Assembly: GCA_000724175.1 (NCBI GenBank)
Contig: JPGV01000038.1
Coordinates: 1 to 55,449 of the forward strand
Length of the DNA: 55,449 bases
DNA from: [Candidatus Thermochlorobacteriaceae] bacterium GBChlB
GTDB lineage: Bacteria; Bacteroidota; Chlorobiia; Chlorobiales; Thermochlorobacteraceae
Reading direction: 5' to 3'
Part shown: in pieces, positions 1-55,449 of the stretch
How positions within the stretch are numbered: the stretch's first letter is position 1
Layout: each line of letters begins with the position of its first letter
Position numbers and translations under genes: made by a program
The notes under the pieces: model-generated
The model's input: only the letters and a program-made list of their open reading frames with translations
What the model was told of the DNA's origin: nothing
Database searches by the model: none

Positions 1-2
1 AC

Positions 3-32
3 CAATCACCAAAGTCAATCACAGTCAATCAC
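3..32. repeat. three direct CAATCAC repeats at the window edge
   Basis: The heptamer CAATCAC occurs at 3-9, 16-22 and 26-32, the last two exactly 10 bp apart, about one helical turn. It lies upstream of a promoter-like sequence and the small peptide gene, so it could be a regulator-binding array. It may continue to the left of the window. Function is unknown. Confidence 0.4.
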
Positions 33-52
33 CAAAACCACATCGAAATAAG

Positions 53-81
53 TTGACAAAGAAAAAATAAACGTGTAATCT
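53..81 (+). promoter_or_regulatory. candidate sigma-70-like promoter of the peptide operon
   Basis: A perfect TTGACA at 53-58 is followed after exactly 17 bases by TAATCT at 76-81, which keeps the first two and last bases of the -10 consensus. The predicted start of transcription near 88 leaves a leader of roughly 60 nt before the ATG at 147. The -35 match is strong and the -10 weak. Bacteroidota-type promoters (TAnnTTTG) are an alternative model and do not fit better here. Confidence 0.45.
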
Positions 82-146
82 TACCGCAATTCCGATGCAC
101 ACCTTCGGAAGACAATTACAATCAACAATCTAAATTCAATACACTT

Positions 147-317
147 ATGAAAAAGAGAATCGTTTTCGGTTTTATTGCAACAGTAATGTTGTTTTTAGCA
201 GTTACCACGGCGGGCATTGCGGGCGACTGTAGCGTAAGTGCTTGTGGCGGAGGCACTACAGGCTGTTGTATAGATTCACAAGGAAATTTATTTCTTATGA
301 CGAGAGTGCTTCAGTAA
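147..317 (+). CDS. short secreted cysteine-rich peptide (56 aa)
   Basis: This 56-residue ORF begins with a textbook signal peptide: MKKR, a hydrophobic stretch to about residue 22, then an AGIA-like cleavage site near 25/26. The predicted mature part is only about 30 residues and contains four cysteines (28, 33, 40 and 41, the last two adjacent) in a Gly/Thr-rich context, ending LMTRVLQ. It is first in a same-strand cluster with a beta-propeller gene, a MauE-like gene and an RND pump. Bacteroidota are known to carry short secreted Cys peptides (NVEALA and similar families) beside six-bladed propeller genes; I see the same layout but no NVEALA motif. A hairpin right after its stop could make it more abundant than the downstream products. 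Function unknown; a bacteriocin-like, signalling or redox peptide is inference. Confidence 0.7.
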   Translation: MKKRIVFGFIATVMLFLAVTTAGIAGDCSVSACGGGTTGCCIDSQGNLFLMTRVLQ

Positions 318-335
318 TCATAATAATGATTTAAA

Positions 336-375
336 GCGTGATTACTCCACTCAAAGTAATCATGCCTTTCCTTTA
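336..375 (+). terminator. attenuator-like hairpin between peptide and propeller genes
   Basis: An 11-bp stem (336-346 paired with 355-365, one G-U wobble) closes an 8-base loop and is followed by CTTTCCTTT and further T-rich sequence. It sits 18 bases after the peptide stop codon and before the next start at 400. It resembles a leaky intrinsic terminator that would set a high ratio of peptide mRNA to downstream mRNA, or a 3' stabilising hairpin for the peptide transcript. Confidence 0.6.
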
Positions 376-399
376 ACAATTTTCTACTTTAAAAATAGT

Positions 400-1452
400 A
401 TGAATAAAAAAGTATTTTTTGCGTTTTCAATCTTACCTGCTGCTACTGTATGTTTTTCCTTACTTCTTTATGCAAAGAAATCTAATTTCGCCGAATCAGC
501 AAATAATGATAAGGTAATACAAAGAAGATATAAATCAGTTAATTTAAATTTAATTAGTCAATTTGAATTGGCGGCAAATGTGGTTAACCTCAAATACTGC
601 AATTCTCATCTTTACATATATGATTTTGATAAACAGAGAATTCTCAGCATCAACACTAAAGGTGAGGTTACTCAAGCATATGGAAAGCGCGGTTCAGGTT
701 CGGGGGAATTCATTCAAATAATGGGATGGGATGTCAATTCATCAATGGTTAGATGTGTAGACTTAGGCACTTTATCTGTATCTTGTATTAATCATCAAAA
801 TAAGGTTATTGAATATTCAAAATTTGATAAAAGTTTTTTCTGTGCCACACCGTTGAATGAAAACTTATATCTGATGCGAGGGGTTACTTACTCAAAGGAG
901 AAAAAGCCTGGCGCTTCGTTCAGTTCTATATTTTGGTTGTTAGACACAAAATTGAAGACCCAAACAGAAGTTCCAATTTTGCTTCCGGAGGAAACCACAG
1001 TTCCCGAACTGGCATATAGTGGTTTTTTTGCGAATTCATCAAGCGGGGATATGCGTTTTTTTGTATGTGATCGCGCGGGATATTTTTTTGCATTTGATAA
1101 ATCAGGCAAGTTTAAATATTTAGCAAGAACGACAGATAATTTTTCACTTCCAAAAATTATAATAAATGAAGGTGGGTCAGCAAGTTTCGATGCCAAATCT
1201 CCGTTTACGAGCTACAGTGCTTCATCAACGGATAAATATTTATTTGTACTTTCAGTAGTAAATGAAATCAATGTAAATCCTAAGAGTAGAGGCGGCGTAA
1301 TCGACGTATATGATGTAAATGACGGTCGTTACCTTTGGAGTTTTGAATTGCCAAAAGTTGATAATGCAAAATCGTCAGCTATAGCAATTACTGAAAATCA
1401 AATTTTTGCTTACTATGGAGAGAAAATTGTTGTTTTCACATATAGCGAATAG
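400..1452 (+). CDS. six-bladed beta-propeller secreted or membrane-anchored protein
   Basis: The 350-residue product starts with MNKK and a hydrophobic segment (about residues 5-24), a signal peptide or N-terminal anchor, so it acts outside the cytoplasm. The rest shows repeated propeller strands of the type 'Y.YD..., Q.I..I...G...', including a GKRGSGSGEF turn near residue 95. This is typical of the 6-bladed beta-propeller (NHL-like) proteins common in Bacteroidota. No catalytic motif is visible, so a binding or scaffold role is likely. The stop overlaps the next reading frame by 38 bases, which suggests coupled translation. Base composition is markedly AT-rich compared with genes beyond 5 kb, consistent with horizontal acquisition of this block. 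The ATG at 400 has no strong Shine-Dalgarno. Confidence 0.7.
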   Translation: MNKKVFFAFSILPAATVCFSLLLYAKKSNFAESANNDKVIQRRYKSVNLNLISQFELAANVVNLKYCNSHLYIYDFDKQRILSINTKGEVTQAYGKRGSGSGEFIQIMGWDVNSSMVRCVDLGTLSVSCINHQNKVIEYSKFDKSFFCATPLNENLYLMRGVTYSKEKKPGASFSSIFWLLDTKLKTQTEVPILLPEETTVPELAYSGFFANSSSGDMRFFVCDRAGYFFAFDKSGKFKYLARTTDNFSLPKIIINEGGSASFDAKSPFTSYSASSTDKYLFVLSVVNEINVNPKSRGGVIDVYDVNDGRYLWSFELPKVDNAKSSAIAITENQIFAYYGEKIVVFTYSE

Positions 1453-1855
1453 ATATTCTGAACGTATTTTATTATTTATTCAAATAACTTTGTTTGCATT
1501 GTATCTATATTCTTCTTTGGTGAAAATTTTAAACTTGAATGGTTTTCATAATACACTACTTAAATCTCCAATGTTTGACTCAGCATTAGCAGGCATCTTG
1601 GTATACACCGTTCCAATTTGGGAGATACTTATATGTGGGCTTATTGTAAATTCTAAAACATATCTACTTGGATGCTTTGCGTCATTTTTCACAATGGTCT
1701 GTTTTACTATTTACTTAATTCTTATTTACACACAATTTTCTCTTACGCCGTGTTCTTGCGGCGGCGTCATTAATTCATTGAGTTATGAATGGCATATCGC
1801 TTTGAATCTATTTTTTGCATCTCTTTCAATCGTTGCAATAAGTTTGAAAAAGTAG
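1415..1855 (+). CDS. MauE/DoxX-like redox-associated membrane protein
   Basis: A 146-residue integral membrane protein with about four hydrophobic segments (roughly residues 17-36, 54-75, 80-106 and 124-143). It matches the MauE/DoxX-like pattern: a first helix followed by a loop, and a conserved PCSCGG element (Cys113 and Cys115) before the last helix. MauE-family proteins are known to be needed for disulfide formation in periplasmic partners such as methylamine dehydrogenase, and are related to quinone-linked thiol oxidation. The start is uncertain: an upstream in-frame TTG at 1406 is possible, but the ATG at 1415 is preferred. It overlaps the propeller gene and is followed after 4 bases by the RND start. 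The context suggests it oxidises cysteines of the small peptide; that is inference. Confidence 0.7.
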   Translation: MERKLLFSHIANRYSERILLFIQITLFALYLYSSLVKILNLNGFHNTLLKSPMFDSALAGILVYTVPIWEILICGLIVNSKTYLLGCFASFFTMVCFTIYLILIYTQFSLTPCSCGGVINSLSYEWHIALNLFFASLSIVAISLKK

Positions 1856-1859
1856 ATTT

Positions 1860-4800
1860 GTGTCTCTTCCCGAATTATCGGTTCGTCGTCCGATAACGAC
1901 ACTGATGTTTTATGCTGCCCTTGTTATTATGGGCTATATTTCCTTTCAAAAACTCAGCGTTAATTTTCTTCCTGAAATTCAGACGCCGCGTTTAACCGTA
2001 AAGACGGCCTACCGCGACGCCTCACCCGACGAGGTTATGAGATTGATTACCGAACCGATTGAGCAAACACTGCAAACGATGTCAGGCGTCAGAAAAATTC
2101 GTTCTGTCTCTCGCGAAGGGATCTCGGTTGTTCAGGCTGACTTTTATTGGGGGACGGATATGAATTTTGCCTTAATAGAAGCGCGTGAAAAATTAGACCG
2201 ATTAAAAACTGCACTTCCGAAAGAAGTGGAACGTCCTAACATTCTTCGAATTGACCCCTCGAGTGAACCAATTATGACGCTGGTCGTCGTCGAGCGCTCT
2301 GATACGGGAAGAAACGCTGTTTCCAAGGCAGACCGTCTCAGCGAGAGTCAACGTCGCGCCCAAGCGCTATATGAGGCAAGTTTATTATGCGAAACTTTTA
2401 TTAATCGCCGTTTAGAGCAGCTCGACGGCGTCGCCCAAGCACGCGCAGTTGGCAGCCCGTTGCGCGAAATTCAGGCAAGCATTAACACAAGAATAATGAG
2501 CGCATTTGGGTTATCGCTTCAAGATGTGGCAGCGAAGCTGGCGGCACAGAACATCTCGGCGCCACTGGGGACGATTAAAGACGGAAATTTTCGCTACCCT
2601 CTGCGCGCTGAGTCTGAATTTAAGACGCTTAGCGATATTGAAAATGCGATTGTAGGCAGAACAAAAGACGAGCGGTTGATTTTATTTAAAGACATCGCTA
2701 AAATCACGGATGCGTTTGCCCAGTCCAAAGCGGTTACTTTATACAATGGCGTTGAGACGATTGAAATCCAAATTAGAAAAGAGGCGTCTGCAAATACAGT
2801 CGAGACGTCGCGCCGAGTCAAACAATTATTAAAAGAACTTGAAGGCGAATTAGGCAGGATTCGACTCGCGGTCGCTTTCGATCAAGCTGAATTTATACAG
2901 CGCTCGATTGATGACCTTGTTGGGTCAATTTATCTTGGGGCATTTTTAGCATTTTTTGTTTTATTCTTTTTTCTCAACGAATTGCGATACTCCTTTCTTG
3001 TTGCTGTTACCACGCCGATTTCCATCATCATCACATTTATTTTGATGTATGCGTTCAATGTAAACATCAACATTATTTCACTGACGGGAGTTGCTTTGGG
3101 AATCGGAATGCTTGGAGACAACGCGATTATCGTCATTGAAAACATATCGAGACTTCGAGATGAAGGAGTTGAACGGAGGGCGGCGATTATTGAAGGAACC
3201 AAAGAAATTAATTTAGCCGCCGCCGCCTCGACTTTTACGAACGTGGCTATTTTTTTGCCGGTCGTTTTTACGGACGGTATTGCCCGCGAGATTTTTCGCG
3301 ATATGGGCTTAACTATGACGTTCTCACTGCTTTCTTCTCTACTTGTTTCCGTCACGCTTGTCCCGACCTTGCTTAGCATAGAGCGTCGTGGAAATAAGCC
3401 AAGCATTTTAGAGACAAATTTGTCGCTTCTGAAAGCCATATCGAGAAGAATACTGGATTGGCGGTTGGAGGGACAACGAATTTTTATACGCCGCTATGAA
3501 CAGTGGTTGAAAATTATTTTGGAGAATCGCAAGACAACTTTATTTATTTCCTTCATTATCCTTACAGCGACGGCTGCAACAAGTGGCTTCATACCCTCGG
3601 AGACAATTCCGCGCATTAATCAAGGTCGTTTTTCTATCACGATGAACTTCCCAAAAGGATATGACGTTAATACAACAACAGAGGCTGTCAAATTCCTGAT
3701 TTCGGAAATGTTCTCCATTTCGACCGTAGAGGCGGTATTGGCTGAAATCGGTATGTCTCAGGGAAATGATGAAATCTTTTCACTTGAAAACGCAAGAACC
3801 GAAAATACGGCGGAGTTGGAAGTGAAATTACGCGAATCCAGTAATGAAAAAGAGACTATTGAAAAATTACGTCTATTGTTTTCAAACCAGTCCAAATTTG
3901 ATTTTCAATATTCCATACAACGAAAGCGGACAACATTGGAGCAAATCTTTCGCCCTGAAAAAGACGATATTAAATTGAAAGTTATTTCTACTAATTTGGA
4001 TAGCGCGCTCGTAGCAGCGACAACGATTAAGAATCTTATCAATAAAATACCGGAAGTAAAAGATTTGAGAACCGGATTAGAAGAGACGAATCCAGAATAT
4101 CGTTTATCTCTCGATTATGATGCGATTAGCCGATATGATATTGACGTCAAACAGCTTCTTAATTTCATAGAATATACAGCGCGAGGCGTTGTAGCAACGA
4201 TGGTGCGTGAATCAGACGAGAAAATTTCGCTGCGACTTAAACCTGAACATACGCTGCTGACACTAAACGCAATTCTTTCTCAAGAAATAATGACGAAAAA
4301 CGGCTTTGTGCCGATTCATTTCTTAGTTCATGTCGCTACGACTAACGTGTATAGTCAAGTTTCCCGAGAAAACGGCAAGAAGCAAATTGTTATGCTTGCG
4401 AATGCATCACAAAACACATCGGTAACATCGGTTGTAGAAACTATTGAGAGACGAGTTAAAGCGTCGGGCGTTCTTTCAAGCATGGTTTCATTGGAAATTG
4501 GCGGTGAAAACGAGGAGATAAAAGCGTCATTCCGTAGTTTGATTGCCATTGTGCTGCTTTCGCTGCTATTGGTTTATATGATACTCTCGGCGGAATTCGA
4601 GTCAATTATTTATCCTCTGGTCATTATGCTGACCAGCCCGTTGGCGGTTATCGGCGCACTTGTGGCAATGTTAATTTTCGGGCAAACATTTAATGCAATG
4701 TCGCTGATTGGCATTGTCATCATGGTTGGAGCTGTGGATAATGATGCAGTTATTGCGACGGACTTTATTATTGAACTTCGGCGTCGGGGCGTTGCTTTAA

Positions 4801-5033
4801 CTCAGGCTATTTTCGAGGGGGTGTCAAAGCGGTTGCGCGCGATTGTGATGACTACGCTCACGACCGTTATGGGCATTATTCCGTTGGCATTTAACCTTGA
4901 AGGCGGCTCTCAACTTGCAACTGCCCTGACCATTCCGCTTGTAGGAGGATTAATTTCCGCTACGCTTTTTACGCTGATTACGATTCCCGTGGTTTATTAC
5001 TATTTGGATAGAGAGCCCAGCAAACCATCTTGA
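1860..5033 (+). CDS. RND family efflux transporter permease (HAE1/CusA-like)
   Basis: The 1057-residue protein has the usual length and duplicated architecture of an inner-membrane RND pump. It opens with LSVRRPITTLMFYAALV (first transmembrane segment and amphipathic start), has a large periplasmic porter half (about residues 35-330), a helix block including GMLGDNAIIVIEN near residue 420, a second periplasmic half (about 570-870), and a second helix block with VGAVDNDAVIATD near 960. RND pumps use proton motive force with an adaptor and an outer-membrane TolC partner, neither of which is encoded nearby. Start is GTG at 1860, four bases after the MauE-like stop. The acidic proton-relay region reads G-D-N rather than the double Asp of AcrB. 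Substrate is unknown; its location suggests co-function with the upstream genes. Confidence 0.9.
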   Translation: MSLPELSVRRPITTLMFYAALVIMGYISFQKLSVNFLPEIQTPRLTVKTAYRDASPDEVMRLITEPIEQTLQTMSGVRKIRSVSREGISVVQADFYWGTDMNFALIEAREKLDRLKTALPKEVERPNILRIDPSSEPIMTLVVVERSDTGRNAVSKADRLSESQRRAQALYEASLLCETFINRRLEQLDGVAQARAVGSPLREIQASINTRIMSAFGLSLQDVAAKLAAQNISAPLGTIKDGNFRYPLRAESEFKTLSDIENAIVGRTKDERLILFKDIAKITDAFAQSKAVTLYNGVETIEIQIRKEASANTVETSRRVKQLLKELEGELGRIRLAVAFDQAEFIQRSIDDLVGSIYLGAFLAFFVLFFFLNELRYSFLVAVTTPISIIITFILMYAFNVNINIISLTGVALGIGMLGDNAIIVIENISRLRDEGVERRAAIIEGTKEINLAAAASTFTNVAIFLPVVFTDGIAREIFRDMGLTMTFSLLSSLLVSVTLVPTLLSIERRGNKPSILETNLSLLKAISRRILDWRLEGQRIFIRRYEQWLKIILENRKTTLFISFIILTATAATSGFIPSETIPRINQGRFSITMNFPKGYDVNTTTEAVKFLISEMFSISTVEAVLAEIGMSQGNDEIFSLENARTENTAELEVKLRESSNEKETIEKLRLLFSNQSKFDFQYSIQRKRTTLEQIFRPEKDDIKLKVISTNLDSALVAATTIKNLINKIPEVKDLRTGLEETNPEYRLSLDYDAISRYDIDVKQLLNFIEYTARGVVATMVRESDEKISLRLKPEHTLLTLNAILSQEIMTKNGFVPIHFLVHVATTNVYSQVSRENGKKQIVMLANASQNTSVTSVVETIERRVKASGVLSSMVSLEIGGENEEIKASFRSLIAIVLLSLLLVYMILSAEFESIIYPLVIMLTSPLAVIGALVAMLIFGQTFNAMSLIGIVIMVGAVDNDAVIATDFIIELRRRGVALTQAIFEGVSKRLRAIVMTTLTTVMGIIPLAFNLEGGSQLATALTIPLVGGLISATLFTLITIPVVYYYLDREPSKPS

Positions 5034-5155
5034 CACTTGATGTTGTCATAAAATTATTTACAAAAATTTAACCCTGTTTTTTCAGACAAGCGGCGCGGCA
5101 GTTGTATATTCCGCCAGAATTGTTTTCAACGTATCTCGCCTGCTCTGAACGCGGA

Positions 5156-6028
5156 ATGAGTCAGCGCAACACACTTCGATGTGTCAGCATCAACACCCAT
5201 CGCGGACGCGGTCCGAAGGTTTCCTATCTGCTTGCGCAATCGCCGCTCGATGAAGTCGAGCGCATTGAGTTGCTCAACGAGACACGCGCTTATACCTACT
5301 ACATCGCCGAATGGCTGAACCTAAATAAAGAGCGGTTCGATGTCGTCGGGCTTCAAGAAGTGTTCAACGGCATCTTGGGATTCGGCGACCGATTGTTTAA
5401 GAAATTTCGGCAGCGCGACCATTACCGCGTCATATCGGGGTTTCGCACAGCGATTTCGCACGGCGTCGGCTTTGCGGCGTTCCGATACGAAAATCTCATG
5501 CTCTCGCAGTTGCAGATGATTGGTCAAACGCAAATCAATTACCTCTTGCCGGAGCGCGTGGCGTTCTTGGCGGCGTGTGGTTTTACCCTTGCGCCGTTTA
5601 TTTTCAATGAGCAAGTGGTTTGGATAGGCAACACGCACTTGCACCCATTCAATCCGCGCGACCGCGCCAAACAAGCCGCCAGCATCGCTTACGAAATCAA
5701 AAAACTTGGCGATGTGCCTGTCGTCTTTATGGGCGACTTGAACACCGTGCCGCCCGGCTGTCGCGATACGGGCTTTCCCGCCGGTGAGCGCGATGTTAAT
5801 AGCTACAAAAACGACAAAACGTTTGACATCTTGACCGGCGTAGGACTTAAACTCGTACCGCACGAGGACAGCGATAAATTTTATACCTATCCAACAGGGC
5901 TTCCGAACCGCACGCTCGATTACATTCTCTTTTCAAAACATTGGGACGTCGCGCGCTACGAGGTTCTGAAAGAATTTAAATTTTCCGACCACTATCCCGT
6001 CTTCGGCGAGTTTCGTTTGAAAGACTAA
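5156..6028 (+). CDS. endonuclease/exonuclease/phosphatase family protein
   Basis: The 290-residue product carries the ordered motifs of the Mg-dependent EEP fold: an N-terminal VSINTHRG strand, VGLQEV (metal-binding Glu, about residue 65), GNTHLHP, MGDLNTVPPG (Asp and Asn of the active site, about 195), DYILFS, and a terminal SDHYPVFGEF. The family includes DNase I, exonuclease III, sphingomyelinases and phosphoinositide phosphatases; substrate cannot be chosen here. No signal peptide is obvious, so a cytoplasmic role is likely. An in-frame TTG at 5102 would add 18 residues, but homology begins just after the ATG at 5156. The SDR gene follows after 22 bases, so they may be cotranscribed. Confidence 0.8.
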   Translation: MSQRNTLRCVSINTHRGRGPKVSYLLAQSPLDEVERIELLNETRAYTYYIAEWLNLNKERFDVVGLQEVFNGILGFGDRLFKKFRQRDHYRVISGFRTAISHGVGFAAFRYENLMLSQLQMIGQTQINYLLPERVAFLAACGFTLAPFIFNEQVVWIGNTHLHPFNPRDRAKQAASIAYEIKKLGDVPVVFMGDLNTVPPGCRDTGFPAGERDVNSYKNDKTFDILTGVGLKLVPHEDSDKFYTYPTGLPNRTLDYILFSKHWDVARYEVLKEFKFSDHYPVFGEFRLKD

Positions 6029-6050
6029 TTGACCATTCAATCATCAAGTT

Positions 6051-6866
6051 ATGAACTTATTTTCTCTTGACGGAAAAGTCGCCGTTGTAACTGGCGCGCT
6101 GGGCTTGCTGGGCAAGCAACATTGTTACGCCTTAGCGGAAGCGGGCGCGACGGTGATTCCAACCGACCTTGACCACGACCAGTGCGTTCAATTCGCCAAC
6201 GAACTCGAGCGCACCTTCAACCGCGAAACGCGCGGACACGGGGCGAACATCACCAATCCCGACTCGGTTAAACTTCTGCTCGAGTCCGCGCTCGAAGAAA
6301 CGGGACAAATTGACATTCTTGTCAATAACGCGGCGATAAACGATATGTTTGAAAATCCAACGGCGGCGGCAGAACTCTCAAAGTTTGAAAATTATCCGTT
6401 GGAACTGTGGAGGAAATCGCTTGAAGTAAATGTTACAGGCGTGTTTCTCTGTTCGCAAATCATTGGCGCAGCGATGGCGAAGCGCGGCACTGGCAGCATC
6501 ATCAACATTGCCTCGACTTATGGCATTGTGGCGCCCGACCAAAGCATTTACAAGCAGCCCGATGGGTCGCAGCGTTTTTACAAATCGGCAGCGTATCCGA
6601 CGACCAAAGGCGCTGTGATTTCATTCACGCGATTTCTTGCCGCGTATTGGGGCGAGCGCAATGTGCGCGTGAACTCTCTTTCACCCGGCGGCGTCGAAAA
6701 CGCGCAAGATGAGTTTTTTGTCAAGAACTATTCGGCGAAAACACCGCTCGGCAGAATGGCACAGCCGACGGACTACAAAGGCGCGATTGTTTTTTTAGCC
6801 AGCGACGCGTCGGCTTATATGACGGGCGCAAACCTTGTCGTCGATGGTGGCTGGACAGCTTGGTAG
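6051..6866 (+). CDS. short-chain dehydrogenase/reductase (SDR), FabG-like
   Basis: A 271-residue classical SDR. It has the N-terminal dinucleotide site TGALGLLG (about residues 15-22), an Asp at the end of beta-2 (TDLD), an NNAA strand motif (about 91), the catalytic Ser in NIAST (about 159) and YPTTK giving Tyr and Lys of the active site (about 182-186). The C-terminal DGGW is also typical. The Asp after beta-2 hints at NAD preference. Such enzymes act on hydroxyl or keto groups of sugars, lipids or acyl-ACP; the substrate is not identifiable. It sits 22 bases after the EEP gene and is followed by an intrinsic terminator. Confidence 0.85.
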
Positions 6867-6940
6867 TGATTTTCTTTGTAGCAAAAATTTGTAGCTTTTT
6901 ATTTGGAGAAATAAAATCAGCGACAATTTGCAAGAAGTTT

Positions 6941-6968
6941 GAAGCAAAATTTTATGCTTCACTTTTTT
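6941..6968 (+). terminator. intrinsic terminator after the SDR gene
   Basis: The inverted repeat GAAGCA (6941-6946) and TGCTTC (6955-6960) with an A/T-rich 8-base loop is followed by ACTTTTTTAA. The T run lies on the plus-strand side, so it ends the 5156-6866 unit rather than the convergent kinase gene. Confidence 0.65.
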
Positions 6969-7023
6969 AACTACAAAAAAAATTGCCACGTAATATGCTG
7001 ATGGAAACTTCTTTTAGAGAATT

Positions 7024-10000
7024 CTATGTAATTAAGCTGTCATTTTTTAAGATATTGAAGACAGTCTGAGCAATTTTCTCAACAGCGAAAGGCTTTGAGA
7101 CGATGATAACGCCTTCTCTCTCAAGTTTTTCCGCCGATTTGGCATCCAAGTAGCCGGTCATGATAATGCCTTTCATTTTTCTACGGCGTCGGCGGATCTT
7201 TTTGAATAGTTGCAAGCCGTCCATGTTCGGCATTCCCATATCGCTAATGACCAAATCAATTTTTTTGCTTTTTGCTTCAAAAACTTTCAACGCTTCTTCG
7301 CCATCGGCGGCTTCCAGCACAGTATAGCCTTGTTTTCTCAACATGCCCGATAGCATTTTACGCAGATAGCTTTCATCATCGACGACGAGAATGGCGGCGT
7401 CTCCGGTATAAATCGGCTTTGCTTCTGCTTCTTTCGTGTTCGGAATGCCTGCGTTGAAGAGAGGAATGTAGAGCTTGAACGACGTGCCTTTGCCGACGGC
7501 ACTGTTGAGTTCAATAAAGCCATCGTGCGCACTTACAATACCGTGCACAATTGACAGTCCCAGCCCTGTGCCTTTGCCAACGCCTTTGGTGGTAAAGAAT
7601 GGCTCAAAGATGCGCTGTTGAATTTCGGGCGGCATTCCCACGCCAGTATCTGCAACTTCAATAACTGCGAACGGCATCTCGGCGGCTGAAGCATTATTCG
7701 GCGGCCGTTTTGTTTCGGTGTAAAGATTGAATTGCAACTTGCCGCCGTCGGGCATTGCATCGCCAGCGTTGATTCCCAAATTAAGCAGGACTTGATAGAG
7801 TTGTTTGTCGCTGCCGTTTATCCAAACATCGTGTGCGAGTATTGTTGCCTCGACCTGAATTTTTTTCGGGAGAAGCCGGCGAAGCGTAGAGGCGATTTCT
7901 TCAACGAGCGGTTGCGCTTCTACTAACCGCTTCTGCACTTGGTCGGTGCGCGAGAAGTCTAAGAGTTGACGCGCGATGTGCGCGCCGCGCTCAATGGTTC
8001 TTTGAATAGTAGCGATGTGATTCAGCAGATCTTTGCGCTTCAATTGTTCTCCAAGCGCATGTGCGGCGAGCGAGACAATTGCCATAATGTTGTTGAACTC
8101 ATGTGCGATGCCACTTGCCAGTGTGCCGACCGCTTCCAACTTTTGAGACTGCATGATTTTCTCCATGAGCAGTTGCTTTTCCAATTCCGCTTCTTTTTGG
8201 GCGGTGATGTCCATAATGACGTGGTTGACTCTGACGATATTCCCGTTATCGTTTTTCGCAAACGACCCGATGGCACGAACATGCTTAACGCGCCCGTCGT
8301 CCATCAACAATCGATATTCAATGTTGTTTGGAGTTCCCGCTTGGAGCGCGTGTGCGTTGCTTTGCTCGACAAAGTCGCGGTCGTCGGGGTGAATGCGGTC
8401 AAGATATTCCTGATAGGTCGGTTCGCCCAGCGTTTTCGGGCGTTCATACAGTTTGAAGGTCTGGTTTGACCATGTGATTTTTCCGCTTGTCATATCCATT
8501 TCGCAACTGCCGATTTTAGCAATGTCTTGCGCTTCGGCAAGCAGAGCTTCGCTTTTCTTCACACGTACTTCGGCAAGCTGCTGCTCGGTTACATTTTGCA
8601 CGACGACCATGATTTGTCGGACAAGTCCTTCCGCGTCGTGAATCGGCGTTGCAATGTATTCGTATTGCGCCGCGCCGAAGTCAAGCACAAAGCGCGACTG
8701 CACGCCTTGACCAGCGTTGATAAGATGGGATTTCAACTGCGTGGCGATGTCAGGCGGGTAGATGTCGTCAACCGTTTTTCCCACCAAACTTTCGGGCGAG
8801 ATGCCGTAACGGCGGTACTCCGTGCCTTCGGTAAACAGCAATTTGAAGCCTGTGTCATAGACGCCAATCATGCCGTTGGGAAAATTTTGGGCGACGGCTT
8901 CGTAGAGCTGTTGCGAGCGGCGCAGTTCTTCGGTGCGCTCCTGCACGCGCTTTTCAAGCGACTCATTCAAGTCTCGAAGTTCATCTTCTAATTTTTTCCG
9001 CTCGGTGATGTCTTGAACGGTTGCGGTGGCGTGTGTGGTTTTGCCATCGGCGTTATTGAAGAGCTCTACTTTGAACATGTAGAAGGTGCGAACCTCGCCT
9101 GTGTCGGCGCGGCGAATGCGGTATTCAAATGGCTCGTTGATGAATTTATCGCCATATTTCACGGCTTTGGCTTTTGCCAATTGCGCGACAAGAATCGGCG
9201 CGTCTTCGGGCAAGGTAAACTTTGTCTTTGTTACCACTTCGTCAAAGGAAAAGGTTCTTTTACCTAAGTCTTTAAGTGTTGTGCCAAGTTGCTCAATGTG
9301 TCGGTCGCTGTAGGTCAAGGTTTGGTCATGGAAGTTGATGTCAACTGTGCCGATGTTTGCGATTTTCAAGACCTCAGAGAGTTTTTGCTCGATAATTTTG
9401 CGCTCGGTGATGTCGATAAAAATGCCGTTGTAAATAATTTCGTCGGAACCGGTTTCGGTGGTCGGAAACGGTATGGATTCGGCGCGAATCCAGCGTGTTT
9501 CGCCGTTCGGCTTGATGAACTGAAACTCGTGAAAAAAACTTGCTCGGTTCTGCACGATGGATTGAATTGCAGCAGCTAATTCGTCCATCTCTCTCTGCGG
9601 AAGGCGCGTAAAAGCGTCGGCAAGGTTCTCGTCGGAGAGTCCAAAGATGTCTTTGGCTCGCGGGCTGACATAGAGAAACTTCATCTCGCCGGTCGTTAGG
9701 TTCAGTTTCCATTGATAGACGACGCCGGGCGAGACGGTAATGAGCGCGCGCAGTTGTTCTTCGGCATTTTTCTTTTCAGTGATGTCCAGATAGACGCCGT
9801 TGAATGTAACACGCTCTGAGTTTGAGTCTTTGGTCGGCATGCTTTGCGCTTGTATCCACCGCAGTTCGCCGTTGGGCTTTTGAATTTGAAATTCCAATGA
9901 GAACGGTTTCATTTCAAACGCTGCCTCCAAAACGGCATTGACGATGAACGAAAACTCTTTTGGGTCAAAGAGCGCGGAAAAGCGCGACATATCTTGCATC

Positions 10001-11046
10001 AATTCTTCTCTGCTCCATCCGAAGAGGTCTTTGCAGCGCGGACTGAGATAGGTATATCCGCTGGCGTGCGCCATCGTCACGCTGTCGCCATTTAAGTAGG
10101 CATTCTTTAACTTGCTTGGGTCAATGAAGTATTGATAAATCACGCCCGGCACGAGGGCGGCAATTGCCGACAGTTGTTCTTCTTGTTCGCGTCTTGCCCT
10201 TTCTGTTTTTTTTCGTTCCGTGATATTGAGCGTAACGCCTAAAACGCGGTCGATTTTTCCATCATCGTCGGGCAACGGCACCACTGTATTTTGGTAAAAG
10301 AACCCTTGATTTTCGAACTCGAATGACTGCGCCTCGCCTTGAAAGACTTTATCGTATAGCGCTTTGACTTCAGTCAGGTCTTTATGCGCGAAGATGTCTT
10401 GAATGCTTAATCCAACAAACTGCGCCGGGTTTAATCCGAGCGCACGATACTCTTCGCCGTCGGTGAATATCAAGCGATAATTTCTGTCGAACACGTTGAT
10501 GGCGCCGCTCGGAAAATATCTGGCAATGGCTTGAAACAGGCGTTTGTTTTCAGATTCTTTTTCTTGGGCTTCCCGGAGTTCTTTCTCGATGCGCTTTTGT
10601 TCGGCGAGCATCAGGCGCGCCTCTGTTTCTGACTTATGCAGGGCGTGTTCCAGACGGCGGTAGCGCTCTTCACAATCCGCCGCACCGACGCGTCGAATCA
10701 CAGACAGCATCGCTATGCGCGCGCCGTCTTGCTCAATAAAGCAGACGCGCTTTTCGAACCTCGCCGTTTTTCCATTGAGATTAGCGTTGACTACTACTAC
10801 CGCGTCATTTTCCAACGCGGTAAATTCGCGGTGATAGTCTTCCAGAGTGGTCTTGTTTACCTCAAACGGGAAGAGGCCAACGATGGACTTTCCGACCGCG
10901 CTTTCGGGCGAGATACCAGAGAGGCTGGCATAAGCCTCGTTGGCGTGAAGCACGACGCCATCCGCGTCTGTTACTATTGCTGCGTCGGAAATATGTTTCC
11001 AAAGGAAGCTAAAGAGTTGTTCTGAATAACTGAGTTGCGCCGTCAT
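7024..11046 (-). CDS. hybrid histidine kinase with about seven PAS domains and a C-terminal receiver
   Basis: A 1340-residue cytoplasmic sensor without transmembrane segments. About seven PAS/PAC units fill residues 10-960, several ending in DITERK-type linkers, with a coiled coil near 690-715. HisKA follows with AHEFNN (His982), then HATPase_c with NLGINAGDAMP (N box), DTGVGMP (G1) and GKGTGLGLS (G2). The C-terminal receiver (about 1215-1330) has the DD pair, phospho-acceptor Asp1269 in SDMGMP and a SKPF lysine. Start was set at the ATG at 11046 because AAGGAGGAGA lies just upstream; a start 24 bases earlier would place that site inside the gene. It follows the dual-receiver gene by 28 bases and probably forms an operon with it. 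The signal sensed is unknown. Confidence 0.9.
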   Translation of the reverse strand: MTAQLSYSEQLFSFLWKHISDAAIVTDADGVVLHANEAYASLSGISPESAVGKSIVGLFPFEVNKTTLEDYHREFTALENDAVVVVNANLNGKTARFEKRVCFIEQDGARIAMLSVIRRVGAADCEERYRRLEHALHKSETEARLMLAEQKRIEKELREAQEKESENKRLFQAIARYFPSGAINVFDRNYRLIFTDGEEYRALGLNPAQFVGLSIQDIFAHKDLTEVKALYDKVFQGEAQSFEFENQGFFYQNTVVPLPDDDGKIDRVLGVTLNITERKKTERARREQEEQLSAIAALVPGVIYQYFIDPSKLKNAYLNGDSVTMAHASGYTYLSPRCKDLFGWSREELMQDMSRFSALFDPKEFSFIVNAVLEAAFEMKPFSLEFQIQKPNGELRWIQAQSMPTKDSNSERVTFNGVYLDITEKKNAEEQLRALITVSPGVVYQWKLNLTTGEMKFLYVSPRAKDIFGLSDENLADAFTRLPQREMDELAAAIQSIVQNRASFFHEFQFIKPNGETRWIRAESIPFPTTETGSDEIIYNGIFIDITERKIIEQKLSEVLKIANIGTVDINFHDQTLTYSDRHIEQLGTTLKDLGKRTFSFDEVVTKTKFTLPEDAPILVAQLAKAKAVKYGDKFINEPFEYRIRRADTGEVRTFYMFKVELFNNADGKTTHATATVQDITERKKLEDELRDLNESLEKRVQERTEELRRSQQLYEAVAQNFPNGMIGVYDTGFKLLFTEGTEYRRYGISPESLVGKTVDDIYPPDIATQLKSHLINAGQGVQSRFVLDFGAAQYEYIATPIHDAEGLVRQIMVVVQNVTEQQLAEVRVKKSEALLAEAQDIAKIGSCEMDMTSGKITWSNQTFKLYERPKTLGEPTYQEYLDRIHPDDRDFVEQSNAHALQAGTPNNIEYRLLMDDGRVKHVRAIGSFAKNDNGNIVRVNHVIMDITAQKEAELEKQLLMEKIMQSQKLEAVGTLASGIAHEFNNIMAIVSLAAHALGEQLKRKDLLNHIATIQRTIERGAHIARQLLDFSRTDQVQKRLVEAQPLVEEIASTLRRLLPKKIQVEATILAHDVWINGSDKQLYQVLLNLGINAGDAMPDGGKLQFNLYTETKRPPNNASAAEMPFAVIEVADTGVGMPPEIQQRIFEPFFTTKGVGKGTGLGLSIVHGIVSAHDGFIELNSAVGKGTSFKLYIPLFNAGIPNTKEAEAKPIYTGDAAILVVDDESYLRKMLSGMLRKQGYTVLEAADGEEALKVFEAKSKKIDLVISDMGMPNMDGLQLFKKIRRRRRKMKGIIMTGYLDAKSAEKLEREGVIIVSKPFAVEKIAQTVFNILKNDSLIT

Positions 11047-11050
11047 CGTT

Positions 11051-11060
11051 TCTCCTCCTT
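11051..11060 (-). promoter_or_regulatory. strong Shine-Dalgarno deciding the hybrid kinase start
   Basis: AAGGAGGAGA on the minus strand lies about 5-7 bases before the ATG at 11046. It is one of the strongest ribosome binding sites in the window, and it rules out the in-frame ATG at 11070. Confidence 0.75.
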
Positions 11061-11074
11061 TGTCTGTCATGTTG

Positions 11075-12406
11075 TTATTTTTCTCGGGCGATTTCGCTGA
11101 GCCGTTTCAGTCGTTCCATCGTCTGGTCGGATGTGCTTTGTTTTATCGTGGCGGTTTTGAACACTGGTGCTTCTTTTCGTTCGGTCGGCACCAGCGGCAA
11201 GGCTTGTCGCGCGCCATTTTTTTGCGTCCCGCTCTCGACACGCTTGCGACATTCCTGAACTGCATCTTTCAAAATTCCCAAGAGCTTATCGCCGTTCCAT
11301 GGTTTCTGCACATGCCGGAACAGCACGCCTTGATTGACTAACTTCACGACGTCTTCCATATCGGCGTAGGCGGTCATTAGAATTTTCGGGACGAGCGGCG
11401 CCATGCTTTGAGCTTGCTCCAAAAATTCCGCGCCTGATTTTTGAGGCATTCGCATATCGGTCATGATGCAGGCAATAAACGCATTCTTTTCCAAAATGTC
11501 GAGCGCGGCGTCGGCGGAGGTGCATGAGAGCACGTCAAAATCCGACACCAGCGATTCGCAGAGCGACGTGAGGACTTTGGCTTCGTCATCGACGATAAGG
11601 ATTTTCGGCTTGCCGCTTCTGCCATGAAACGACCGCTCGAAAATCGAGCTACTAGCGGGCGCCAGCAGCGTTTCCTCAAACGCATTGAGTTTGGCGAAAA
11701 ACTCTTCCTCGAAGCTCTCGAACTTTTTGAGTTCAGCGATGACTTCCTCTTTGAACGAGGCGAAAAATTCTTCCTCGAAACTCGCATAACGTTCATTGAG
11801 TGAGCCAATGTAATGCCCGTGATGTGCATGCGGATTAGATTTAAAAAACTCCTCTTCGAAGCACGGCGGGTCGGTGCGACGATTGGACGTCGGAATTTGC
11901 TCGATAAAATCGGGCAGCGCCGGCCTCGCTTCGGGTTTACACGATTGCAGCGTAGGCTCAACGGGTTTCTGCTCTTCGACATTTTTTGGAGGCATGGCTG
12001 TTTTCCCCGCTTTCTGTCGACGCAGCATAAAACTCGCCATCGCCAGCGCGACAATAGATTTCAGCGTTTCCGGCACCCATGGTTTTCGCACATATCGGAA
12101 GACTTCGCCGACATTGACGGAATCTAACACGGCTTCTAAATCGGCATAGCCCGTGAGCAGAATGCGCATGGTGTCTTGCGAAATTTGCTTGATGTTCTTG
12201 AGCAGCTCGACGCCCTTCATGCCCGGCATACGTTGGTCGCTGATGACGATGGCAATGTCGGGATGATGCTGAAACATCGTTAATGCCATGTTGCCGTCCG
12301 ACGCTGTCAAGACTTGGTATTCTACATCAAAGAGTTGAGACAGCGCTTCCAAAATATGAGGCTCGTCGTCGACGATCAGCATCTTTGCTTTTTTGTAATT
12401 GTTCAT
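11075..12406 (-). CDS. dual-receiver response regulator with repeated FEEEFF linker
   Basis: A 443-residue protein with two receiver domains. REC1 (about 8-125) has MLIVDDE, acceptor Asp57 in ISDQRMPGMKG, TGYAD and a RKPW lysine. REC2 (about 265-385) has ILIVDDE, an Asp in MTDMRMP, TAYAD and a QKPW lysine. No output domain follows, only a Lys/Thr-rich tail. The linker (about 130-260) contains the hexamer FEEEFF three times (near 183, 210 and 232) within charged, probably helical sequence. It is paralogous to the 15186-16310 product, which has one copy (VEEEFF). An in-frame GTG at 12424 is an alternative start. It precedes the hybrid kinase and is probably a phosphorelay partner for it; the partner is inference. 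Confidence 0.85.
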   Translation of the reverse strand: MNNYKKAKMLIVDDEPHILEALSQLFDVEYQVLTASDGNMALTMFQHHPDIAIVISDQRMPGMKGVELLKNIKQISQDTMRILLTGYADLEAVLDSVNVGEVFRYVRKPWVPETLKSIVALAMASFMLRRQKAGKTAMPPKNVEEQKPVEPTLQSCKPEARPALPDFIEQIPTSNRRTDPPCFEEEFFKSNPHAHHGHYIGSLNERYASFEEEFFASFKEEVIAELKKFESFEEEFFAKLNAFEETLLAPASSSIFERSFHGRSGKPKILIVDDEAKVLTSLCESLVSDFDVLSCTSADAALDILEKNAFIACIMTDMRMPQKSGAEFLEQAQSMAPLVPKILMTAYADMEDVVKLVNQGVLFRHVQKPWNGDKLLGILKDAVQECRKRVESGTQKNGARQALPLVPTERKEAPVFKTATIKQSTSDQTMERLKRLSEIAREK

Positions 12407-12461
12407 ATGCGTTTCTCTTTTCACTTAGGTTGTAAGATTGCTTTGTTCATTTTGTTCATCA

Positions 12462-12531
12462 CCGTTCCGAGCAAGGCGAAGGAGCGTGCGGCAACCACTC
12501 CTATTTGTATCACCTTGCACACTCGGAACGG
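12462..12531 (-). other. candidate structured leader RNA: nested inverted repeats
   Basis: A perfect 10-bp inverted repeat (CCGTTCCGAG at 12462-12471, CTCGGAACGG at 12522-12531) encloses a second stem (CAAGG/CCTTG) and an inner AGGAG/CTCCT hairpin, giving a three-tier stem over 70 nt. It lies 56 bases before the dual-receiver start on the minus strand and after the stop of the upstream kinase. No T run follows, so a simple terminator is unlikely. It could be a leader regulatory RNA, a processing site or a protein-binding element. I could not match it to a known riboswitch class. Confidence 0.5.
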
Positions 12532-12576
12532 ATAGACGCCACGACAAATGAACTCTCGACCAGGCGAGCCAACGGT

Positions 12577-15150
12577 TCAGCCTAAAAACTCCACAGCGGG
12601 AATGCGCACGATGAACGTCGTTCCGACGCCTTCTTCGGTCTCGAAGTAAAGTTTGCCGCTATGTTTTTGAACAATGCTGTAACAAATCGACAGCCCTAAG
12701 CCCGTGCCTTTGCCGACCGGCTTCGTGGTAAAGAACGGGTCGAAGATTTTCTTCTGCACCTGTTTCGGAATGCCCTTGCCATTGTCGATGACGCGCACCA
12801 CGACATCGCCCTCTTCAAGCGCTGTTTGCACATGAACTTTTCCTTCGGGCTTTTCTTCGACCGCATGAATCGCGTTGCCGATGAGGTTCAAGAACACTTG
12901 ATTTAACTGCGCTGGATAACAATCAACGACTGGGATGTTACCGTATTCGGTCGTCAGTTCAATGTTCTTATCTTTGAGTTGATGCCCAATCATCAACAGG
13001 CAGTTTCGCAAGCCTTCGTTGAGGTCAGCTTTTTTCATATCCGCTTCGTCCAAACGCGAGAAGTTGCGCATGCTCTTGACAAGGCTCGACATTTGGTCGA
13101 AGCCCGACACAACGCCTGTAAAGAGCCTCTCGGTGCGGCGAATTGTCTCCTCCAACTCGGCAAGTGTGCCATTGGGCGAGTTTGAGACTTCTTGCATTTT
13201 TTCAAACGCAGCTTCGAGCTGACCGGCATAGACAAACTCCTGCGCTTGAATTGCTTTGGAGAGCAAGTCTGAAATCATCTTGAAGCGTTCACGAATCAGC
13301 GCAACGTTGTTGGAAGCGTATCCAATCGGCGTATTGAGTTCGTGTGCGATGCCCGCGACCATTTGTCCCAACGCCGACATCTTCTCCGATTGAATCAAGT
13401 GGTTCTGTGTCTCCTGAATTTCTTTCAAGCGCGCTTCAAGTTCTGCTTCGAGCTCTTTTTGCTTGGTGATATCGATATTTATGCCATACCACACTATCAG
13501 CCCGTCGTCGCGCTTGGTCGGGTTGCCTTGAAAGCGTGTCCAGATTTTTCTGCCGTCAGGCAACGTGTAGCGCGTGTCATAAACGAACGGCGTCATATTT
13601 GCGGCGGATTCGCTAATGGCGATTTGCGAACTGGCAACGTCGTCGGGATGCATCATGCCAAAGAGCATCATCGGGTTCTCCATGATTTGTTCTGGCTCGA
13701 GTCCATAGAGGTCGCGACTGCCTTCGCTGACATAGGGCATCTTCACCGTGCCGTCCGGCAGAATTGTGAACTGATACAACATGCCCGGCACCGTCTTCGT
13801 CGTCTTGCGGAAGTTTTCTTCGCTTTGGCGTAGGGCGAGCAAGGCTTCTTCCTGTTCAGTTACATCTTGGATTGGTCCAAACAGACGCACAGGGACGCCC
13901 TCCGCATTGCGCTCCACATTATAAACGGTCTTGATATAACGCACCGTGCCATCGTCCGCACGGCGAATGCGATACATCGTCTGACCGCGTTTCAGAGAGG
14001 GATTCTCAAGCACCGCTTGCAAATGTTGAAGAGAAATCGGCACATCTTCGGGCAGCACATACTTTTCAAGATACCGTTGCACACTGATACTGTAACCGCC
14101 TTCTTGTTGCACCGTCGTGCCAAGCAACGCAAAACAGCGGTCATTGAAAAGAAATGTTTGTTTTTGAAGGTCGCTTTCCCAGAACGCCAGTTTGGCAAGG
14201 TCAGCGGCGGCGTTCATTTGGATGCGCTGTTGATTCAGCACGGCTTCGGCTTGCTTTTGGGCGGTGATGTCGGTGCGCACGCCGTAGAGCACGATGCTGC
14301 CATCGGGTTGCTTTTCAGGATTGGAGTTGATACGCACCCATTTGACTTTGCCCGATGGCGTGATAATGCGCACGGTAACATCCAGCGGCGTCAGCGTCTC
14401 CAAGGTATGCCGAATTTGTCGCCAATACTCCTCCACATCGTCGGGGTGCCACATCTTGGTCAGAATGGTGGCATCGCGCATCGCGTCTTCTGCGCTGACC
14501 TCATAGAGCTGCTTGCAGTTTTCACTGACGAAGGGATAAGAGTAAGAGCCATCGGAGTTGAACTTCAACTGATAAATGACGCTGGGAACGGTATTGACCG
14601 TCTTGCGGAAGTTTTCTTCGCTTTGGCGTAGGGCGAGCAAGGCTTCTTCCTGTTCAGTTACATCTTGGATTGGTCCAAACAGACGCACAGGGACGCCCTC
14701 CGCATTGCGCTCCACATTATAAACGGTCTTGATATAACGCACCGTGCCATCGTCCGCACGGCGAATGCGATACATCGTCTGACCGCGTTTCAGAGAGGGA
14801 TTCTCAAGCACCGCTTGCAAATGTTGAAGAGAAATCGGCACATCTTCGGGCAGCACATACTTTTCAAGATACCGTTGCACACTGATACTGTAACCGCCTT
14901 CTTGTTGCACCGTTGTGCCAAGCAACGCAAAACAGCGGTCATTGAAGAGAAATGTTTGCGCTTGAAGGTCGCTTTCCCAGAATGCCAGCTTTGCTAAGTC
15001 GGCGGCGGCGTTCATTTGAAGCTGCTGTTGGCGCAGTTTTTCTTCGGCAAGTTTTTGTTCTGTGATGTCTTGATTGATGTCATAAGCAACTCCTGCGGCG
15101 GCACGGCGCTCGGCGGGAATCACGGGCGCGAATACTTGTGGTTCAATCAT
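12577..15150 (-). CDS. multi-PAS sensor histidine kinase with internal PAS duplication
   Basis: An 857-residue soluble kinase. The start has AGGAG about 10 bases upstream. Residues 1-40 look like the C-terminal tail of a PAS/PAC unit ([12 protein letters not shown]), as if the first PAS has been lost. Then come four PAS units in alternating order A-B-A'-B', where A (about 45-184) and A' (about 311-450) are almost identical. HisKA has [12 protein letters not shown] (His603); HATPase_c has [17 protein letters not shown] and GKGTGLGLS. There is no receiver, so it must phosphorylate a separate protein; the dual-receiver regulator encoded just upstream (35-bp gap) is the obvious candidate. Confidence 0.9.
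13801..14220. repeat. PAS duplication, copy A (C-terminal copy)
   Basis: This 420-bp block repeats at 14599-15018 with a constant offset of 798 bp. From 13801 to 14115 I see no mismatch in 315 bases; the remaining 105 bases have about 11 mismatches. The sharp change in identity suggests recent duplication followed by partial gene conversion. Confidence 0.9.
14599..15018. repeat. PAS duplication, copy B (N-terminal copy)
   Basis: Partner of 13801-14220. The identical part is 14599-14913. It encodes residues 80-184 of the kinase, equal to residues 346-450 of the other copy. Confidence 0.9.
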
Positions 15151-15185
15151 TTGTTGTTTCTCCTGTGCGTTAAAATTTCTTGAGG

Positions 15186-16310
15186 TTAGGCTTCCGATTT
15201 TTGTTTCACCATTTGGCTGAGCGCGGCGAGCGCATTGAGCGTTGCGCTTTGCTTGGTCGGCGCGGTTGTAGCCGACGGCATCTCCTCGTCGGTTTTATGC
15301 TCCGTTGCCGCCGACGACGCTCCTAATTTTGATGTCACTTGATAACGATACAACTCGACCGCTTCCGCAATCGTCTCGCGCAGTTTATCGGGGTTCCAAG
15401 GCTTTTGAATGTATCGGAAAATTTGCCCCTCGTTGATGAGCCGAATAATGTCTTCGACGTCGGTATAGGCGGTGATTAAAATTTTCGGCACAAGCGGCGC
15501 GTAGCTTCTGGATTCAATCATCAAATCTGTGCCGGTTTTTTTCGGCATACGTTGGTCGGTCAAGAGCAGCGTTACAAACGAATCTTTTTTCAGCAGCTCG
15601 ATGGCTTCATCGGCGGATTTGCAGGTGAGCACCTCGTAGCTGTCGGCGAGCAACTGACCAAGTGCGACGAGAACGCCTTGTTCGTCATCGACGACGAGAA
15701 TTTTCGGCTTGCCCGCGCTGCTGTGAAACGCCTTCTCGAAGGCTTCTTCGCCTTTATGACTTTTCGAGAGCTTATTGAAAAATTCCTCCTCGACTTGATG
15801 TTGCTTCATCAATTCTTGCATCGCCGAAGGTTGAACCGACGTGTCAATGGATTTTTCATGTTTTATTTCAACGGGCGCCTCGACGGGCTTTGGCGCAGCG
15901 GCTTTTTCTTTGGCTTTGCGGCGGCTGAGATAGGTGGCGGCAGCGAGCGAAATGATATTCTTTAAGTTTTCAGGTTCCCACGGCTTTTTGACATAGCGAA
16001 AGACTTCGCCGACATTGACCGAATCTAAAATTGCGTCTGCATCCGCATAGCCTGTGAGCAGAATGCGCATCGTGTCGGGCGAAACCTCTTTGATAGCTTT
16101 CAGCACATCAATGCCTTTCATACCGGGCATACGCTGGTCGCTGACAATAATGGCGATGTCAGGATTTTGGCTCACATAGTCAATCGCTTCTTTACCGCAG
16201 CATACGGTATGCACATCGTAGAGTGTATCGAAGAGTTGCGACAAGCCCTCGAGAATCATCGGCTCATCATCAACGAACAGCACTTTTAATTTGGCAGGTT
16301 TCTGGTTCAT
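15186..16310 (-). CDS. dual-receiver response regulator (paralogue of 11075-12406)
   Basis: A 374-residue protein with REC1 (VLFVDDE, Asp in VSDQRMPGMKG, TGYAD, KKPW) and REC2 (ILVVDDE, Asp in LTDQRMP, TAYTD, QKPW), joined by a Lys/Ala/Pro-rich linker with one VEEEFF element and a nearby GEEAFEKAF. It lacks an output domain. The C-terminus is Ser/Thr/Lys-rich and then LSQMVKQKSEA; the paralogue ends in similar LSEIAREK. The ATG at 16310 is preferred over the in-frame GTG at 16322, by analogy with the paralogue. It is first gene of the run, followed after 35 bases by the multi-PAS kinase. Likely role: intermediate or sink in a phosphorelay. Confidence 0.85.
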   Translation of the reverse strand: MNQKPAKLKVLFVDDEPMILEGLSQLFDTLYDVHTVCCGKEAIDYVSQNPDIAIIVSDQRMPGMKGIDVLKAIKEVSPDTMRILLTGYADADAILDSVNVGEVFRYVKKPWEPENLKNIISLAAATYLSRRKAKEKAAAPKPVEAPVEIKHEKSIDTSVQPSAMQELMKQHQVEEEFFNKLSKSHKGEEAFEKAFHSSAGKPKILVVDDEQGVLVALGQLLADSYEVLTCKSADEAIELLKKDSFVTLLLTDQRMPKKTGTDLMIESRSYAPLVPKILITAYTDVEDIIRLINEGQIFRYIQKPWNPDKLRETIAEAVELYRYQVTSKLGASSAATEHKTDEEMPSATTAPTKQSATLNALAALSQMVKQKSEA

Positions 16311-16341
16311 CGTCGTTTTCACTTTTTAATTGTTTGATGAG

Positions 16342-16389
16342 AGCGTCGCCGCTCTGAATTGGAACGCTGCAAAAGTGCAGTCCGACGCT
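16342..16389 (-). other. nested stem-loop in the leader of the dual-receiver gene
   Basis: AGCGTCG (16342-16348) pairs with CGACGCT (16383-16389); inside is a hairpin CTGCA (16367-16371) with TGCAG (16376-16380) over a 4-base loop. It ends about 31 bases before the start at 16310. Its nested layout parallels the element at 12462-12531 before the paralogous gene, although primary sequences differ. Confidence 0.4.
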
Positions 16390-16405
16390 TCGAGGGCAAT
16401 AAAGG

Positions 16406-16423
16406 CTCGATAAGAACTCGATA
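16406..16423. promoter_or_regulatory. direct CTCGATA repeats, 11-bp period
   Basis: CTCGATA occurs at 16406-16412 and again at 16417-16423, one helical turn apart, in the divergent region between the regulator gene (minus) and the Uma2 gene (plus). Such spacing is typical of tandem response-regulator half sites. No direct support beyond the repeat itself. Confidence 0.3.
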
Positions 16424-16537
16424 ATTTTCGCGCCCGCACTTTTCTAAGTTCTTTTTTTATCGATAGTTGCAACCATTCAAAAAATCACAAAAAAATCTCG
16501 ACGAGGCAATTTATTTTTGAGCCTCAATTCAATCTTT

Positions 16538-16542
16538 GGAGG
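16538..16542 (+). promoter_or_regulatory. Shine-Dalgarno GGAGG deciding the Uma2 start
   Basis: GGAGG lies four bases before the ATG at 16547. It makes that ATG the likely start rather than the TTG at 16517, which would put the site inside the gene. Confidence 0.65.
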
Positions 16543-16546
16543 ATCT

Positions 16547-17035
16547 ATGCCAGAAGGAGCCGTTGTGAAAGAGGAAGTTTTATCGGAGTATGAACTCGAG
16601 AGAGGAAAACCTATGCCGAATTTTATTCACGCACACATTGAGTTAAACATCGGAACAGCCTTGCGCGAGCGGTATCGCAAAACGCATTCGGTCGTCGTCG
16701 AGGTAACGGTGCAATTCGACCGACCGCTTACGCCCGACGTGGCGGTGTTTGCAAAACGCCCGATTGATTTCTCCGATGCGTCGCCCAAAGAAACCCAAGT
16801 TCCGATGCTCGCCATTGAGATTGCAAGTCCTTCGCAGCCTTTGCAAACCTTGATTGATAAAGCCACCGAGATGCTTCGCTTCGGCGTTAAAGCCGTTTGG
16901 ATTGTTCAGCCGACGCTGCAAACCGTGAGCGTCTTTACCAGCGCGGCGACACCCAAAACCTTTACTGACGGCGTTGTCAGCGATGGCGTTTCGGGCATTG
17001 AACTTTCCATTGATCAAATTTTCAGCGCGGAGTAA
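16547..17035 (+). CDS. Uma2 family (DUF820) putative restriction-endonuclease-like protein
   Basis: The 162-residue product matches the Uma2 family: a YELERGKPMPNFIHAHIE opening, LTPDVAVF with the PD-(D/E)XK Asp (about residue 73), IEIASPS with the catalytic Glu, and a KATEMLRFGVKAVWIVQP block carrying the Lys and the 'GVkevW' signature. The PD-(D/E)XK fold predicts nuclease activity, but the family's real role is unknown. It is slightly short for the family. It is the only plus-strand gene in an otherwise minus-strand signalling cluster, and its stop is 14 bases from the convergent regulator stop, so it may be an insertion. These genes are typically mobile and multicopy. Confidence 0.85.
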   Translation: MPEGAVVKEEVLSEYELERGKPMPNFIHAHIELNIGTALRERYRKTHSVVVEVTVQFDRPLTPDVAVFAKRPIDFSDASPKETQVPMLAIEIASPSQPLQTLIDKATEMLRFGVKAVWIVQPTLQTVSVFTSAATPKTFTDGVVSDGVSGIELSIDQIFSAE

Positions 17036-17049
17036 CTGTCCTCGCTTGT

Positions 17050-18264
17050 CTATTTCAGTAGGTCAGCGATGTGTTTCGGCGCGCTGATATTGAGGGACTT
17101 TCGAAACGCCGCCTCACATTGTTCCAAAACACGCTTGGCGTCGCGCGGTCGGCGCTGCGCAAGGTAAGATTCAATCAGCAGGATGTAGGCAGGCTCATAC
17201 AAACTGTCGGCAGCCAGCATTCGGCGCGACAACTCCGAGACAGCCTCAAAATTTTTTTCCGAAAACGCATCGTCCGCCAACGTTTGAAGCACATTGAGAT
17301 AAGAGTCACGCAGTTTTTCGCGCAAGTATCCCGACCACTCGTCGGCTCGGTTGTTTTTAAGAAACTCATCGGCATACAGGGCGATTGCCGAGCGATACGA
17401 CTCTGGGCTGCCGTCTCTGCCCTGCCGCACTAAGCGTTCAAACTCCTCGACATCGTAAAAGTAATCAATGCCGCTCGTGCCTAAGTTGAGTTCGTATCCG
17501 GATTCGTGCGTCAGGACATATTTGGACTGCCGACCGTTTTTCAACTTCGGTTCAAAGAGCCGCCGAATAAACGACACTGCTGTAAAGACCATCACCTCCG
17601 CACTGCGATGCGACGCGCCCTGCCAAACAGCGTCAATCAGCTCATCGAGCGTAACAATTTTTTTATGATGAATCAGGAGAATTTTAAATACGGCAATGGT
17701 TTTGAAATTGCGCCAATCTTTTTCTGAAACGACCCGATTTTGAATGCGCAACTCGAGACTGCCGAAGGCGCGCACCTGAATTGGCACAGCACTGCGTTCA
17801 TCAACGATTGTCGTGGTCTCGACTGTGGCACTTTTCTCGCTCTTTTGTCGCAACCGCGCTTCTGCATTTTCCAACACGCTTCGCAGCACGCTGATGGAAA
17901 GCGGCTTCGGCACAAAGTCAGACACGCCGCTTCGCAGGGCTTCAATGACAAGGTTCATATCGCCTTCGCCCGTAATGAAAATCACTTCCGCCGCCGAATT
18001 TTCTTTGCGAATGGCTTTCAGCACGCTGAACCCACCCACATCTGGCAAGTTGATGTCGAGCAGCACTATATCGGGCGATTCTTTTCTGTATTGCTCCAAC
18101 GCCGATTTTCCGTCGGAGGCAACGATGACTTCATACCCATAGAGGTTTAAATTCTTCGCTATCGACGCTTGAATCAGTTTGTCGTCATCTACCAGTAAAA
18201 TGCACATCTGCGGTTTATTTCCCGACGAGGCTGACGAATCGGCGGCACGCTGATTTTTCATCAT
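17050..18264 (-). CDS. response regulator with OmpR/SARP-type DNA-binding and BTAD domains
   Basis: A 404-residue protein: a receiver (about 17-140; LLVDDD, acceptor Asp70 in LLDINLPD, a PKP lysine), an OmpR/PhoB-like winged helix (about 160-260; FGSLELRIQNR opening, TLDELIDAVW) and a C-terminal bacterial transcriptional activator domain with TPR-like helices (about 268-400). This REC-SARP/BTAD order resembles regulators of secreted-product or carbohydrate genes in several phyla. The ATG overlaps the TGA of the upstream kinase-like gene (ATGA), so the pair is translationally coupled and almost surely functions together. Targets are unknown. Confidence 0.85.
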   Translation of the reverse strand: MMKNQRAADSSASSGNKPQMCILLVDDDKLIQASIAKNLNLYGYEVIVASDGKSALEQYRKESPDIVLLDINLPDVGGFSVLKAIRKENSAAEVIFITGEGDMNLVIEALRSGVSDFVPKPLSISVLRSVLENAEARLRQKSEKSATVETTTIVDERSAVPIQVRAFGSLELRIQNRVVSEKDWRNFKTIAVFKILLIHHKKIVTLDELIDAVWQGASHRSAEVMVFTAVSFIRRLFEPKLKNGRQSKYVLTHESGYELNLGTSGIDYFYDVEEFERLVRQGRDGSPESYRSAIALYADEFLKNNRADEWSGYLREKLRDSYLNVLQTLADDAFSEKNFEAVSELSRRMLAADSLYEPAYILLIESYLAQRRPRDAKRVLEQCEAAFRKSLNISAPKHIADLLK

Positions 18265-18989
18265 TCGGGCGACGGTTTATGGAGCGGTAATCGCATTTCT
18301 AATATCGGCTGCTTTTTCTTGTTTAAGACGATAGACGCCCTGCCGCCCAGCTCTTTCGCCAACGATTGCACAAGGCGCAACGGCTTAACTTTATCCTTTG
18401 CCGAGAGGCTCAGCGCTTTTTTCAAACGGCTGACAGAGTAACACGACAGGACGATTTCATTTTTGGTTCGTGCGGAGGAGAACAAAATTTTATGTTTCGG
18501 TGGTCTGCGGTTTTCGCTGTTCGGCATGTCGCACACATAAAACAATGCGCCGAAAATCAGATAGCTGAGTTTCACGGAAGAGCATAACACAATGGGCGCG
18601 GTCGCCTTTAACATTAGCTTCATTTGACAGCCAAGTCCGCGCATTTTTGACGCGACCAGTCGCACGCATTCAGAAACCGCCTCGTTGATATTGATGTGTT
18701 TTATTTGCTCGTCGTTCAGCGACAGCTCGCGCAATTGCTCGACAATGCTCTGAAAGCGTTTCGCGCCCGCCGCAGTTTCAGCAGCTAATTCACCCAGCTC
18801 TTCGGTCGTCGTTGTCTGTCGTTCCGCAAGCAGCCGAAGCGTATCCGAGACAATATTCAGCATCGTCAGTGGCTGATTGAGCTCATGCACTGCGCTGCTG
18901 ACAATGATAGGCAACAATGTCCGACGCACTTCTTGAAGTGCTTTGCTCGCTGCGCTTGGTTTCTTTACATACACCACAGCCTTTTTCAT
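18261..18989 (-). CDS. degenerate histidine kinase-like protein
   Basis: The 242-residue product has a clear dimerisation/phospho-acceptor helix with SSAVHELNQPLTMLNI (His35), preceded by a short basic N-terminus and no sensor domain. The C-terminal half sits where HATPase_c should be, but the N box is replaced by LIFGALFYVCDMPNS and neither the DxGxG nor the GxGLGL motif is present. It therefore probably cannot bind ATP in the normal way. It may be a phosphotransfer protein or allosteric partner for the SARP-type regulator whose start overlaps its stop. An AAGGA ribosome site lies 9 bases before the ATG. Regulation or trans-phosphorylation by another kinase is inference. Confidence 0.75.
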   Translation of the reverse strand: MKKAVVYVKKPSAASKALQEVRRTLLPIIVSSAVHELNQPLTMLNIVSDTLRLLAERQTTTTEELGELAAETAAGAKRFQSIVEQLRELSLNDEQIKHININEAVSECVRLVASKMRGLGCQMKLMLKATAPIVLCSSVKLSYLIFGALFYVCDMPNSENRRPPKHKILFSSARTKNEIVLSCYSVSRLKKALSLSAKDKVKPLRLVQSLAKELGGRASIVLNKKKQPILEMRLPLHKPSPE

Positions 18990-19126
18990 CTGGTAATCCT
19001 TTTTTCACACTGGACATGGGTTTGCAAGGAACAGCGAAGTTCGTTGAATGTTGATATTGGATTGCTTGGTGATAAGAAGAACTGAAATATAAATACTTCT
19101 TAGCTTAAAGCATCGAGGCGCGTTTT

Positions 19127-20068
19127 TCAGTTTTTTTTCACGCGGTTTTTTCCAACGGCAAGGGCGTTGCGTTTCAGGCGGCGCAGTCCTGTCCGAAAGA
19201 GGGGCGTTTCACTGAAGACTTTCGCAAACGCTGATTTTGTCATTTCTAAAATCTCCGATTCGGTTATGCTGTTCAGTTCCTGCGTCGGCGCAAGTTCTTT
19301 TATGGTTGTCGGCTGTGCAAATCGATTCCATGGACAAACCTCTTGGCAGACATCGCAGCCAAAGAGCCACTCGCCGAGCATTGCTTGCTCTTCTTCCGAA
19401 AACTCGCGCTTAAGTTCTATCGTTAGGTAGGAAATACATTTTCGCGCATCCACTTGATAGGGCGCAACGATGGCGTGCGTCGGACAAAGGTCGATACAAG
19501 CCGTGCAACGCCCGCAGTAGTTGTGCGCGTAAGGCGTGTCGCAGTCCAACTCGCAATCCAGCACCAAACTGCCGATGAAAAAATACGACCCATGTTTTCG
19601 CGTAATGAGATTCGTATGCTTGCCAATCCAGCCAAGTCCAGCGCGCTCTGCCCATGCTTTATCAAGCATCGGCGCGGAATCGACAAAAGCGCGCCCATTC
19701 ACTTCGCCGACCGTCTGCAGCACAAATTCGAAGAGTTCATTTAACTTTCGTTTCAATACCACATGATAATCTTCACTTTGCGCATACGCGGAAATTCTCG
19801 CCTTGCCCTTTTCTACTTGACCAAATTTTTCAGGAGTAAAATAATTTGCAATAACAGATAATATGGATTTGGCATTAGGCACAAGCGCCGCTGGGTTGAC
19901 CCGTTTCTCAAAGTGGTCTTCCATATAGCGCATCTCACCGTGCATTCCGTTGGACAGCCAGCGTTCGAGTAAGTCAGCTTCTTTGTTGAGGCGCTCTGCT
20001 TTCGCAATGCCGACAGCGGAAAACCCTAACGACAAGGCTTGTGCTTTTATTTTTTCCGTCGCCGTCAT
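19127..20068 (-). CDS. queG: epoxyqueuosine reductase
   Basis: A 313-residue cytoplasmic iron-sulfur and cobalamin enzyme that makes queuosine from epoxyqueuosine in tRNA. It shows the QueG N-terminal region (AVGIAKAERL, MHGEMRYMEDH), a VDSAPMLDKAWAERAGLGW core, and two ferredoxin-like cysteine sets: CGRCTACIDLCP and FGCDVCQEVCPWN, together binding two 4Fe-4S clusters. The ATG at 20068 was selected because GGAGG lies 7 bases upstream; an upstream in-frame ATG would add 17 residues. It lies 33-85 bases downstream of the FecR-gene terminator, so it probably has its own promoter. Confidence 0.93.
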   Translation of the reverse strand: MTATEKIKAQALSLGFSAVGIAKAERLNKEADLLERWLSNGMHGEMRYMEDHFEKRVNPAALVPNAKSILSVIANYFTPEKFGQVEKGKARISAYAQSEDYHVVLKRKLNELFEFVLQTVGEVNGRAFVDSAPMLDKAWAERAGLGWIGKHTNLITRKHGSYFFIGSLVLDCELDCDTPYAHNYCGRCTACIDLCPTHAIVAPYQVDARKCISYLTIELKREFSEEEQAMLGEWLFGCDVCQEVCPWNRFAQPTTIKELAPTQELNSITESEILEMTKSAFAKVFSETPLFRTGLRRLKRNALAVGKNRVKKN

Positions 20069-20075
20069 TTCTTTT

Positions 20076-20080
20076 CCTCC
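20076..20080 (-). promoter_or_regulatory. Shine-Dalgarno GGAGG of queG
   Basis: GGAGG on the minus strand seven bases before the ATG at 20068 fixes the start of queG. Confidence 0.7.
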
Positions 20081-20091
20081 AAAAATTTTCT

Positions 20092-20127
20092 TTAAAATAA
20101 AAACGCCTTCGATGTTCACGAAGGCGC
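20092..20127 (-). terminator. intrinsic terminator after the FecR-domain gene
   Basis: CGCCTTCG (20104-20111) and CGAAGGCG (20119-20126) form an 8-bp stem with a 7-base loop. On the minus strand it is followed by TTTTTATTTTA, a canonical terminator placed 27 bases after the stop at 20153. Confidence 0.8.
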
Positions 20128-20152
20128 TTTTGAACTTTATTTTCAGAGCCGA

Positions 20153-20890
20153 TTATTGACCGGGCGTTACTTCAATGGATTTCAAGTTGCCTTGCTTGTC
20201 TCTGAAATCAATAATTACCTTGCCAGTTCCTGTTTCGGCGATAGCGCGTTTGGCAGCATTAATCTCATCTTGCGTGGCTTGGCGCACAACCACCTGACCG
20301 TTGATGATTTCGGCGATTTGTCCTGCGCCCACGGCTTGCGTGCCTGTGCCGTTAGGCAAGCTCAGTTCCGCAGAGCCTTCGAGAATCAAGAGGAAGTCAA
20401 CGCCGCGCACACCTGCCGTGCCTTTAATCGATGCGACGGAAGTCGGCGATGTAAACCGAAATTGCTCGTCGGGGCGCTTTTTAACATTGAAGCCGATGCG
20501 ACCCAAGTTCAGGTCAATAGATTTATCCATCTTTCCGCTTTTGGCGTCTTTATCGCCTTTGACCACAATTTCTGTGTTCTCTTGCACGCGAATGACCGAG
20601 CCGTCAACGAACTTCAGAATAGAGAATGACTCCGCGCCGGTCTTGACCTGCGTGCCAGAGTTAAGTTGGTCGCCGCGCTTGACCGATTTCCACGCCTCTT
20701 GCTTTTCGCGTGCTTCCACTGTTTTCACAGTCTTGATGACCAGCGCCATGCCCTGCACGTTATCGAAGTCGGGTTTGGCGGATTTTTTCGGCTTATCATC
20801 AGCAACCGCACTGCTTGCTGCAAACATTGCCAATACAGTCAGATACGCTATTTTTTTCATAAGTGTGGCGTTAAAAATTTTGTTAGACAT
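20153..20890 (-). CDS. secreted FecR-domain protein
   Basis: A 245-residue protein with a signal peptide (MKKIAYLTVLAMFAASSAVA at residues 11-30, cleavage near ADD) and a FecR domain (about 55-200): WKSVKRGDQL, GTQVKTGAESFSILKF, DGSVIRVQENTEI, FTSPTSVASIKGTAG. FecR domains bind or sense ligands in the periplasm in several systems; here there is no adjacent sigma factor or TonB receptor, so the classical iron-transport signalling role is not supported. An AGAGGAAAAG site supports the start at 20890, which gives the signal peptide an extended N-terminus. It follows the upstream secreted gene by 18 bases, and a terminator ends the unit. Confidence 0.75.
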   Translation of the reverse strand: MSNKIFNATLMKKIAYLTVLAMFAASSAVADDKPKKSAKPDFDNVQGMALVIKTVKTVEAREKQEAWKSVKRGDQLNSGTQVKTGAESFSILKFVDGSVIRVQENTEIVVKGDKDAKSGKMDKSIDLNLGRIGFNVKKRPDEQFRFTSPTSVASIKGTAGVRGVDFLLILEGSAELSLPNGTGTQAVGAGQIAEIINGQVVVRQATQDEINAAKRAIAETGTGKVIIDFRDKQGNLKSIEVTPGQ

Positions 20891-20908
20891 CTTTTCCTCT
20901 CAGTTGGT

Positions 20909-21955
20909 TTATTTACCAGTTTTTAAGACTCTGATGAGCGTTTCCAAGTTGGCATTATTTTCCTCGAGAACACCGTTGACCAAACCTCTGAATCGGATAA
21001 ACGACACGATGTTGTCAAGCTGATCTTGCGGAATGCTGTAACGCTCGTTCAAGATTTTTTTGAGTTCGGCAAGTTTATCGTCGCCAGCGATTTCAAACAT
21101 AAACGGTTGTGATTCCACCGCTTGGTCGCCGCGAATCGCCGCTTCAAAAATAGAGCGAATGCGCCAGAAGTATCTCTTTCCTTTTTCCATCAAGCGCGCG
21201 CCAGCAGTCGGATACTGAAAACTCGGCGAGCTTACTTCTTGGCGAATGTGTGGAATAGTGTTCACCACGTCGTTAAAATTGCCTGTGCCGCGTGCGTCTT
21301 CCCAAACGGTGATTTCATAGCGGCGGGCGTCGCCTTGCCAGAGAAAGAAGGGCGTTGTTGTGTAGACCACCTCGATAGGCGTTGTTCCGATTGCTGCACC
21401 GGGACTGATTAAACTTACAAAGCCGGTTGGATTGGTTAGGATAATTGTGATGACACATTGCGCAAGTTCGGCATTGGTTGTGCCGTCAAGCAACGTGCAA
21501 AGCAGCGTGTAGGTGCCTGCCGGCAGAACGGTTGGAATTGCTTGTGTGCCGCCCAAAACCGTGTTACCGCCAGAAAGAATTTGCGCCTGCGCCTCGGAGA
21601 TTGTAAAGCCAGTTGGCGACCAGATGCTCGTGCCGATGTTGTTGTTATCCAACTCGACCGTTCCGGCGAGGGGATTACTTGTTGATGTCCCTTGCGCAAC
21701 CAACTGTCCATCTTTCGAGAACGCCAGTTGCAACTTCGCTTGCCGTGATGCGCCGGTGTTGTTAGTGAGCCGAATGAAGAAGAGCCGTTGACCAGAGCCG
21801 CCGGAGACATTTTGTGCGAGCCGCAAGATATCCGCCGTATAGACCACTTGTGGATTGCCCGTTACGCCGCACTGAATTGAAAATTGGGCAGCGGCGACTT
21901 GCGCGACAAACATCGCCATGAGCACCAAGACCGTTGTTTTCATATACCGCATCAT
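20909..21955 (-). CDS. secreted protein of unknown function with Ig-like regions
   Basis: A 348-residue product with a signal peptide (MKTTVLVLMAMFVAQVAAAQF after MMRY, cleavage near AAA-QF). The mature part has beta-rich segments resembling two Ig/FN3-like modules (about 20-170 and 175-295), the second with PFFLWQGDARRYEITVWE and KRYFWRIRSIFE motifs common in fibronectin-like domains that present a surface. The C-terminal 50 residues are predicted helical (LKKILNERYSIPQDQLDN). The start was set at 21955, where an ACAGG precedes the ATG; the reading frame stays open for 27 codons upstream. It is first in a two-gene operon with the FecR-domain gene. Function is unknown. Confidence 0.65.
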   Translation of the reverse strand: MMRYMKTTVLVLMAMFVAQVAAAQFSIQCGVTGNPQVVYTADILRLAQNVSGGSGQRLFFIRLTNNTGASRQAKLQLAFSKDGQLVAQGTSTSNPLAGTVELDNNNIGTSIWSPTGFTISEAQAQILSGGNTVLGGTQAIPTVLPAGTYTLLCTLLDGTTNAELAQCVITIILTNPTGFVSLISPGAAIGTTPIEVVYTTTPFFLWQGDARRYEITVWEDARGTGNFNDVVNTIPHIRQEVSSPSFQYPTAGARLMEKGKRYFWRIRSIFEAAIRGDQAVESQPFMFEIAGDDKLAELKKILNERYSIPQDQLDNIVSFIRFRGLVNGVLEENNANLETLIRVLKTGK

Positions 21956-21978
21956 ATTTGACCTGTTAAGTTTAGTTA

Positions 21979-22002
21979 AGTTCCGATTAAAGTTCCGATT
22001 AA
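21979..22002. repeat. tandem 12-bp repeat AGTTCCGATTAA
   Basis: Two exact contiguous copies of AGTTCCGATTAA (21979-21990 and 21991-22002) lie 24-47 bases before the secreted-protein start. They could be tandem operator half sites or part of the untranslated leader. Confidence 0.6.
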
Positions 22003-22018
22003 GCCGCATTAAGCATTT

Positions 22019-22033
22019 CGCACCATGGGTGCG
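22019..22033. promoter_or_regulatory. CGCACC-ATG-GGTGCG dyad
   Basis: A 6-bp perfect inverted repeat with a 3-base centre, 64 bases before the start of the secreted-protein gene. It is either an operator-like dyad or a tight mRNA hairpin; the sequence alone does not decide. Confidence 0.4.
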
Positions 22034-22145
22034 CATCGTGTTTAAACCTTTGCTGACGGCTTTGGTGATGGTGTTTCAAGCGACAACCGTGTTTTTTCGT
22101 GCGCATAAAAACCCGTGCAATGATACCGCAAATCGCGTCTCGCGG

Positions 22146-22163
22146 GTGTGATAATTATCACAC
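22146..22163. promoter_or_regulatory. CRP/FNR-family palindromic operator
   Basis: The perfect 18-bp palindrome GTGTGATAATTATCACAC contains TGTGA-N6-TCACA, the exact half-site pair and spacing of CRP-type cAMP-responsive regulators. It lies about 190 bases upstream of the secreted-protein/FecR operon, with no other gene start nearby. A class III adenylate cyclase is encoded at 33717-35162, but the cognate regulator is not in the window. Confidence 0.6.
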
Positions 22164-22364
22164 ACATCGCCCGAAATCACTTGAAAACACTTGCTGTTTT
22201 GACTTCTATGAAGTTGAGCAACTGCAAAAGACAACAGTCATCATAAAACACTCTACAACATTGCCTTCATTAGCACAGGCATATTTCAGAAATGCTTAAT
22301 CTACGCTTTTTTCGCTGGACTTCTAAGCGCTGTTTGCACATACGGTGAGCGTCGTCACAGTTGT

Positions 22365-23879
22365 TTATTTCACGACTGCCATTGACCGCGTCTCGATGAA
22401 ACCGCCCGATTCCAAGCGATAGAAATAAACTCCGCTGCTTAATTGATACGTGGCTGTTGAAAACGGATACTTGTATGTTCCCCCGTCTTGCCTTTCATTG
22501 ACGAGCGTTGCGATTTCGCGACCAAGCACGTCAAATACTTTCAGCGATACGTTGCCAGCCGTTGGCAGTTGGTAGCTAATGATGGTCGTTGGGTTGAATG
22601 GATTGGGATAGTTTTGAAAGAGTTGAAATGTTTTTTGTAATGCGCCTTCTCTTTTGGAATCGGTCGTTGAGGCGGCGGTGGGAAAAAAATACAGGAGCAT
22701 ATCGTCCAAGAGCGCGCGCCAATTTCCCCATGAATGTCCTTCATTGACTTCACGGTAGAACATCGGATAGGCTTTTTGTTGTAAGATGTCTCTGAGCCGT
22801 CGGGTATCGTTTTCGCCGTCGCGCATCGTGCCAGTCGTAAGGAAAATTTTTATCGGCAGTCGCGCCGCGTTTTGATACATTGTCAAGAGTTCAGGGGTTC
22901 TCCATAGCGCGGGCGATTGAACAGCGATGAGACCGAATATGCTTGACGCACTCGCGCCGAAGTAAAGACTATTCACGCCGCCAAACGATGTGCCAAGAAT
23001 CGCTCTCGAGTCTGGGCGTCGCTCAGTTCGATACGCAGAATCAACTGCCGCCATAAGTTCGTCCGAGACAAAGCGCAGATACTTTTCGTTCATAATGAAC
23101 TCCGTCGCTCGCCTGTTCTGCGCGGGGTTGCTTGGGTTGCGCGGGTCAATGAAGACGGCGATGAGCGGACGGATTCGCCGCTCGGCAATAAGGTTGTCCA
23201 ATACGATGACCATGCTGCCCATCAAGTCGTTGGCATATTCATGTCCGTCGGTTACATAGACAACCGGATACGCCTGATTTGACGAGGGATTATAGCCAGC
23301 CGGCGTGTAGACTCGGTAGTTCACGCTGTATCCCAATTGTCGGCTCTGAATGGTTGTATTGTCTCGAAATGTGCCAGCAGCAACATTGGGTTTACGAACC
23401 ACGTCGGTCGAAGGCACGTAGTTCGGCATTCGCAACTCGGAGTTAAATCCAAAGCCGCTCAGTTGTTGAAATGGATTCGCTGGGTCTAAAATCCAATTAT
23501 TGCCATTGAGAATGATTTTGTAATCGACGCGCGCATCGCTCGGAAGCGTTTGTTCCAGCATCCAGATGTCGCTCTGTCCAAGCCGCTCGCCACGCGATAG
23601 TGCCGACCACCCGTTGAAGTCGCCGCTCCATGCCACGCTTGTTGCCGCACCTCGATAGAGAAACGCCGCTTTATCGCCCATGGTAAAGGGGACGCGCGTT
23701 TCGGCGACAAGTGCGTTCCAAAAGGCATCGAGCCGCTGCGAGCGAATCGAGTCGTTTGGAATCGATGCCGTCGCCGTCAGCGAATCTTTGAACGCTTGAA
23801 ACGACGCAAAATTGGTTTGCGCCTCTGCCGACGACGTCATAAAAAAAATCGCGACGAGAATTTTGCATCGAATTTTCAT
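22365..23879 (-). CDS. secreted esterase (enterochelin-esterase-like) with T9SS sorting domain
   Basis: A 504-residue exported protein. A signal peptide (to about residue 20) precedes an N-terminal CBM48/E-set-like region (about 60-150; VAWSGDFNGW) and an alpha/beta-hydrolase esterase-D domain (about 170-395) with the nucleophile elbow GTSFGG and a catalytic His in EGHSWGNW. The C-terminus (about 415-504) is a type A T9SS sorting domain (FQNYPNPFNPTT, FDVLGREIATLVNE, GVYFYRLE). The ATG overlaps the TGA of the GH13-type gene by 4 bases, so the two secreted enzymes are translated together and may cooperate on a polysaccharide and its ester substituents; that cooperation is inference. Confidence 0.85.
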   Translation of the reverse strand: MKIRCKILVAIFFMTSSAEAQTNFASFQAFKDSLTATASIPNDSIRSQRLDAFWNALVAETRVPFTMGDKAAFLYRGAATSVAWSGDFNGWSALSRGERLGQSDIWMLEQTLPSDARVDYKIILNGNNWILDPANPFQQLSGFGFNSELRMPNYVPSTDVVRKPNVAAGTFRDNTTIQSRQLGYSVNYRVYTPAGYNPSSNQAYPVVYVTDGHEYANDLMGSMVIVLDNLIAERRIRPLIAVFIDPRNPSNPAQNRRATEFIMNEKYLRFVSDELMAAVDSAYRTERRPDSRAILGTSFGGVNSLYFGASASSIFGLIAVQSPALWRTPELLTMYQNAARLPIKIFLTTGTMRDGENDTRRLRDILQQKAYPMFYREVNEGHSWGNWRALLDDMLLYFFPTAASTTDSKREGALQKTFQLFQNYPNPFNPTTIISYQLPTAGNVSLKVFDVLGREIATLVNERQDGGTYKYPFSTATYQLSSGVYFYRLESGGFIETRSMAVVK

Positions 23880-26800
23880 TTGACAAGCATCATTTTTTTT
23901 GTTTCAATAAACGCGCCCGCGCTCAATCGGTAGAAATACACACCGCTCGCTAAACCTGCCGCATTGAACTGTGCTTGATAACGCCCCGCCGCTTGTCTTG
24001 CGTTCACAAGTGTCCCCACTTCTCTGCCCAATACATCATACACAACCAATTTGACATCGCTGCTCACGGGCAATTGATAACTGATGATGGTAGACGGGTT
24101 GAACGGGTTGGGATAGTTTTGTTCCAAACGAAATTCTTTAGGTCGTACGGTTTCAGCTTGGCGTGTCGAGAGCGGATTTTGAACGACGACTTGGTCTTGC
24201 GTGGTCGAGACGGTGAAAATCGCCGAGCCGTATGGCGCAAGCGCAACTTGCACCGATGCGAGTTCCGAGCCGCGCACGCTGCGACGGGTGTTGTCATACA
24301 GGTTGTTCAAGAAATACGTTGCCACGTCCTGAACGCCGCCTGAAAATAAAAGCCCGGCGTTTCTCAAATCGAGCGTTACCATTTGCGCTTGGTCTGAAAA
24401 GTTTGCGAGCGTTACCGCGTTTTGATTTTCAAACGGTCGTAAAAGCCCGTAAACATTGGCGTTTCCGGTGGAGAGGCGCGCAAGGTTTTGCGTCCAAAAT
24501 GCCGGGAATTGCGCCCGAATATGCGCAAGCCGTTGGTAATGCGGCGTGAGCAGTTGCCGCCCGACGCTGTTCCAATTGACGACGCCGCGTCGGCGCACGT
24601 TCAAGTCAGGTTCGCCCGGATTTGTGGCTGTGGTTGGAAAGCCCGCGCCGACTTCCTGTCCTGTGTAAAGCAGCGGATGACCGGGCGCGGAGAAAATCAC
24701 GCTCGCCATTGGCATTGTGCGCCGAAACGTCGTCAGCGTGTCTGCACCCGCTCGATACAAAAATGCAATGCGGTCTTCGTCTTTATTTTCCATGAAGCGC
24801 ATAAAGTAGGAGTTTGCGCCCGGATAAAATCCGCCGTTGAAGAGTTCTTGATGCAAGCGGTCGATGGCGCTCGAGGTAAAGTTAAAGTTGCGCACCGCGC
24901 CGCCGTAGAGTTTCCAATCGTAGCCAGCGTCAGCGCCGCCGCGCACGCCGTTGGTCAGGTTGTCCGCGAAAATCGTCTCCGAGCCGATACCTGTGCCGTC
25001 CGATTCGGCAAGCAAATACATATCGGCTTTGATGCGTTTCAATTCGCTGCGCAAAAATTGGTCGAAATTTTCTTTGCCTGAGCGTCGATGCGGTCCCCAA
25101 TACACATCGAAACGAAAACCGTCGAGGTCGTATTCTTTAATCCAATGTTTATAGACATCGAGCATTGCGTTGCGCATATCAATGTCGCTCCAATCCAGGT
25201 TGAGCAAAGCCTCGCTGAATCCGCCGTAATACACGAACCCATCGCGGTCTGTTCCCCACCCGAGTCCGTTGGTGTTGGTGGCTACGCCCGATGTCGGCAC
25301 AGTGTGTTGATACCAATTCCAGTAGGGCGAGCGCGTTTTGGCGCGACGTGCTTCCTGCGCCCACGGGTGATTACGTCCTGTGTGGTTCGGCGTTACATCG
25401 AGAATGACTTTTAAGCCCAAGCGATGCGCTTCGCTCACAAACTCTTTGAAATCCTGATTTGTGCCGTATGTTCCAACAACATTGTAGAAATCAACGATGT
25501 TGAAGCCGATGTTGATGAAGTTGTCGATTTGATTGTTTTCAGTTCGCATCACGGGCATCATCCAAATGGTATTAAAGCCCATGTTTTTGATGTATTCCAA
25601 ACCGCCCGGCTGTGCGCCGCGCCCAATCAGGTCGCGTAAAATGCCCGATGATTGATTAGATGCTGCTTTCGGGAAGAGCAAGTAGAGCCGCATTTGTCGA
25701 ACCCAGTCTGGCGCGGTTTCATAGCGCGGAAGAACAACATCGCCGTTTTGCCGAACAGTGAAATACTGCCGCACGGTGTCGGCATTGCCGTCAGGGTCGC
25801 GCGCAATAAGGATAAATGGATAATCACCTGCCGTTGTGGGTTTAGCAACGGTTGCCGTTGCGCCGCTTTGGTTATTTAGTCCAAGTGGCGAGCCAGCGAC
25901 ATCGCGCCAAGTAAATGTCAGCGTTTGGTTTTGTGGGTCAGAGCTTTGTGTAGCAGAAAGTGTTATTGTTGTGCCTGACGCAGCCACGCTTGCAACCGCA
26001 ACAGGCGCCACTGGCACAAATTTTGTAATCACCACGCTGTCGGTCGTTATCGTGCTGCCTTGCGATGCCGAAACGCGAATGACATTGCGCCCGTTTTGAA
26101 GCGGCACGCTGCGCTCGAACCTGTTTTGCGAAACGGCTTGCGTTATCGGCAGCCCGCCGTTCACGCTGAGTTGAACCGACGAGACGGCTGTGTCGGAAAT
26201 AAATCCGCCGATGGTCAATTCGCTCTTGCGCGTCGTGAAGTTGGGCGTCTCCACTTGAATGAGTCGAGCGCGCACCTCGAATTGAACCGAATCGAGGCGG
26301 GTTGTGCCGTCGCTGCCCGTCGCGCTCATGCGAAACACGTGCGCACCGTCGCTCAGGTCGGCGGCTGGCACAAACGAGAAAATGCCCGTCGCTGCATTGT
26401 AAAAATTTTGCGCGTTTGCAATTGCTGCGCCGTCGAGCGTTGCAGAAAGCGATGACACCGTGATGCCTTGCGCGGTGAACATTCCGATGGTCAGCGTCGG
26501 TCGAGCGGTGCGAACTAAAAATCTTTGATTGCGCGTCGCATCGCCCTCAGCATAAGGAAATACCGCCGGTTGAAACAGCGTCAGTGGCTCGACCGCAAGA
26601 ATAGAGTTATCGTTATCCTGTGGATTAAAGCGCCGATTAAGTGGGTCGCTGCGCCAGCCCGACGTCACGCCGTTCTCGTTGATTTTGTATTGGTAATTTC
26701 CCAACGCTAAGCTAACCACGCTCTCCCACAGTCCCGTCGCCGCATTGAAGGTCGCCTGCGAGGGCGTCCCTGCGGCAATCACGCCGCTTGAATTCGGTCC

Positions 26801-26944
26801 CCAATTATTGAACTGTCCGGGAAAATGCACGCGCGAGGGCGCAACCGCGCTTGTGGATTGATACCGAAATCGCACAGTTACCGTTTGAGCAAGAGACGTT
26901 TGAAGGCACAGCCAGAGAACGAGACACAGGAAGATTTTTCCCAT
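23876..26944 (-). CDS. secreted GH13 alpha-amylase-family glycosidase with T9SS sorting domain
   Basis: A 1022-residue secreted enzyme. Order: signal peptide (1-20), CBM48-like module (about 21-115; FPGQFNNWGP), Ig-like modules (about 145-400), GH13 catalytic domain (about 405-830) and T9SS CTD (about 945-1022, NYPNPFNPST). Catalytic motifs: DVTPNHTG (516-523), nucleophile Asp613 in GFRFD, acid/base Glu647 in LLAESDG, and Asp722 in the fourth conserved region, where MENKDEDR replaces the usual NHD histidine with Lys721. It is predicted to cleave or transfer alpha-glucans at the cell surface. It is the first gene of a coupled pair with the esterase, and its ATG follows a divergent region shared with accD. 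Confidence 0.88.
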   Translation of the reverse strand: MGKIFLCLVLWLCLQTSLAQTVTVRFRYQSTSAVAPSRVHFPGQFNNWGPNSSGVIAAGTPSQATFNAATGLWESVVSLALGNYQYKINENGVTSGWRSDPLNRRFNPQDNDNSILAVEPLTLFQPAVFPYAEGDATRNQRFLVRTARPTLTIGMFTAQGITVSSLSATLDGAAIANAQNFYNAATGIFSFVPAADLSDGAHVFRMSATGSDGTTRLDSVQFEVRARLIQVETPNFTTRKSELTIGGFISDTAVSSVQLSVNGGLPITQAVSQNRFERSVPLQNGRNVIRVSASQGSTITTDSVVITKFVPVAPVAVASVAASGTTITLSATQSSDPQNQTLTFTWRDVAGSPLGLNNQSGATATVAKPTTAGDYPFILIARDPDGNADTVRQYFTVRQNGDVVLPRYETAPDWVRQMRLYLLFPKAASNQSSGILRDLIGRGAQPGGLEYIKNMGFNTIWMMPVMRTENNQIDNFINIGFNIVDFYNVVGTYGTNQDFKEFVSEAHRLGLKVILDVTPNHTGRNHPWAQEARRAKTRSPYWNWYQHTVPTSGVATNTNGLGWGTDRDGFVYYGGFSEALLNLDWSDIDMRNAMLDVYKHWIKEYDLDGFRFDVYWGPHRRSGKENFDQFLRSELKRIKADMYLLAESDGTGIGSETIFADNLTNGVRGGADAGYDWKLYGGAVRNFNFTSSAIDRLHQELFNGGFYPGANSYFMRFMENKDEDRIAFLYRAGADTLTTFRRTMPMASVIFSAPGHPLLYTGQEVGAGFPTTATNPGEPDLNVRRRGVVNWNSVGRQLLTPHYQRLAHIRAQFPAFWTQNLARLSTGNANVYGLLRPFENQNAVTLANFSDQAQMVTLDLRNAGLLFSGGVQDVATYFLNNLYDNTRRSVRGSELASVQVALAPYGSAIFTVSTTQDQVVVQNPLSTRQAETVRPKEFRLEQNYPNPFNPSTIISYQLPVSSDVKLVVYDVLGREVGTLVNARQAAGRYQAQFNAAGLASGVYFYRLSAGAFIETKKMMLVK

Positions 26945-27092
26945 ACTTTGGAACTACAACGTTAATTGGAACAGCTTTACGACGGCGCGCATATTAATAA
27001 AACTTCTTCGCTTCTCCGCGCTTTGAGAACATTGCGCGCGTGTCGTATTTTGCCCCAAATTTTTTGAACACTTTAACGCATCATATTCCACT

Positions 27093-27929
27093 ATGGCATG
27101 GTTCAAGCGCGAAAAACCCTCGATTATCACCGACCAGAAACGCGACACGCCCGAAGGCTTGTGGTGGAAGTGCGACAACTGCGGCGCGACCATTCACAAA
27201 AAACAACTTGAAGACTATCTCTACACTTGTCCCGAATGCAACAACCATTTTCGCATTTCGCCGCAAAAGTATTTCGAGATTCTCTTCGATATGGAAAAGT
27301 TCGAGGAGTTCGACGCCAACTTGCGCTCCGCCGACCCGCTCAATTTCGTCGATACCAAACGCTATATCGACCGCATTGAAAGCACCATTCGTAAAACGGG
27401 AATGATGGACGCCTGCCGCAACGCCGTTGGCAACATCGGCAGCCGACAGACGGTGGTTTCCGCAATGGATTTCGGGTTTATCGGCGGCTCGATGGGCTCA
27501 GTCGTCGGCGAAAAAGTCGCCCGTGCCATTGATAAAAGCCTTGCGCTTCACGCACCGCTCATTGTCATTTCGCAGTCGGGCGGCGCACGCATGATGGAAG
27601 CAGCACTCTCCTTGATGCAAATGGCAAAAACCTCCGCGAAACTTACGCGCTTGCACGATAAAGGCATTCCTTACATTTCATTGCTCACCGACCCAACGAC
27701 AGGCGGCGTTACTGCCTCGTTTGCCATGCTTGGCGACTTTAACCTCGCCGAGCCTAATGCACTTATCGGCTTTGCTGGACCGCGCGTTATCAAAGAGACC
27801 ATTCGGCGCGAACTGCCCGACGGATTTCAACGCTCAGAATTTTTGCGAGAACATGGCTTCGTCGATATGATTGTCGACCGCAAAGAGCTTAAAAAAAACA
27901 TTGAGCGCCTCTTTAGCCTCATTCTGTAG
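27093..27929 (+). CDS. accD: acetyl-CoA carboxylase carboxyltransferase subunit beta
   Basis: A 278-residue cytoplasmic subunit of the carboxyltransferase that transfers CO2 from biotin to acetyl-CoA, the first step of fatty-acid synthesis. It has the N-terminal zinc ribbon (Cys27, Cys30, Cys46, Cys49), then a crotonase-fold domain with [44 protein letters not shown] and [13 protein letters not shown]. All are standard AccD motifs at normal length. The alpha subunit is not adjacent. The start at 27093 lacks a clear Shine-Dalgarno, as do many genes here. Confidence 0.95.
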
Positions 27930-28052
27930 TTGCTCCATAAGAAAGAAAATTTCTACCCCCGCTTTTCTTCGCCACCGCCTGAAACGGCTTGACAGTACTG
28001 GAGAAATTGGCTAACTCGACTCTAAAAATTATTTAAATCTTAGGTCGAGCAT

Positions 28053-28060
28053 TATCTTTG
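28053..28060 (+). promoter_or_regulatory. Bacteroidota-type -7 element TATCTTTG
   Basis: TATCTTTG matches the TAnnTTTG -7 consensus of Bacteroidota primary sigma factors and lies 50 bases before the kinase ATG at 28110. A clear -33 TTTG is not present, so the assignment is tentative. Confidence 0.35.
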
Positions 28061-28109
28061 CTTTACGCCCGTTATCATCACACAACATTTACTTAAACAG
28101 AAATACACT

Positions 28110-29324
28110 ATGCGTGAAAAAGGTGATGATTTGTGGCGGCAGGATTTGGAACACCCCTACAACGCAATCCAACTTGTCTTGGAACACAGTCCGACGGTTT
28201 TCTTCGTGCGCGATGAAACCGACAATGTTTTTACGTTTGTTTCCGACAATGTCAACATCTTCGGTTACAAACCAAAAGCGTTTTATTCACCGAAGTTCGA
28301 TTTTAACGCGCTCATTCACGCAGATGATCGGGAAAGAATCGCGTCGGAGCGACGCCGCTCTCTGGCAGGCAAAGCGAAAAAATACTCGCTTGAATATCGT
28401 CTTCTCTCGAAGACAGACAACGTGCAGTGGATTGAAGAAAAAGGGTACATTGACCGCTCGCCCGATGGTGTTGCCTTGCTCACGCGCGGTGTATTGATTG
28501 ACTGCACAGAGCGCAAACACGCCGAGCAGATTTTACACGGGCTTGTCTCCGAACTCAAGTCGTCGATTGCTGAGACAGAAACTTTGCACCGCGCCAAAAC
28601 CGATTTAATTCATATCCTCGCGCACGACCTCAAAAATCCGCTTTCCGCCGTGATGCTGATGGTTGATTTGCTGCTAAAAAAGCATGTCGATATGCCCGTT
28701 GAGGCGGTCAATAAACGCCTTTCCAACATCAAAGACGCCCTCCTGAGAATGCGGGATATTATTGACAACGTGCTTGTGGGCAGTTCGCATTATGTGCAAT
28801 TCCCTCACTTGAATTTAGAGCCTGTCGGGCTGGCGAACTGCATTGAGAGCGTGGTTTCTTCATGCGAGTCGCTTGCTGCCGCCAAACGCATTCGTTTAGT
28901 CGTCGATGCCGATAAGCGCGTGCCAAAAGCCAAGTGCGACCGCGTCGCCGCGCTTCAAATTTTGGAAAATCTCATTTCCAACGCAGTGAAGTTTTCGCCG
29001 TTTGATTCGGAGGTTCACATTCGTTTGAGCGCTGTCGGCGAGTTTGTTCGTATTTCTGTTTGCGACCAAGGACCGGGACTTTCGGACGATGACAAACAAA
29101 AGCTCTTTCAAAAATTCGTTAAACTCTCCGCCAAGCCGACGGGCGGCGAATCCTCGACGGGCGTCGGTCTCTCCATTGTCAAAAGCTATGTTGATGCCAT
29201 GAATGGTCGAGTTTGGTGCGAGAGCAAGTTGGGCAATGGCGCGACATTTATCGTCGAGTTCCCCATCGCCAATGAGTCGGTGCCGTTGGAGTCGGCACCG
29301 CAGCGCATTGAAAATGCCTCGTAA
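28110..29324 (+). CDS. PAS-domain sensor histidine kinase
   Basis: A 404-residue soluble kinase. A PAS domain of the PAS_3 kind (about 20-135; VFTFVSDNVNIFGYKP, YRLLSKTDNVQWIEEKGY) is followed by a helical linker, HisKA with LAHDLKNPLSAV (His172) and HATPase_c with NLISNAVKFSP, DQGPGLSDDD and GVGLSIVK. No receiver is fused and no response regulator gene lies beside it. The upstream 180 bases carry a candidate promoter. The signal and partner are unknown. Confidence 0.9.
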   Translation: MREKGDDLWRQDLEHPYNAIQLVLEHSPTVFFVRDETDNVFTFVSDNVNIFGYKPKAFYSPKFDFNALIHADDRERIASERRRSLAGKAKKYSLEYRLLSKTDNVQWIEEKGYIDRSPDGVALLTRGVLIDCTERKHAEQILHGLVSELKSSIAETETLHRAKTDLIHILAHDLKNPLSAVMLMVDLLLKKHVDMPVEAVNKRLSNIKDALLRMRDIIDNVLVGSSHYVQFPHLNLEPVGLANCIESVVSSCESLAAAKRIRLVVDADKRVPKAKCDRVAALQILENLISNAVKFSPFDSEVHIRLSAVGEFVRISVCDQGPGLSDDDKQKLFQKFVKLSAKPTGGESSTGVGLSIVKSYVDAMNGRVWCESKLGNGATFIVEFPIANESVPLESAPQRIENAS

Positions 29325-29388
29325 AACTTTCGTATATTTGCATGCGAGAGCAGTGCATACTTCTTTCACGTGCAACGAAAAACCGGCG

Positions 29389-30228
29389 ATGCTGCACTAC
29401 AAAGAATTTTTCTTAGGGGAGAATGAAGACTGGGTCGTTTTCATTCACGGCGCAGGCGGCAGTTCGTCAATTTGGTATAAGCAACTGCGCGACTTCACCA
29501 AAGAGTTCAATGTGCTTCTCATTGACCTGCGTGGGCATGGAAAGTCTCAAACCATGCTCGAGCGCTACCAAAACGAAAATTACACCTTTAAAGAAATCAG
29601 CGCGGAAATTCTTGAAGTTCTCGACTATCTAAAAATTTCGTCGGCGCATTTTGTCGGCATCTCGCTCGGCACGATTATCATTCGCACGATTGGCGAGCTG
29701 GCGCCGGAGCGCATTAACACAATGGTGATGGGCGGCGCCATTACGCGCTTCAACACCCGCTCGAAAATTCTCATCTGGCTGGGGCATATGACCAAACGCT
29801 TTATTCCCTACATGTGGCTGTATAGCCTCTTTGCATGGATTATTATGCCGAGCCGACGACATAAACATTCACGTTTGTTATTTATCAACGAAGCCAAAAA
29901 GTTGTGCCAGCGCGAGTTTATTCGGTGGTTTAGGCTCACCAATGAAGCCAATCCGCTCTTGCGCTATTTCAAGGAAAAAGAAATTCCCGTGCCGACGCTT
30001 TACCTGATGGGCGATGAGGACTATATGTTTCTGCCGCCCGTTCAAGCCCTTGTTCGCCAACATAAATACGCCGCGCTTCGTATCATTTCAAACTCTGGAC
30101 ATGTCTGCAATGTCGACCAACCGGAACGCTTTAATGATTTCTCGATTCAATTCATCAAAGGGCACTTGAAGTCCCACTCAGCGCTTCAATCTGCTCCCAG
30201 ACCAACGACCGATCACCAAGAATTATGA
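29389..30228 (+). CDS. alpha/beta hydrolase
   Basis: A 279-residue hydrolase with FIHGAGGSS (oxyanion loop), LIDLRGHGKS, the nucleophile elbow VGISLGT (Ser), an acidic residue in LMGDEDYMF and a catalytic His in SNSGHVCNVDQP. An insertion rich in aromatic residues (about 115-165; RFIPYMWLYSLFAWIIM) forms a hydrophobic lid, suggesting a lipid-like or bulky substrate. The upstream frame extends through a kinase-overlapping ORF, but homology and the ATG at 29389 fix this start. Its TGA overlaps the next ATG (ATGA), coupling it to the TesA-like esterase. Substrate unknown. Confidence 0.85.
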   Translation: MLHYKEFFLGENEDWVVFIHGAGGSSSIWYKQLRDFTKEFNVLLIDLRGHGKSQTMLERYQNENYTFKEISAEILEVLDYLKISSAHFVGISLGTIIIRTIGELAPERINTMVMGGAITRFNTRSKILIWLGHMTKRFIPYMWLYSLFAWIIMPSRRHKHSRLLFINEAKKLCQREFIRWFRLTNEANPLLRYFKEKEIPVPTLYLMGDEDYMFLPPVQALVRQHKYAALRIISNSGHVCNVDQPERFNDFSIQFIKGHLKSHSALQSAPRPTTDHQEL

Positions 30229-30869
30229 TGCTAAGGCACGTCTGTCCTCGATGTATTTTCCTTTGCCTGCTGATTGTTTTTACTGCCGCTTCAACGTTCA
30301 CCGACGAGCCAAAAGTAGTTTTATTTTTTGGCGATAGCCTTTCGGCTGGTTTAGGCATTGACCCAGCACAAGCCTTCCCTGCCCTGATTCAGAAAAAAAT
30401 TGATTCTGCGAAGTGGAATTTCAAGGTCATCAACGCTGGGCTGTCAGGCGAAACATCTGCGGGCGGCTTGCGGCGCGCCGATTGGCTCTTACGACAAAAG
30501 GTCGATGTCCTCGTCTTGGAGTTAGGCGGCAACGATGCCTTGCGCGGCATTGACGTGGAGACGACAAAAAAAAATTTGCAAGGCATCATTGATGCGGCGA
30601 AGGCAAAACACCCAACGGTGAAAATCGTCCTTGCCGGAATGCAAGCGCCGCCGAATATGGGACAATCTTACGCCAAAGCGTTTCAATCGATTTATCCCGA
30701 CCTTGCCAAGAAAAACAACGTGCCACTCATTCCGTTTCTGCTCGAGGGCGTTGGCGGAAACCCAAAACTCAATTTGCCCGACGGCATTCACCCGACGCCC
30801 GAAGGACACAAGATTGTCTCTGAGGTGGTTTGGCAAACGCTCTCCCCCGTTCTCAAAGAACTTCGTTGA
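30225..30869 (+). CDS. tesA: SGNH-type arylesterase/acyl-CoA thioesterase (TesA-like)
   Basis: A 214-residue periplasmic SGNH hydrolase. It has a signal peptide (to about residue 25), GDSLSAGLG with the catalytic Ser, the Gly of SGETS, the Asn in GGNDALRG and the Asp/His pair in DGIHPTPEGH. This matches TesA-type multifunctional esterases, which hydrolyse acyl and aryl esters. It is coupled by a 4-base overlap to the alpha/beta hydrolase, so both may act in lipid or ester turnover. The tesA symbol reflects family resemblance, not proof of function. Confidence 0.85.
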   Translation: MMLRHVCPRCIFLCLLIVFTAASTFTDEPKVVLFFGDSLSAGLGIDPAQAFPALIQKKIDSAKWNFKVINAGLSGETSAGGLRRADWLLRQKVDVLVLELGGNDALRGIDVETTKKNLQGIIDAAKAKHPTVKIVLAGMQAPPNMGQSYAKAFQSIYPDLAKKNNVPLIPFLLEGVGGNPKLNLPDGIHPTPEGHKIVSEVVWQTLSPVLKELR

Positions 30870-30946
30870 ACCACGTTTTTGCGTCTTGGCGGCAAGTGAA
30901 TATCTTGGGCTATACTTGAGTCTTTCAAACATTACTTTTTAGCACT

Positions 30947-31792
30947 ATGAAGATTGGCATTTATGAAATTTATGCGGTTGAGTGCGAGCGTTTTGCACTT
31001 GACGGAGGCGCCATGTTTGGCACAGTTCCAAAAGTCCTTTGGGAAAAGACGAATCCGGCTGATGAGAAAAACCGCATTGAGATGTCCGCCCGCGCGATGC
31101 TCATTCGCAACCTCGCCGATGGCAAAAACATTTTGGTCGATACTGGCATGGGACAAAAGTGGGAACAGAAGCCGCGCGAGATGTTTAAAATTTCTGACTC
31201 CTATCTCGAAGCAAATCTCGCCAAAGCAGGCGTCAAACCTGACGACATTACCGATGTGATTCTGACCCACTTGCATTTTGACCATGCTGGCGGCGCAACG
31301 AAGCTCGTTGATGGCAAACTCGTCCCGACATTCCCAAACGCGACGTATTATGTTCAAGAAGCAAACTATACTTGGGCAATGTCGCCCAATGCCCGCGAGA
31401 AAGCCAGTTACCTAAAAGAGAATTTCACGCCGCTCATGGAGCATGGCGTTCTAAAATTCGTCAATGGCGAACAAGAACTTTTTCCCAATGTGCATTTAAT
31501 TCTTTCCAACGCACATACACACGCACAGCAATTAGTGCGCGTAACCGATGGGAAAAAATCCGTTTGCTATTGCGGCGACCTTATTCCGACGGCGACTCAT
31601 ATTCCGCTTCCTTGGGTCATGGGCTACGACCTGTATCCGCTCGAGATTATGGCGGAAAAGAAGCGACTCTTGGAACAGGCTGCCGATGAACACTGGACGC
31701 TCTTCTTCGAGCATGACCCCTACAAAGACGCCGCCGACGTAGCCAGCAGCGACAAAGGCATTGTTAAAAACAACGTCTTTTTCGTCAATTGA
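30947..31792 (+). CDS. MBL-fold metallo-hydrolase
   Basis: A 281-residue cytoplasmic protein with the metallo-beta-lactamase signature HLHFDHAGG (about 107-115), a downstream metal-binding His in SNAHTHAQQ, an Asp in CYCGDLIPT and a final His in FEHDPYK, which is a complete dinuclear metal site. The arrangement resembles the N-acyl homoserine lactonase/glyoxalase II-like branch. A TATACTTG upstream (about 30910) resembles a Bacteroidota -7 element. A hairpin that could end transcription follows. The substrate is not determined. Confidence 0.88.
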   Translation: MKIGIYEIYAVECERFALDGGAMFGTVPKVLWEKTNPADEKNRIEMSARAMLIRNLADGKNILVDTGMGQKWEQKPREMFKISDSYLEANLAKAGVKPDDITDVILTHLHFDHAGGATKLVDGKLVPTFPNATYYVQEANYTWAMSPNAREKASYLKENFTPLMEHGVLKFVNGEQELFPNVHLILSNAHTHAQQLVRVTDGKKSVCYCGDLIPTATHIPLPWVMGYDLYPLEIMAEKKRLLEQAADEHWTLFFEHDPYKDAADVASSDKGIVKNNVFFVN

Positions 31793-31824
31793 CCTTAGAG
31801 GCACGATGACGCTCTGAAAGGAAA

Positions 31825-31860
31825 ATAAAAAGCCTCGCTGTATTTCTTCAGCGAGGCTTC
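31825..31860 (-). terminator. intrinsic terminator of the bacilliredoxin gene, possibly bidirectional
   Basis: AGCCTCGCTG (31831-31840) and CAGCGAGGCT (31849-31858) form a perfect 10-bp stem with an 8-base loop. On the minus strand it is followed by TTTTATTTTC, so it ends the bacilliredoxin gene. It also lies just past the plus-strand MBL gene and may stop that transcript too. Confidence 0.8.
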
Positions 31861-31899
31861 ATAGGGGCTTTCACAGCCCATGAAAGAAAGGGTTTCGGC

Positions 31900-32340
31900 T
31901 CAAACAGTTTCTTTTTGGCAATACTTGTTGTAGATGTTCCGCAGTTCCGATTCAATCATCTCGGCGGAGCGCGTCTCGATTTGATGGCGATGAATCATGC
32001 CCATAAACTGCCCGTCTTTGATAAACGCAATCGAGGGCGACGATGGCGGCTGGTTTGTAAAAAACTTACGCGCTTCTTCGGTCGCCGCTTTGTCTTGTCC
32101 CGCAAACACGGTGAATAAATTGTCTGGCTTGACATCGTTTTGAAGCGACGCCACAAAGCCCGGACGCGCTTTACCAGCCGCACACCCGCAGACGGAATTG
32201 ACGAACACCACCGACACGCCTTTTGCCGACGATAAGGCCTGATTTACTTCTCCTGGCGACCGCAGTTCTTTGACGCCTGCGCGCGTGAGCTCATCGCGCA
32301 TTTGCTGAATCATCTGCTCACGTTGAATAATGTCGAACAT
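31900..32340 (-). CDS. BrxA/BrxB-type bacilliredoxin
   Basis: A 146-residue thioredoxin-fold protein of the YphP/YqiW family, with the CGC redox motif at residues 51-53 in NSVCGCAAG and the usual length. In Firmicutes these proteins remove bacillithiol from oxidised cysteines; related proteins are frequent in Bacteroidota and Chlorobiota. An AACGGAGGAAAA ribosome site directly precedes the ATG. It is cytoplasmic, stands alone and is closed by a terminator. Whether this organism makes bacillithiol cannot be judged from the window. Confidence 0.9.
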   Translation of the reverse strand: MFDIIQREQMIQQMRDELTRAGVKELRSPGEVNQALSSAKGVSVVFVNSVCGCAAGKARPGFVASLQNDVKPDNLFTVFAGQDKAATEEARKFFTNQPPSSPSIAFIKDGQFMGMIHRHQIETRSAEMIESELRNIYNKYCQKETV

Positions 32341-32443
32341 TTTTCCTCCGTTGAATTTCGTTTAAAATTTTTCTAAGATAGGTATTTCAAACGCCTTAAC
32401 GAAGGGTTACGCCGTTTCGTTTTTGCAGGCTGGAAAACAGAAT

Positions 32444-32487
32444 CGCCCCGGAAACTTGAAAAGCCGACTAACAAGTTCTCCGAGGCG
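32444..32487. other. long imperfect stem-loop between minus-strand genes
   Basis: The 16-base arm at 32472-32487 pairs with 32444-32458: CGCC-CGG with CCGAGGCG plus AACTTG with CAAGTT, around a 13-base loop. It lies in the 270-bp gap between the Spy-like gene and the bacilliredoxin gene. It lacks a T run on either strand; a weak terminator or a leader structure are both possible. I see no gene in this gap. Confidence 0.4.
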
Positions 32488-32610
32488 TTCTGAAAAGAAC
32501 AAATCTATGACAATGAAAAGTTACGCAAACGTAAGACGCTTGACCGTATTTTTCAGCATTGCACAGGAGATTTGACGATTTCTTAAAGTGAGGGTGGAAA
32601 TTCGCCTGTT

Positions 32611-32994
32611 TTATCTGCCGAAGCGTTCTCGCATCCGCTCGCGTGCTTCTTCATCGCGCTCTTTTTTGTAGTCTGCATACTTTGGCTTTTGCGCGTCGGT
32701 CAGCACTGCTTCGATTTTTCCGTCCATTTCGGCAATGCGCTCACGTAGGATGCCGAACATTTTGCGCCGGTCGCCGCCCGATTCATCGCGGTCTTTTTTT
32801 AGTTGCGCTTGCGTCTCGGTCATGATTGTGCGAACTTGTTGTTCCTGCAAACTGTCAAGCGTCAAGCGCTCTTTTAATTTTTTCACGGAGCCGTCAATGT
32901 CGGCAAGTCCAACGCCTTGCGCCGACGCCGTTACAGAGCGACTAACGATGAAGACGAGCAAAACAGCCGTGTAAACCCAACGCATTTTTTTCAT
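32611..32994 (-). CDS. Spy/CpxP-like small periplasmic protein
   Basis: A 127-residue exported protein: a signal peptide (MKKMRWVYTAVLLVFIVSRSVTASA, cleavage near residue 26), then an all-helical, highly charged mature chain with LTLDSLQEQQVRTIM, similar to the LTxxQ motif of the Spy/CpxP family, and an Arg/Glu-rich tail. Spy-like proteins are ATP-independent periplasmic chaperones or envelope-stress sensors. The short length and composition fit. No regulators are adjacent. Confidence 0.7.
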   Translation of the reverse strand: MKKMRWVYTAVLLVFIVSRSVTASAQGVGLADIDGSVKKLKERLTLDSLQEQQVRTIMTETQAQLKKDRDESGGDRRKMFGILRERIAEMDGKIEAVLTDAQKPKYADYKKERDEEARERMRERFGR

Positions 32995-33103
32995 ACCCTT
33001 TGAATTTAATTGTGAAATGTGCAGCGCACCTGCGCTCCAGAGATGTTCGCTGGTTTAGACCGACGGACTGCCGATTTGGTTTAACGGTATGGGGAAGCTG
33101 TGT

Positions 33104-33658
33104 TTATCTATTGTCCTCAGAGTCGCCGTCTAATTTTTTCAGCGCTTTGAGTTTATCAACAGTGCGTTTATGATATTCGGAGGCAAGTTGATTGGACTCG
33201 TTCAAATCCAACGCTTTTTTGAAATGCTTCAAAGCGTCGTCATAGTTTTCGCTCAAGTAGAGTTTGATGCCGTCTTTGCAGAGTTGGTCGCTTTCAGCAG
33301 CAAGTTTTTGTGAACATTCGTCAATGTCGGCATCGACCGAGGCGTCGCCGGTTTTCTCTTTATGTTTTTTGTAAAGCGATAAGGCTTGTTTGTAATCCCC
33401 TCTGATAAAGGCTTGTTTAGCACTTTCGCGGTAATTGATTTCGGGCGTTATCACCGATTTCGGCGCAACAGTTTTGGCGCTGTTGGGTTTCGGGCTGTTT
33501 TTCACAGTTTCATCTCTCGGCACAGGAACTGCGACGGGCGGTTTCGACGAGCCGCACGCTTGGATTGAGAGCGCAACCAGCATCACCGTTGAAAGGATAA
33601 CAGCTTGTTTTGCAACGTTGGCATTTTGAACTCTGTTCTTGACGCTAAAAATTTTCAT
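33104..33658 (-). CDS. TPR-containing lipoprotein
   Basis: A 184-residue lipoprotein with a signal sequence and lipobox (SIQAC, lipidated Cys about residue 35), a Pro/Thr-rich spacer, and TPR-like helices from about residue 75 (AKQAFIRGDYKQALSLYKKHKEK, YLSENYDDALKHFKKALDLN). It is likely attached to the outer or inner membrane facing the periplasm and acts as a protein-protein scaffold. It lies 58 bases after the adenylate cyclase stop, on the same strand. Specific partners unknown. Confidence 0.75.
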   Translation of the reverse strand: MKIFSVKNRVQNANVAKQAVILSTVMLVALSIQACGSSKPPVAVPVPRDETVKNSPKPNSAKTVAPKSVITPEINYRESAKQAFIRGDYKQALSLYKKHKEKTGDASVDADIDECSQKLAAESDQLCKDGIKLYLSENYDDALKHFKKALDLNESNQLASEYHKRTVDKLKALKKLDGDSEDNR

Positions 33659-33716
33659 TGGTCGTCTTGGAAAGATTTATGCGAACCGCTTTTTTACAAG
33701 CCGCGAAGATACGCAA

Positions 33717-35162
33717 TTACTTTTGAATTTCAACATCTTCAAGAATGCCCTCGACGCTACACACATCAATCGATGCCGTCTTTCCTTTGACCGAGACCGC
33801 TTGTTTTTCTCCGACACGGTATGTGGCTGTTACTTCTTTCATGACGGCTTCGGAGACGATTACTTTTCCCGCCGGCGCAATACTGCATAAGCGCGACGCC
33901 AAGTTTACCGTGTCCCCCACCGCCGTAAAATCCATCCGATTTCTCGCGCCGATGTTTCCCAACACTGCATAGCCGATGTTGATGCCGATGCCGACTTCGG
34001 GGGCAAGTTCACCAGCGGCTCTTCTTGCGGCGTTCATTTGTCCAATTTTGGATTGAATCTCCACAGCCGCTTGAACCGCACGGTCTGCCAGTTTGTCTCC
34101 GATAAATATCGCCATAATGCCATCGCCAACGAACTTATCAATCGAACCACCATACTTTTGAATCACGTCAGTTTGAAGCGTGTGATAAATGTTGATGATT
34201 TCGACGACCTTTTCGGGTTCAAGTTTTTCCGACATGCTCGTAAAGCCGCGCACGTCTGAAAAAAATATCGCCACGAACCGTCGCTCGCCGCCGAGTGAAA
34301 TGTTCTCCGACTCTTGAATCATTTTCAGCGCGATGTCGGAGACGAAGCGTTGCATTTCGGTTCGCTCGCGCACTTGCTTGACCATTCGATTAAACTCGCC
34401 GGACAGTTCGCCCAATTCGTCTTTGGATTTAACGGGAACGCGCACCGAGAAATCGCCTGCGCCGACTTTCCGCGCGGCTTTGGAGAGATTGACAATCGCC
34501 GCAACGATTTGCGTCGACATTAAAAACACAATCACGATGCTTGCAAGCAACACGGCTGCGCCAAGTTGCAAAATCGCATTGCGTTGTTCCTCTATTGGTT
34601 TGTGCAACGTTTCTTTGGAAAACCGCACAGCGGAAAATCCTAAAAAGACATTCGGTGAACTTGCTGACTTTCGGATGAAAATGGAGTCAATGTAAATGTA
34701 TTCAGAAACGGTTTCGAACACTGCCAGCGTCGGCGTTTGTCCTTCGGCATTTACAGTGGTCGTTGAATCGGTTGAAAGCAAGAACTCTTGTCCAATGGAA
34801 TTGACGTCGGAGTGTGCAACGATGTTTTCATTGCGGTCGACGACGGCGAGTTCTTTTACGCCTTCAATGCGTTGTTTCTCAATGTTGGCAATTGCTTCTT
34901 GAATAGGCGCGGAGGACTCTAACAGCAAGTTTTCTTTAGCGGCAGCGGAGAGGTTTTGCGCCAAGATTTTACACAGGTCGGTCGTCTTTCGCGTCAAGAG
35001 GCGCTGCTGTTGCGCCGTTACAACGAAGAGAACAACAGCAAACGTTGCAATCAAAATTGCGCCGATGATGAGACTGAGCTTGACGCGAATTTTCAATGAG
35101 CTAAGCGGATTGAATCCGGTCGTTGGCTCTTCGAGCGCAGTCGTCGGCAGTTGTTCGGACAT
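33717..35162 (-). CDS. membrane adenylate cyclase (class III) with HAMP domain
   Basis: A 481-residue membrane receptor. A first transmembrane helix (about 30-50) is followed by a periplasmic sensor domain (about 50-200), a second helix (about 207-230), HAMP (about 225-280, VGAGDFSVRVP) and a C-terminal class III cyclase domain (about 300-470). It has FSDVRGFT and FVGDGIMAIF for metal Asp residues, the purine-selecting Lys in SIDKFVGDG and Asp/Thr in MDFTAVGD, which favour ATP over GTP. It should make cAMP in response to an external signal; the window also holds a CRP-like palindrome. An in-frame ATG at 35198 is an alternative start. Confidence 0.88.
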   Translation of the reverse strand: MSEQLPTTALEEPTTGFNPLSSLKIRVKLSLIIGAILIATFAVVLFVVTAQQQRLLTRKTTDLCKILAQNLSAAAKENLLLESSAPIQEAIANIEKQRIEGVKELAVVDRNENIVAHSDVNSIGQEFLLSTDSTTTVNAEGQTPTLAVFETVSEYIYIDSIFIRKSASSPNVFLGFSAVRFSKETLHKPIEEQRNAILQLGAAVLLASIVIVFLMSTQIVAAIVNLSKAARKVGAGDFSVRVPVKSKDELGELSGEFNRMVKQVRERTEMQRFVSDIALKMIQESENISLGGERRFVAIFFSDVRGFTSMSEKLEPEKVVEIINIYHTLQTDVIQKYGGSIDKFVGDGIMAIFIGDKLADRAVQAAVEIQSKIGQMNAARRAAGELAPEVGIGINIGYAVLGNIGARNRMDFTAVGDTVNLASRLCSIAPAGKVIVSEAVMKEVTATYRVGEKQAVSVKGKTASIDVCSVEGILEDVEIQK

Positions 35163-35244
35163 GGATGATGATTCGGATTGGTTCAGGAAACAGTGCACCG
35201 AAATCTACAAATCCATCGGAGAATTTCTGCAACGGCGACGAAGG

Positions 35245-35394
35245 CTATTTCATCAAAATCATTTTCTTCGTTTCCGCAAACGCACCTGCCAGCGAGCCTC
35301 TCGAGCTTACAGACAGTCTGTAAAAATACACGCCGCTCGGCAGGCTCGATGCGTTGAACGGCACATTGTAGCGCCCGGCGGCCTGCCTTGTGTT
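35245..35394 (-). pseudogene. orphan T9SS C-terminal domain remnant
   Basis: About 49 residues in one frame show the end of a T9SS sorting domain: TRQAAGRYNVPFNASSL, PSGVYFYRLS and a terminal ETKKMILMK followed by TAG. The first half of the domain (NYPNPFNP and YDVLGRE parts) is absent. It starts 10 bases after the stop codon of the DUF1501 gene at 35405 but in another frame, so it is likely the lost sorting domain of that gene after a deletion and frameshift. It has no start codon or ribosome site. Confidence 0.8.
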
Positions 35395-35404
35395 CCCTTT
35401 ATCG

Positions 35405-36658
35405 TTATGCGTTTATCAGTTGAAGCCGTTTGCCGTTCCAATTCGGAAAAATTTTTGCATCGTTTTTGATGCCGAATGTTTTGCCCGCCACTTCGCTGAA
35501 CACGGCGCGGAAGTCCGTCGTTACAGGCAGGTCGCGTCCGTCCTCCAAATTTTCAGGCGCGAGCGTGTTTGGAAAAATGCCGTGAACTTTCCCGCCGTCG
35601 ACCTTGCCGCCAAGCACAAACAAACATGAGCCGCGTCCATGGTCTGTTCCATTTGAGCCGTTCTCCGCAATCGTTCTGCCGAACTCGGTCATCGTCATCA
35701 GCGTAACGATGTCGTGATAGGCTTCGAGGTCTTTCCAAAAGGCGGCGATGGCTTGGGCAAGGTCTTTGGCTCGGTTAGCGAAATTGCCGCGCGCCGTTCC
35801 CTGCTGCACGTGTGTGTCCCAGCCGCCCGATTCGGCGAAAGCGATTTCAACGCCAACATCGGCTTTAATAAGTTGCGCGATTTGTTTGAGGCTGTTGCCG
35901 AGCGGCGAGCGCGGATACTCTGCACCCTCGAGCGGTCGATAATTTTTCACATCGATTTTCGAGAGCAACTTAATTGCTTCAAAACTTTCCTGCCCTGCGC
36001 CGCGCAAGAGCGTCTGCGACGTTTGTTCGTAAAGCACTTCAAAACTTTGTCCCGCCGCCATTGCCGATTGCATTGCGCCCGGTGCTTTCACGCCGAAGTC
36101 GGCGAGATTTGAAATCGCTAATGCTGATTCATCGCCGTAGAGTGAGCGCGGCAGTGCGGACGTCATTGCTACTGCTTTGAACGGCGATGTGCCTGCGCCA
36201 AGTTCTTTCGCCACACGGTTCAGCCAACCGTCGGGCGTGCCTTTTCTGCCCGGCGTTCCCGATTCCATGTAATCTTGTTGGTCGAAGTGCGAGCGCGTTG
36301 GTTCAGGCGAGCCGACACCGTGAACGATTGCCAATTCTTTTCGCTGAAAGAGTGGCAACAACGGTTGAAACGCTGGGTGAAATCCGAAGCGACCATCGAG
36401 GTCGAGCAGCGCGTTTTCGCCGCCGCTATTAGGCGCGGACATGGCAAGGCGCGGGCGCACTTTTTGCAACTGAGCGTCGCCATAAGGCGAGACTGCCATT
36501 ACGCCGTCCATCGCGCCGCGTTGAAAAATCGTTACTAAAACTTTTCGTTTGGAAGTTGCCATTGCGGCGGCGCGTTTCAAGAAGAGCGGCGTGCCGCCCA
36601 GACCGACTGCGATTAAGGCGAGACCGGACGATTTCAAAAAGGCTCTGCGTGATAACAT
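35405..36658 (-). CDS. DUF1501 family exported protein (sorting domain lost)
   Basis: A 417-residue protein with a Tat-type signal (SRRAFLKSSG, hydrophobic region to about residue 30). DUF1501 features include RGAMDGV, THSHFDQQDY-like SHFDQQDYMESG, MTEFGRT and DHGRGS, consistent with the alkaline-phosphatase-like fold proposed for DUF1501; the biochemical role is unknown. It ends at RLQLINA without a sorting domain, unlike the paralogue at 40987-42561. It follows a DUF1800 gene by 58 bases, as in the other pair, so the two probably work together at the cell surface or in the periplasm. Confidence 0.85.
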   Translation of the reverse strand: MLSRRAFLKSSGLALIAVGLGGTPLFLKRAAAMATSKRKVLVTIFQRGAMDGVMAVSPYGDAQLQKVRPRLAMSAPNSGGENALLDLDGRFGFHPAFQPLLPLFQRKELAIVHGVGSPEPTRSHFDQQDYMESGTPGRKGTPDGWLNRVAKELGAGTSPFKAVAMTSALPRSLYGDESALAISNLADFGVKAPGAMQSAMAAGQSFEVLYEQTSQTLLRGAGQESFEAIKLLSKIDVKNYRPLEGAEYPRSPLGNSLKQIAQLIKADVGVEIAFAESGGWDTHVQQGTARGNFANRAKDLAQAIAAFWKDLEAYHDIVTLMTMTEFGRTIAENGSNGTDHGRGSCLFVLGGKVDGGKVHGIFPNTLAPENLEDGRDLPVTTDFRAVFSEVAGKTFGIKNDAKIFPNWNGKRLQLINA

Positions 36659-36716
36659 CTTTCAATTCTGGTTTAAAGTTTTGCGATACGGTTGCTTGTT
36701 ACTCTCATTGCGACTT

Positions 36717-38732
36717 TCATCGGCGTTGAAATTCAGGCGAGCCGAGAATCGTGCCGACGATGTTGGCGAGTTCGGCTTCTTTGCTTGTCATCGCTTGGGT
36801 TGGCTCGTCGGTCGAGTCGTCATCGGCTAAAAATTCTCGAATTAATGCTTCATCAAACGGCAAGCCATCGAGCGGTTGCATCGCAGGTTTCTTGGGCTGC
36901 GGCGTGGGCGGAATCGCCTTTGAAATTTTTTCGGCGAACTGCGGGTCCCGAATCACAGGTGTTAAAAGTCGCCGCGTTTCGGACAAGTCGCGTTCTGGCA
37001 TCAGCAAAGCCGCGTAAGTTTTCAGCGCATCTTCCGCCGATTCAGGCTCGCGGTTTTTGTTGAGCGCGCTAAGGTCGAGCTTGACACCTTTGATTCTGCC
37101 AAGCGCAAGGTTCAATCCGAAGTTCATACGATTGAGCAACGAGCCGGTGTTAATCCACGCTTCGGCGCGGTCGGGATAGCCCGTGGGTGCTTGATACGCA
37201 TAGAGCGGTTGACCTTGCTTTTCAATCCAACGACTCACTTGCCGCGAGTTCGATACATCAGCATCAACGGCACGCAGCGCGCTCACCGTAAGTTCAAACG
37301 GCGATTTGATTTTAACCCGACGCGCGTCTTTGCTCCAAAATTCGGGCGACTCGGCAAGCGCGATCATCATCGCCTTTAAGTCGCCGTTTGTTTCTAAAAA
37401 GGTTCTTGATAGTTTTTCTATCAACGATTTCGGCGGCGCATCAGAGACGAACCGTTTTGCCAATTTGGTCGAGATAAATGTCGCGGTCGAGCGGTGCGCG
37501 GCGAGCATATCGAGAACCTTCTCGCCTTCTTCTTTGCCGCCGCCTGCGGGAAAGGTTACGCCGAGAATTGTTTTCTCGCCTGCGTCGTGTGCATCGGCAC
37601 GAAAGAGAAATTCACCTTCTTGGATAAACCCAACGGCTTTGCCGCGTTCAAGCCTTTCGCGAAGTTTTTCCGCACGTTTGCCTCTTGGAAACACCGTCCA
37701 CCCTGTGAGCGCACGGGCGACTTCAACGACATCTTTTTGCGCGTAGCCGCCGTCAACGCCGAGCGTATGAAGCTCCATCAACTCGCGGGCGTAATTTTCA
37801 TTGATGCCTTTTTTCGGAATGAACTGTTTGAGCAGTTCCGGCATCTCGTTCTGCATCTCTTTGTTCATCGCGTCGTTTTTCGCTATCGCGTCGTCAATGC
37901 GTCTTGCGGCAATCGGATTTTTGCGATAGCGATTGAGCATTTGCGTCATGGTTGTTTGCGCACCTTCGGGAGCAGACGACTGCGCGTTGTCAAGGTAAAG
38001 CAACATCGCCGGATGTTTTGCTGTCGCGCCGAGCATCTCGCGGAACTTGCCGAACACATTTGGTCGAATTGCATCGCGCTCGTAGCTCAACACAAAGCCT
38101 TTCGCCTGATTTTTCGTGATTGAAACATTGAAGTGATTGAACCAAAAGTCGGTCAAGACTTCGGCAAGTTGATTTTCGCTGTATATCGCGCGCAGCAGTT
38201 TCTGCGAGAGCAATTCCTGAATCAACTCGCGCTGCGGACGCACGCCTTCTTTCTTGTAATACTCCAAGACTTTGCGTCGGAGTTCAGCGCGGTTTGCGCC
38301 GGCGGTGTCCGATTTTGAAATCACGCCGTCTTTATATGCTTGCGCAAGCAAAATGCCCGGATTCGGATAGAGCGCGGCAATTTCAGATGCCGGCATCGTG
38401 AGCGTTTTGAACGCGGCAAGTTTCTCGTTCAGTTTTGGACTTGGTTCGGCGTTATTCAGTTGAGCCATCAACCAATTTTCCAATCCCATCTCGACAACTT
38501 TATCAATATCGTTTGGTCGAGCACCGAAGGCGAATCGGTCTAAGAGGTGTGCGGCGGCTTGTCGTTTGGTCAGTCCTGCTTCGGCGTAAGGCAGTTTGAG
38601 CGACGCCGGCGGCGTTGTGCTGATGCGGTTCGGCGAGACCGACGTAAAATTCAAACAAAGAAATATCGCGCTAAACAGCAGCGCGAGTCGCGCTTGAACC
38701 GATATGAGTTGTCTTGCAATCGGTATTTTCAT
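36717..38732 (-). CDS. DUF1800 family exported protein
   Basis: A 671-residue protein with an N-terminal signal (about residues 12-32), then the DUF1800 core: AAHLLDRFAFGARPNDI at the start, FWFNHFNVS, the conserved NYARELMELHTLGVDGGY and VVEVARALTGW near residue 330, and SPFELTVSALRAV with TGYPDRAEAWINTGS towards the end. DUF1800 and DUF1501 genes occur together across many bacteria and are assumed to form an exported pair, without a known substrate. It precedes the DUF1501 gene at 35405 in an operon. Glu/Lys-rich middle segments may be surface loops. Confidence 0.85.
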   Translation of the reverse strand: MKIPIARQLISVQARLALLFSAIFLCLNFTSVSPNRISTTPPASLKLPYAEAGLTKRQAAAHLLDRFAFGARPNDIDKVVEMGLENWLMAQLNNAEPSPKLNEKLAAFKTLTMPASEIAALYPNPGILLAQAYKDGVISKSDTAGANRAELRRKVLEYYKKEGVRPQRELIQELLSQKLLRAIYSENQLAEVLTDFWFNHFNVSITKNQAKGFVLSYERDAIRPNVFGKFREMLGATAKHPAMLLYLDNAQSSAPEGAQTTMTQMLNRYRKNPIAARRIDDAIAKNDAMNKEMQNEMPELLKQFIPKKGINENYARELMELHTLGVDGGYAQKDVVEVARALTGWTVFPRGKRAEKLRERLERGKAVGFIQEGEFLFRADAHDAGEKTILGVTFPAGGGKEEGEKVLDMLAAHRSTATFISTKLAKRFVSDAPPKSLIEKLSRTFLETNGDLKAMMIALAESPEFWSKDARRVKIKSPFELTVSALRAVDADVSNSRQVSRWIEKQGQPLYAYQAPTGYPDRAEAWINTGSLLNRMNFGLNLALGRIKGVKLDLSALNKNREPESAEDALKTYAALLMPERDLSETRRLLTPVIRDPQFAEKISKAIPPTPQPKKPAMQPLDGLPFDEALIREFLADDDSTDEPTQAMTSKEAELANIVGTILGSPEFQRR

Positions 38733-38839
38733 TGTTCGTCTCGTTTCTTTTTCGGTAAGATGACATAACGACGCAGCAAACGGTCAAATGGTTTAATCTC
38801 GTTGGCAACAATTTCACGGCTCGGCATCAGACTCTCTTA

Positions 38840-38872
38840 ATCAAAAAGGCGTCCCGAACCGAGACGCCTTTA
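38840..38872 (-). terminator. intrinsic terminator after the arylsulfotransferase-like gene
   Basis: AAAGGCGTC (38845-38853) and GACGCCTTT (38863-38871) form a 9-bp stem; on the minus strand it runs into TTTTTGATT. It lies about 30 bases after the stop at 38902 and separates that gene from the DUF1800-DUF1501 pair. Confidence 0.8.
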
Positions 38873-38901
38873 CTATCAACGCTTGACCATCAAACCGTGA
38901 G

Positions 38902-40755
38902 TTATTTTACGAGCATCATTTTTTTCGTCTCGCTAAATGCGCCTGCGTCCAACCGATAAAAATACACTCCGCTTGCCAAGCCGACTCCGTTGAATTGAAC
39001 GGCATATCGTCCTGCCTCTTGGCGTTGATTGATCAGCGTGGCGACGTTGCGTCCGAGCATATCGTAAATTTTCAGACTCACGTTACCGCTGACGGGCAGT
39101 TGATAGTTGATGACCGTCGTTGGATTAAACGGGTTAGGATAATTTTGACCGAGCGCGTAGCCTTGCAGATTTTTTGGCGCGTCGCTTGGAGTTGAAAGCA
39201 AATTGACGTCTCCGAACCGAAACGCTCGGTAGCTAAAGACGCCTGTTGGAAACGAGAGTTCAAAGAGTTTCTCGCCACTTGGACTGACTTCGGTGAGCGT
39301 GGGCGTCGTCGATCCCCAACCGATGAGCGTATTGCTGTTGGGCAAGCGCTGAACCGACCCCATCGCGGCGGCAAAGAAACGCGCAGAGTCGAGGTATTGC
39401 CAAACGAGCGTGGCAGTTTTTGTCGTTTCGTCCAAGCGGTATTCGACGGCGCGCGAGATGGACGGCGTGTGCAAATTGCCGTTGTCAAAAATTAAGACGT
39501 TGCCGTTGGCAAGCCGCCGCGCGCTGTGTTGATGCGAGAAACCGGCGAGCGTGTCGTTCAGAAATCGAAATTGATTTTTCTTCGATGCTCTGCCGCCAAG
39601 CCGCCATATTACCTCGCCTGTCTCGCGGGAAATTTTCAACACTTCGTCTAAATGCCGGCACGAGACCAGCAAGTTCCCGTCGTTGTCAAGTTCAATTGAG
39701 TTGCCATGCACATAGTCCACTACGTCCGCAAACAGATTAATGTCGCGCGTTGCATCGGTGATATCGATATGGTCCCAACTGCGCCACTCGAAGACCACAT
39801 TTTTATCCTCATCAAGTTCTTGCACAACCAGCCCAATGACCCTTGCGTTTGGATTTCCACCTTGAATGATTTGGCTCATATCAACGAACTTTGCGTCGTA
39901 GCTCATCAAAAACGTTCGGCGGTCTTTCGTGATGATGAGTTCGTGCAAATCGGTCGGGTAGCCGTTGCCGCAACGAATGTCGTTAATCACATTATACGCC
40001 GTATCCATCTCGATAAAATATCCCTGACTGCCGTCGAAGTAGGTCAGCGTGTTGGTTGGTTGCAGTTTGAAGTCGTAGCAGTTGGCGGGCATTTGTCTAT
40101 AAAAAATCGGTTCGCCGAAGTTGTTTAGAATCATCAGATACGGCGGGCTGGTATTGCCGCGCGCTGGAAACGACAGGTTGCTCAGAAAGATATTTCCGGG
40201 CGCGGTCGGCTTTCGACTGTCAACGGTAATTTCGGGAAAATCGGGCGGCACATCGGCGATGGCGGCGCGTGGCATTGCGTCATTTGAGACAGACGCCGAT
40301 TTTGGCACATCGCTTAACATCAACTCTTCGCTTGTCATTGGCGGCGCCGCGTTGCGCGTTGGAGTTATCCTAAACGAAAATGTTTGTGCGGGAATATCTT
40401 GACCGAGCGCGTTCTTTAATCCTGCGGCGAGGCTGACGTGAATTGTATCGCCCGCTTTGAACGCCGAATCCGGCTTGAAGATAAGCGTTTTGCGGTTGCG
40501 CGTAAGCGTCAGTCGACCGCGCACGTCGCCGCTGGCTGCACTTTGCACGGTTATCGGATTCTGCGGTAAAATGCTTGTTTCCATAAGGCTTCCGGGTCGG
40601 ATAGTAATCGAGGTTTTTGGAGAAACAAACCTCGCGTTTTGTCGCGGCGATTGATATTGAAGTCGCGGCGTCTGCGCCGACACCAGCATCGGGAAACAAA
40701 AAAACAGCAGGGCAAGCAAAAGCAGCAGCAGGAGTAACGTGGCGTCCTTTTTCAT
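38902..40755 (-). CDS. arylsulfotransferase-like T9SS-secreted protein
   Basis: A 617-residue secreted protein: a signal peptide with a long Leu/Phe core (MKKDATLL..., cleavage near VSA-QT), a Big_5-like Ig module (about 25-140; LIFKPDSAFKAGDTIHVSL), a beta-propeller arylsulfotransferase domain (about 185-515) with HELIITKDRRTFLMSYD, HGNSIELDNDGNLLVSCR and FSHQHSARRLANGNVLIFDNG, whose conserved His residues match the ASST active site region, and a C-terminal T9SS domain (NYPNPFNPTT). ASST-like enzymes transfer sulfate between phenolic compounds; the exact reaction is unproven here. The ATG at 40755 is chosen over an upstream frame through the repeat at 40845. Confidence 0.85.
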   Translation of the reverse strand: MKKDATLLLLLLLLALLFFCFPMLVSAQTPRLQYQSPRQNARFVSPKTSITIRPGSLMETSILPQNPITVQSAASGDVRGRLTLTRNRKTLIFKPDSAFKAGDTIHVSLAAGLKNALGQDIPAQTFSFRITPTRNAAPPMTSEELMLSDVPKSASVSNDAMPRAAIADVPPDFPEITVDSRKPTAPGNIFLSNLSFPARGNTSPPYLMILNNFGEPIFYRQMPANCYDFKLQPTNTLTYFDGSQGYFIEMDTAYNVINDIRCGNGYPTDLHELIITKDRRTFLMSYDAKFVDMSQIIQGGNPNARVIGLVVQELDEDKNVVFEWRSWDHIDITDATRDINLFADVVDYVHGNSIELDNDGNLLVSCRHLDEVLKISRETGEVIWRLGGRASKKNQFRFLNDTLAGFSHQHSARRLANGNVLIFDNGNLHTPSISRAVEYRLDETTKTATLVWQYLDSARFFAAAMGSVQRLPNSNTLIGWGSTTPTLTEVSPSGEKLFELSFPTGVFSYRAFRFGDVNLLSTPSDAPKNLQGYALGQNYPNPFNPTTVINYQLPVSGNVSLKIYDMLGRNVATLINQRQEAGRYAVQFNGVGLASGVYFYRLDAGAFSETKKMMLVK

Positions 40756-40844
40756 AGAAAGATGTTTTAGGTTAATGAATGATGAGTAACGTTGAGCAAC
40801 AGCCCATAAGCCGCTCGCTGTGCGGCGTTTGTATTGGTCTCTAT

Positions 40845-40886
40845 GGCAACAGAGTAGGCAACAGAGTAGGCAACAGTAGGCAGCAG
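40845..40886. repeat. short imperfect tandem repeat GGCAACAGAGTA
   Basis: Two exact copies of GGCAACAGAGTA (40845-40856, 40857-40868) are followed by two decayed ones (40869-40878 and from 40879). It lies in the leader of the arylsulfotransferase-like gene. There are no spacers, so it is not a CRISPR array; it may vary in copy number. Confidence 0.6.
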
Positions 40887-40986
40887 AAGAATGAGTGTCT
40901 CTGATAGGAGACGTGCGCAACAGGGAAAAAGTTTAAATCAAACGATAAGAAAACTGGTATGGTAAAAATTACCTCTCCATCACTTA

Positions 40987-42561
40987 TCACTTTACCAGCA
41001 TCATCTTTTTTGTTTCGACGAAGTTGCCGGCTTGTAAGCGGTAGAGATATGTGCCGCTTGACAAATTCGCCGCGTTGAATGTTACCGTGTATCCGCCCGC
41101 CGCTTGACGCTCATTGACAAGCGTTGCAACTTGACGACCAAGCAGGTCATAGACCTTGAGCGAGACGACCGCAGTTTCGGGTAATTGGTAACGAATCGTC
41201 GTGCTTGGATTAAACGGGTTTGGATAGTTTTGCGCGAGGTCGTAGGTCGTCGGTCTTGCCGTTGTTTCCGACTCGGTTGACGATGTCGACAAAATACCGA
41301 CTTGCGTAAAGTCACGTTGCAATGCGGTGCGCAGTTGCGTTGGCGTTGCACCGAATACTTGTCCCAGCACCGACGCATAAATCTGTCGGAAGTCAAACTG
41401 CATTTTGAGTTGATTGCGTTCAAGGTCAGTCAGGCTTGGATTGACGCCGAGAATACCGCGTCGAACCGATGTGCCGAAGAAGAACATGGGAAACGATGTG
41501 CCGTGGTCGGTGCCTGAACTGGCGTTGGATTGAATTGTGCGTCCAAACTCCGTGAAGGTCATGGTAACCACACGGTTCTCAATGCCGAGCAGTCGCAAGT
41601 CGTCTTGAAAAATAGAGACGGCGTTGGAGAGCGCTGCAAGCAAGTTGGCGTGGACGCCTGTGGTCGTGTCGGTAGCGACGACTTGTCCGGCGTGTGTATC
41701 GAAGCCGCCGAGCGAGACGTGATAGACTTTTGTTTTCAAGCCGCCTGCAATGAGCCGTGCGACGATGCGCAGTTGGTCTGCCAAGCGGTTTGAGTTGGGG
41801 GCGGGATATATTGCACGGTTTTGCGCTTTGTCCGCCGCTGCCTTGATTTGCGACGCATATCGAATTGATTGCAGCGTGGTTTGTCGAATAAACGCCAATT
41901 CGTCGCCAGCGGTGGTGTTCGGCACATCGGTTATGCTGGCAGCCACGCTTCCGCTCACCAAGCGGTAAAATGTTTCTGGGTCTTGAATTGGAATGCCGAG
42001 TTGCTGGTTGTCGCCTTGCAGCGTGAGCGCTGGCACAGCACCGATTTGCAGCGCGGGCGGGTCGGGCATCTCGGTGTTAGGATATCCAGTGGGAAATCCG
42101 GGATACACGGTCTCGAGATAGCGACCAACCCAGCCCGATTCAAGATACTGGTTCGAGTCGGCACCCGACATCAAAATGTCCGTCGCACGAAAGTGCGAGA
42201 GGTTCGGACTCGGATACGAGACGCCTTGCACAAGGAGCATTTTGCCGTCGTCGTAGAGTCGTTTCATCGCCGTCATGGAGGGATGCAGGCCTGTGGCGTT
42301 GGTGAGCCGTAAGACTCGATTTTCTGGAATTGCCACATTGCGACGTAGGTTTTGATACGTCGAGTATTGGTCGAGCGGAATGACGGTGTTCATGCCGTCG
42401 TTACCGCCAGCGAGTTGAATAATCACCAACACGCGGTCGGTGTTTGATGCGGAGAGTGCGCCCAGCAAATTTGTGTTGGCAAGCGCGCTGACAGGCAAGC
42501 CGTTGAGCGCGAGCGGCAAACCGAGTGCGGACGCGGCTTTCAAAAAATTTCGTCGTTTCAT
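40987..42561 (-). CDS. DUF1501 family protein with Tat signal and T9SS sorting domain
   Basis: A 524-residue protein. A twin-Arg signal (KRRNFLKAAS) precedes the DUF1501 core with GGNDGMNTVIP, SHFRATDI, a VSLGGFDTHAGQ strand, FTEFGRT and DHGTSFPMF, ending near residue 425. A complete T9SS CTD follows (about 438-524): LAQNYPNPFNPST, VYDLLGRQVATLVNE and GTYLYRL, ETKKMMLVK. A Tat signal with a T9SS CTD is unusual but has precedent in DUF1501 proteins of this phylum. It is second gene of a DUF1800-DUF1501 pair with an upstream gap of about 90 bases that contains a hairpin. Confidence 0.88.
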   Translation of the reverse strand: MKRRNFLKAASALGLPLALNGLPVSALANTNLLGALSASNTDRVLVIIQLAGGNDGMNTVIPLDQYSTYQNLRRNVAIPENRVLRLTNATGLHPSMTAMKRLYDDGKMLLVQGVSYPSPNLSHFRATDILMSGADSNQYLESGWVGRYLETVYPGFPTGYPNTEMPDPPALQIGAVPALTLQGDNQQLGIPIQDPETFYRLVSGSVAASITDVPNTTAGDELAFIRQTTLQSIRYASQIKAAADKAQNRAIYPAPNSNRLADQLRIVARLIAGGLKTKVYHVSLGGFDTHAGQVVATDTTTGVHANLLAALSNAVSIFQDDLRLLGIENRVVTMTFTEFGRTIQSNASSGTDHGTSFPMFFFGTSVRRGILGVNPSLTDLERNQLKMQFDFRQIYASVLGQVFGATPTQLRTALQRDFTQVGILSTSSTESETTARPTTYDLAQNYPNPFNPSTTIRYQLPETAVVSLKVYDLLGRQVATLVNERQAAGGYTVTFNAANLSSGTYLYRLQAGNFVETKKMMLVK

Positions 42562-42613
42562 AAGGCGTGCGGCGTAAGCAAGTTGCTTGAGTTTTTAATT
42601 TTTTGTCGTCCCG

Positions 42614-42647
42614 AACTGCCCGTTTTTACAGGGCTTTTCGGGCGGTT
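42614..42647. other. stem-loop between DUF1800 and DUF1501 genes
   Basis: AACTGCCCG (42614-42622) pairs with CGGGCGGTT (42639-42647) with one G-T wobble, loop of 16 bases. It sits right after the DUF1800 stop. There is no adjacent T run on the minus strand, so it could tune expression between the two genes or be an mRNA end-processing site rather than a terminator. Confidence 0.4.
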
Positions 42648-42653
42648 GCTCGT

Positions 42654-44369
42654 TTAGGTTAATTGATACTCACCCATGCGCAGCATAAATCTCAAAAGAT
42701 TTGAAATGCGCGTATCGACGGCGCGGCGCTTGGTCATATCGTTTTGGTTGCGCGTAAAATCGTTCCACTGCTCCGTCCATTCGTAATACGGCGAGCCGCC
42801 CATCAAGACAGTTGTAACAAGGTCTTCGCGTTGCGCCGTCGTGAGGCTCATCGAGAAATATCGCTCGGCAAGTTGGTCGACCATCGCATACGGGTCGGAC
42901 GGCGTTGTCAGTGAGCGAATGATCGAAATGCGGTCGAGCGTCGTCGTGTTGATGATTTGGTCGGAGTAACTATTACGCACGGGCAATGTGGCTGTGCTAA
43001 GCCAGAGTTGATAGTAGCTCGGCTCTTGGTAGTAGGCTTCCCAGCCAGCGACCGTCGGGTGCTGAAACAGGCTCATTTGCAGCGCAGCAAACCAGCCAAT
43101 ATAGCGGTTCATTGCGGGAATGAGTTGTGTTTGGTCAGTCGGGTTGTTCGGGAAAAATTGTTTGTGCAATGCCACGATAAAGTCGGCAGGACTTTTAATC
43201 ATTGCGCCTCGATTTTCCGCGTCGTAAAAATGCTGACTTAAAAACAAGGCGCGCAGCACGGGCTTAATGTTGTAATCGTTCCGACGGAAAATTTCGGCAA
43301 GCGGCTCAATGACATTGCGCTCGACCGTTTGGTCAATAACATAATAGACAAACCAGCGATAAAGTTTTCGGACGATGAACCGCGCTGTTTCCGCTTGACG
43401 GAAAATCATATTCAGCAGGTCGTTGAGTTCATCCATGCCAGCTGATGCGCCTGTTCTGCCCGTGATGACCGTATTTTGGAACGCGGCGGAAAAGGTCTTA
43501 TTGCCTGTATCATGGTTGTTCGCATTGAAGAACGATTCAAAGTGATACCCGTTCGCATACGCCGTCGTTTGATTGGCGCGCACCGACCAGCCAGTCAACA
43601 CACGGGCGGCTTGCTGCACATCTTGCTCGGTGTAGTTAGTGTAATCGCCTTGCGCGCGCTCGGCGCCTTTGCCGATAGTGAAAAGTTCTAAAAGTTCGCG
43701 GGCGTAGTTTTGATTGGGTCGAGCGGCAATGTTGGTGTTTCCATTGAGGTAGCGCAGCATCGTTGGGTCAATCGTGATGTCGCGGCAAAGCGTTCTGAAA
43801 TTGCCGAGCGCAGACCGCCGAAAGAGCGCATTTTGTTGGTATAAGTAGCGCGAATCGCCGACGGTGGCACGGTCGGAAACAAAATGGTTGTGCCAAAACA
43901 GCGTCATCTTTTCCCACACCGACGGCGGTTGATTGACCATCAAGCCAATCCACCAAGCGCGAAGGTAATTGTAGTATCGTGCATCTGTCGCACCGTCGAC
44001 GAAGGGTTTGTTGTGCCAAGTTTGTCCCGTTGTGATGTCGAGCGGCGGTTCAGGCAACGGCACATCTTGTAAAATCAAGTCGACCGCTTGCGTGATGGTC
44101 ATGCCAGCTAACTGTGCAATTTGCGCTTCGGTTGCGCCGAACATGGCACGACGGGCGAGATGCCGCGCCGTTTGCGCATTCCACCGCCCTGTAAATTGAG
44201 CTATGCCGCTTGTTGGACGCGGACGCGCGCTTTGCACGCGCATCATTGCGCCGTCAAGTCCTGCGCGCTTCAGGTCGTCGGCGCGCACACCGTTTTTTTC
44301 GTCGCCCGCCGATTCAAGGGCGACACGTTCCGCGCTGAACGCGCTTGCAAAAAACTCTCTGCGATTCAT
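42654..44369 (-). CDS. DUF1800 family protein
   Basis: A 571-residue DUF1800 protein. It carries a twin-Arg-like start (MNRREFFASAFS), the ARHLARRAMFGATEAQI opening, FWHNHFVS, NQNYARELLELFTIGKG and VQQAARVLTGWSV near 240, and a C-terminal AERYFSMSLTTAQR region. It has no sorting domain and the N-terminal hydrophobic segment is weak. It is paired with the downstream DUF1501 gene. Its paralogue at 36717 has a classical signal peptide instead, so the two pairs may be exported differently. The TTG at 44375 is an alternative start. Confidence 0.85.
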   Translation of the reverse strand: MNRREFFASAFSAERVALESAGDEKNGVRADDLKRAGLDGAMMRVQSARPRPTSGIAQFTGRWNAQTARHLARRAMFGATEAQIAQLAGMTITQAVDLILQDVPLPEPPLDITTGQTWHNKPFVDGATDARYYNYLRAWWIGLMVNQPPSVWEKMTLFWHNHFVSDRATVGDSRYLYQQNALFRRSALGNFRTLCRDITIDPTMLRYLNGNTNIAARPNQNYARELLELFTIGKGAERAQGDYTNYTEQDVQQAARVLTGWSVRANQTTAYANGYHFESFFNANNHDTGNKTFSAAFQNTVITGRTGASAGMDELNDLLNMIFRQAETARFIVRKLYRWFVYYVIDQTVERNVIEPLAEIFRRNDYNIKPVLRALFLSQHFYDAENRGAMIKSPADFIVALHKQFFPNNPTDQTQLIPAMNRYIGWFAALQMSLFQHPTVAGWEAYYQEPSYYQLWLSTATLPVRNSYSDQIINTTTLDRISIIRSLTTPSDPYAMVDQLAERYFSMSLTTAQREDLVTTVLMGGSPYYEWTEQWNDFTRNQNDMTKRRAVDTRISNLLRFMLRMGEYQLT

Positions 44370-44535
44370 GAACAACTTTCAGAATAAAAGTTACGCGAAT
44401 TAGACTTGCCTCATGCGGAGGAACAGTGTGATACCTCTGCGCCGTGCTATAATACAACTTCGCACGAAAAAGGTTTAAATGGGTCTCAATACAAATGCGC
44501 TGCGACACAGTCAGTTGGGGCGGTCAATCCCAGTG

Positions 44536-45252
44536 CTATTTTCCCCAGAGCGTTTTGGTCATTCGGTCGCTCAGGTCGATTGGATAGTCGCCAGTTTCAG
44601 TCATCGCGCGAATATCATCCAAATTACCGAAAGCAACAAGTTCGAGATAAGTTCTTGCCGCGCCGAGCAATGTGCCGTCTTCGTCGTAGAGTTCGAGCCA
44701 GCCGTCGTCGCCATCGGTGGTTGTATAGACGGCGTAGGTCGGTTTGCCATCGACGCTTGCGGCAAACAATTTTGCCGAACCAATGTCTTTTGACTCAATC
44801 GCACTTTTGTAAAACTCGAGCGCCTCGGTTGCGGCGTCAGGGGCATTGGCAAGCGTGAGGCTTCGCGTTTCATTTTCGTCGAAAATAAAATCGCGCTCGA
44901 ACTCTTCTCCGTTCTTGTAGGCTTCATAGCGTTCCATCACGTAATCGTTCAAGGCGTCGATGTAAAATGCTCGAACAGCCGACGTACGGGCGCTGCTACC
45001 CGTCGAGCCTTCGTTTGACAAGGCTTTTGAGGGTATGGGTTTTGTCGACGTGGTTTTTCGAATCGTTTTTTTGGCGGCGGACTTGGTCGATGCGGATTTT
45101 TTTGAAGAGGCGGTTTTGCTGACGGATTTTTTCGCGTTTGACTTCCCCGTCAATTTTTTAGCAGCTTTGTTCGTATTGACATTTTTTGAAATACGGCTTA
45201 AAATTTTTTTAGGCGCGGATTTCTTCGCAGGCTTCTTTCGCGGGCTTGGCAT
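44536..45252 (-). CDS. histone-H1-like Lys-rich tail fused to an acidic domain of unknown function
   Basis: A 238-residue protein with two contrasting halves. Residues 1-80 are Lys/Ala/Ser/Thr-rich low complexity with KKSA, KKTIRKTT and AKK-type repeats, as in bacterial histone-H1-like DNA-binding tails. Residues about 90-238 form a folded, acidic domain (FYIDALNDYVMERYEAYKNG, TTTDGDDGWLELYDEDGTLLG, DLDDIRAM) unlike any family I recognise. The tail suggests DNA or RNA binding; the acidic part may be an interaction module. A dyad in its leader could regulate it. No signal peptide. The ATG at 45252 has no clear Shine-Dalgarno. Confidence 0.65.
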   Translation of the reverse strand: MPSPRKKPAKKSAPKKILSRISKNVNTNKAAKKLTGKSNAKKSVSKTASSKKSASTKSAAKKTIRKTTSTKPIPSKALSNEGSTGSSARTSAVRAFYIDALNDYVMERYEAYKNGEEFERDFIFDENETRSLTLANAPDAATEALEFYKSAIESKDIGSAKLFAASVDGKPTYAVYTTTDGDDGWLELYDEDGTLLGAARTYLELVAFGNLDDIRAMTETGDYPIDLSDRMTKTLWGK

Positions 45253-45273
45253 GGCGATATGTGTTTTGAACGA

Positions 45274-45307
45274 TTGTAAGACGATGCGTTTCGAACGTGT
45301 CTTACAA
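45274..45307. promoter_or_regulatory. dyad-symmetric operator candidate before the H1-like gene
   Basis: A perfect 9-bp inverted repeat, TTGTAAGAC (45274-45282) and GTCTTACAA (45299-45307), flanks a 16-bp centre containing the palindromic TTCGAA. It lies 22 bases upstream of the H1-like start, between it and porQ. It resembles a dimeric regulator site or a leader hairpin. Confidence 0.45.
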
Positions 45308-45323
45308 AATTACAAAAACAGCT

Positions 45324-46262
45324 TTACAAAACGGTGGCAAGCGTTAGTTGATGCAAGCCCCCCAAGACGCCGAAAGATGAAAATGCATAATCGAACTTGA
45401 ACCGCTCCAACACAATTCCCAAGCCGCCTGAAACGCCTGCCAATCCAAGCGTTCCTGTGAGGCTTAAATCCTGACGGCGTTGATTGCTGTATCCGATTCT
45501 AAGTCGAATCTCGTCGCTCAACAGAAATTCGCCGCCGACCGTGAAGTTTCGGAAGCGTTCAAAAAAATTGGTTGTCGGGTCGTTGAGCCGCACAAACCCG
45601 ACGGTGAGTTCCAACGGCAGTCCTTCCAAGCGTTTGCTTGCGGCGAAGCGCAGTTCAATCGGCAGATTTTCCGCTGTTCCATCGAAGCGCGAGAGCTGCG
45701 TTCCAACATTCACCAGCGAGAGACCAACGGAGAGTTGTTCGCTTGGCACGAGAAACATCACGCCGGCATCGAGCGCAAGGGCGAGCGACGAAAAGCCTGC
45801 GATGGTCGAGAAAATGAACTTTGCTGCCGCGCCGCCGCGCAAGGCGCCGAAGCCAAAATTTTGCAACTCGCGCGCGTAGCCGACCTGCACGGCAAGGTCG
45901 TTTGAGGAAAACGTGCCACTTTGATTGCCGACGCCGTCCGTATTTTCAAAACTGCCGTAATTGATGAAAGATACGCCAACGCCGACGTCGCCGAGGCTCT
46001 CAATCCGTCGAGCATAAGCCGCGTAGCCGGAGTTGATGTCGAGGATATGTTTTTGGAAACTGAACGAGGCTTGTTTGTGTGTCGCCGAATCCAGCGCGGC
46101 AGGATTTTGAAAGAGTGCGACGATGTCGCCAGAGAGCGAGACGCTGTTGCCGCCGAGCGCGGCGACGCGCGCGCTGCGGTCGAGCCGCAGAAATTCATAG
46201 ACGGTGGTTTGCGCGCGCGCGGAAAAACTGGCAAGCAACAACAGGAGACCGATGAAGCGCAT
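45324..46262 (-). CDS. porQ: type IX secretion system outer-membrane protein PorQ-like
   Basis: A 312-residue protein with a signal peptide (MRFIGLLLLLASFSARAQ) and a beta-barrel-like mature chain beginning TTVYEFLRLDRSARVAALGGNSVSL, a close match to the PorQ/PorV family (outer-membrane proteins related to FadL-type barrels). Alternating polar/hydrophobic beta strands continue to LHQLTLATVL. PorQ takes part in the attachment/transport steps of T9SS, which fits the T9SS cargo genes encoded in this window. The other core genes (PorK/L/M/N, sov, PorU) are not present here. The ATG at 46262 gives a proper signal peptide; a frame extends further upstream. Confidence 0.82.
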   Translation of the reverse strand: MRFIGLLLLLASFSARAQTTVYEFLRLDRSARVAALGGNSVSLSGDIVALFQNPAALDSATHKQASFSFQKHILDINSGYAAYARRIESLGDVGVGVSFINYGSFENTDGVGNQSGTFSSNDLAVQVGYARELQNFGFGALRGGAAAKFIFSTIAGFSSLALALDAGVMFLVPSEQLSVGLSLVNVGTQLSRFDGTAENLPIELRFAASKRLEGLPLELTVGFVRLNDPTTNFFERFRNFTVGGEFLLSDEIRLRIGYSNQRRQDLSLTGTLGLAGVSGGLGIVLERFKFDYAFSSFGVLGGLHQLTLATVL

Positions 46263-46352
46263 AGCGTTGTGTTTGGTACGCGGCAAACTAACGAAATAAA
46301 TCGGGCAAGTCAAGGCGCTGTTTTTGCAATGGCAGTTCGGCTCGACGCTGGG

Positions 46353-47129
46353 TCAATTTCCGCTGACGCTGACCAAATCTTGCCGCGAGCCCGGGATATT
46401 GATGCCCGCCAGCGCAATGCTAATTGGATTGAGTTGCTGACGCACAACGCCGACGTTGGGCGCCACCCATACGCGCAAAATCGGTCGAAGCGGTAGCGCC
46501 GCAGGCGCGCCGACAATTTGCACATTTAAATTCGCTGTGATTGTCAGCCGCGTCGCGTTATACGACCTGCCGCCGACACTAATCGTTTCCTGACCATCCA
46601 CACGCCCTTCTGCTGTGGCTCCAATTGTGGCGTTGCCTAATCCTTGAATTGTGGCATTGACGCTAACACCGTCAAAGATGCGATACACACTGCCAGCGCC
46701 GCCCGATGTGCGCAGAAACGGATACCAGCCAACGGGAAAACCGCTTCGAATTTGAACGCCCGGAATCTCCTGAAATAAATCATTGAGGCTGGTGAGATAA
46801 ATGAACTGGTCGGCGCTATTGCTCTCAACTGATACAAAAATTGTATCGCTTGCAGATGCGCCGCTTGTGGGCGTAAAGCGCGTGGGTTGCCCAATCGCTG
46901 AGCGACCGCTGAGCTGCGTATTGAAGCCGTTTGTTACGGTTGTCGTTCCCGTGCGCTGTGTTGAGGTGGTATCATCAAAGTTGGCATACGTCCATACGAC
47001 GCCAAGCCGTGTCGGAAAAATTCCCGTTTGAGTTTCAGGCGAGCTTGTTGAGCTGCTGCACGAGGTCAGCGTTGCCAGACTTACAAAAAGCAGCGCAGCG
47101 AAAAGCAGGCGTTGAAACACAGGCGTCAT
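46353..47129 (-). CDS. lipoprotein of unknown function
   Basis: A 258-residue lipoprotein: signal (MTPVFQRLLFAALLFVSLATLTSC) with a lipobox Cys near residue 24, then a Ser-rich spacer and a beta-rich domain (FPTRLGVVWTYANFDD, IQGLGNATIGATAEGRVDG, IRPILRVWVAPNVGVV). No family was recognised. It lies between porQ and mdh on the same strand, with an 87-bp gap from porQ. Outer-membrane or periplasmic location is likely from the lipobox. Confidence 0.65.
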   Translation of the reverse strand: MTPVFQRLLFAALLFVSLATLTSCSSSTSSPETQTGIFPTRLGVVWTYANFDDTTSTQRTGTTTVTNGFNTQLSGRSAIGQPTRFTPTSGASASDTIFVSVESNSADQFIYLTSLNDLFQEIPGVQIRSGFPVGWYPFLRTSGGAGSVYRIFDGVSVNATIQGLGNATIGATAEGRVDGQETISVGGRSYNATRLTITANLNVQIVGAPAALPLRPILRVWVAPNVGVVRQQLNPISIALAGINIPGSRQDLVSVSGN

Positions 47130-47223
47130 TCGTTGGTAATGTTTTATTGAATACAAAATTCTGATGCGGTTAATTTTGCGCAAGGAACCCTGCACAGGCA
47201 AGATTCCTTACGCCGTCATGCAC

Positions 47224-48186
<963 letters not shown>

Positions 48187-48311
48187 TCAGAGGCTCTTTA
48201 AGATACGACTTTTTGACGCGGTTTTCACTTCTGGCGGTATCAATTTTCATTCACTCGATTTGCTCTGCCGCTCTGCCCTTTACAATCTTGTTAGGTTTTT
48301 TGATCAATCAC

Positions 48312-51300
48312 TTAGGCGATTGCCTCACGAGCGATGGCCGCTTGCTCTTCTTCGTGCGTTTTCAAAAAGCCGGTTGCAGGGCTCGCGCTCGCTGGTCTGC
48401 CAACATATCGCAGCTTTTGTCCGTCGCGCAATTGCTCCATTAAATACGGCATCATGAACGACCATGCGCCCATATTTTTCGGCTCTTCCTGCACCCAACA
48501 AATCTCCTTCGCCGATGAGTATGTCTCGAGCAGCGCCTCGATGCGGTTTTCGGGATAGGGATAGAGCTGCTCGACGCGCAAAATCACCACGTCGTCTTTT
48601 TTCTTCTCGCTTCGCTCGCGCAAAAGGTCGTAATACACTTTGCCGCTACAGAGCACAACGCGCTTCGGGTTTGTAATTTTCTCGACGTCGTCCAAGACAT
48701 TGTGAAATTTTCCCTCAATAAGCTCGAGTGGGGTCGAGAGCGCCGCCGGCAGACGCAGCAGGCTTTTCGGCGTCATGACCACGAGCGGCTTGATGTTGCC
48801 CGCCAGAACTTGTCGGCGCAAGAGGTGAAAATACTGCGCAGGCGTGGTACAATTACAGACCTGTATGTTGACTTCGGCGCAGAGTTGCAAGAAGCGTTCC
48901 AGCCGCGCCGATGAATGTTCGGGTCCTTGTCCTTCATAGCCATGCGGGAGGAGCAAGACCAAGCCCGACGTTTGTCCCCACTTTGATTCTGTGCTGGAAA
49001 TAAATTGGTCGATGATGATTTGTGCGCCGTTGGAAAAATCGCCGAACTGTGCTTCCCACATCACGAGCGTCAGCGGGTCGGCAACACTGTATCCAAATTC
49101 GAATCCCATCACCGCCATTTCGGAGAGCAGGCTGTCATAGACAGCTATTTGCGCTTGGGTCGGCGCAATGTGTCGAAGCGGCATATACTCCGCGCCCGTT
49201 TCGGTATCGTGGAACACCAAGTGTCGTTGGCTGAAGGTGCCGCGTGTGCTGTCTTGTCCGCTTAAGCGAACAGAGATGCCCTCGAGCAAGAGCGTTCCAA
49301 ATGCCAGCGATTCGGCAAACGCCCAGTCAATCGGCGTCGCCATTGCGGTTGCGCTCAAGAGTTGCGCCCGCTTCGCGAATTGCTGCTCTAATTTTTTGTT
49401 CAAGCGAAATCCTTGCGGCAGTTGCAACATCGGCTTGACGACGGCTTGCAGTGCTTCCAGCGAGACTTTGGTTACGGGCGAGCGTCCGCGATAGCGCGAG
49501 ACAAGGTCGTTGGGGTCGACAGCAAGAATGCGGTCAGCTTTTTTTTCACGCTCGATATCGACTTCGTGCTGCGTCATGCTTTTGGCTTTCTCGTGCGCGA
49601 CATCGAGTTCGCGCTTACAGTCGTCCATTAGCTCATGGACGTCTTGTTCAGTTAAAACGCCTTCGCGCACGAGTTGTGCCGCGTAGAGTTCACGCACCGA
49701 CGGGTGGTTTCGAATTTTGTTATACATCACCGGCTGGGTGTAGCCCGGGTCGTCGCCTTCGTTGTGTCCGTGTTTTCGGTAGCACAGCATATCAATCACG
49801 ACGTCGCTGTTGAATGCCATGCGATACTCAAGCGCGATTTTAGCGGCGCGCAAACAGGCTTCGGGGTCGTCGCCATTGACATGTAAAATCGGCGCTTGAA
49901 CCATTTTGGCCACATCGCTGGCATAGAGCGTTGAGCGTGCGTCGTTGGGCGATGTGGTAAATCCGATTTGATTGTTGATGATGAGGTGCAGCGAGCCGCC
50001 TGTCGTGTAGCCTTCCAGCTGCGACAGGTTCAGCGTTTCAGCAACGACGCCTTGTCCTGCAAACGCCGCATCGCCATGCACCAACAGCGATATGGCTTGC
50101 CGACGCGATTTATCGTTCAGGCGTTCTTGCTTGGCGCGCACGATGCCCTCGACAACGGGATTGACCGCTTCCAAATGGCTTGGGTTCGATGCCACCGAGA
50201 CTTGAATCTCCCTGCCGTGCGCCGTCCGCTTGCCCGTTGCGCCCAAGTGATATTTTACATCTCCCGACCCTTGCGTGAGCATGTTGGCTTCCATTGGTAA
50301 CTTTTTGCCCTCGAATTCGGCGAAGAGCTTTTCATACGGCTTGCCAATGACGTTTGTCAGCACGTTCAATCTGCCGCGGTGCGCCATGCCGATTACAATC
50401 TCTTTGGTTTCATAGCGCGGCGCTTCGTCCACCCAGTAGTTGATAATGGCAATTGCTGTCTCGCCGCCCTCGATGGAAAAGCGTTTGTGTCCCAGAAACT
50501 TCGTGTGCAAATACCGCTCGAAGCCTTCGGCGCGAATGAGGTCTTTGAGAATTTGCACTTTGGTTGCTTTGTCAAATTGCAACTGTGCGGCGCGGTTCTC
50601 GACATGCTGCTGTATCCAACGCTTCTGCTCGAGCGACTGAATGTTCATATACTCGACGCCGATTTTCTCGCAGTAGGCCTGACGCAGCGTTTCAATAATT
50701 TCGCGCAGCGTCATACGCGACCGCTCGCCGAAGCTGACCGTTGTAAATTCGCGGTCATAGTCCCAAATCGTCAAATCGTAAAACTCAGGGTCGAGTTCAG
50801 GGTGATACGTCGGCTTATACTCGAGCGGATTGATGTTGGCAATTAGGTGTCCGCGCACTCGATAAGAATTTATCAGTTGCATCACTTTGGCTTGTTTGCG
50901 AACGGCCTCTTCTGCGTTGCCGCCGCTGAAGGCAAAGTGATTTTTATCCGTCGTTTGCTTGAGCGCGTGATATGGCATCGCAAGGTCGGCGAAAATCTCG
51001 TCATAGAAATTTTCTTCGCCGACGAGCAGCTTGTGAATGTTCGCCAAGAGTTCGCCCGACTCTGCGCCTTGAATAATGCGGTGGTCGTAGGTGCTGGTCA
51101 TCGTCATCACTTTGCTGATGCCAAGCTGCGCGAGCATCTCAGGCGACATGGCTTGATACTCGGCTGGATAGTCAATCGCGCCTGTCGCCACAATCAGACC
51201 CTGCGATGCCACAAGGCGCGGCACCGATGCAATGGTGCCAATCGTTCCCGGATTCGTCAGCGACGCCGTTGTGCCAATGAAATCCTCGGGCGCCAGCGCG

Positions 51301-52061
51301 TTCTTACGGGCTTTGCTAATGAGCGCGTTGTAAGCCTCGAAAAACGCATCGAAGTTCATCGCCTCCGCGTTCTTGATGTTCGGCACGACAAGCGAGCGCG
51401 AGCCGTCTTTTTTCGTTTGGTCGACGGCAAGCCCGAAGTTGATGTGTTTCTTCTCGATGCGGTATGGCTTTCCGGCGACAGTCGCAAAACTGCAATTGAG
51501 CGACGGATATTTTTTGAGCGACTTGACAATTGCCCATGCAATCAAATGCGTGAAGGCAATTTTGCCGCGCCCGATGTTAGATAAATGTTGATTGATGATG
51601 CGTCGATTTTCTTCCAACGCCTTGACAGGTATGGTGCGAAACGACGTCGCGGTCGGCACCGAGAGCGAGAGTTCCATATTGTCGACAATGCGGGCGGGCG
51701 CGCCTGAAATGAGCTTGGCGACTTCGCCGTCGCCAAGTTTCATCGCCTCAATGGACGGATAGCTCAACCCCTGCGGCTTGAGGGCTTGCGCCGCGCCGTT
51801 TTGCGCCGCTGCGCCCCGTCCGTTTTGTTCATGGCGCTCATGCCCTTCGTCTCCGTTCCGGTGAGACCAATAGCTGGTCTCAAGCATTCGAGCGTTGATT
51901 CTTCCGGCTTGCAAGTCATCGAAAAACGCCTGCCAATCTTCTCGGATGAGCGCAGGATTTTGCTTGTATTCACCGAAAAGTTCTTCAATAAAGGCCACAT
52001 TTGCGCCGAAAATCTCAATTAGTTGAGCTTGCAATTCCGACGAAAATTCAGAAGTGTTCAT
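48312..52061 (-). CDS. kgd: multifunctional 2-oxoglutarate dehydrogenase E1/E2-like fusion
   Basis: A 1249-residue protein of the kind best known in actinobacteria. Order: a short N-terminal E1-type segment (about 24-50), a charged linker (about 60-95), an E2 acyltransferase catalytic domain (about 100-345, DHRIIQGAESG with His327) and a thiamine-dependent E1 (about 390-1249; GMAHRGRLNVL around His561, HGDAAFAGQGVVAETLN, HGYEGQGPEHSS). There is no lipoyl domain, as in the actinobacterial homologue, so it should need a lipoyl carrier in trans or act as a decarboxylase/dehydrogenase. It feeds oxidative TCA flux, in line with the nearby mdh. The kgd name follows the fusion architecture; strict orthology is unproven. 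Confidence 0.9.
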   Translation of the reverse strand: MNTSEFSSELQAQLIEIFGANVAFIEELFGEYKQNPALIREDWQAFFDDLQAGRINARMLETSYWSHRNGDEGHERHEQNGRGAAAQNGAAQALKPQGLSYPSIEAMKLGDGEVAKLISGAPARIVDNMELSLSVPTATSFRTIPVKALEENRRIINQHLSNIGRGKIAFTHLIAWAIVKSLKKYPSLNCSFATVAGKPYRIEKKHINFGLAVDQTKKDGSRSLVVPNIKNAEAMNFDAFFEAYNALISKARKNALAPEDFIGTTASLTNPGTIGTIASVPRLVASQGLIVATGAIDYPAEYQAMSPEMLAQLGISKVMTMTSTYDHRIIQGAESGELLANIHKLLVGEENFYDEIFADLAMPYHALKQTTDKNHFAFSGGNAEEAVRKQAKVMQLINSYRVRGHLIANINPLEYKPTYHPELDPEFYDLTIWDYDREFTTVSFGERSRMTLREIIETLRQAYCEKIGVEYMNIQSLEQKRWIQQHVENRAAQLQFDKATKVQILKDLIRAEGFERYLHTKFLGHKRFSIEGGETAIAIINYWVDEAPRYETKEIVIGMAHRGRLNVLTNVIGKPYEKLFAEFEGKKLPMEANMLTQGSGDVKYHLGATGKRTAHGREIQVSVASNPSHLEAVNPVVEGIVRAKQERLNDKSRRQAISLLVHGDAAFAGQGVVAETLNLSQLEGYTTGGSLHLIINNQIGFTTSPNDARSTLYASDVAKMVQAPILHVNGDDPEACLRAAKIALEYRMAFNSDVVIDMLCYRKHGHNEGDDPGYTQPVMYNKIRNHPSVRELYAAQLVREGVLTEQDVHELMDDCKRELDVAHEKAKSMTQHEVDIEREKKADRILAVDPNDLVSRYRGRSPVTKVSLEALQAVVKPMLQLPQGFRLNKKLEQQFAKRAQLLSATAMATPIDWAFAESLAFGTLLLEGISVRLSGQDSTRGTFSQRHLVFHDTETGAEYMPLRHIAPTQAQIAVYDSLLSEMAVMGFEFGYSVADPLTLVMWEAQFGDFSNGAQIIIDQFISSTESKWGQTSGLVLLLPHGYEGQGPEHSSARLERFLQLCAEVNIQVCNCTTPAQYFHLLRRQVLAGNIKPLVVMTPKSLLRLPAALSTPLELIEGKFHNVLDDVEKITNPKRVVLCSGKVYYDLLRERSEKKKDDVVILRVEQLYPYPENRIEALLETYSSAKEICWVQEEPKNMGAWSFMMPYLMEQLRDGQKLRYVGRPASASPATGFLKTHEEEQAAIAREAIA

Positions 52062-52187
52062 GATTTGACATGTCTCGTTGATTACAGAGCGGTGAATCTA
52101 CTGTAAATGCAACTTGTTTTCAAGTCCCGGTGCCTTATCGGAACACAGACGGACACACGCCAGCACTATCGGAACTTCAGCTTTCGG

Positions 52188-52987
52188 TTACCTCGCCCCC
52201 GACCTAATTAAAAACTCCCTGACCTCCTTATTCGAAGCTCCATCGAGAGGCGTCTTGCCACCTGTGCTTGCATTGATATCTGCGCCAGAGGCAACGAGCG
52301 CTTTGACCTCGTCGATGTATCCATACATTGCCGCCAAGTGTAACGGCGTTTCGTCCTCACGGTTTTTTGCATTCACATCGACGCCGTTTGCAAGCAGTGC
52401 TTTGACTATGTCGGTTTGCTTATGTGTTACTGCCAAGTGTAACGGCGTTTCGCCCTCACAGTTCGGTTTCCTTATTTCAGCGCCCATCGCAATCAACCGC
52501 AGACAAATTTCCACCTATCCCTCACTCATCGCCAAATGTAGCGGCGTATATAGCTTATTTCGTTTAAGTCTGCGTTGTTTTCTATCAACACTTTGGCAAT
52601 GTCTGCTTGTCCTGTTTCAATAGCCTGATGTAACGGCACTTCTCCACCGCCGTTTTTGGCATTTAGATTCGCGCCTGCTCTTATGAGCGTTTTGGCAATA
52701 TCCGCATGCTTGTTTTCAATCGCCAAGTGTAACGGCATATCACCGTTGTAATTTCTGACGTTCACCTTCGCGCCTTTATTCACCAGCGCCTTGATACCTT
52801 CCGCTCGTCCGTAACGCGCAGCGAAATGAAGCGGGGTAATTGTATCATCGGCAGTTGCCGACGCGCCGCGTTGGAGCAGAGAGCGCGCCTTCTCTGTATC
52901 GCCTTTTTCAATCGCTTTGAACAGCGTCTTCGTGTCGTCCTGTTCAAACATTCCTTTCAGCACTGTCGTTGCGAGAGTTTCTTTCAT
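52188..52987 (-). pseudogene. broken ankyrin-repeat protein gene
   Basis: Two adjacent ORFs (52526-52987 and 52188-52514) together encode about eight ankyrin repeats (TPLHFAARYGRAEGIKALV, MPLHLAIENKH, TPLHLAAMYGYID). In the frame of the repeats, YTPLHLAMSEG would continue across the gap, but there is a (TA)3 run at 52547-52552 that shifts the frame, and a TAG at 52515-52517 in the ankyrin frame just before VEICLRL. Both lesions lie inside one repeat. The repaired protein would be about 265 residues, with no signal peptide; a cytoplasmic protein-interaction role is expected. Two separate proteins remain possible but less likely. Confidence 0.75.
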
Positions 52988-53200
52988 CGGGCACCTATGT
53001 TTGATTATTTATTTCTTGGATCGAATTCAAAGTGGTTATATGGGGCTCGCTATACGAAAACTGCATGCGAAGGTTTTCGGAAACGCGCTTTTATTTAGGC
53101 GGTCGCGGATTAAACTTGTGTTGCGCTCTGTTGTCTGGATGGCTTCAGTCGCTGTGCTCCTTGACCATGACGACGGCTGAAGTGTCGCTCATTTTATCTA

Positions 53201-53734
53201 TCACTTCGAGCGTAGCATAGACGCATGCCCTTTCGCCGACTTTTTCACCGATTCAGCAGCTTTTTTTTGCGCGTCGCTCAGCTTGTCGGTTACTCGACCG
53301 TTTTCAATGACGCGAATCGGTATTCCATTTTTGTAGTAGTATCGCTCTGTGCGCTCGTCATCTTCAACGGTTTTATGAAAAGCAAAAATCAATTCCCCCT
53401 TATCGTCGAAAAGATACTCTTCATCGTAATACCGTGAGGCATGAGCTCTGGATATGGATATTTTGACGATTTTTCTTTCCTGATTGTCGCCGAGCTCGTA
53501 ATAGTATTTTTCTTCATACTTGAAATAGCCAACGGCGGGCCAACTTCCCCCATAATAGTTATCGCTAATCAAATACAAATACAGCCCTTCCGACTTGCCT
53601 TCCTCTGTTGCCAGTTTTTGGATTCGGGCTTGGGTTTTTTGATAATGGCTTCGGATAGCGGCGACAGCTGACTCCTGCGCGTCGGCATTCACGCTAACGA
53701 AAAATAGCACGAAAGACATTAAGAATTTTTGCAT
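53201..53734 (-). CDS. secreted protein of unknown function
   Basis: A 177-residue product with a signal peptide (MQKFLMSFVLFFVSVNADAQ) and a Tyr-rich mature chain of short beta-hairpin-like segments (GLYLYLISDNYYGGSWPAVGYFKYEEKYYYEL, RYYDEEYLFDDKGELIFAF, ERYYYKNGIPIRVIENG), ending with a Lys/Ala-rich helix (KLSDAQKKAAESVKKSAKG). The repeating 'YYY.NG.P.R' pattern resembles cell-surface wall or toxin-type repeats but no family was identified. It is upstream of the ankyrin pseudogene on the same strand, separated by about 210 bases that contain no gene I can recognise. Confidence 0.6.
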   Translation of the reverse strand: MQKFLMSFVLFFVSVNADAQESAVAAIRSHYQKTQARIQKLATEEGKSEGLYLYLISDNYYGGSWPAVGYFKYEEKYYYELGDNQERKIVKISISRAHASRYYDEEYLFDDKGELIFAFHKTVEDDERTERYYYKNGIPIRVIENGRVTDKLSDAQKKAAESVKKSAKGHASMLRSK

Positions 53735-53842
53735 AGGGCGTCGAGGTTTTCGCTTGATAAAATTCGTCTCTTTGTCTCAAAAAGGTATTTTTTTTCGGTC
53801 AGCTTTCCAACGACGTGTTTGGGGCACCGCACGCACGTTCAC

Positions 53843-54733
53843 TTATCTCTGTGGAGGTTCAGAGAGGTCGCGCAAGAGGACGTTTCTGACTTGGTCAATC
53901 GGCATTTTTTTTCCAGTCCAGAGTTCAAAGGCTTTTGCGCCTTGTGCGAGCAGCATGTCTAGTCCGCCAATCGTTGTCGCGCCAGCGTCGGCGGCAGCTT
54001 TCAAGAACGGCGTTTGCATCGGGCGATAGACAAGGTCGTAGGCGATTTTATCCCTCGACCAAATGGTCGAATCGGGCGGCAGCAGCGTTTCGGGCGTCGC
54101 GGGTTTCGCGGCGGGCGTAGGTTGCTCCGTGCCGACGGGCGTGGCATTGACAATCAACCGACACTCGCTCAATATATCGGCAAGGTCAGCATCGTCAATA
54201 CCGTGAATGGAAATTTTCACACTTTTGCTGCGTCGCCTGAAATCCTCTCTGATGGCGTGCGCCCGCGATTCGTTTCGCGCAACAAGACATATCCGCGCGG
54301 GCTTGAAGTATTGCTTCAAGGCTTGAATGGCTGCGCGGGTTGCACCGCCGCTTCCGAAAATGGCGACGCTTTCGCCGCTCAGGCGATTTTTATGAGCAAG
54401 GAGCGGCTCGGCAAACCCAGAGATGTCGGTGTTGTAGCCAATGAGTTGCCCGTCGCGATTGAGTATGGTATTGACGGCTTGCACTTCGGCGGCTTCGGCA
54501 CTGAGCGAATCGAGATACTTCAAGACGCGCTCTTTGTAGGGAATCGTTACGTTGAATCCGGCGATGTCGAGTGCGCGCGCGCCTTCGAGCGCAATGCGCA
54601 GGTTTTCGGGCGGGTGGACTTGAAAGACGGTGTAAAAATACGGCAAGCCCAAGAGGTCGGCGGCGGTGTTGTGCATTTGCGGCGAAAGCGAATAGCCAAC
54701 CTGATGCCCAATGAGTCCAAGAATTTTTTTCAC
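53843..54733 (-). CDS. aroE: shikimate dehydrogenase
   Basis: A 296-residue NADP-dependent enzyme of the shikimate pathway that reduces 3-dehydroshikimate. It shows YSLSPQMHN (substrate binding), NVTIPYKE (catalytic Lys), YNTD, the dinucleotide site GSGGATRAA, NATPVG and YDLVYRPMQTPFL. The start is GTG at 54733 (MKKILGLIGH), 28 bases after the upstream TPR stop; frames further upstream give an unlikely basic extension. The pair may be one operon. The length and motifs agree with standard AroE. Confidence 0.93.
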   Translation of the reverse strand: MKKILGLIGHQVGYSLSPQMHNTAADLLGLPYFYTVFQVHPPENLRIALEGARALDIAGFNVTIPYKERVLKYLDSLSAEAAEVQAVNTILNRDGQLIGYNTDISGFAEPLLAHKNRLSGESVAIFGSGGATRAAIQALKQYFKPARICLVARNESRAHAIREDFRRRSKSVKISIHGIDDADLADILSECRLIVNATPVGTEQPTPAAKPATPETLLPPDSTIWSRDKIAYDLVYRPMQTPFLKAAADAGATTIGGLDMLLAQGAKAFELWTGKKMPIDQVRNVLLRDLSEPPQR

Positions 54734-54761
54734 GATGTCATGCGGTTCAACGTCGCCGCGC

Positions 54762-55449
54762 TCACTTGATTCCCAGCGCCTCACGAATGGACTTGTGCCG
54801 ATACCACTCTGGAAAGACGGATTTGAACAAATCGCGTTTGTTGCTGTCGAGCGCGAATGCATCGCGGAGTGAGCGCAGCGCGTTTTCTGTATCCCCTAAG
54901 GCTTTGTAGGCGCACGCCAAATCGAAGTGCGCGTCTGCCAGCGACGGATCGATTTCAAGCACGCGCCGAAACGCTTTGACGGCTTCTTTCGGCTGTTCGG
55001 CGTCGAGCAGCGTTGCGGCGTAATCATACCATGCATAGATGTTCTCGTTGTCGAGTTTCAACGCCTTGCGATACATCAATAAAGATTCTTCGATGTTGCC
55101 GAGCGAGTATTCGATTTCGGCTTTGGCGTGCAGGTAGTCGGTGCAATCGGGAACAAGCCGTATGGCACGGTTGATGGCGACGAGCGCAATCTGCGGTTCG
55201 TCGGTGAGGTCGTAGCAACACGCCAGCGCATACCAGGCGTCGGCGTAGTCCATATCAATCGCCAAACATTTTTTCAGATGCGTGATGGCTTGGTCGTAAT
55301 CGCCGAGTTCCTCAAACGCAGTGGCGATGTTAAACAGGCTCGGCACATCTTGCGGCTCATATTTGAGCGTCATTCGATAGCTCTCGATGGCGTCTTCAAG
55401 CCTGCCGATGTTCGCCAAGACATTGCCGCGATTATACCATGCGGACGAA
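54762..55449 (-). CDS. TPR-repeat protein, truncated at the window edge
   Basis: The reading frame stays open to the right edge (SSAWYNRGNVLANIGR...), so the N-terminus is missing and the visible part is about 228 residues. It contains at least five tetratricopeptide repeats (AWYNRGNVLANIGRLEDAIE, LFNIATAFEELGDYDQAITH, AWYALACCYDL, LAKAEIEYSLGNIEESL, FDLACAYKALGDTENALRS), ending FPEWYRHKSIREALGIK. It probably acts as a scaffold. An apparent start inside the window is only the first Met-like codon of the frame, not the real one. Confidence 0.85.
   Translation of the reverse strand, partial: SSAWYNRGNVLANIGRLEDAIESYRMTLKYEPQDVPSLFNIATAFEELGDYDQAITHLKKCLAIDMDYADAWYALACCYDLTDEPQIALVAINRAIRLVPDCTDYLHAKAEIEYSLGNIEESLLMYRKALKLDNENIYAWYDYAATLLDAEQPKEAVKAFRRVLEIDPSLADAHFDLACAYKALGDTENALRSLRDAFALDSNKRDLFKSVFPEWYRHKSIREALGIK

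Follow-up and report, generated by a model that had tools for sequence, protein, structure and literature searches.

Methylamine dehydrogenase pairs a small Cys-rich subunit and a propeller subunit with the proteins MauD and MauE. For MauE, disulfide formation during maturation of this enzyme has been speculated (as cited in PMC7794033). The sections of that paper on candidate Streptomyces RiPP clusters (decRiPPter) describe MauE/MauD homologues beside Cys-rich precursors, which they are proposed to modify. Bacteroidetocins are secreted Bacteroidota peptides with four cysteines, a double-glycine leader and a C39-ABC exporter, and they occur with a thiol oxidoreductase gene (PMC6671954). Bacteroides has been reported to be without general disulfide-forming machinery (PMC6671954). 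Therefore, a dedicated peptide oxidase in this phylum would be of interest.

We analyzed a stretch of 55,449 nucleotides (the window), which is the entire contig C38 of a 3.05-Mb genome (G000). Near one end it carries genes for a secreted Cys-rich peptide, a propeller, a MauE-like protein, and an RND permease. The locus has the MauE family, a small Cys-rich partner and a propeller in common with MauD/MauE maturation of methylamine dehydrogenase, and related cassettes, not that of the window, also hold a thioredoxin-like CxxC protein. However, its propeller is of another family, the peptides are variable, and by Pfam no genes for catalytic light or heavy subunits were found among the six genes at 147 to 6866. 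The decRiPPter clusters likewise place a MauE homologue beside a small Cys-rich precursor, but their hosts are Gram positive, their precursors have at least 8 cysteines, and those sections of PMC7794033 mention no propeller or RND. The likeness to bacteroidetocins lies in the four-cysteine secreted peptide and the thiol oxidoreductase gene; the window locus has neither their leader nor their exporter. We rejected an identity with bacteroidetocins, given that no GG cleavage motif precedes the cysteines and no ABC exporter is present among the genes examined at 1 to 12424.

Loci of the peptide family DUF6520 (PF20130) in other Bacteroidota families encode a secreted Cys peptide, the same type of MauE and the same propeller clade as the window. 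There, however, MauE is usually fused to the propeller and RND genes are absent nearby, whereas in the window they are separate genes with an RND gene adjoining, and the DUF6520 profile does not match the window peptide. MdtABC-type pumps have one MFP and two neighboring RND genes, a gene arrangement that also occurs at L227, L229, L234 and L237. In contrast, the two RND genes of the window genome are on separate contigs and adjoin peptide cassettes. The locus is built from known sequence families, and earlier work had predicted MauE together with Cys-rich precursors (in the cited sections of PMC7794033). The unit joins families without known function: DUF6520 and related orphan Cys peptides, DUF5128-type propellers, and stand-alone MauE. 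In the open-access literature we found no paper that describes MauE, propeller and peptide as a unit, with or without RND, and the literature searched yielded no paper on DUF6520, DUF5128 or NVEALA and nothing on MauE with bacteriocin.

Gene content and arrangement

A preliminary description of this DNA had reported four adjacent genes on one strand, for a 56-residue peptide with four cysteines, a six-bladed propeller, a MauE/DoxX-like protein with a PCSCGG motif, and an RND pump. The ORF list and Pfam matches above cut-off confirmed this, with all four genes on the plus strand. The secreted peptide precursor (147 to 317) has a hydrophobic N-terminus and a leader block shared with two paralogues. 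The propeller, predicted to be periplasmic and of a MauE-partner clade (400 to 1452; 350 aa), matches PF17170 ("6-bladed beta-propeller," DUF5128) with 28.1 bits against a cut-off of 22.9 (E = 1.4e-6). The MauE/DoxX-like membrane protein (1415 to 1855) matches PF07291 with 79 bits against a cut-off of 27 (E = 4e-22), and the CSCGG of its PCSCGG redox motif aligns with the CxCxG of homologues. The AcrB/HAE1-like RND permease (RND-A; 1860 to 5033) is full length, since PF00873 covers residues 5 to 1049 (E = 1e-195). Its nearest named relative is in a Thermochlorobacteriaceae MAG. The MauE ORF opens at TTG 1406, but comparison with the related genome G001 suggests that ATG 1415 is probably the start. 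From this ATG the gene shares its first 38 bases with the end of the propeller gene, and the RND gene begins 4 bases past the MauE stop, as the preliminary description had noted in outline. Between the peptide and propeller genes lies a hairpin on the plus strand (336 to 365; 11 pairs, -14.6 kcal/mol) that resembles a terminator or processing site. There is no thioredoxin-like gene and no MFP at the window locus. Farther along, at 7024 to 12424 on the minus strand, is a sensor-kinase-like protein of 1348 aa that contains several PAS-like repeats, adjoined by a protein with two receiver-like domains linked by repeated EEFF motifs (both by eye).

A repeated leader block precedes divergent peptides

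The window peptide carries its four cysteines, spaced C-x4-C-x6-CC, in the mature part, past the hydrophobic N-terminus. It matches no Pfam family at E ≤ 1 and has no credible NCBIfam match. It is also not DUF6520 by profile; only homologues match, L244 above the cut-off and G003 weakly. The earlier comparison to NVEALA-like peptides did not hold, as neither Pfam nor the NCBIfam peptide families gave a match; the nearest named family is DUF6520, for the homologues and not for the window peptide. In homologous loci the peptide occupies the same position, but the mature peptides vary greatly, and the spacing of the cysteines is therefore not strictly conserved. By eye, CC[IW]D[SA]xG is common to the window and L230 peptides.

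The DNA in front of the peptide is repeated in the genome. A block on the plus strand (20 to 173), which spans untranslated region and continues into the peptide gene as far as codon nine, has 90% identity over 154 bp to a region upstream of a peptide and a propeller on contig C29, and 84% identity to part of a third, partly masked copy on contig C50. All three copies are followed by their own Cys-containing mature part, a hairpin and a propeller gene; the hairpins on C29 and C50 lie at the same site and are stronger than that of the window. On C50, the genes for the peptide and for a second RND (RND-B) are divergently oriented. On C29, an HTH_18 gene in front of the paralogous peptide reaches into the block with its 3' end, and the C29 bases matching window positions 1 to 71 (plus strand) encode the end of that ORF. 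The contig physically stops at position 1, and what lay upstream of the window genes is missing. Positions 1 to 71 may be a remnant, or the tail of an HTH_18-like gene cut by the contig end. The block has no Rfam match, and TTGACA-17-TAATCT at 53 to 81 looks like a promoter but was not reported by the scan.

C29 and C50 both end at or within the start of another gene, by eye similar to thioredoxin-like genes of the related genome G003; a search of the assembly for its continuation found none. On C50, a run of N (L005, 1441 to 1527) covers nearly exactly the shared upstream block, which is consistent with an assembly gap caused by the repeat. The genome also has a second MauE locus, on C18 (L062, 5145 to 10586, minus strand), whose genes encode a thioredoxin-like protein and MauE, together with a peptide that has a motif resembling a GG leader (LSDEQLDGVQGG), a pair of TPR proteins, and a C39 peptidase (E = 5e-28).

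Related cassettes in the same family

Orthologues of the window RND-A (53 to 57% identity) are present in three genomes of the same family (G001, G002 and G003), where an MFP gene precedes them. G003 has the genes in one continuous stretch: propeller–HTH–peptide–propeller–CxxC protein–MauE–HTH–peptide–propeller–CxxC protein–MFP–RND-A, with RND-B divergent on the other side. The order in G001 is MauE–peptide–propeller–CxxC protein–second MauE–MFP–RND-A, and the MauE beside the peptide is 49 to 50% identical to that of the window. From these arrangements, the upstream neighbors of the window genes were probably lost in an assembly gap of repeated cassettes. In the assembly itself we found no orthologue of the MFP, the matches reaching only 24 to 29%. 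Neighborhoods with RND also include an MFP and, in many cases, both a thioredoxin-like protein with CxxC and an HTH_18 protein. Every aligned MauE has the CxCxG motif; every aligned thioredoxin-like neighbor has CxxC, although most of these score below Pfam cut-offs.

In G003, each of the two HTH_18 genes (L060, 477 to 1115 and 3569 to 4165) lies directly before a peptide gene, and both proteins terminate in an identical KPKEKTERENRKRKPKEKTENDFP repeat; ahead of the G001 peptide there is a similar repeat, rich in purines. The reading frame of the peptide at the corresponding place in G001 (L051, 9101 to 9316) is broken relative to the G003 peptide, through real decay or sequencing error.

MauE, propeller and peptide form a unit in other families

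The window MauE, used as a query, retrieved 28 loci outside the family. In 15 of these, MauE continues into a C-terminal domain of ~350 residues, giving fusions of ~500 aa, and in 2 more a separate propeller gene is adjacent. This total of 17 rests on a profile that includes ten of the counted domains, and the independent evidence is therefore a profile of the C-termini alone and hhalign. The former matched the window propeller at 1.2e-10, as well as those of L230 and L244, its two nearest homologues; of eight further propeller loci, with C29, C50, G001 and G003 among them, it matched none. By hhalign, the fused C-termini matched the window propeller at 99.8%, compared with 0.8% for an unrelated control (MFP). 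By these sequence comparisons, the domain fused to MauE is a propeller of the window clade.

Profiles were needed here: as a single query the window propeller had no match in 101 relatives. It has no lipobox, in which the C29 and C50 paralogues differ, and a profile of the C29, C50, G001 and G003 propellers matches NHL propeller structures. A single-sequence structure prediction of the window propeller had a mean pLDDT of 36, too low for use.

In other families, the MauE–propeller fusion is directly followed by a four-cysteine secreted peptide (DUF6520). A search for DUF6520 gave 13 genes above the cut-off, and 13/13 are within 222 to 1231 bp of such a MauE; below the cut-off, 1 of 4 is near MauE, which with the other 13 gives distances of 147 to 1231 bp. 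With wider flanks, 16 MauE–peptide loci have the propeller fused to MauE (13), beside it (1), or absent (2), and most of their peptides have four cysteines. Within about 8 kb of these 16 loci there is no RND, MFP or thioredoxin-like gene. The preliminary description had staked its reading on a conserved neighborhood with the peptide present in homologous loci, and both are conserved in Bacteroidota. Thus, the constant pairing with a Cys-rich peptide and the gene fusion argue that MauE, propeller and peptide are one functional unit.

Peptides from three families (L110, 6691 to 6891; L114, 2658 to 2840; L115, 6164 to 6397) carry at the C-terminus a motif resembling C-[YL]-C-[DE]-x-[IV]-[IV]-x-T-P, and the G003 peptide at L060 3298 has a similar end.

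The RND neighborhood is recurrent but optional

A propeller profile matched in 38 of 394 genomes. We compared 40 propeller loci from outside the family with 20 control regions of the same genomes. An RND gene was near the propeller in 12/40 loci and 0/20 controls (p = 0.004), a small secreted-looking ORF with at least 2 cysteines was present in 22/40 and 4/20 (p = 0.009), and, seeding with RND-A homologues instead, a propeller was nearby in 9/17 loci and 1/20 controls (p = 0.0015); these p-values are optimistic, as loci from the same genus are not independent. Sixteen of the small Cys ORFs were directly upstream of the propeller on the same strand, compared with 0 in controls. The closest locus, L230 (G269), is from another family and has the window order, HTH–Cys6 peptide–propeller–MauE–RND, with an orthologous propeller (E = 4e-45). 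Because it recurs in other families, the combination of peptide, propeller, MauE and RND is far beyond chance. The RND link is real but not universal, and RND is an accessory in some lineages.

Could the RND gene be a bystander, with peptide–propeller cassettes that spread as repeated units and landed by chance within an efflux cluster? The repeated block at three loci of the window genome fits this, as do the core units without RND and the existence of MFP–RND-A–RND-B clusters without a cassette, such as L229. However, the enrichment over control regions runs in both directions, and at L227, L230 and L238 the cassette lies between efflux genes on the same strand; at L227 and L238, the peptide and propeller are inside the MFP–RND-A–RND-B cluster. 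We therefore regard a bystander as possible but doubtful.

The preliminary description had read the locus as a set that makes, oxidizes and exports a Cys-rich peptide. The secreted peptide with MauE and propeller as fixed partners stands; export by RND as a general rule does not, in view of the 16 loci elsewhere that have no RND or MFP. These loci also count against a bacteriocin- or signal-like peptide that is oxidized by MauE and exported by RND, with the propeller as its receptor or immunity protein. This alternative would account for the two-way enrichment, and three copies within one genome that keep the leader block but differ in their mature parts are in line with a secreted peptide that diversifies. 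However, a MauE-fused propeller is more easily seen as a maturation partner than as an immunity protein, and RND pumps are, to our knowledge, not general peptide exporters. We consider it distinctly unlikely.

Proposed function

We think it reasonably likely that the locus is a dedicated periplasmic peptide-handling module, in which MauE and the propeller act as a thiol-redox machine for the secreted Cys-rich peptide. A signal peptide would direct secretion of the peptide. From the inner membrane, MauE would exchange thiol/disulfide equivalents with the periplasm through its CxCxG cysteines, and the periplasmic propeller, coupled physically to MauE (covalently in other families), would dock the peptide, whose cysteines would be oxidized or kept at a set redox state. 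The module of this lineage sits within an MFP–RND-A–RND-B efflux cluster, and related cassettes also include an HTH_18 regulator and a thioredoxin-like protein with CxxC. The RND pump may export the peptide, be responsive to it, or just have regulation in common with it. Thiol redox on the peptide is the likeliest chemistry because of the role of MauE in maturation and the CxxC proteins of related cassettes, although MauE could as well deliver reducing equivalents. The Streptomyces clusters with MauE/MauD beside Cys-rich precursors, as described in the sections of PMC7794033 cited above, support the peptide-handling reading.

A methylamine-dehydrogenase-like arrangement, in which the peptide, as a small Cys-rich subunit, and the propeller, as the other subunit, stay together in a stable redox complex of the periplasm and MauE serves only to mature it, would explain why the same kinds of parts recur at these loci, but it is very improbable, as the mature peptides are far more variable than a catalytic subunit would be, the annotated neighbors show no recognized cofactor-bearing enzyme partner or cytochrome, and the fusion joins MauE, not the peptide, to the propeller.

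Extending the peptide-handling module beyond this locus, we tentatively suggest a Bacteroidota-wide maturation machine in which MauE–propeller makes disulfides in hypervariable secreted peptides, and to which some lineages coupled a two-permease RND pump, creating a new form of peptide export or of efflux control by the peptide. A functional RND link would mean either that RND pumps also act on ribosomal peptides or that a peptide controls efflux.

At two other loci (L130, 1194 to 6175; L132, 4307 to 6213), propellers with Cys-rich peptides are accompanied by ABC transporter genes, one of them with a C39-like N-terminus, in place of RND, suggesting that export partners are interchangeable.
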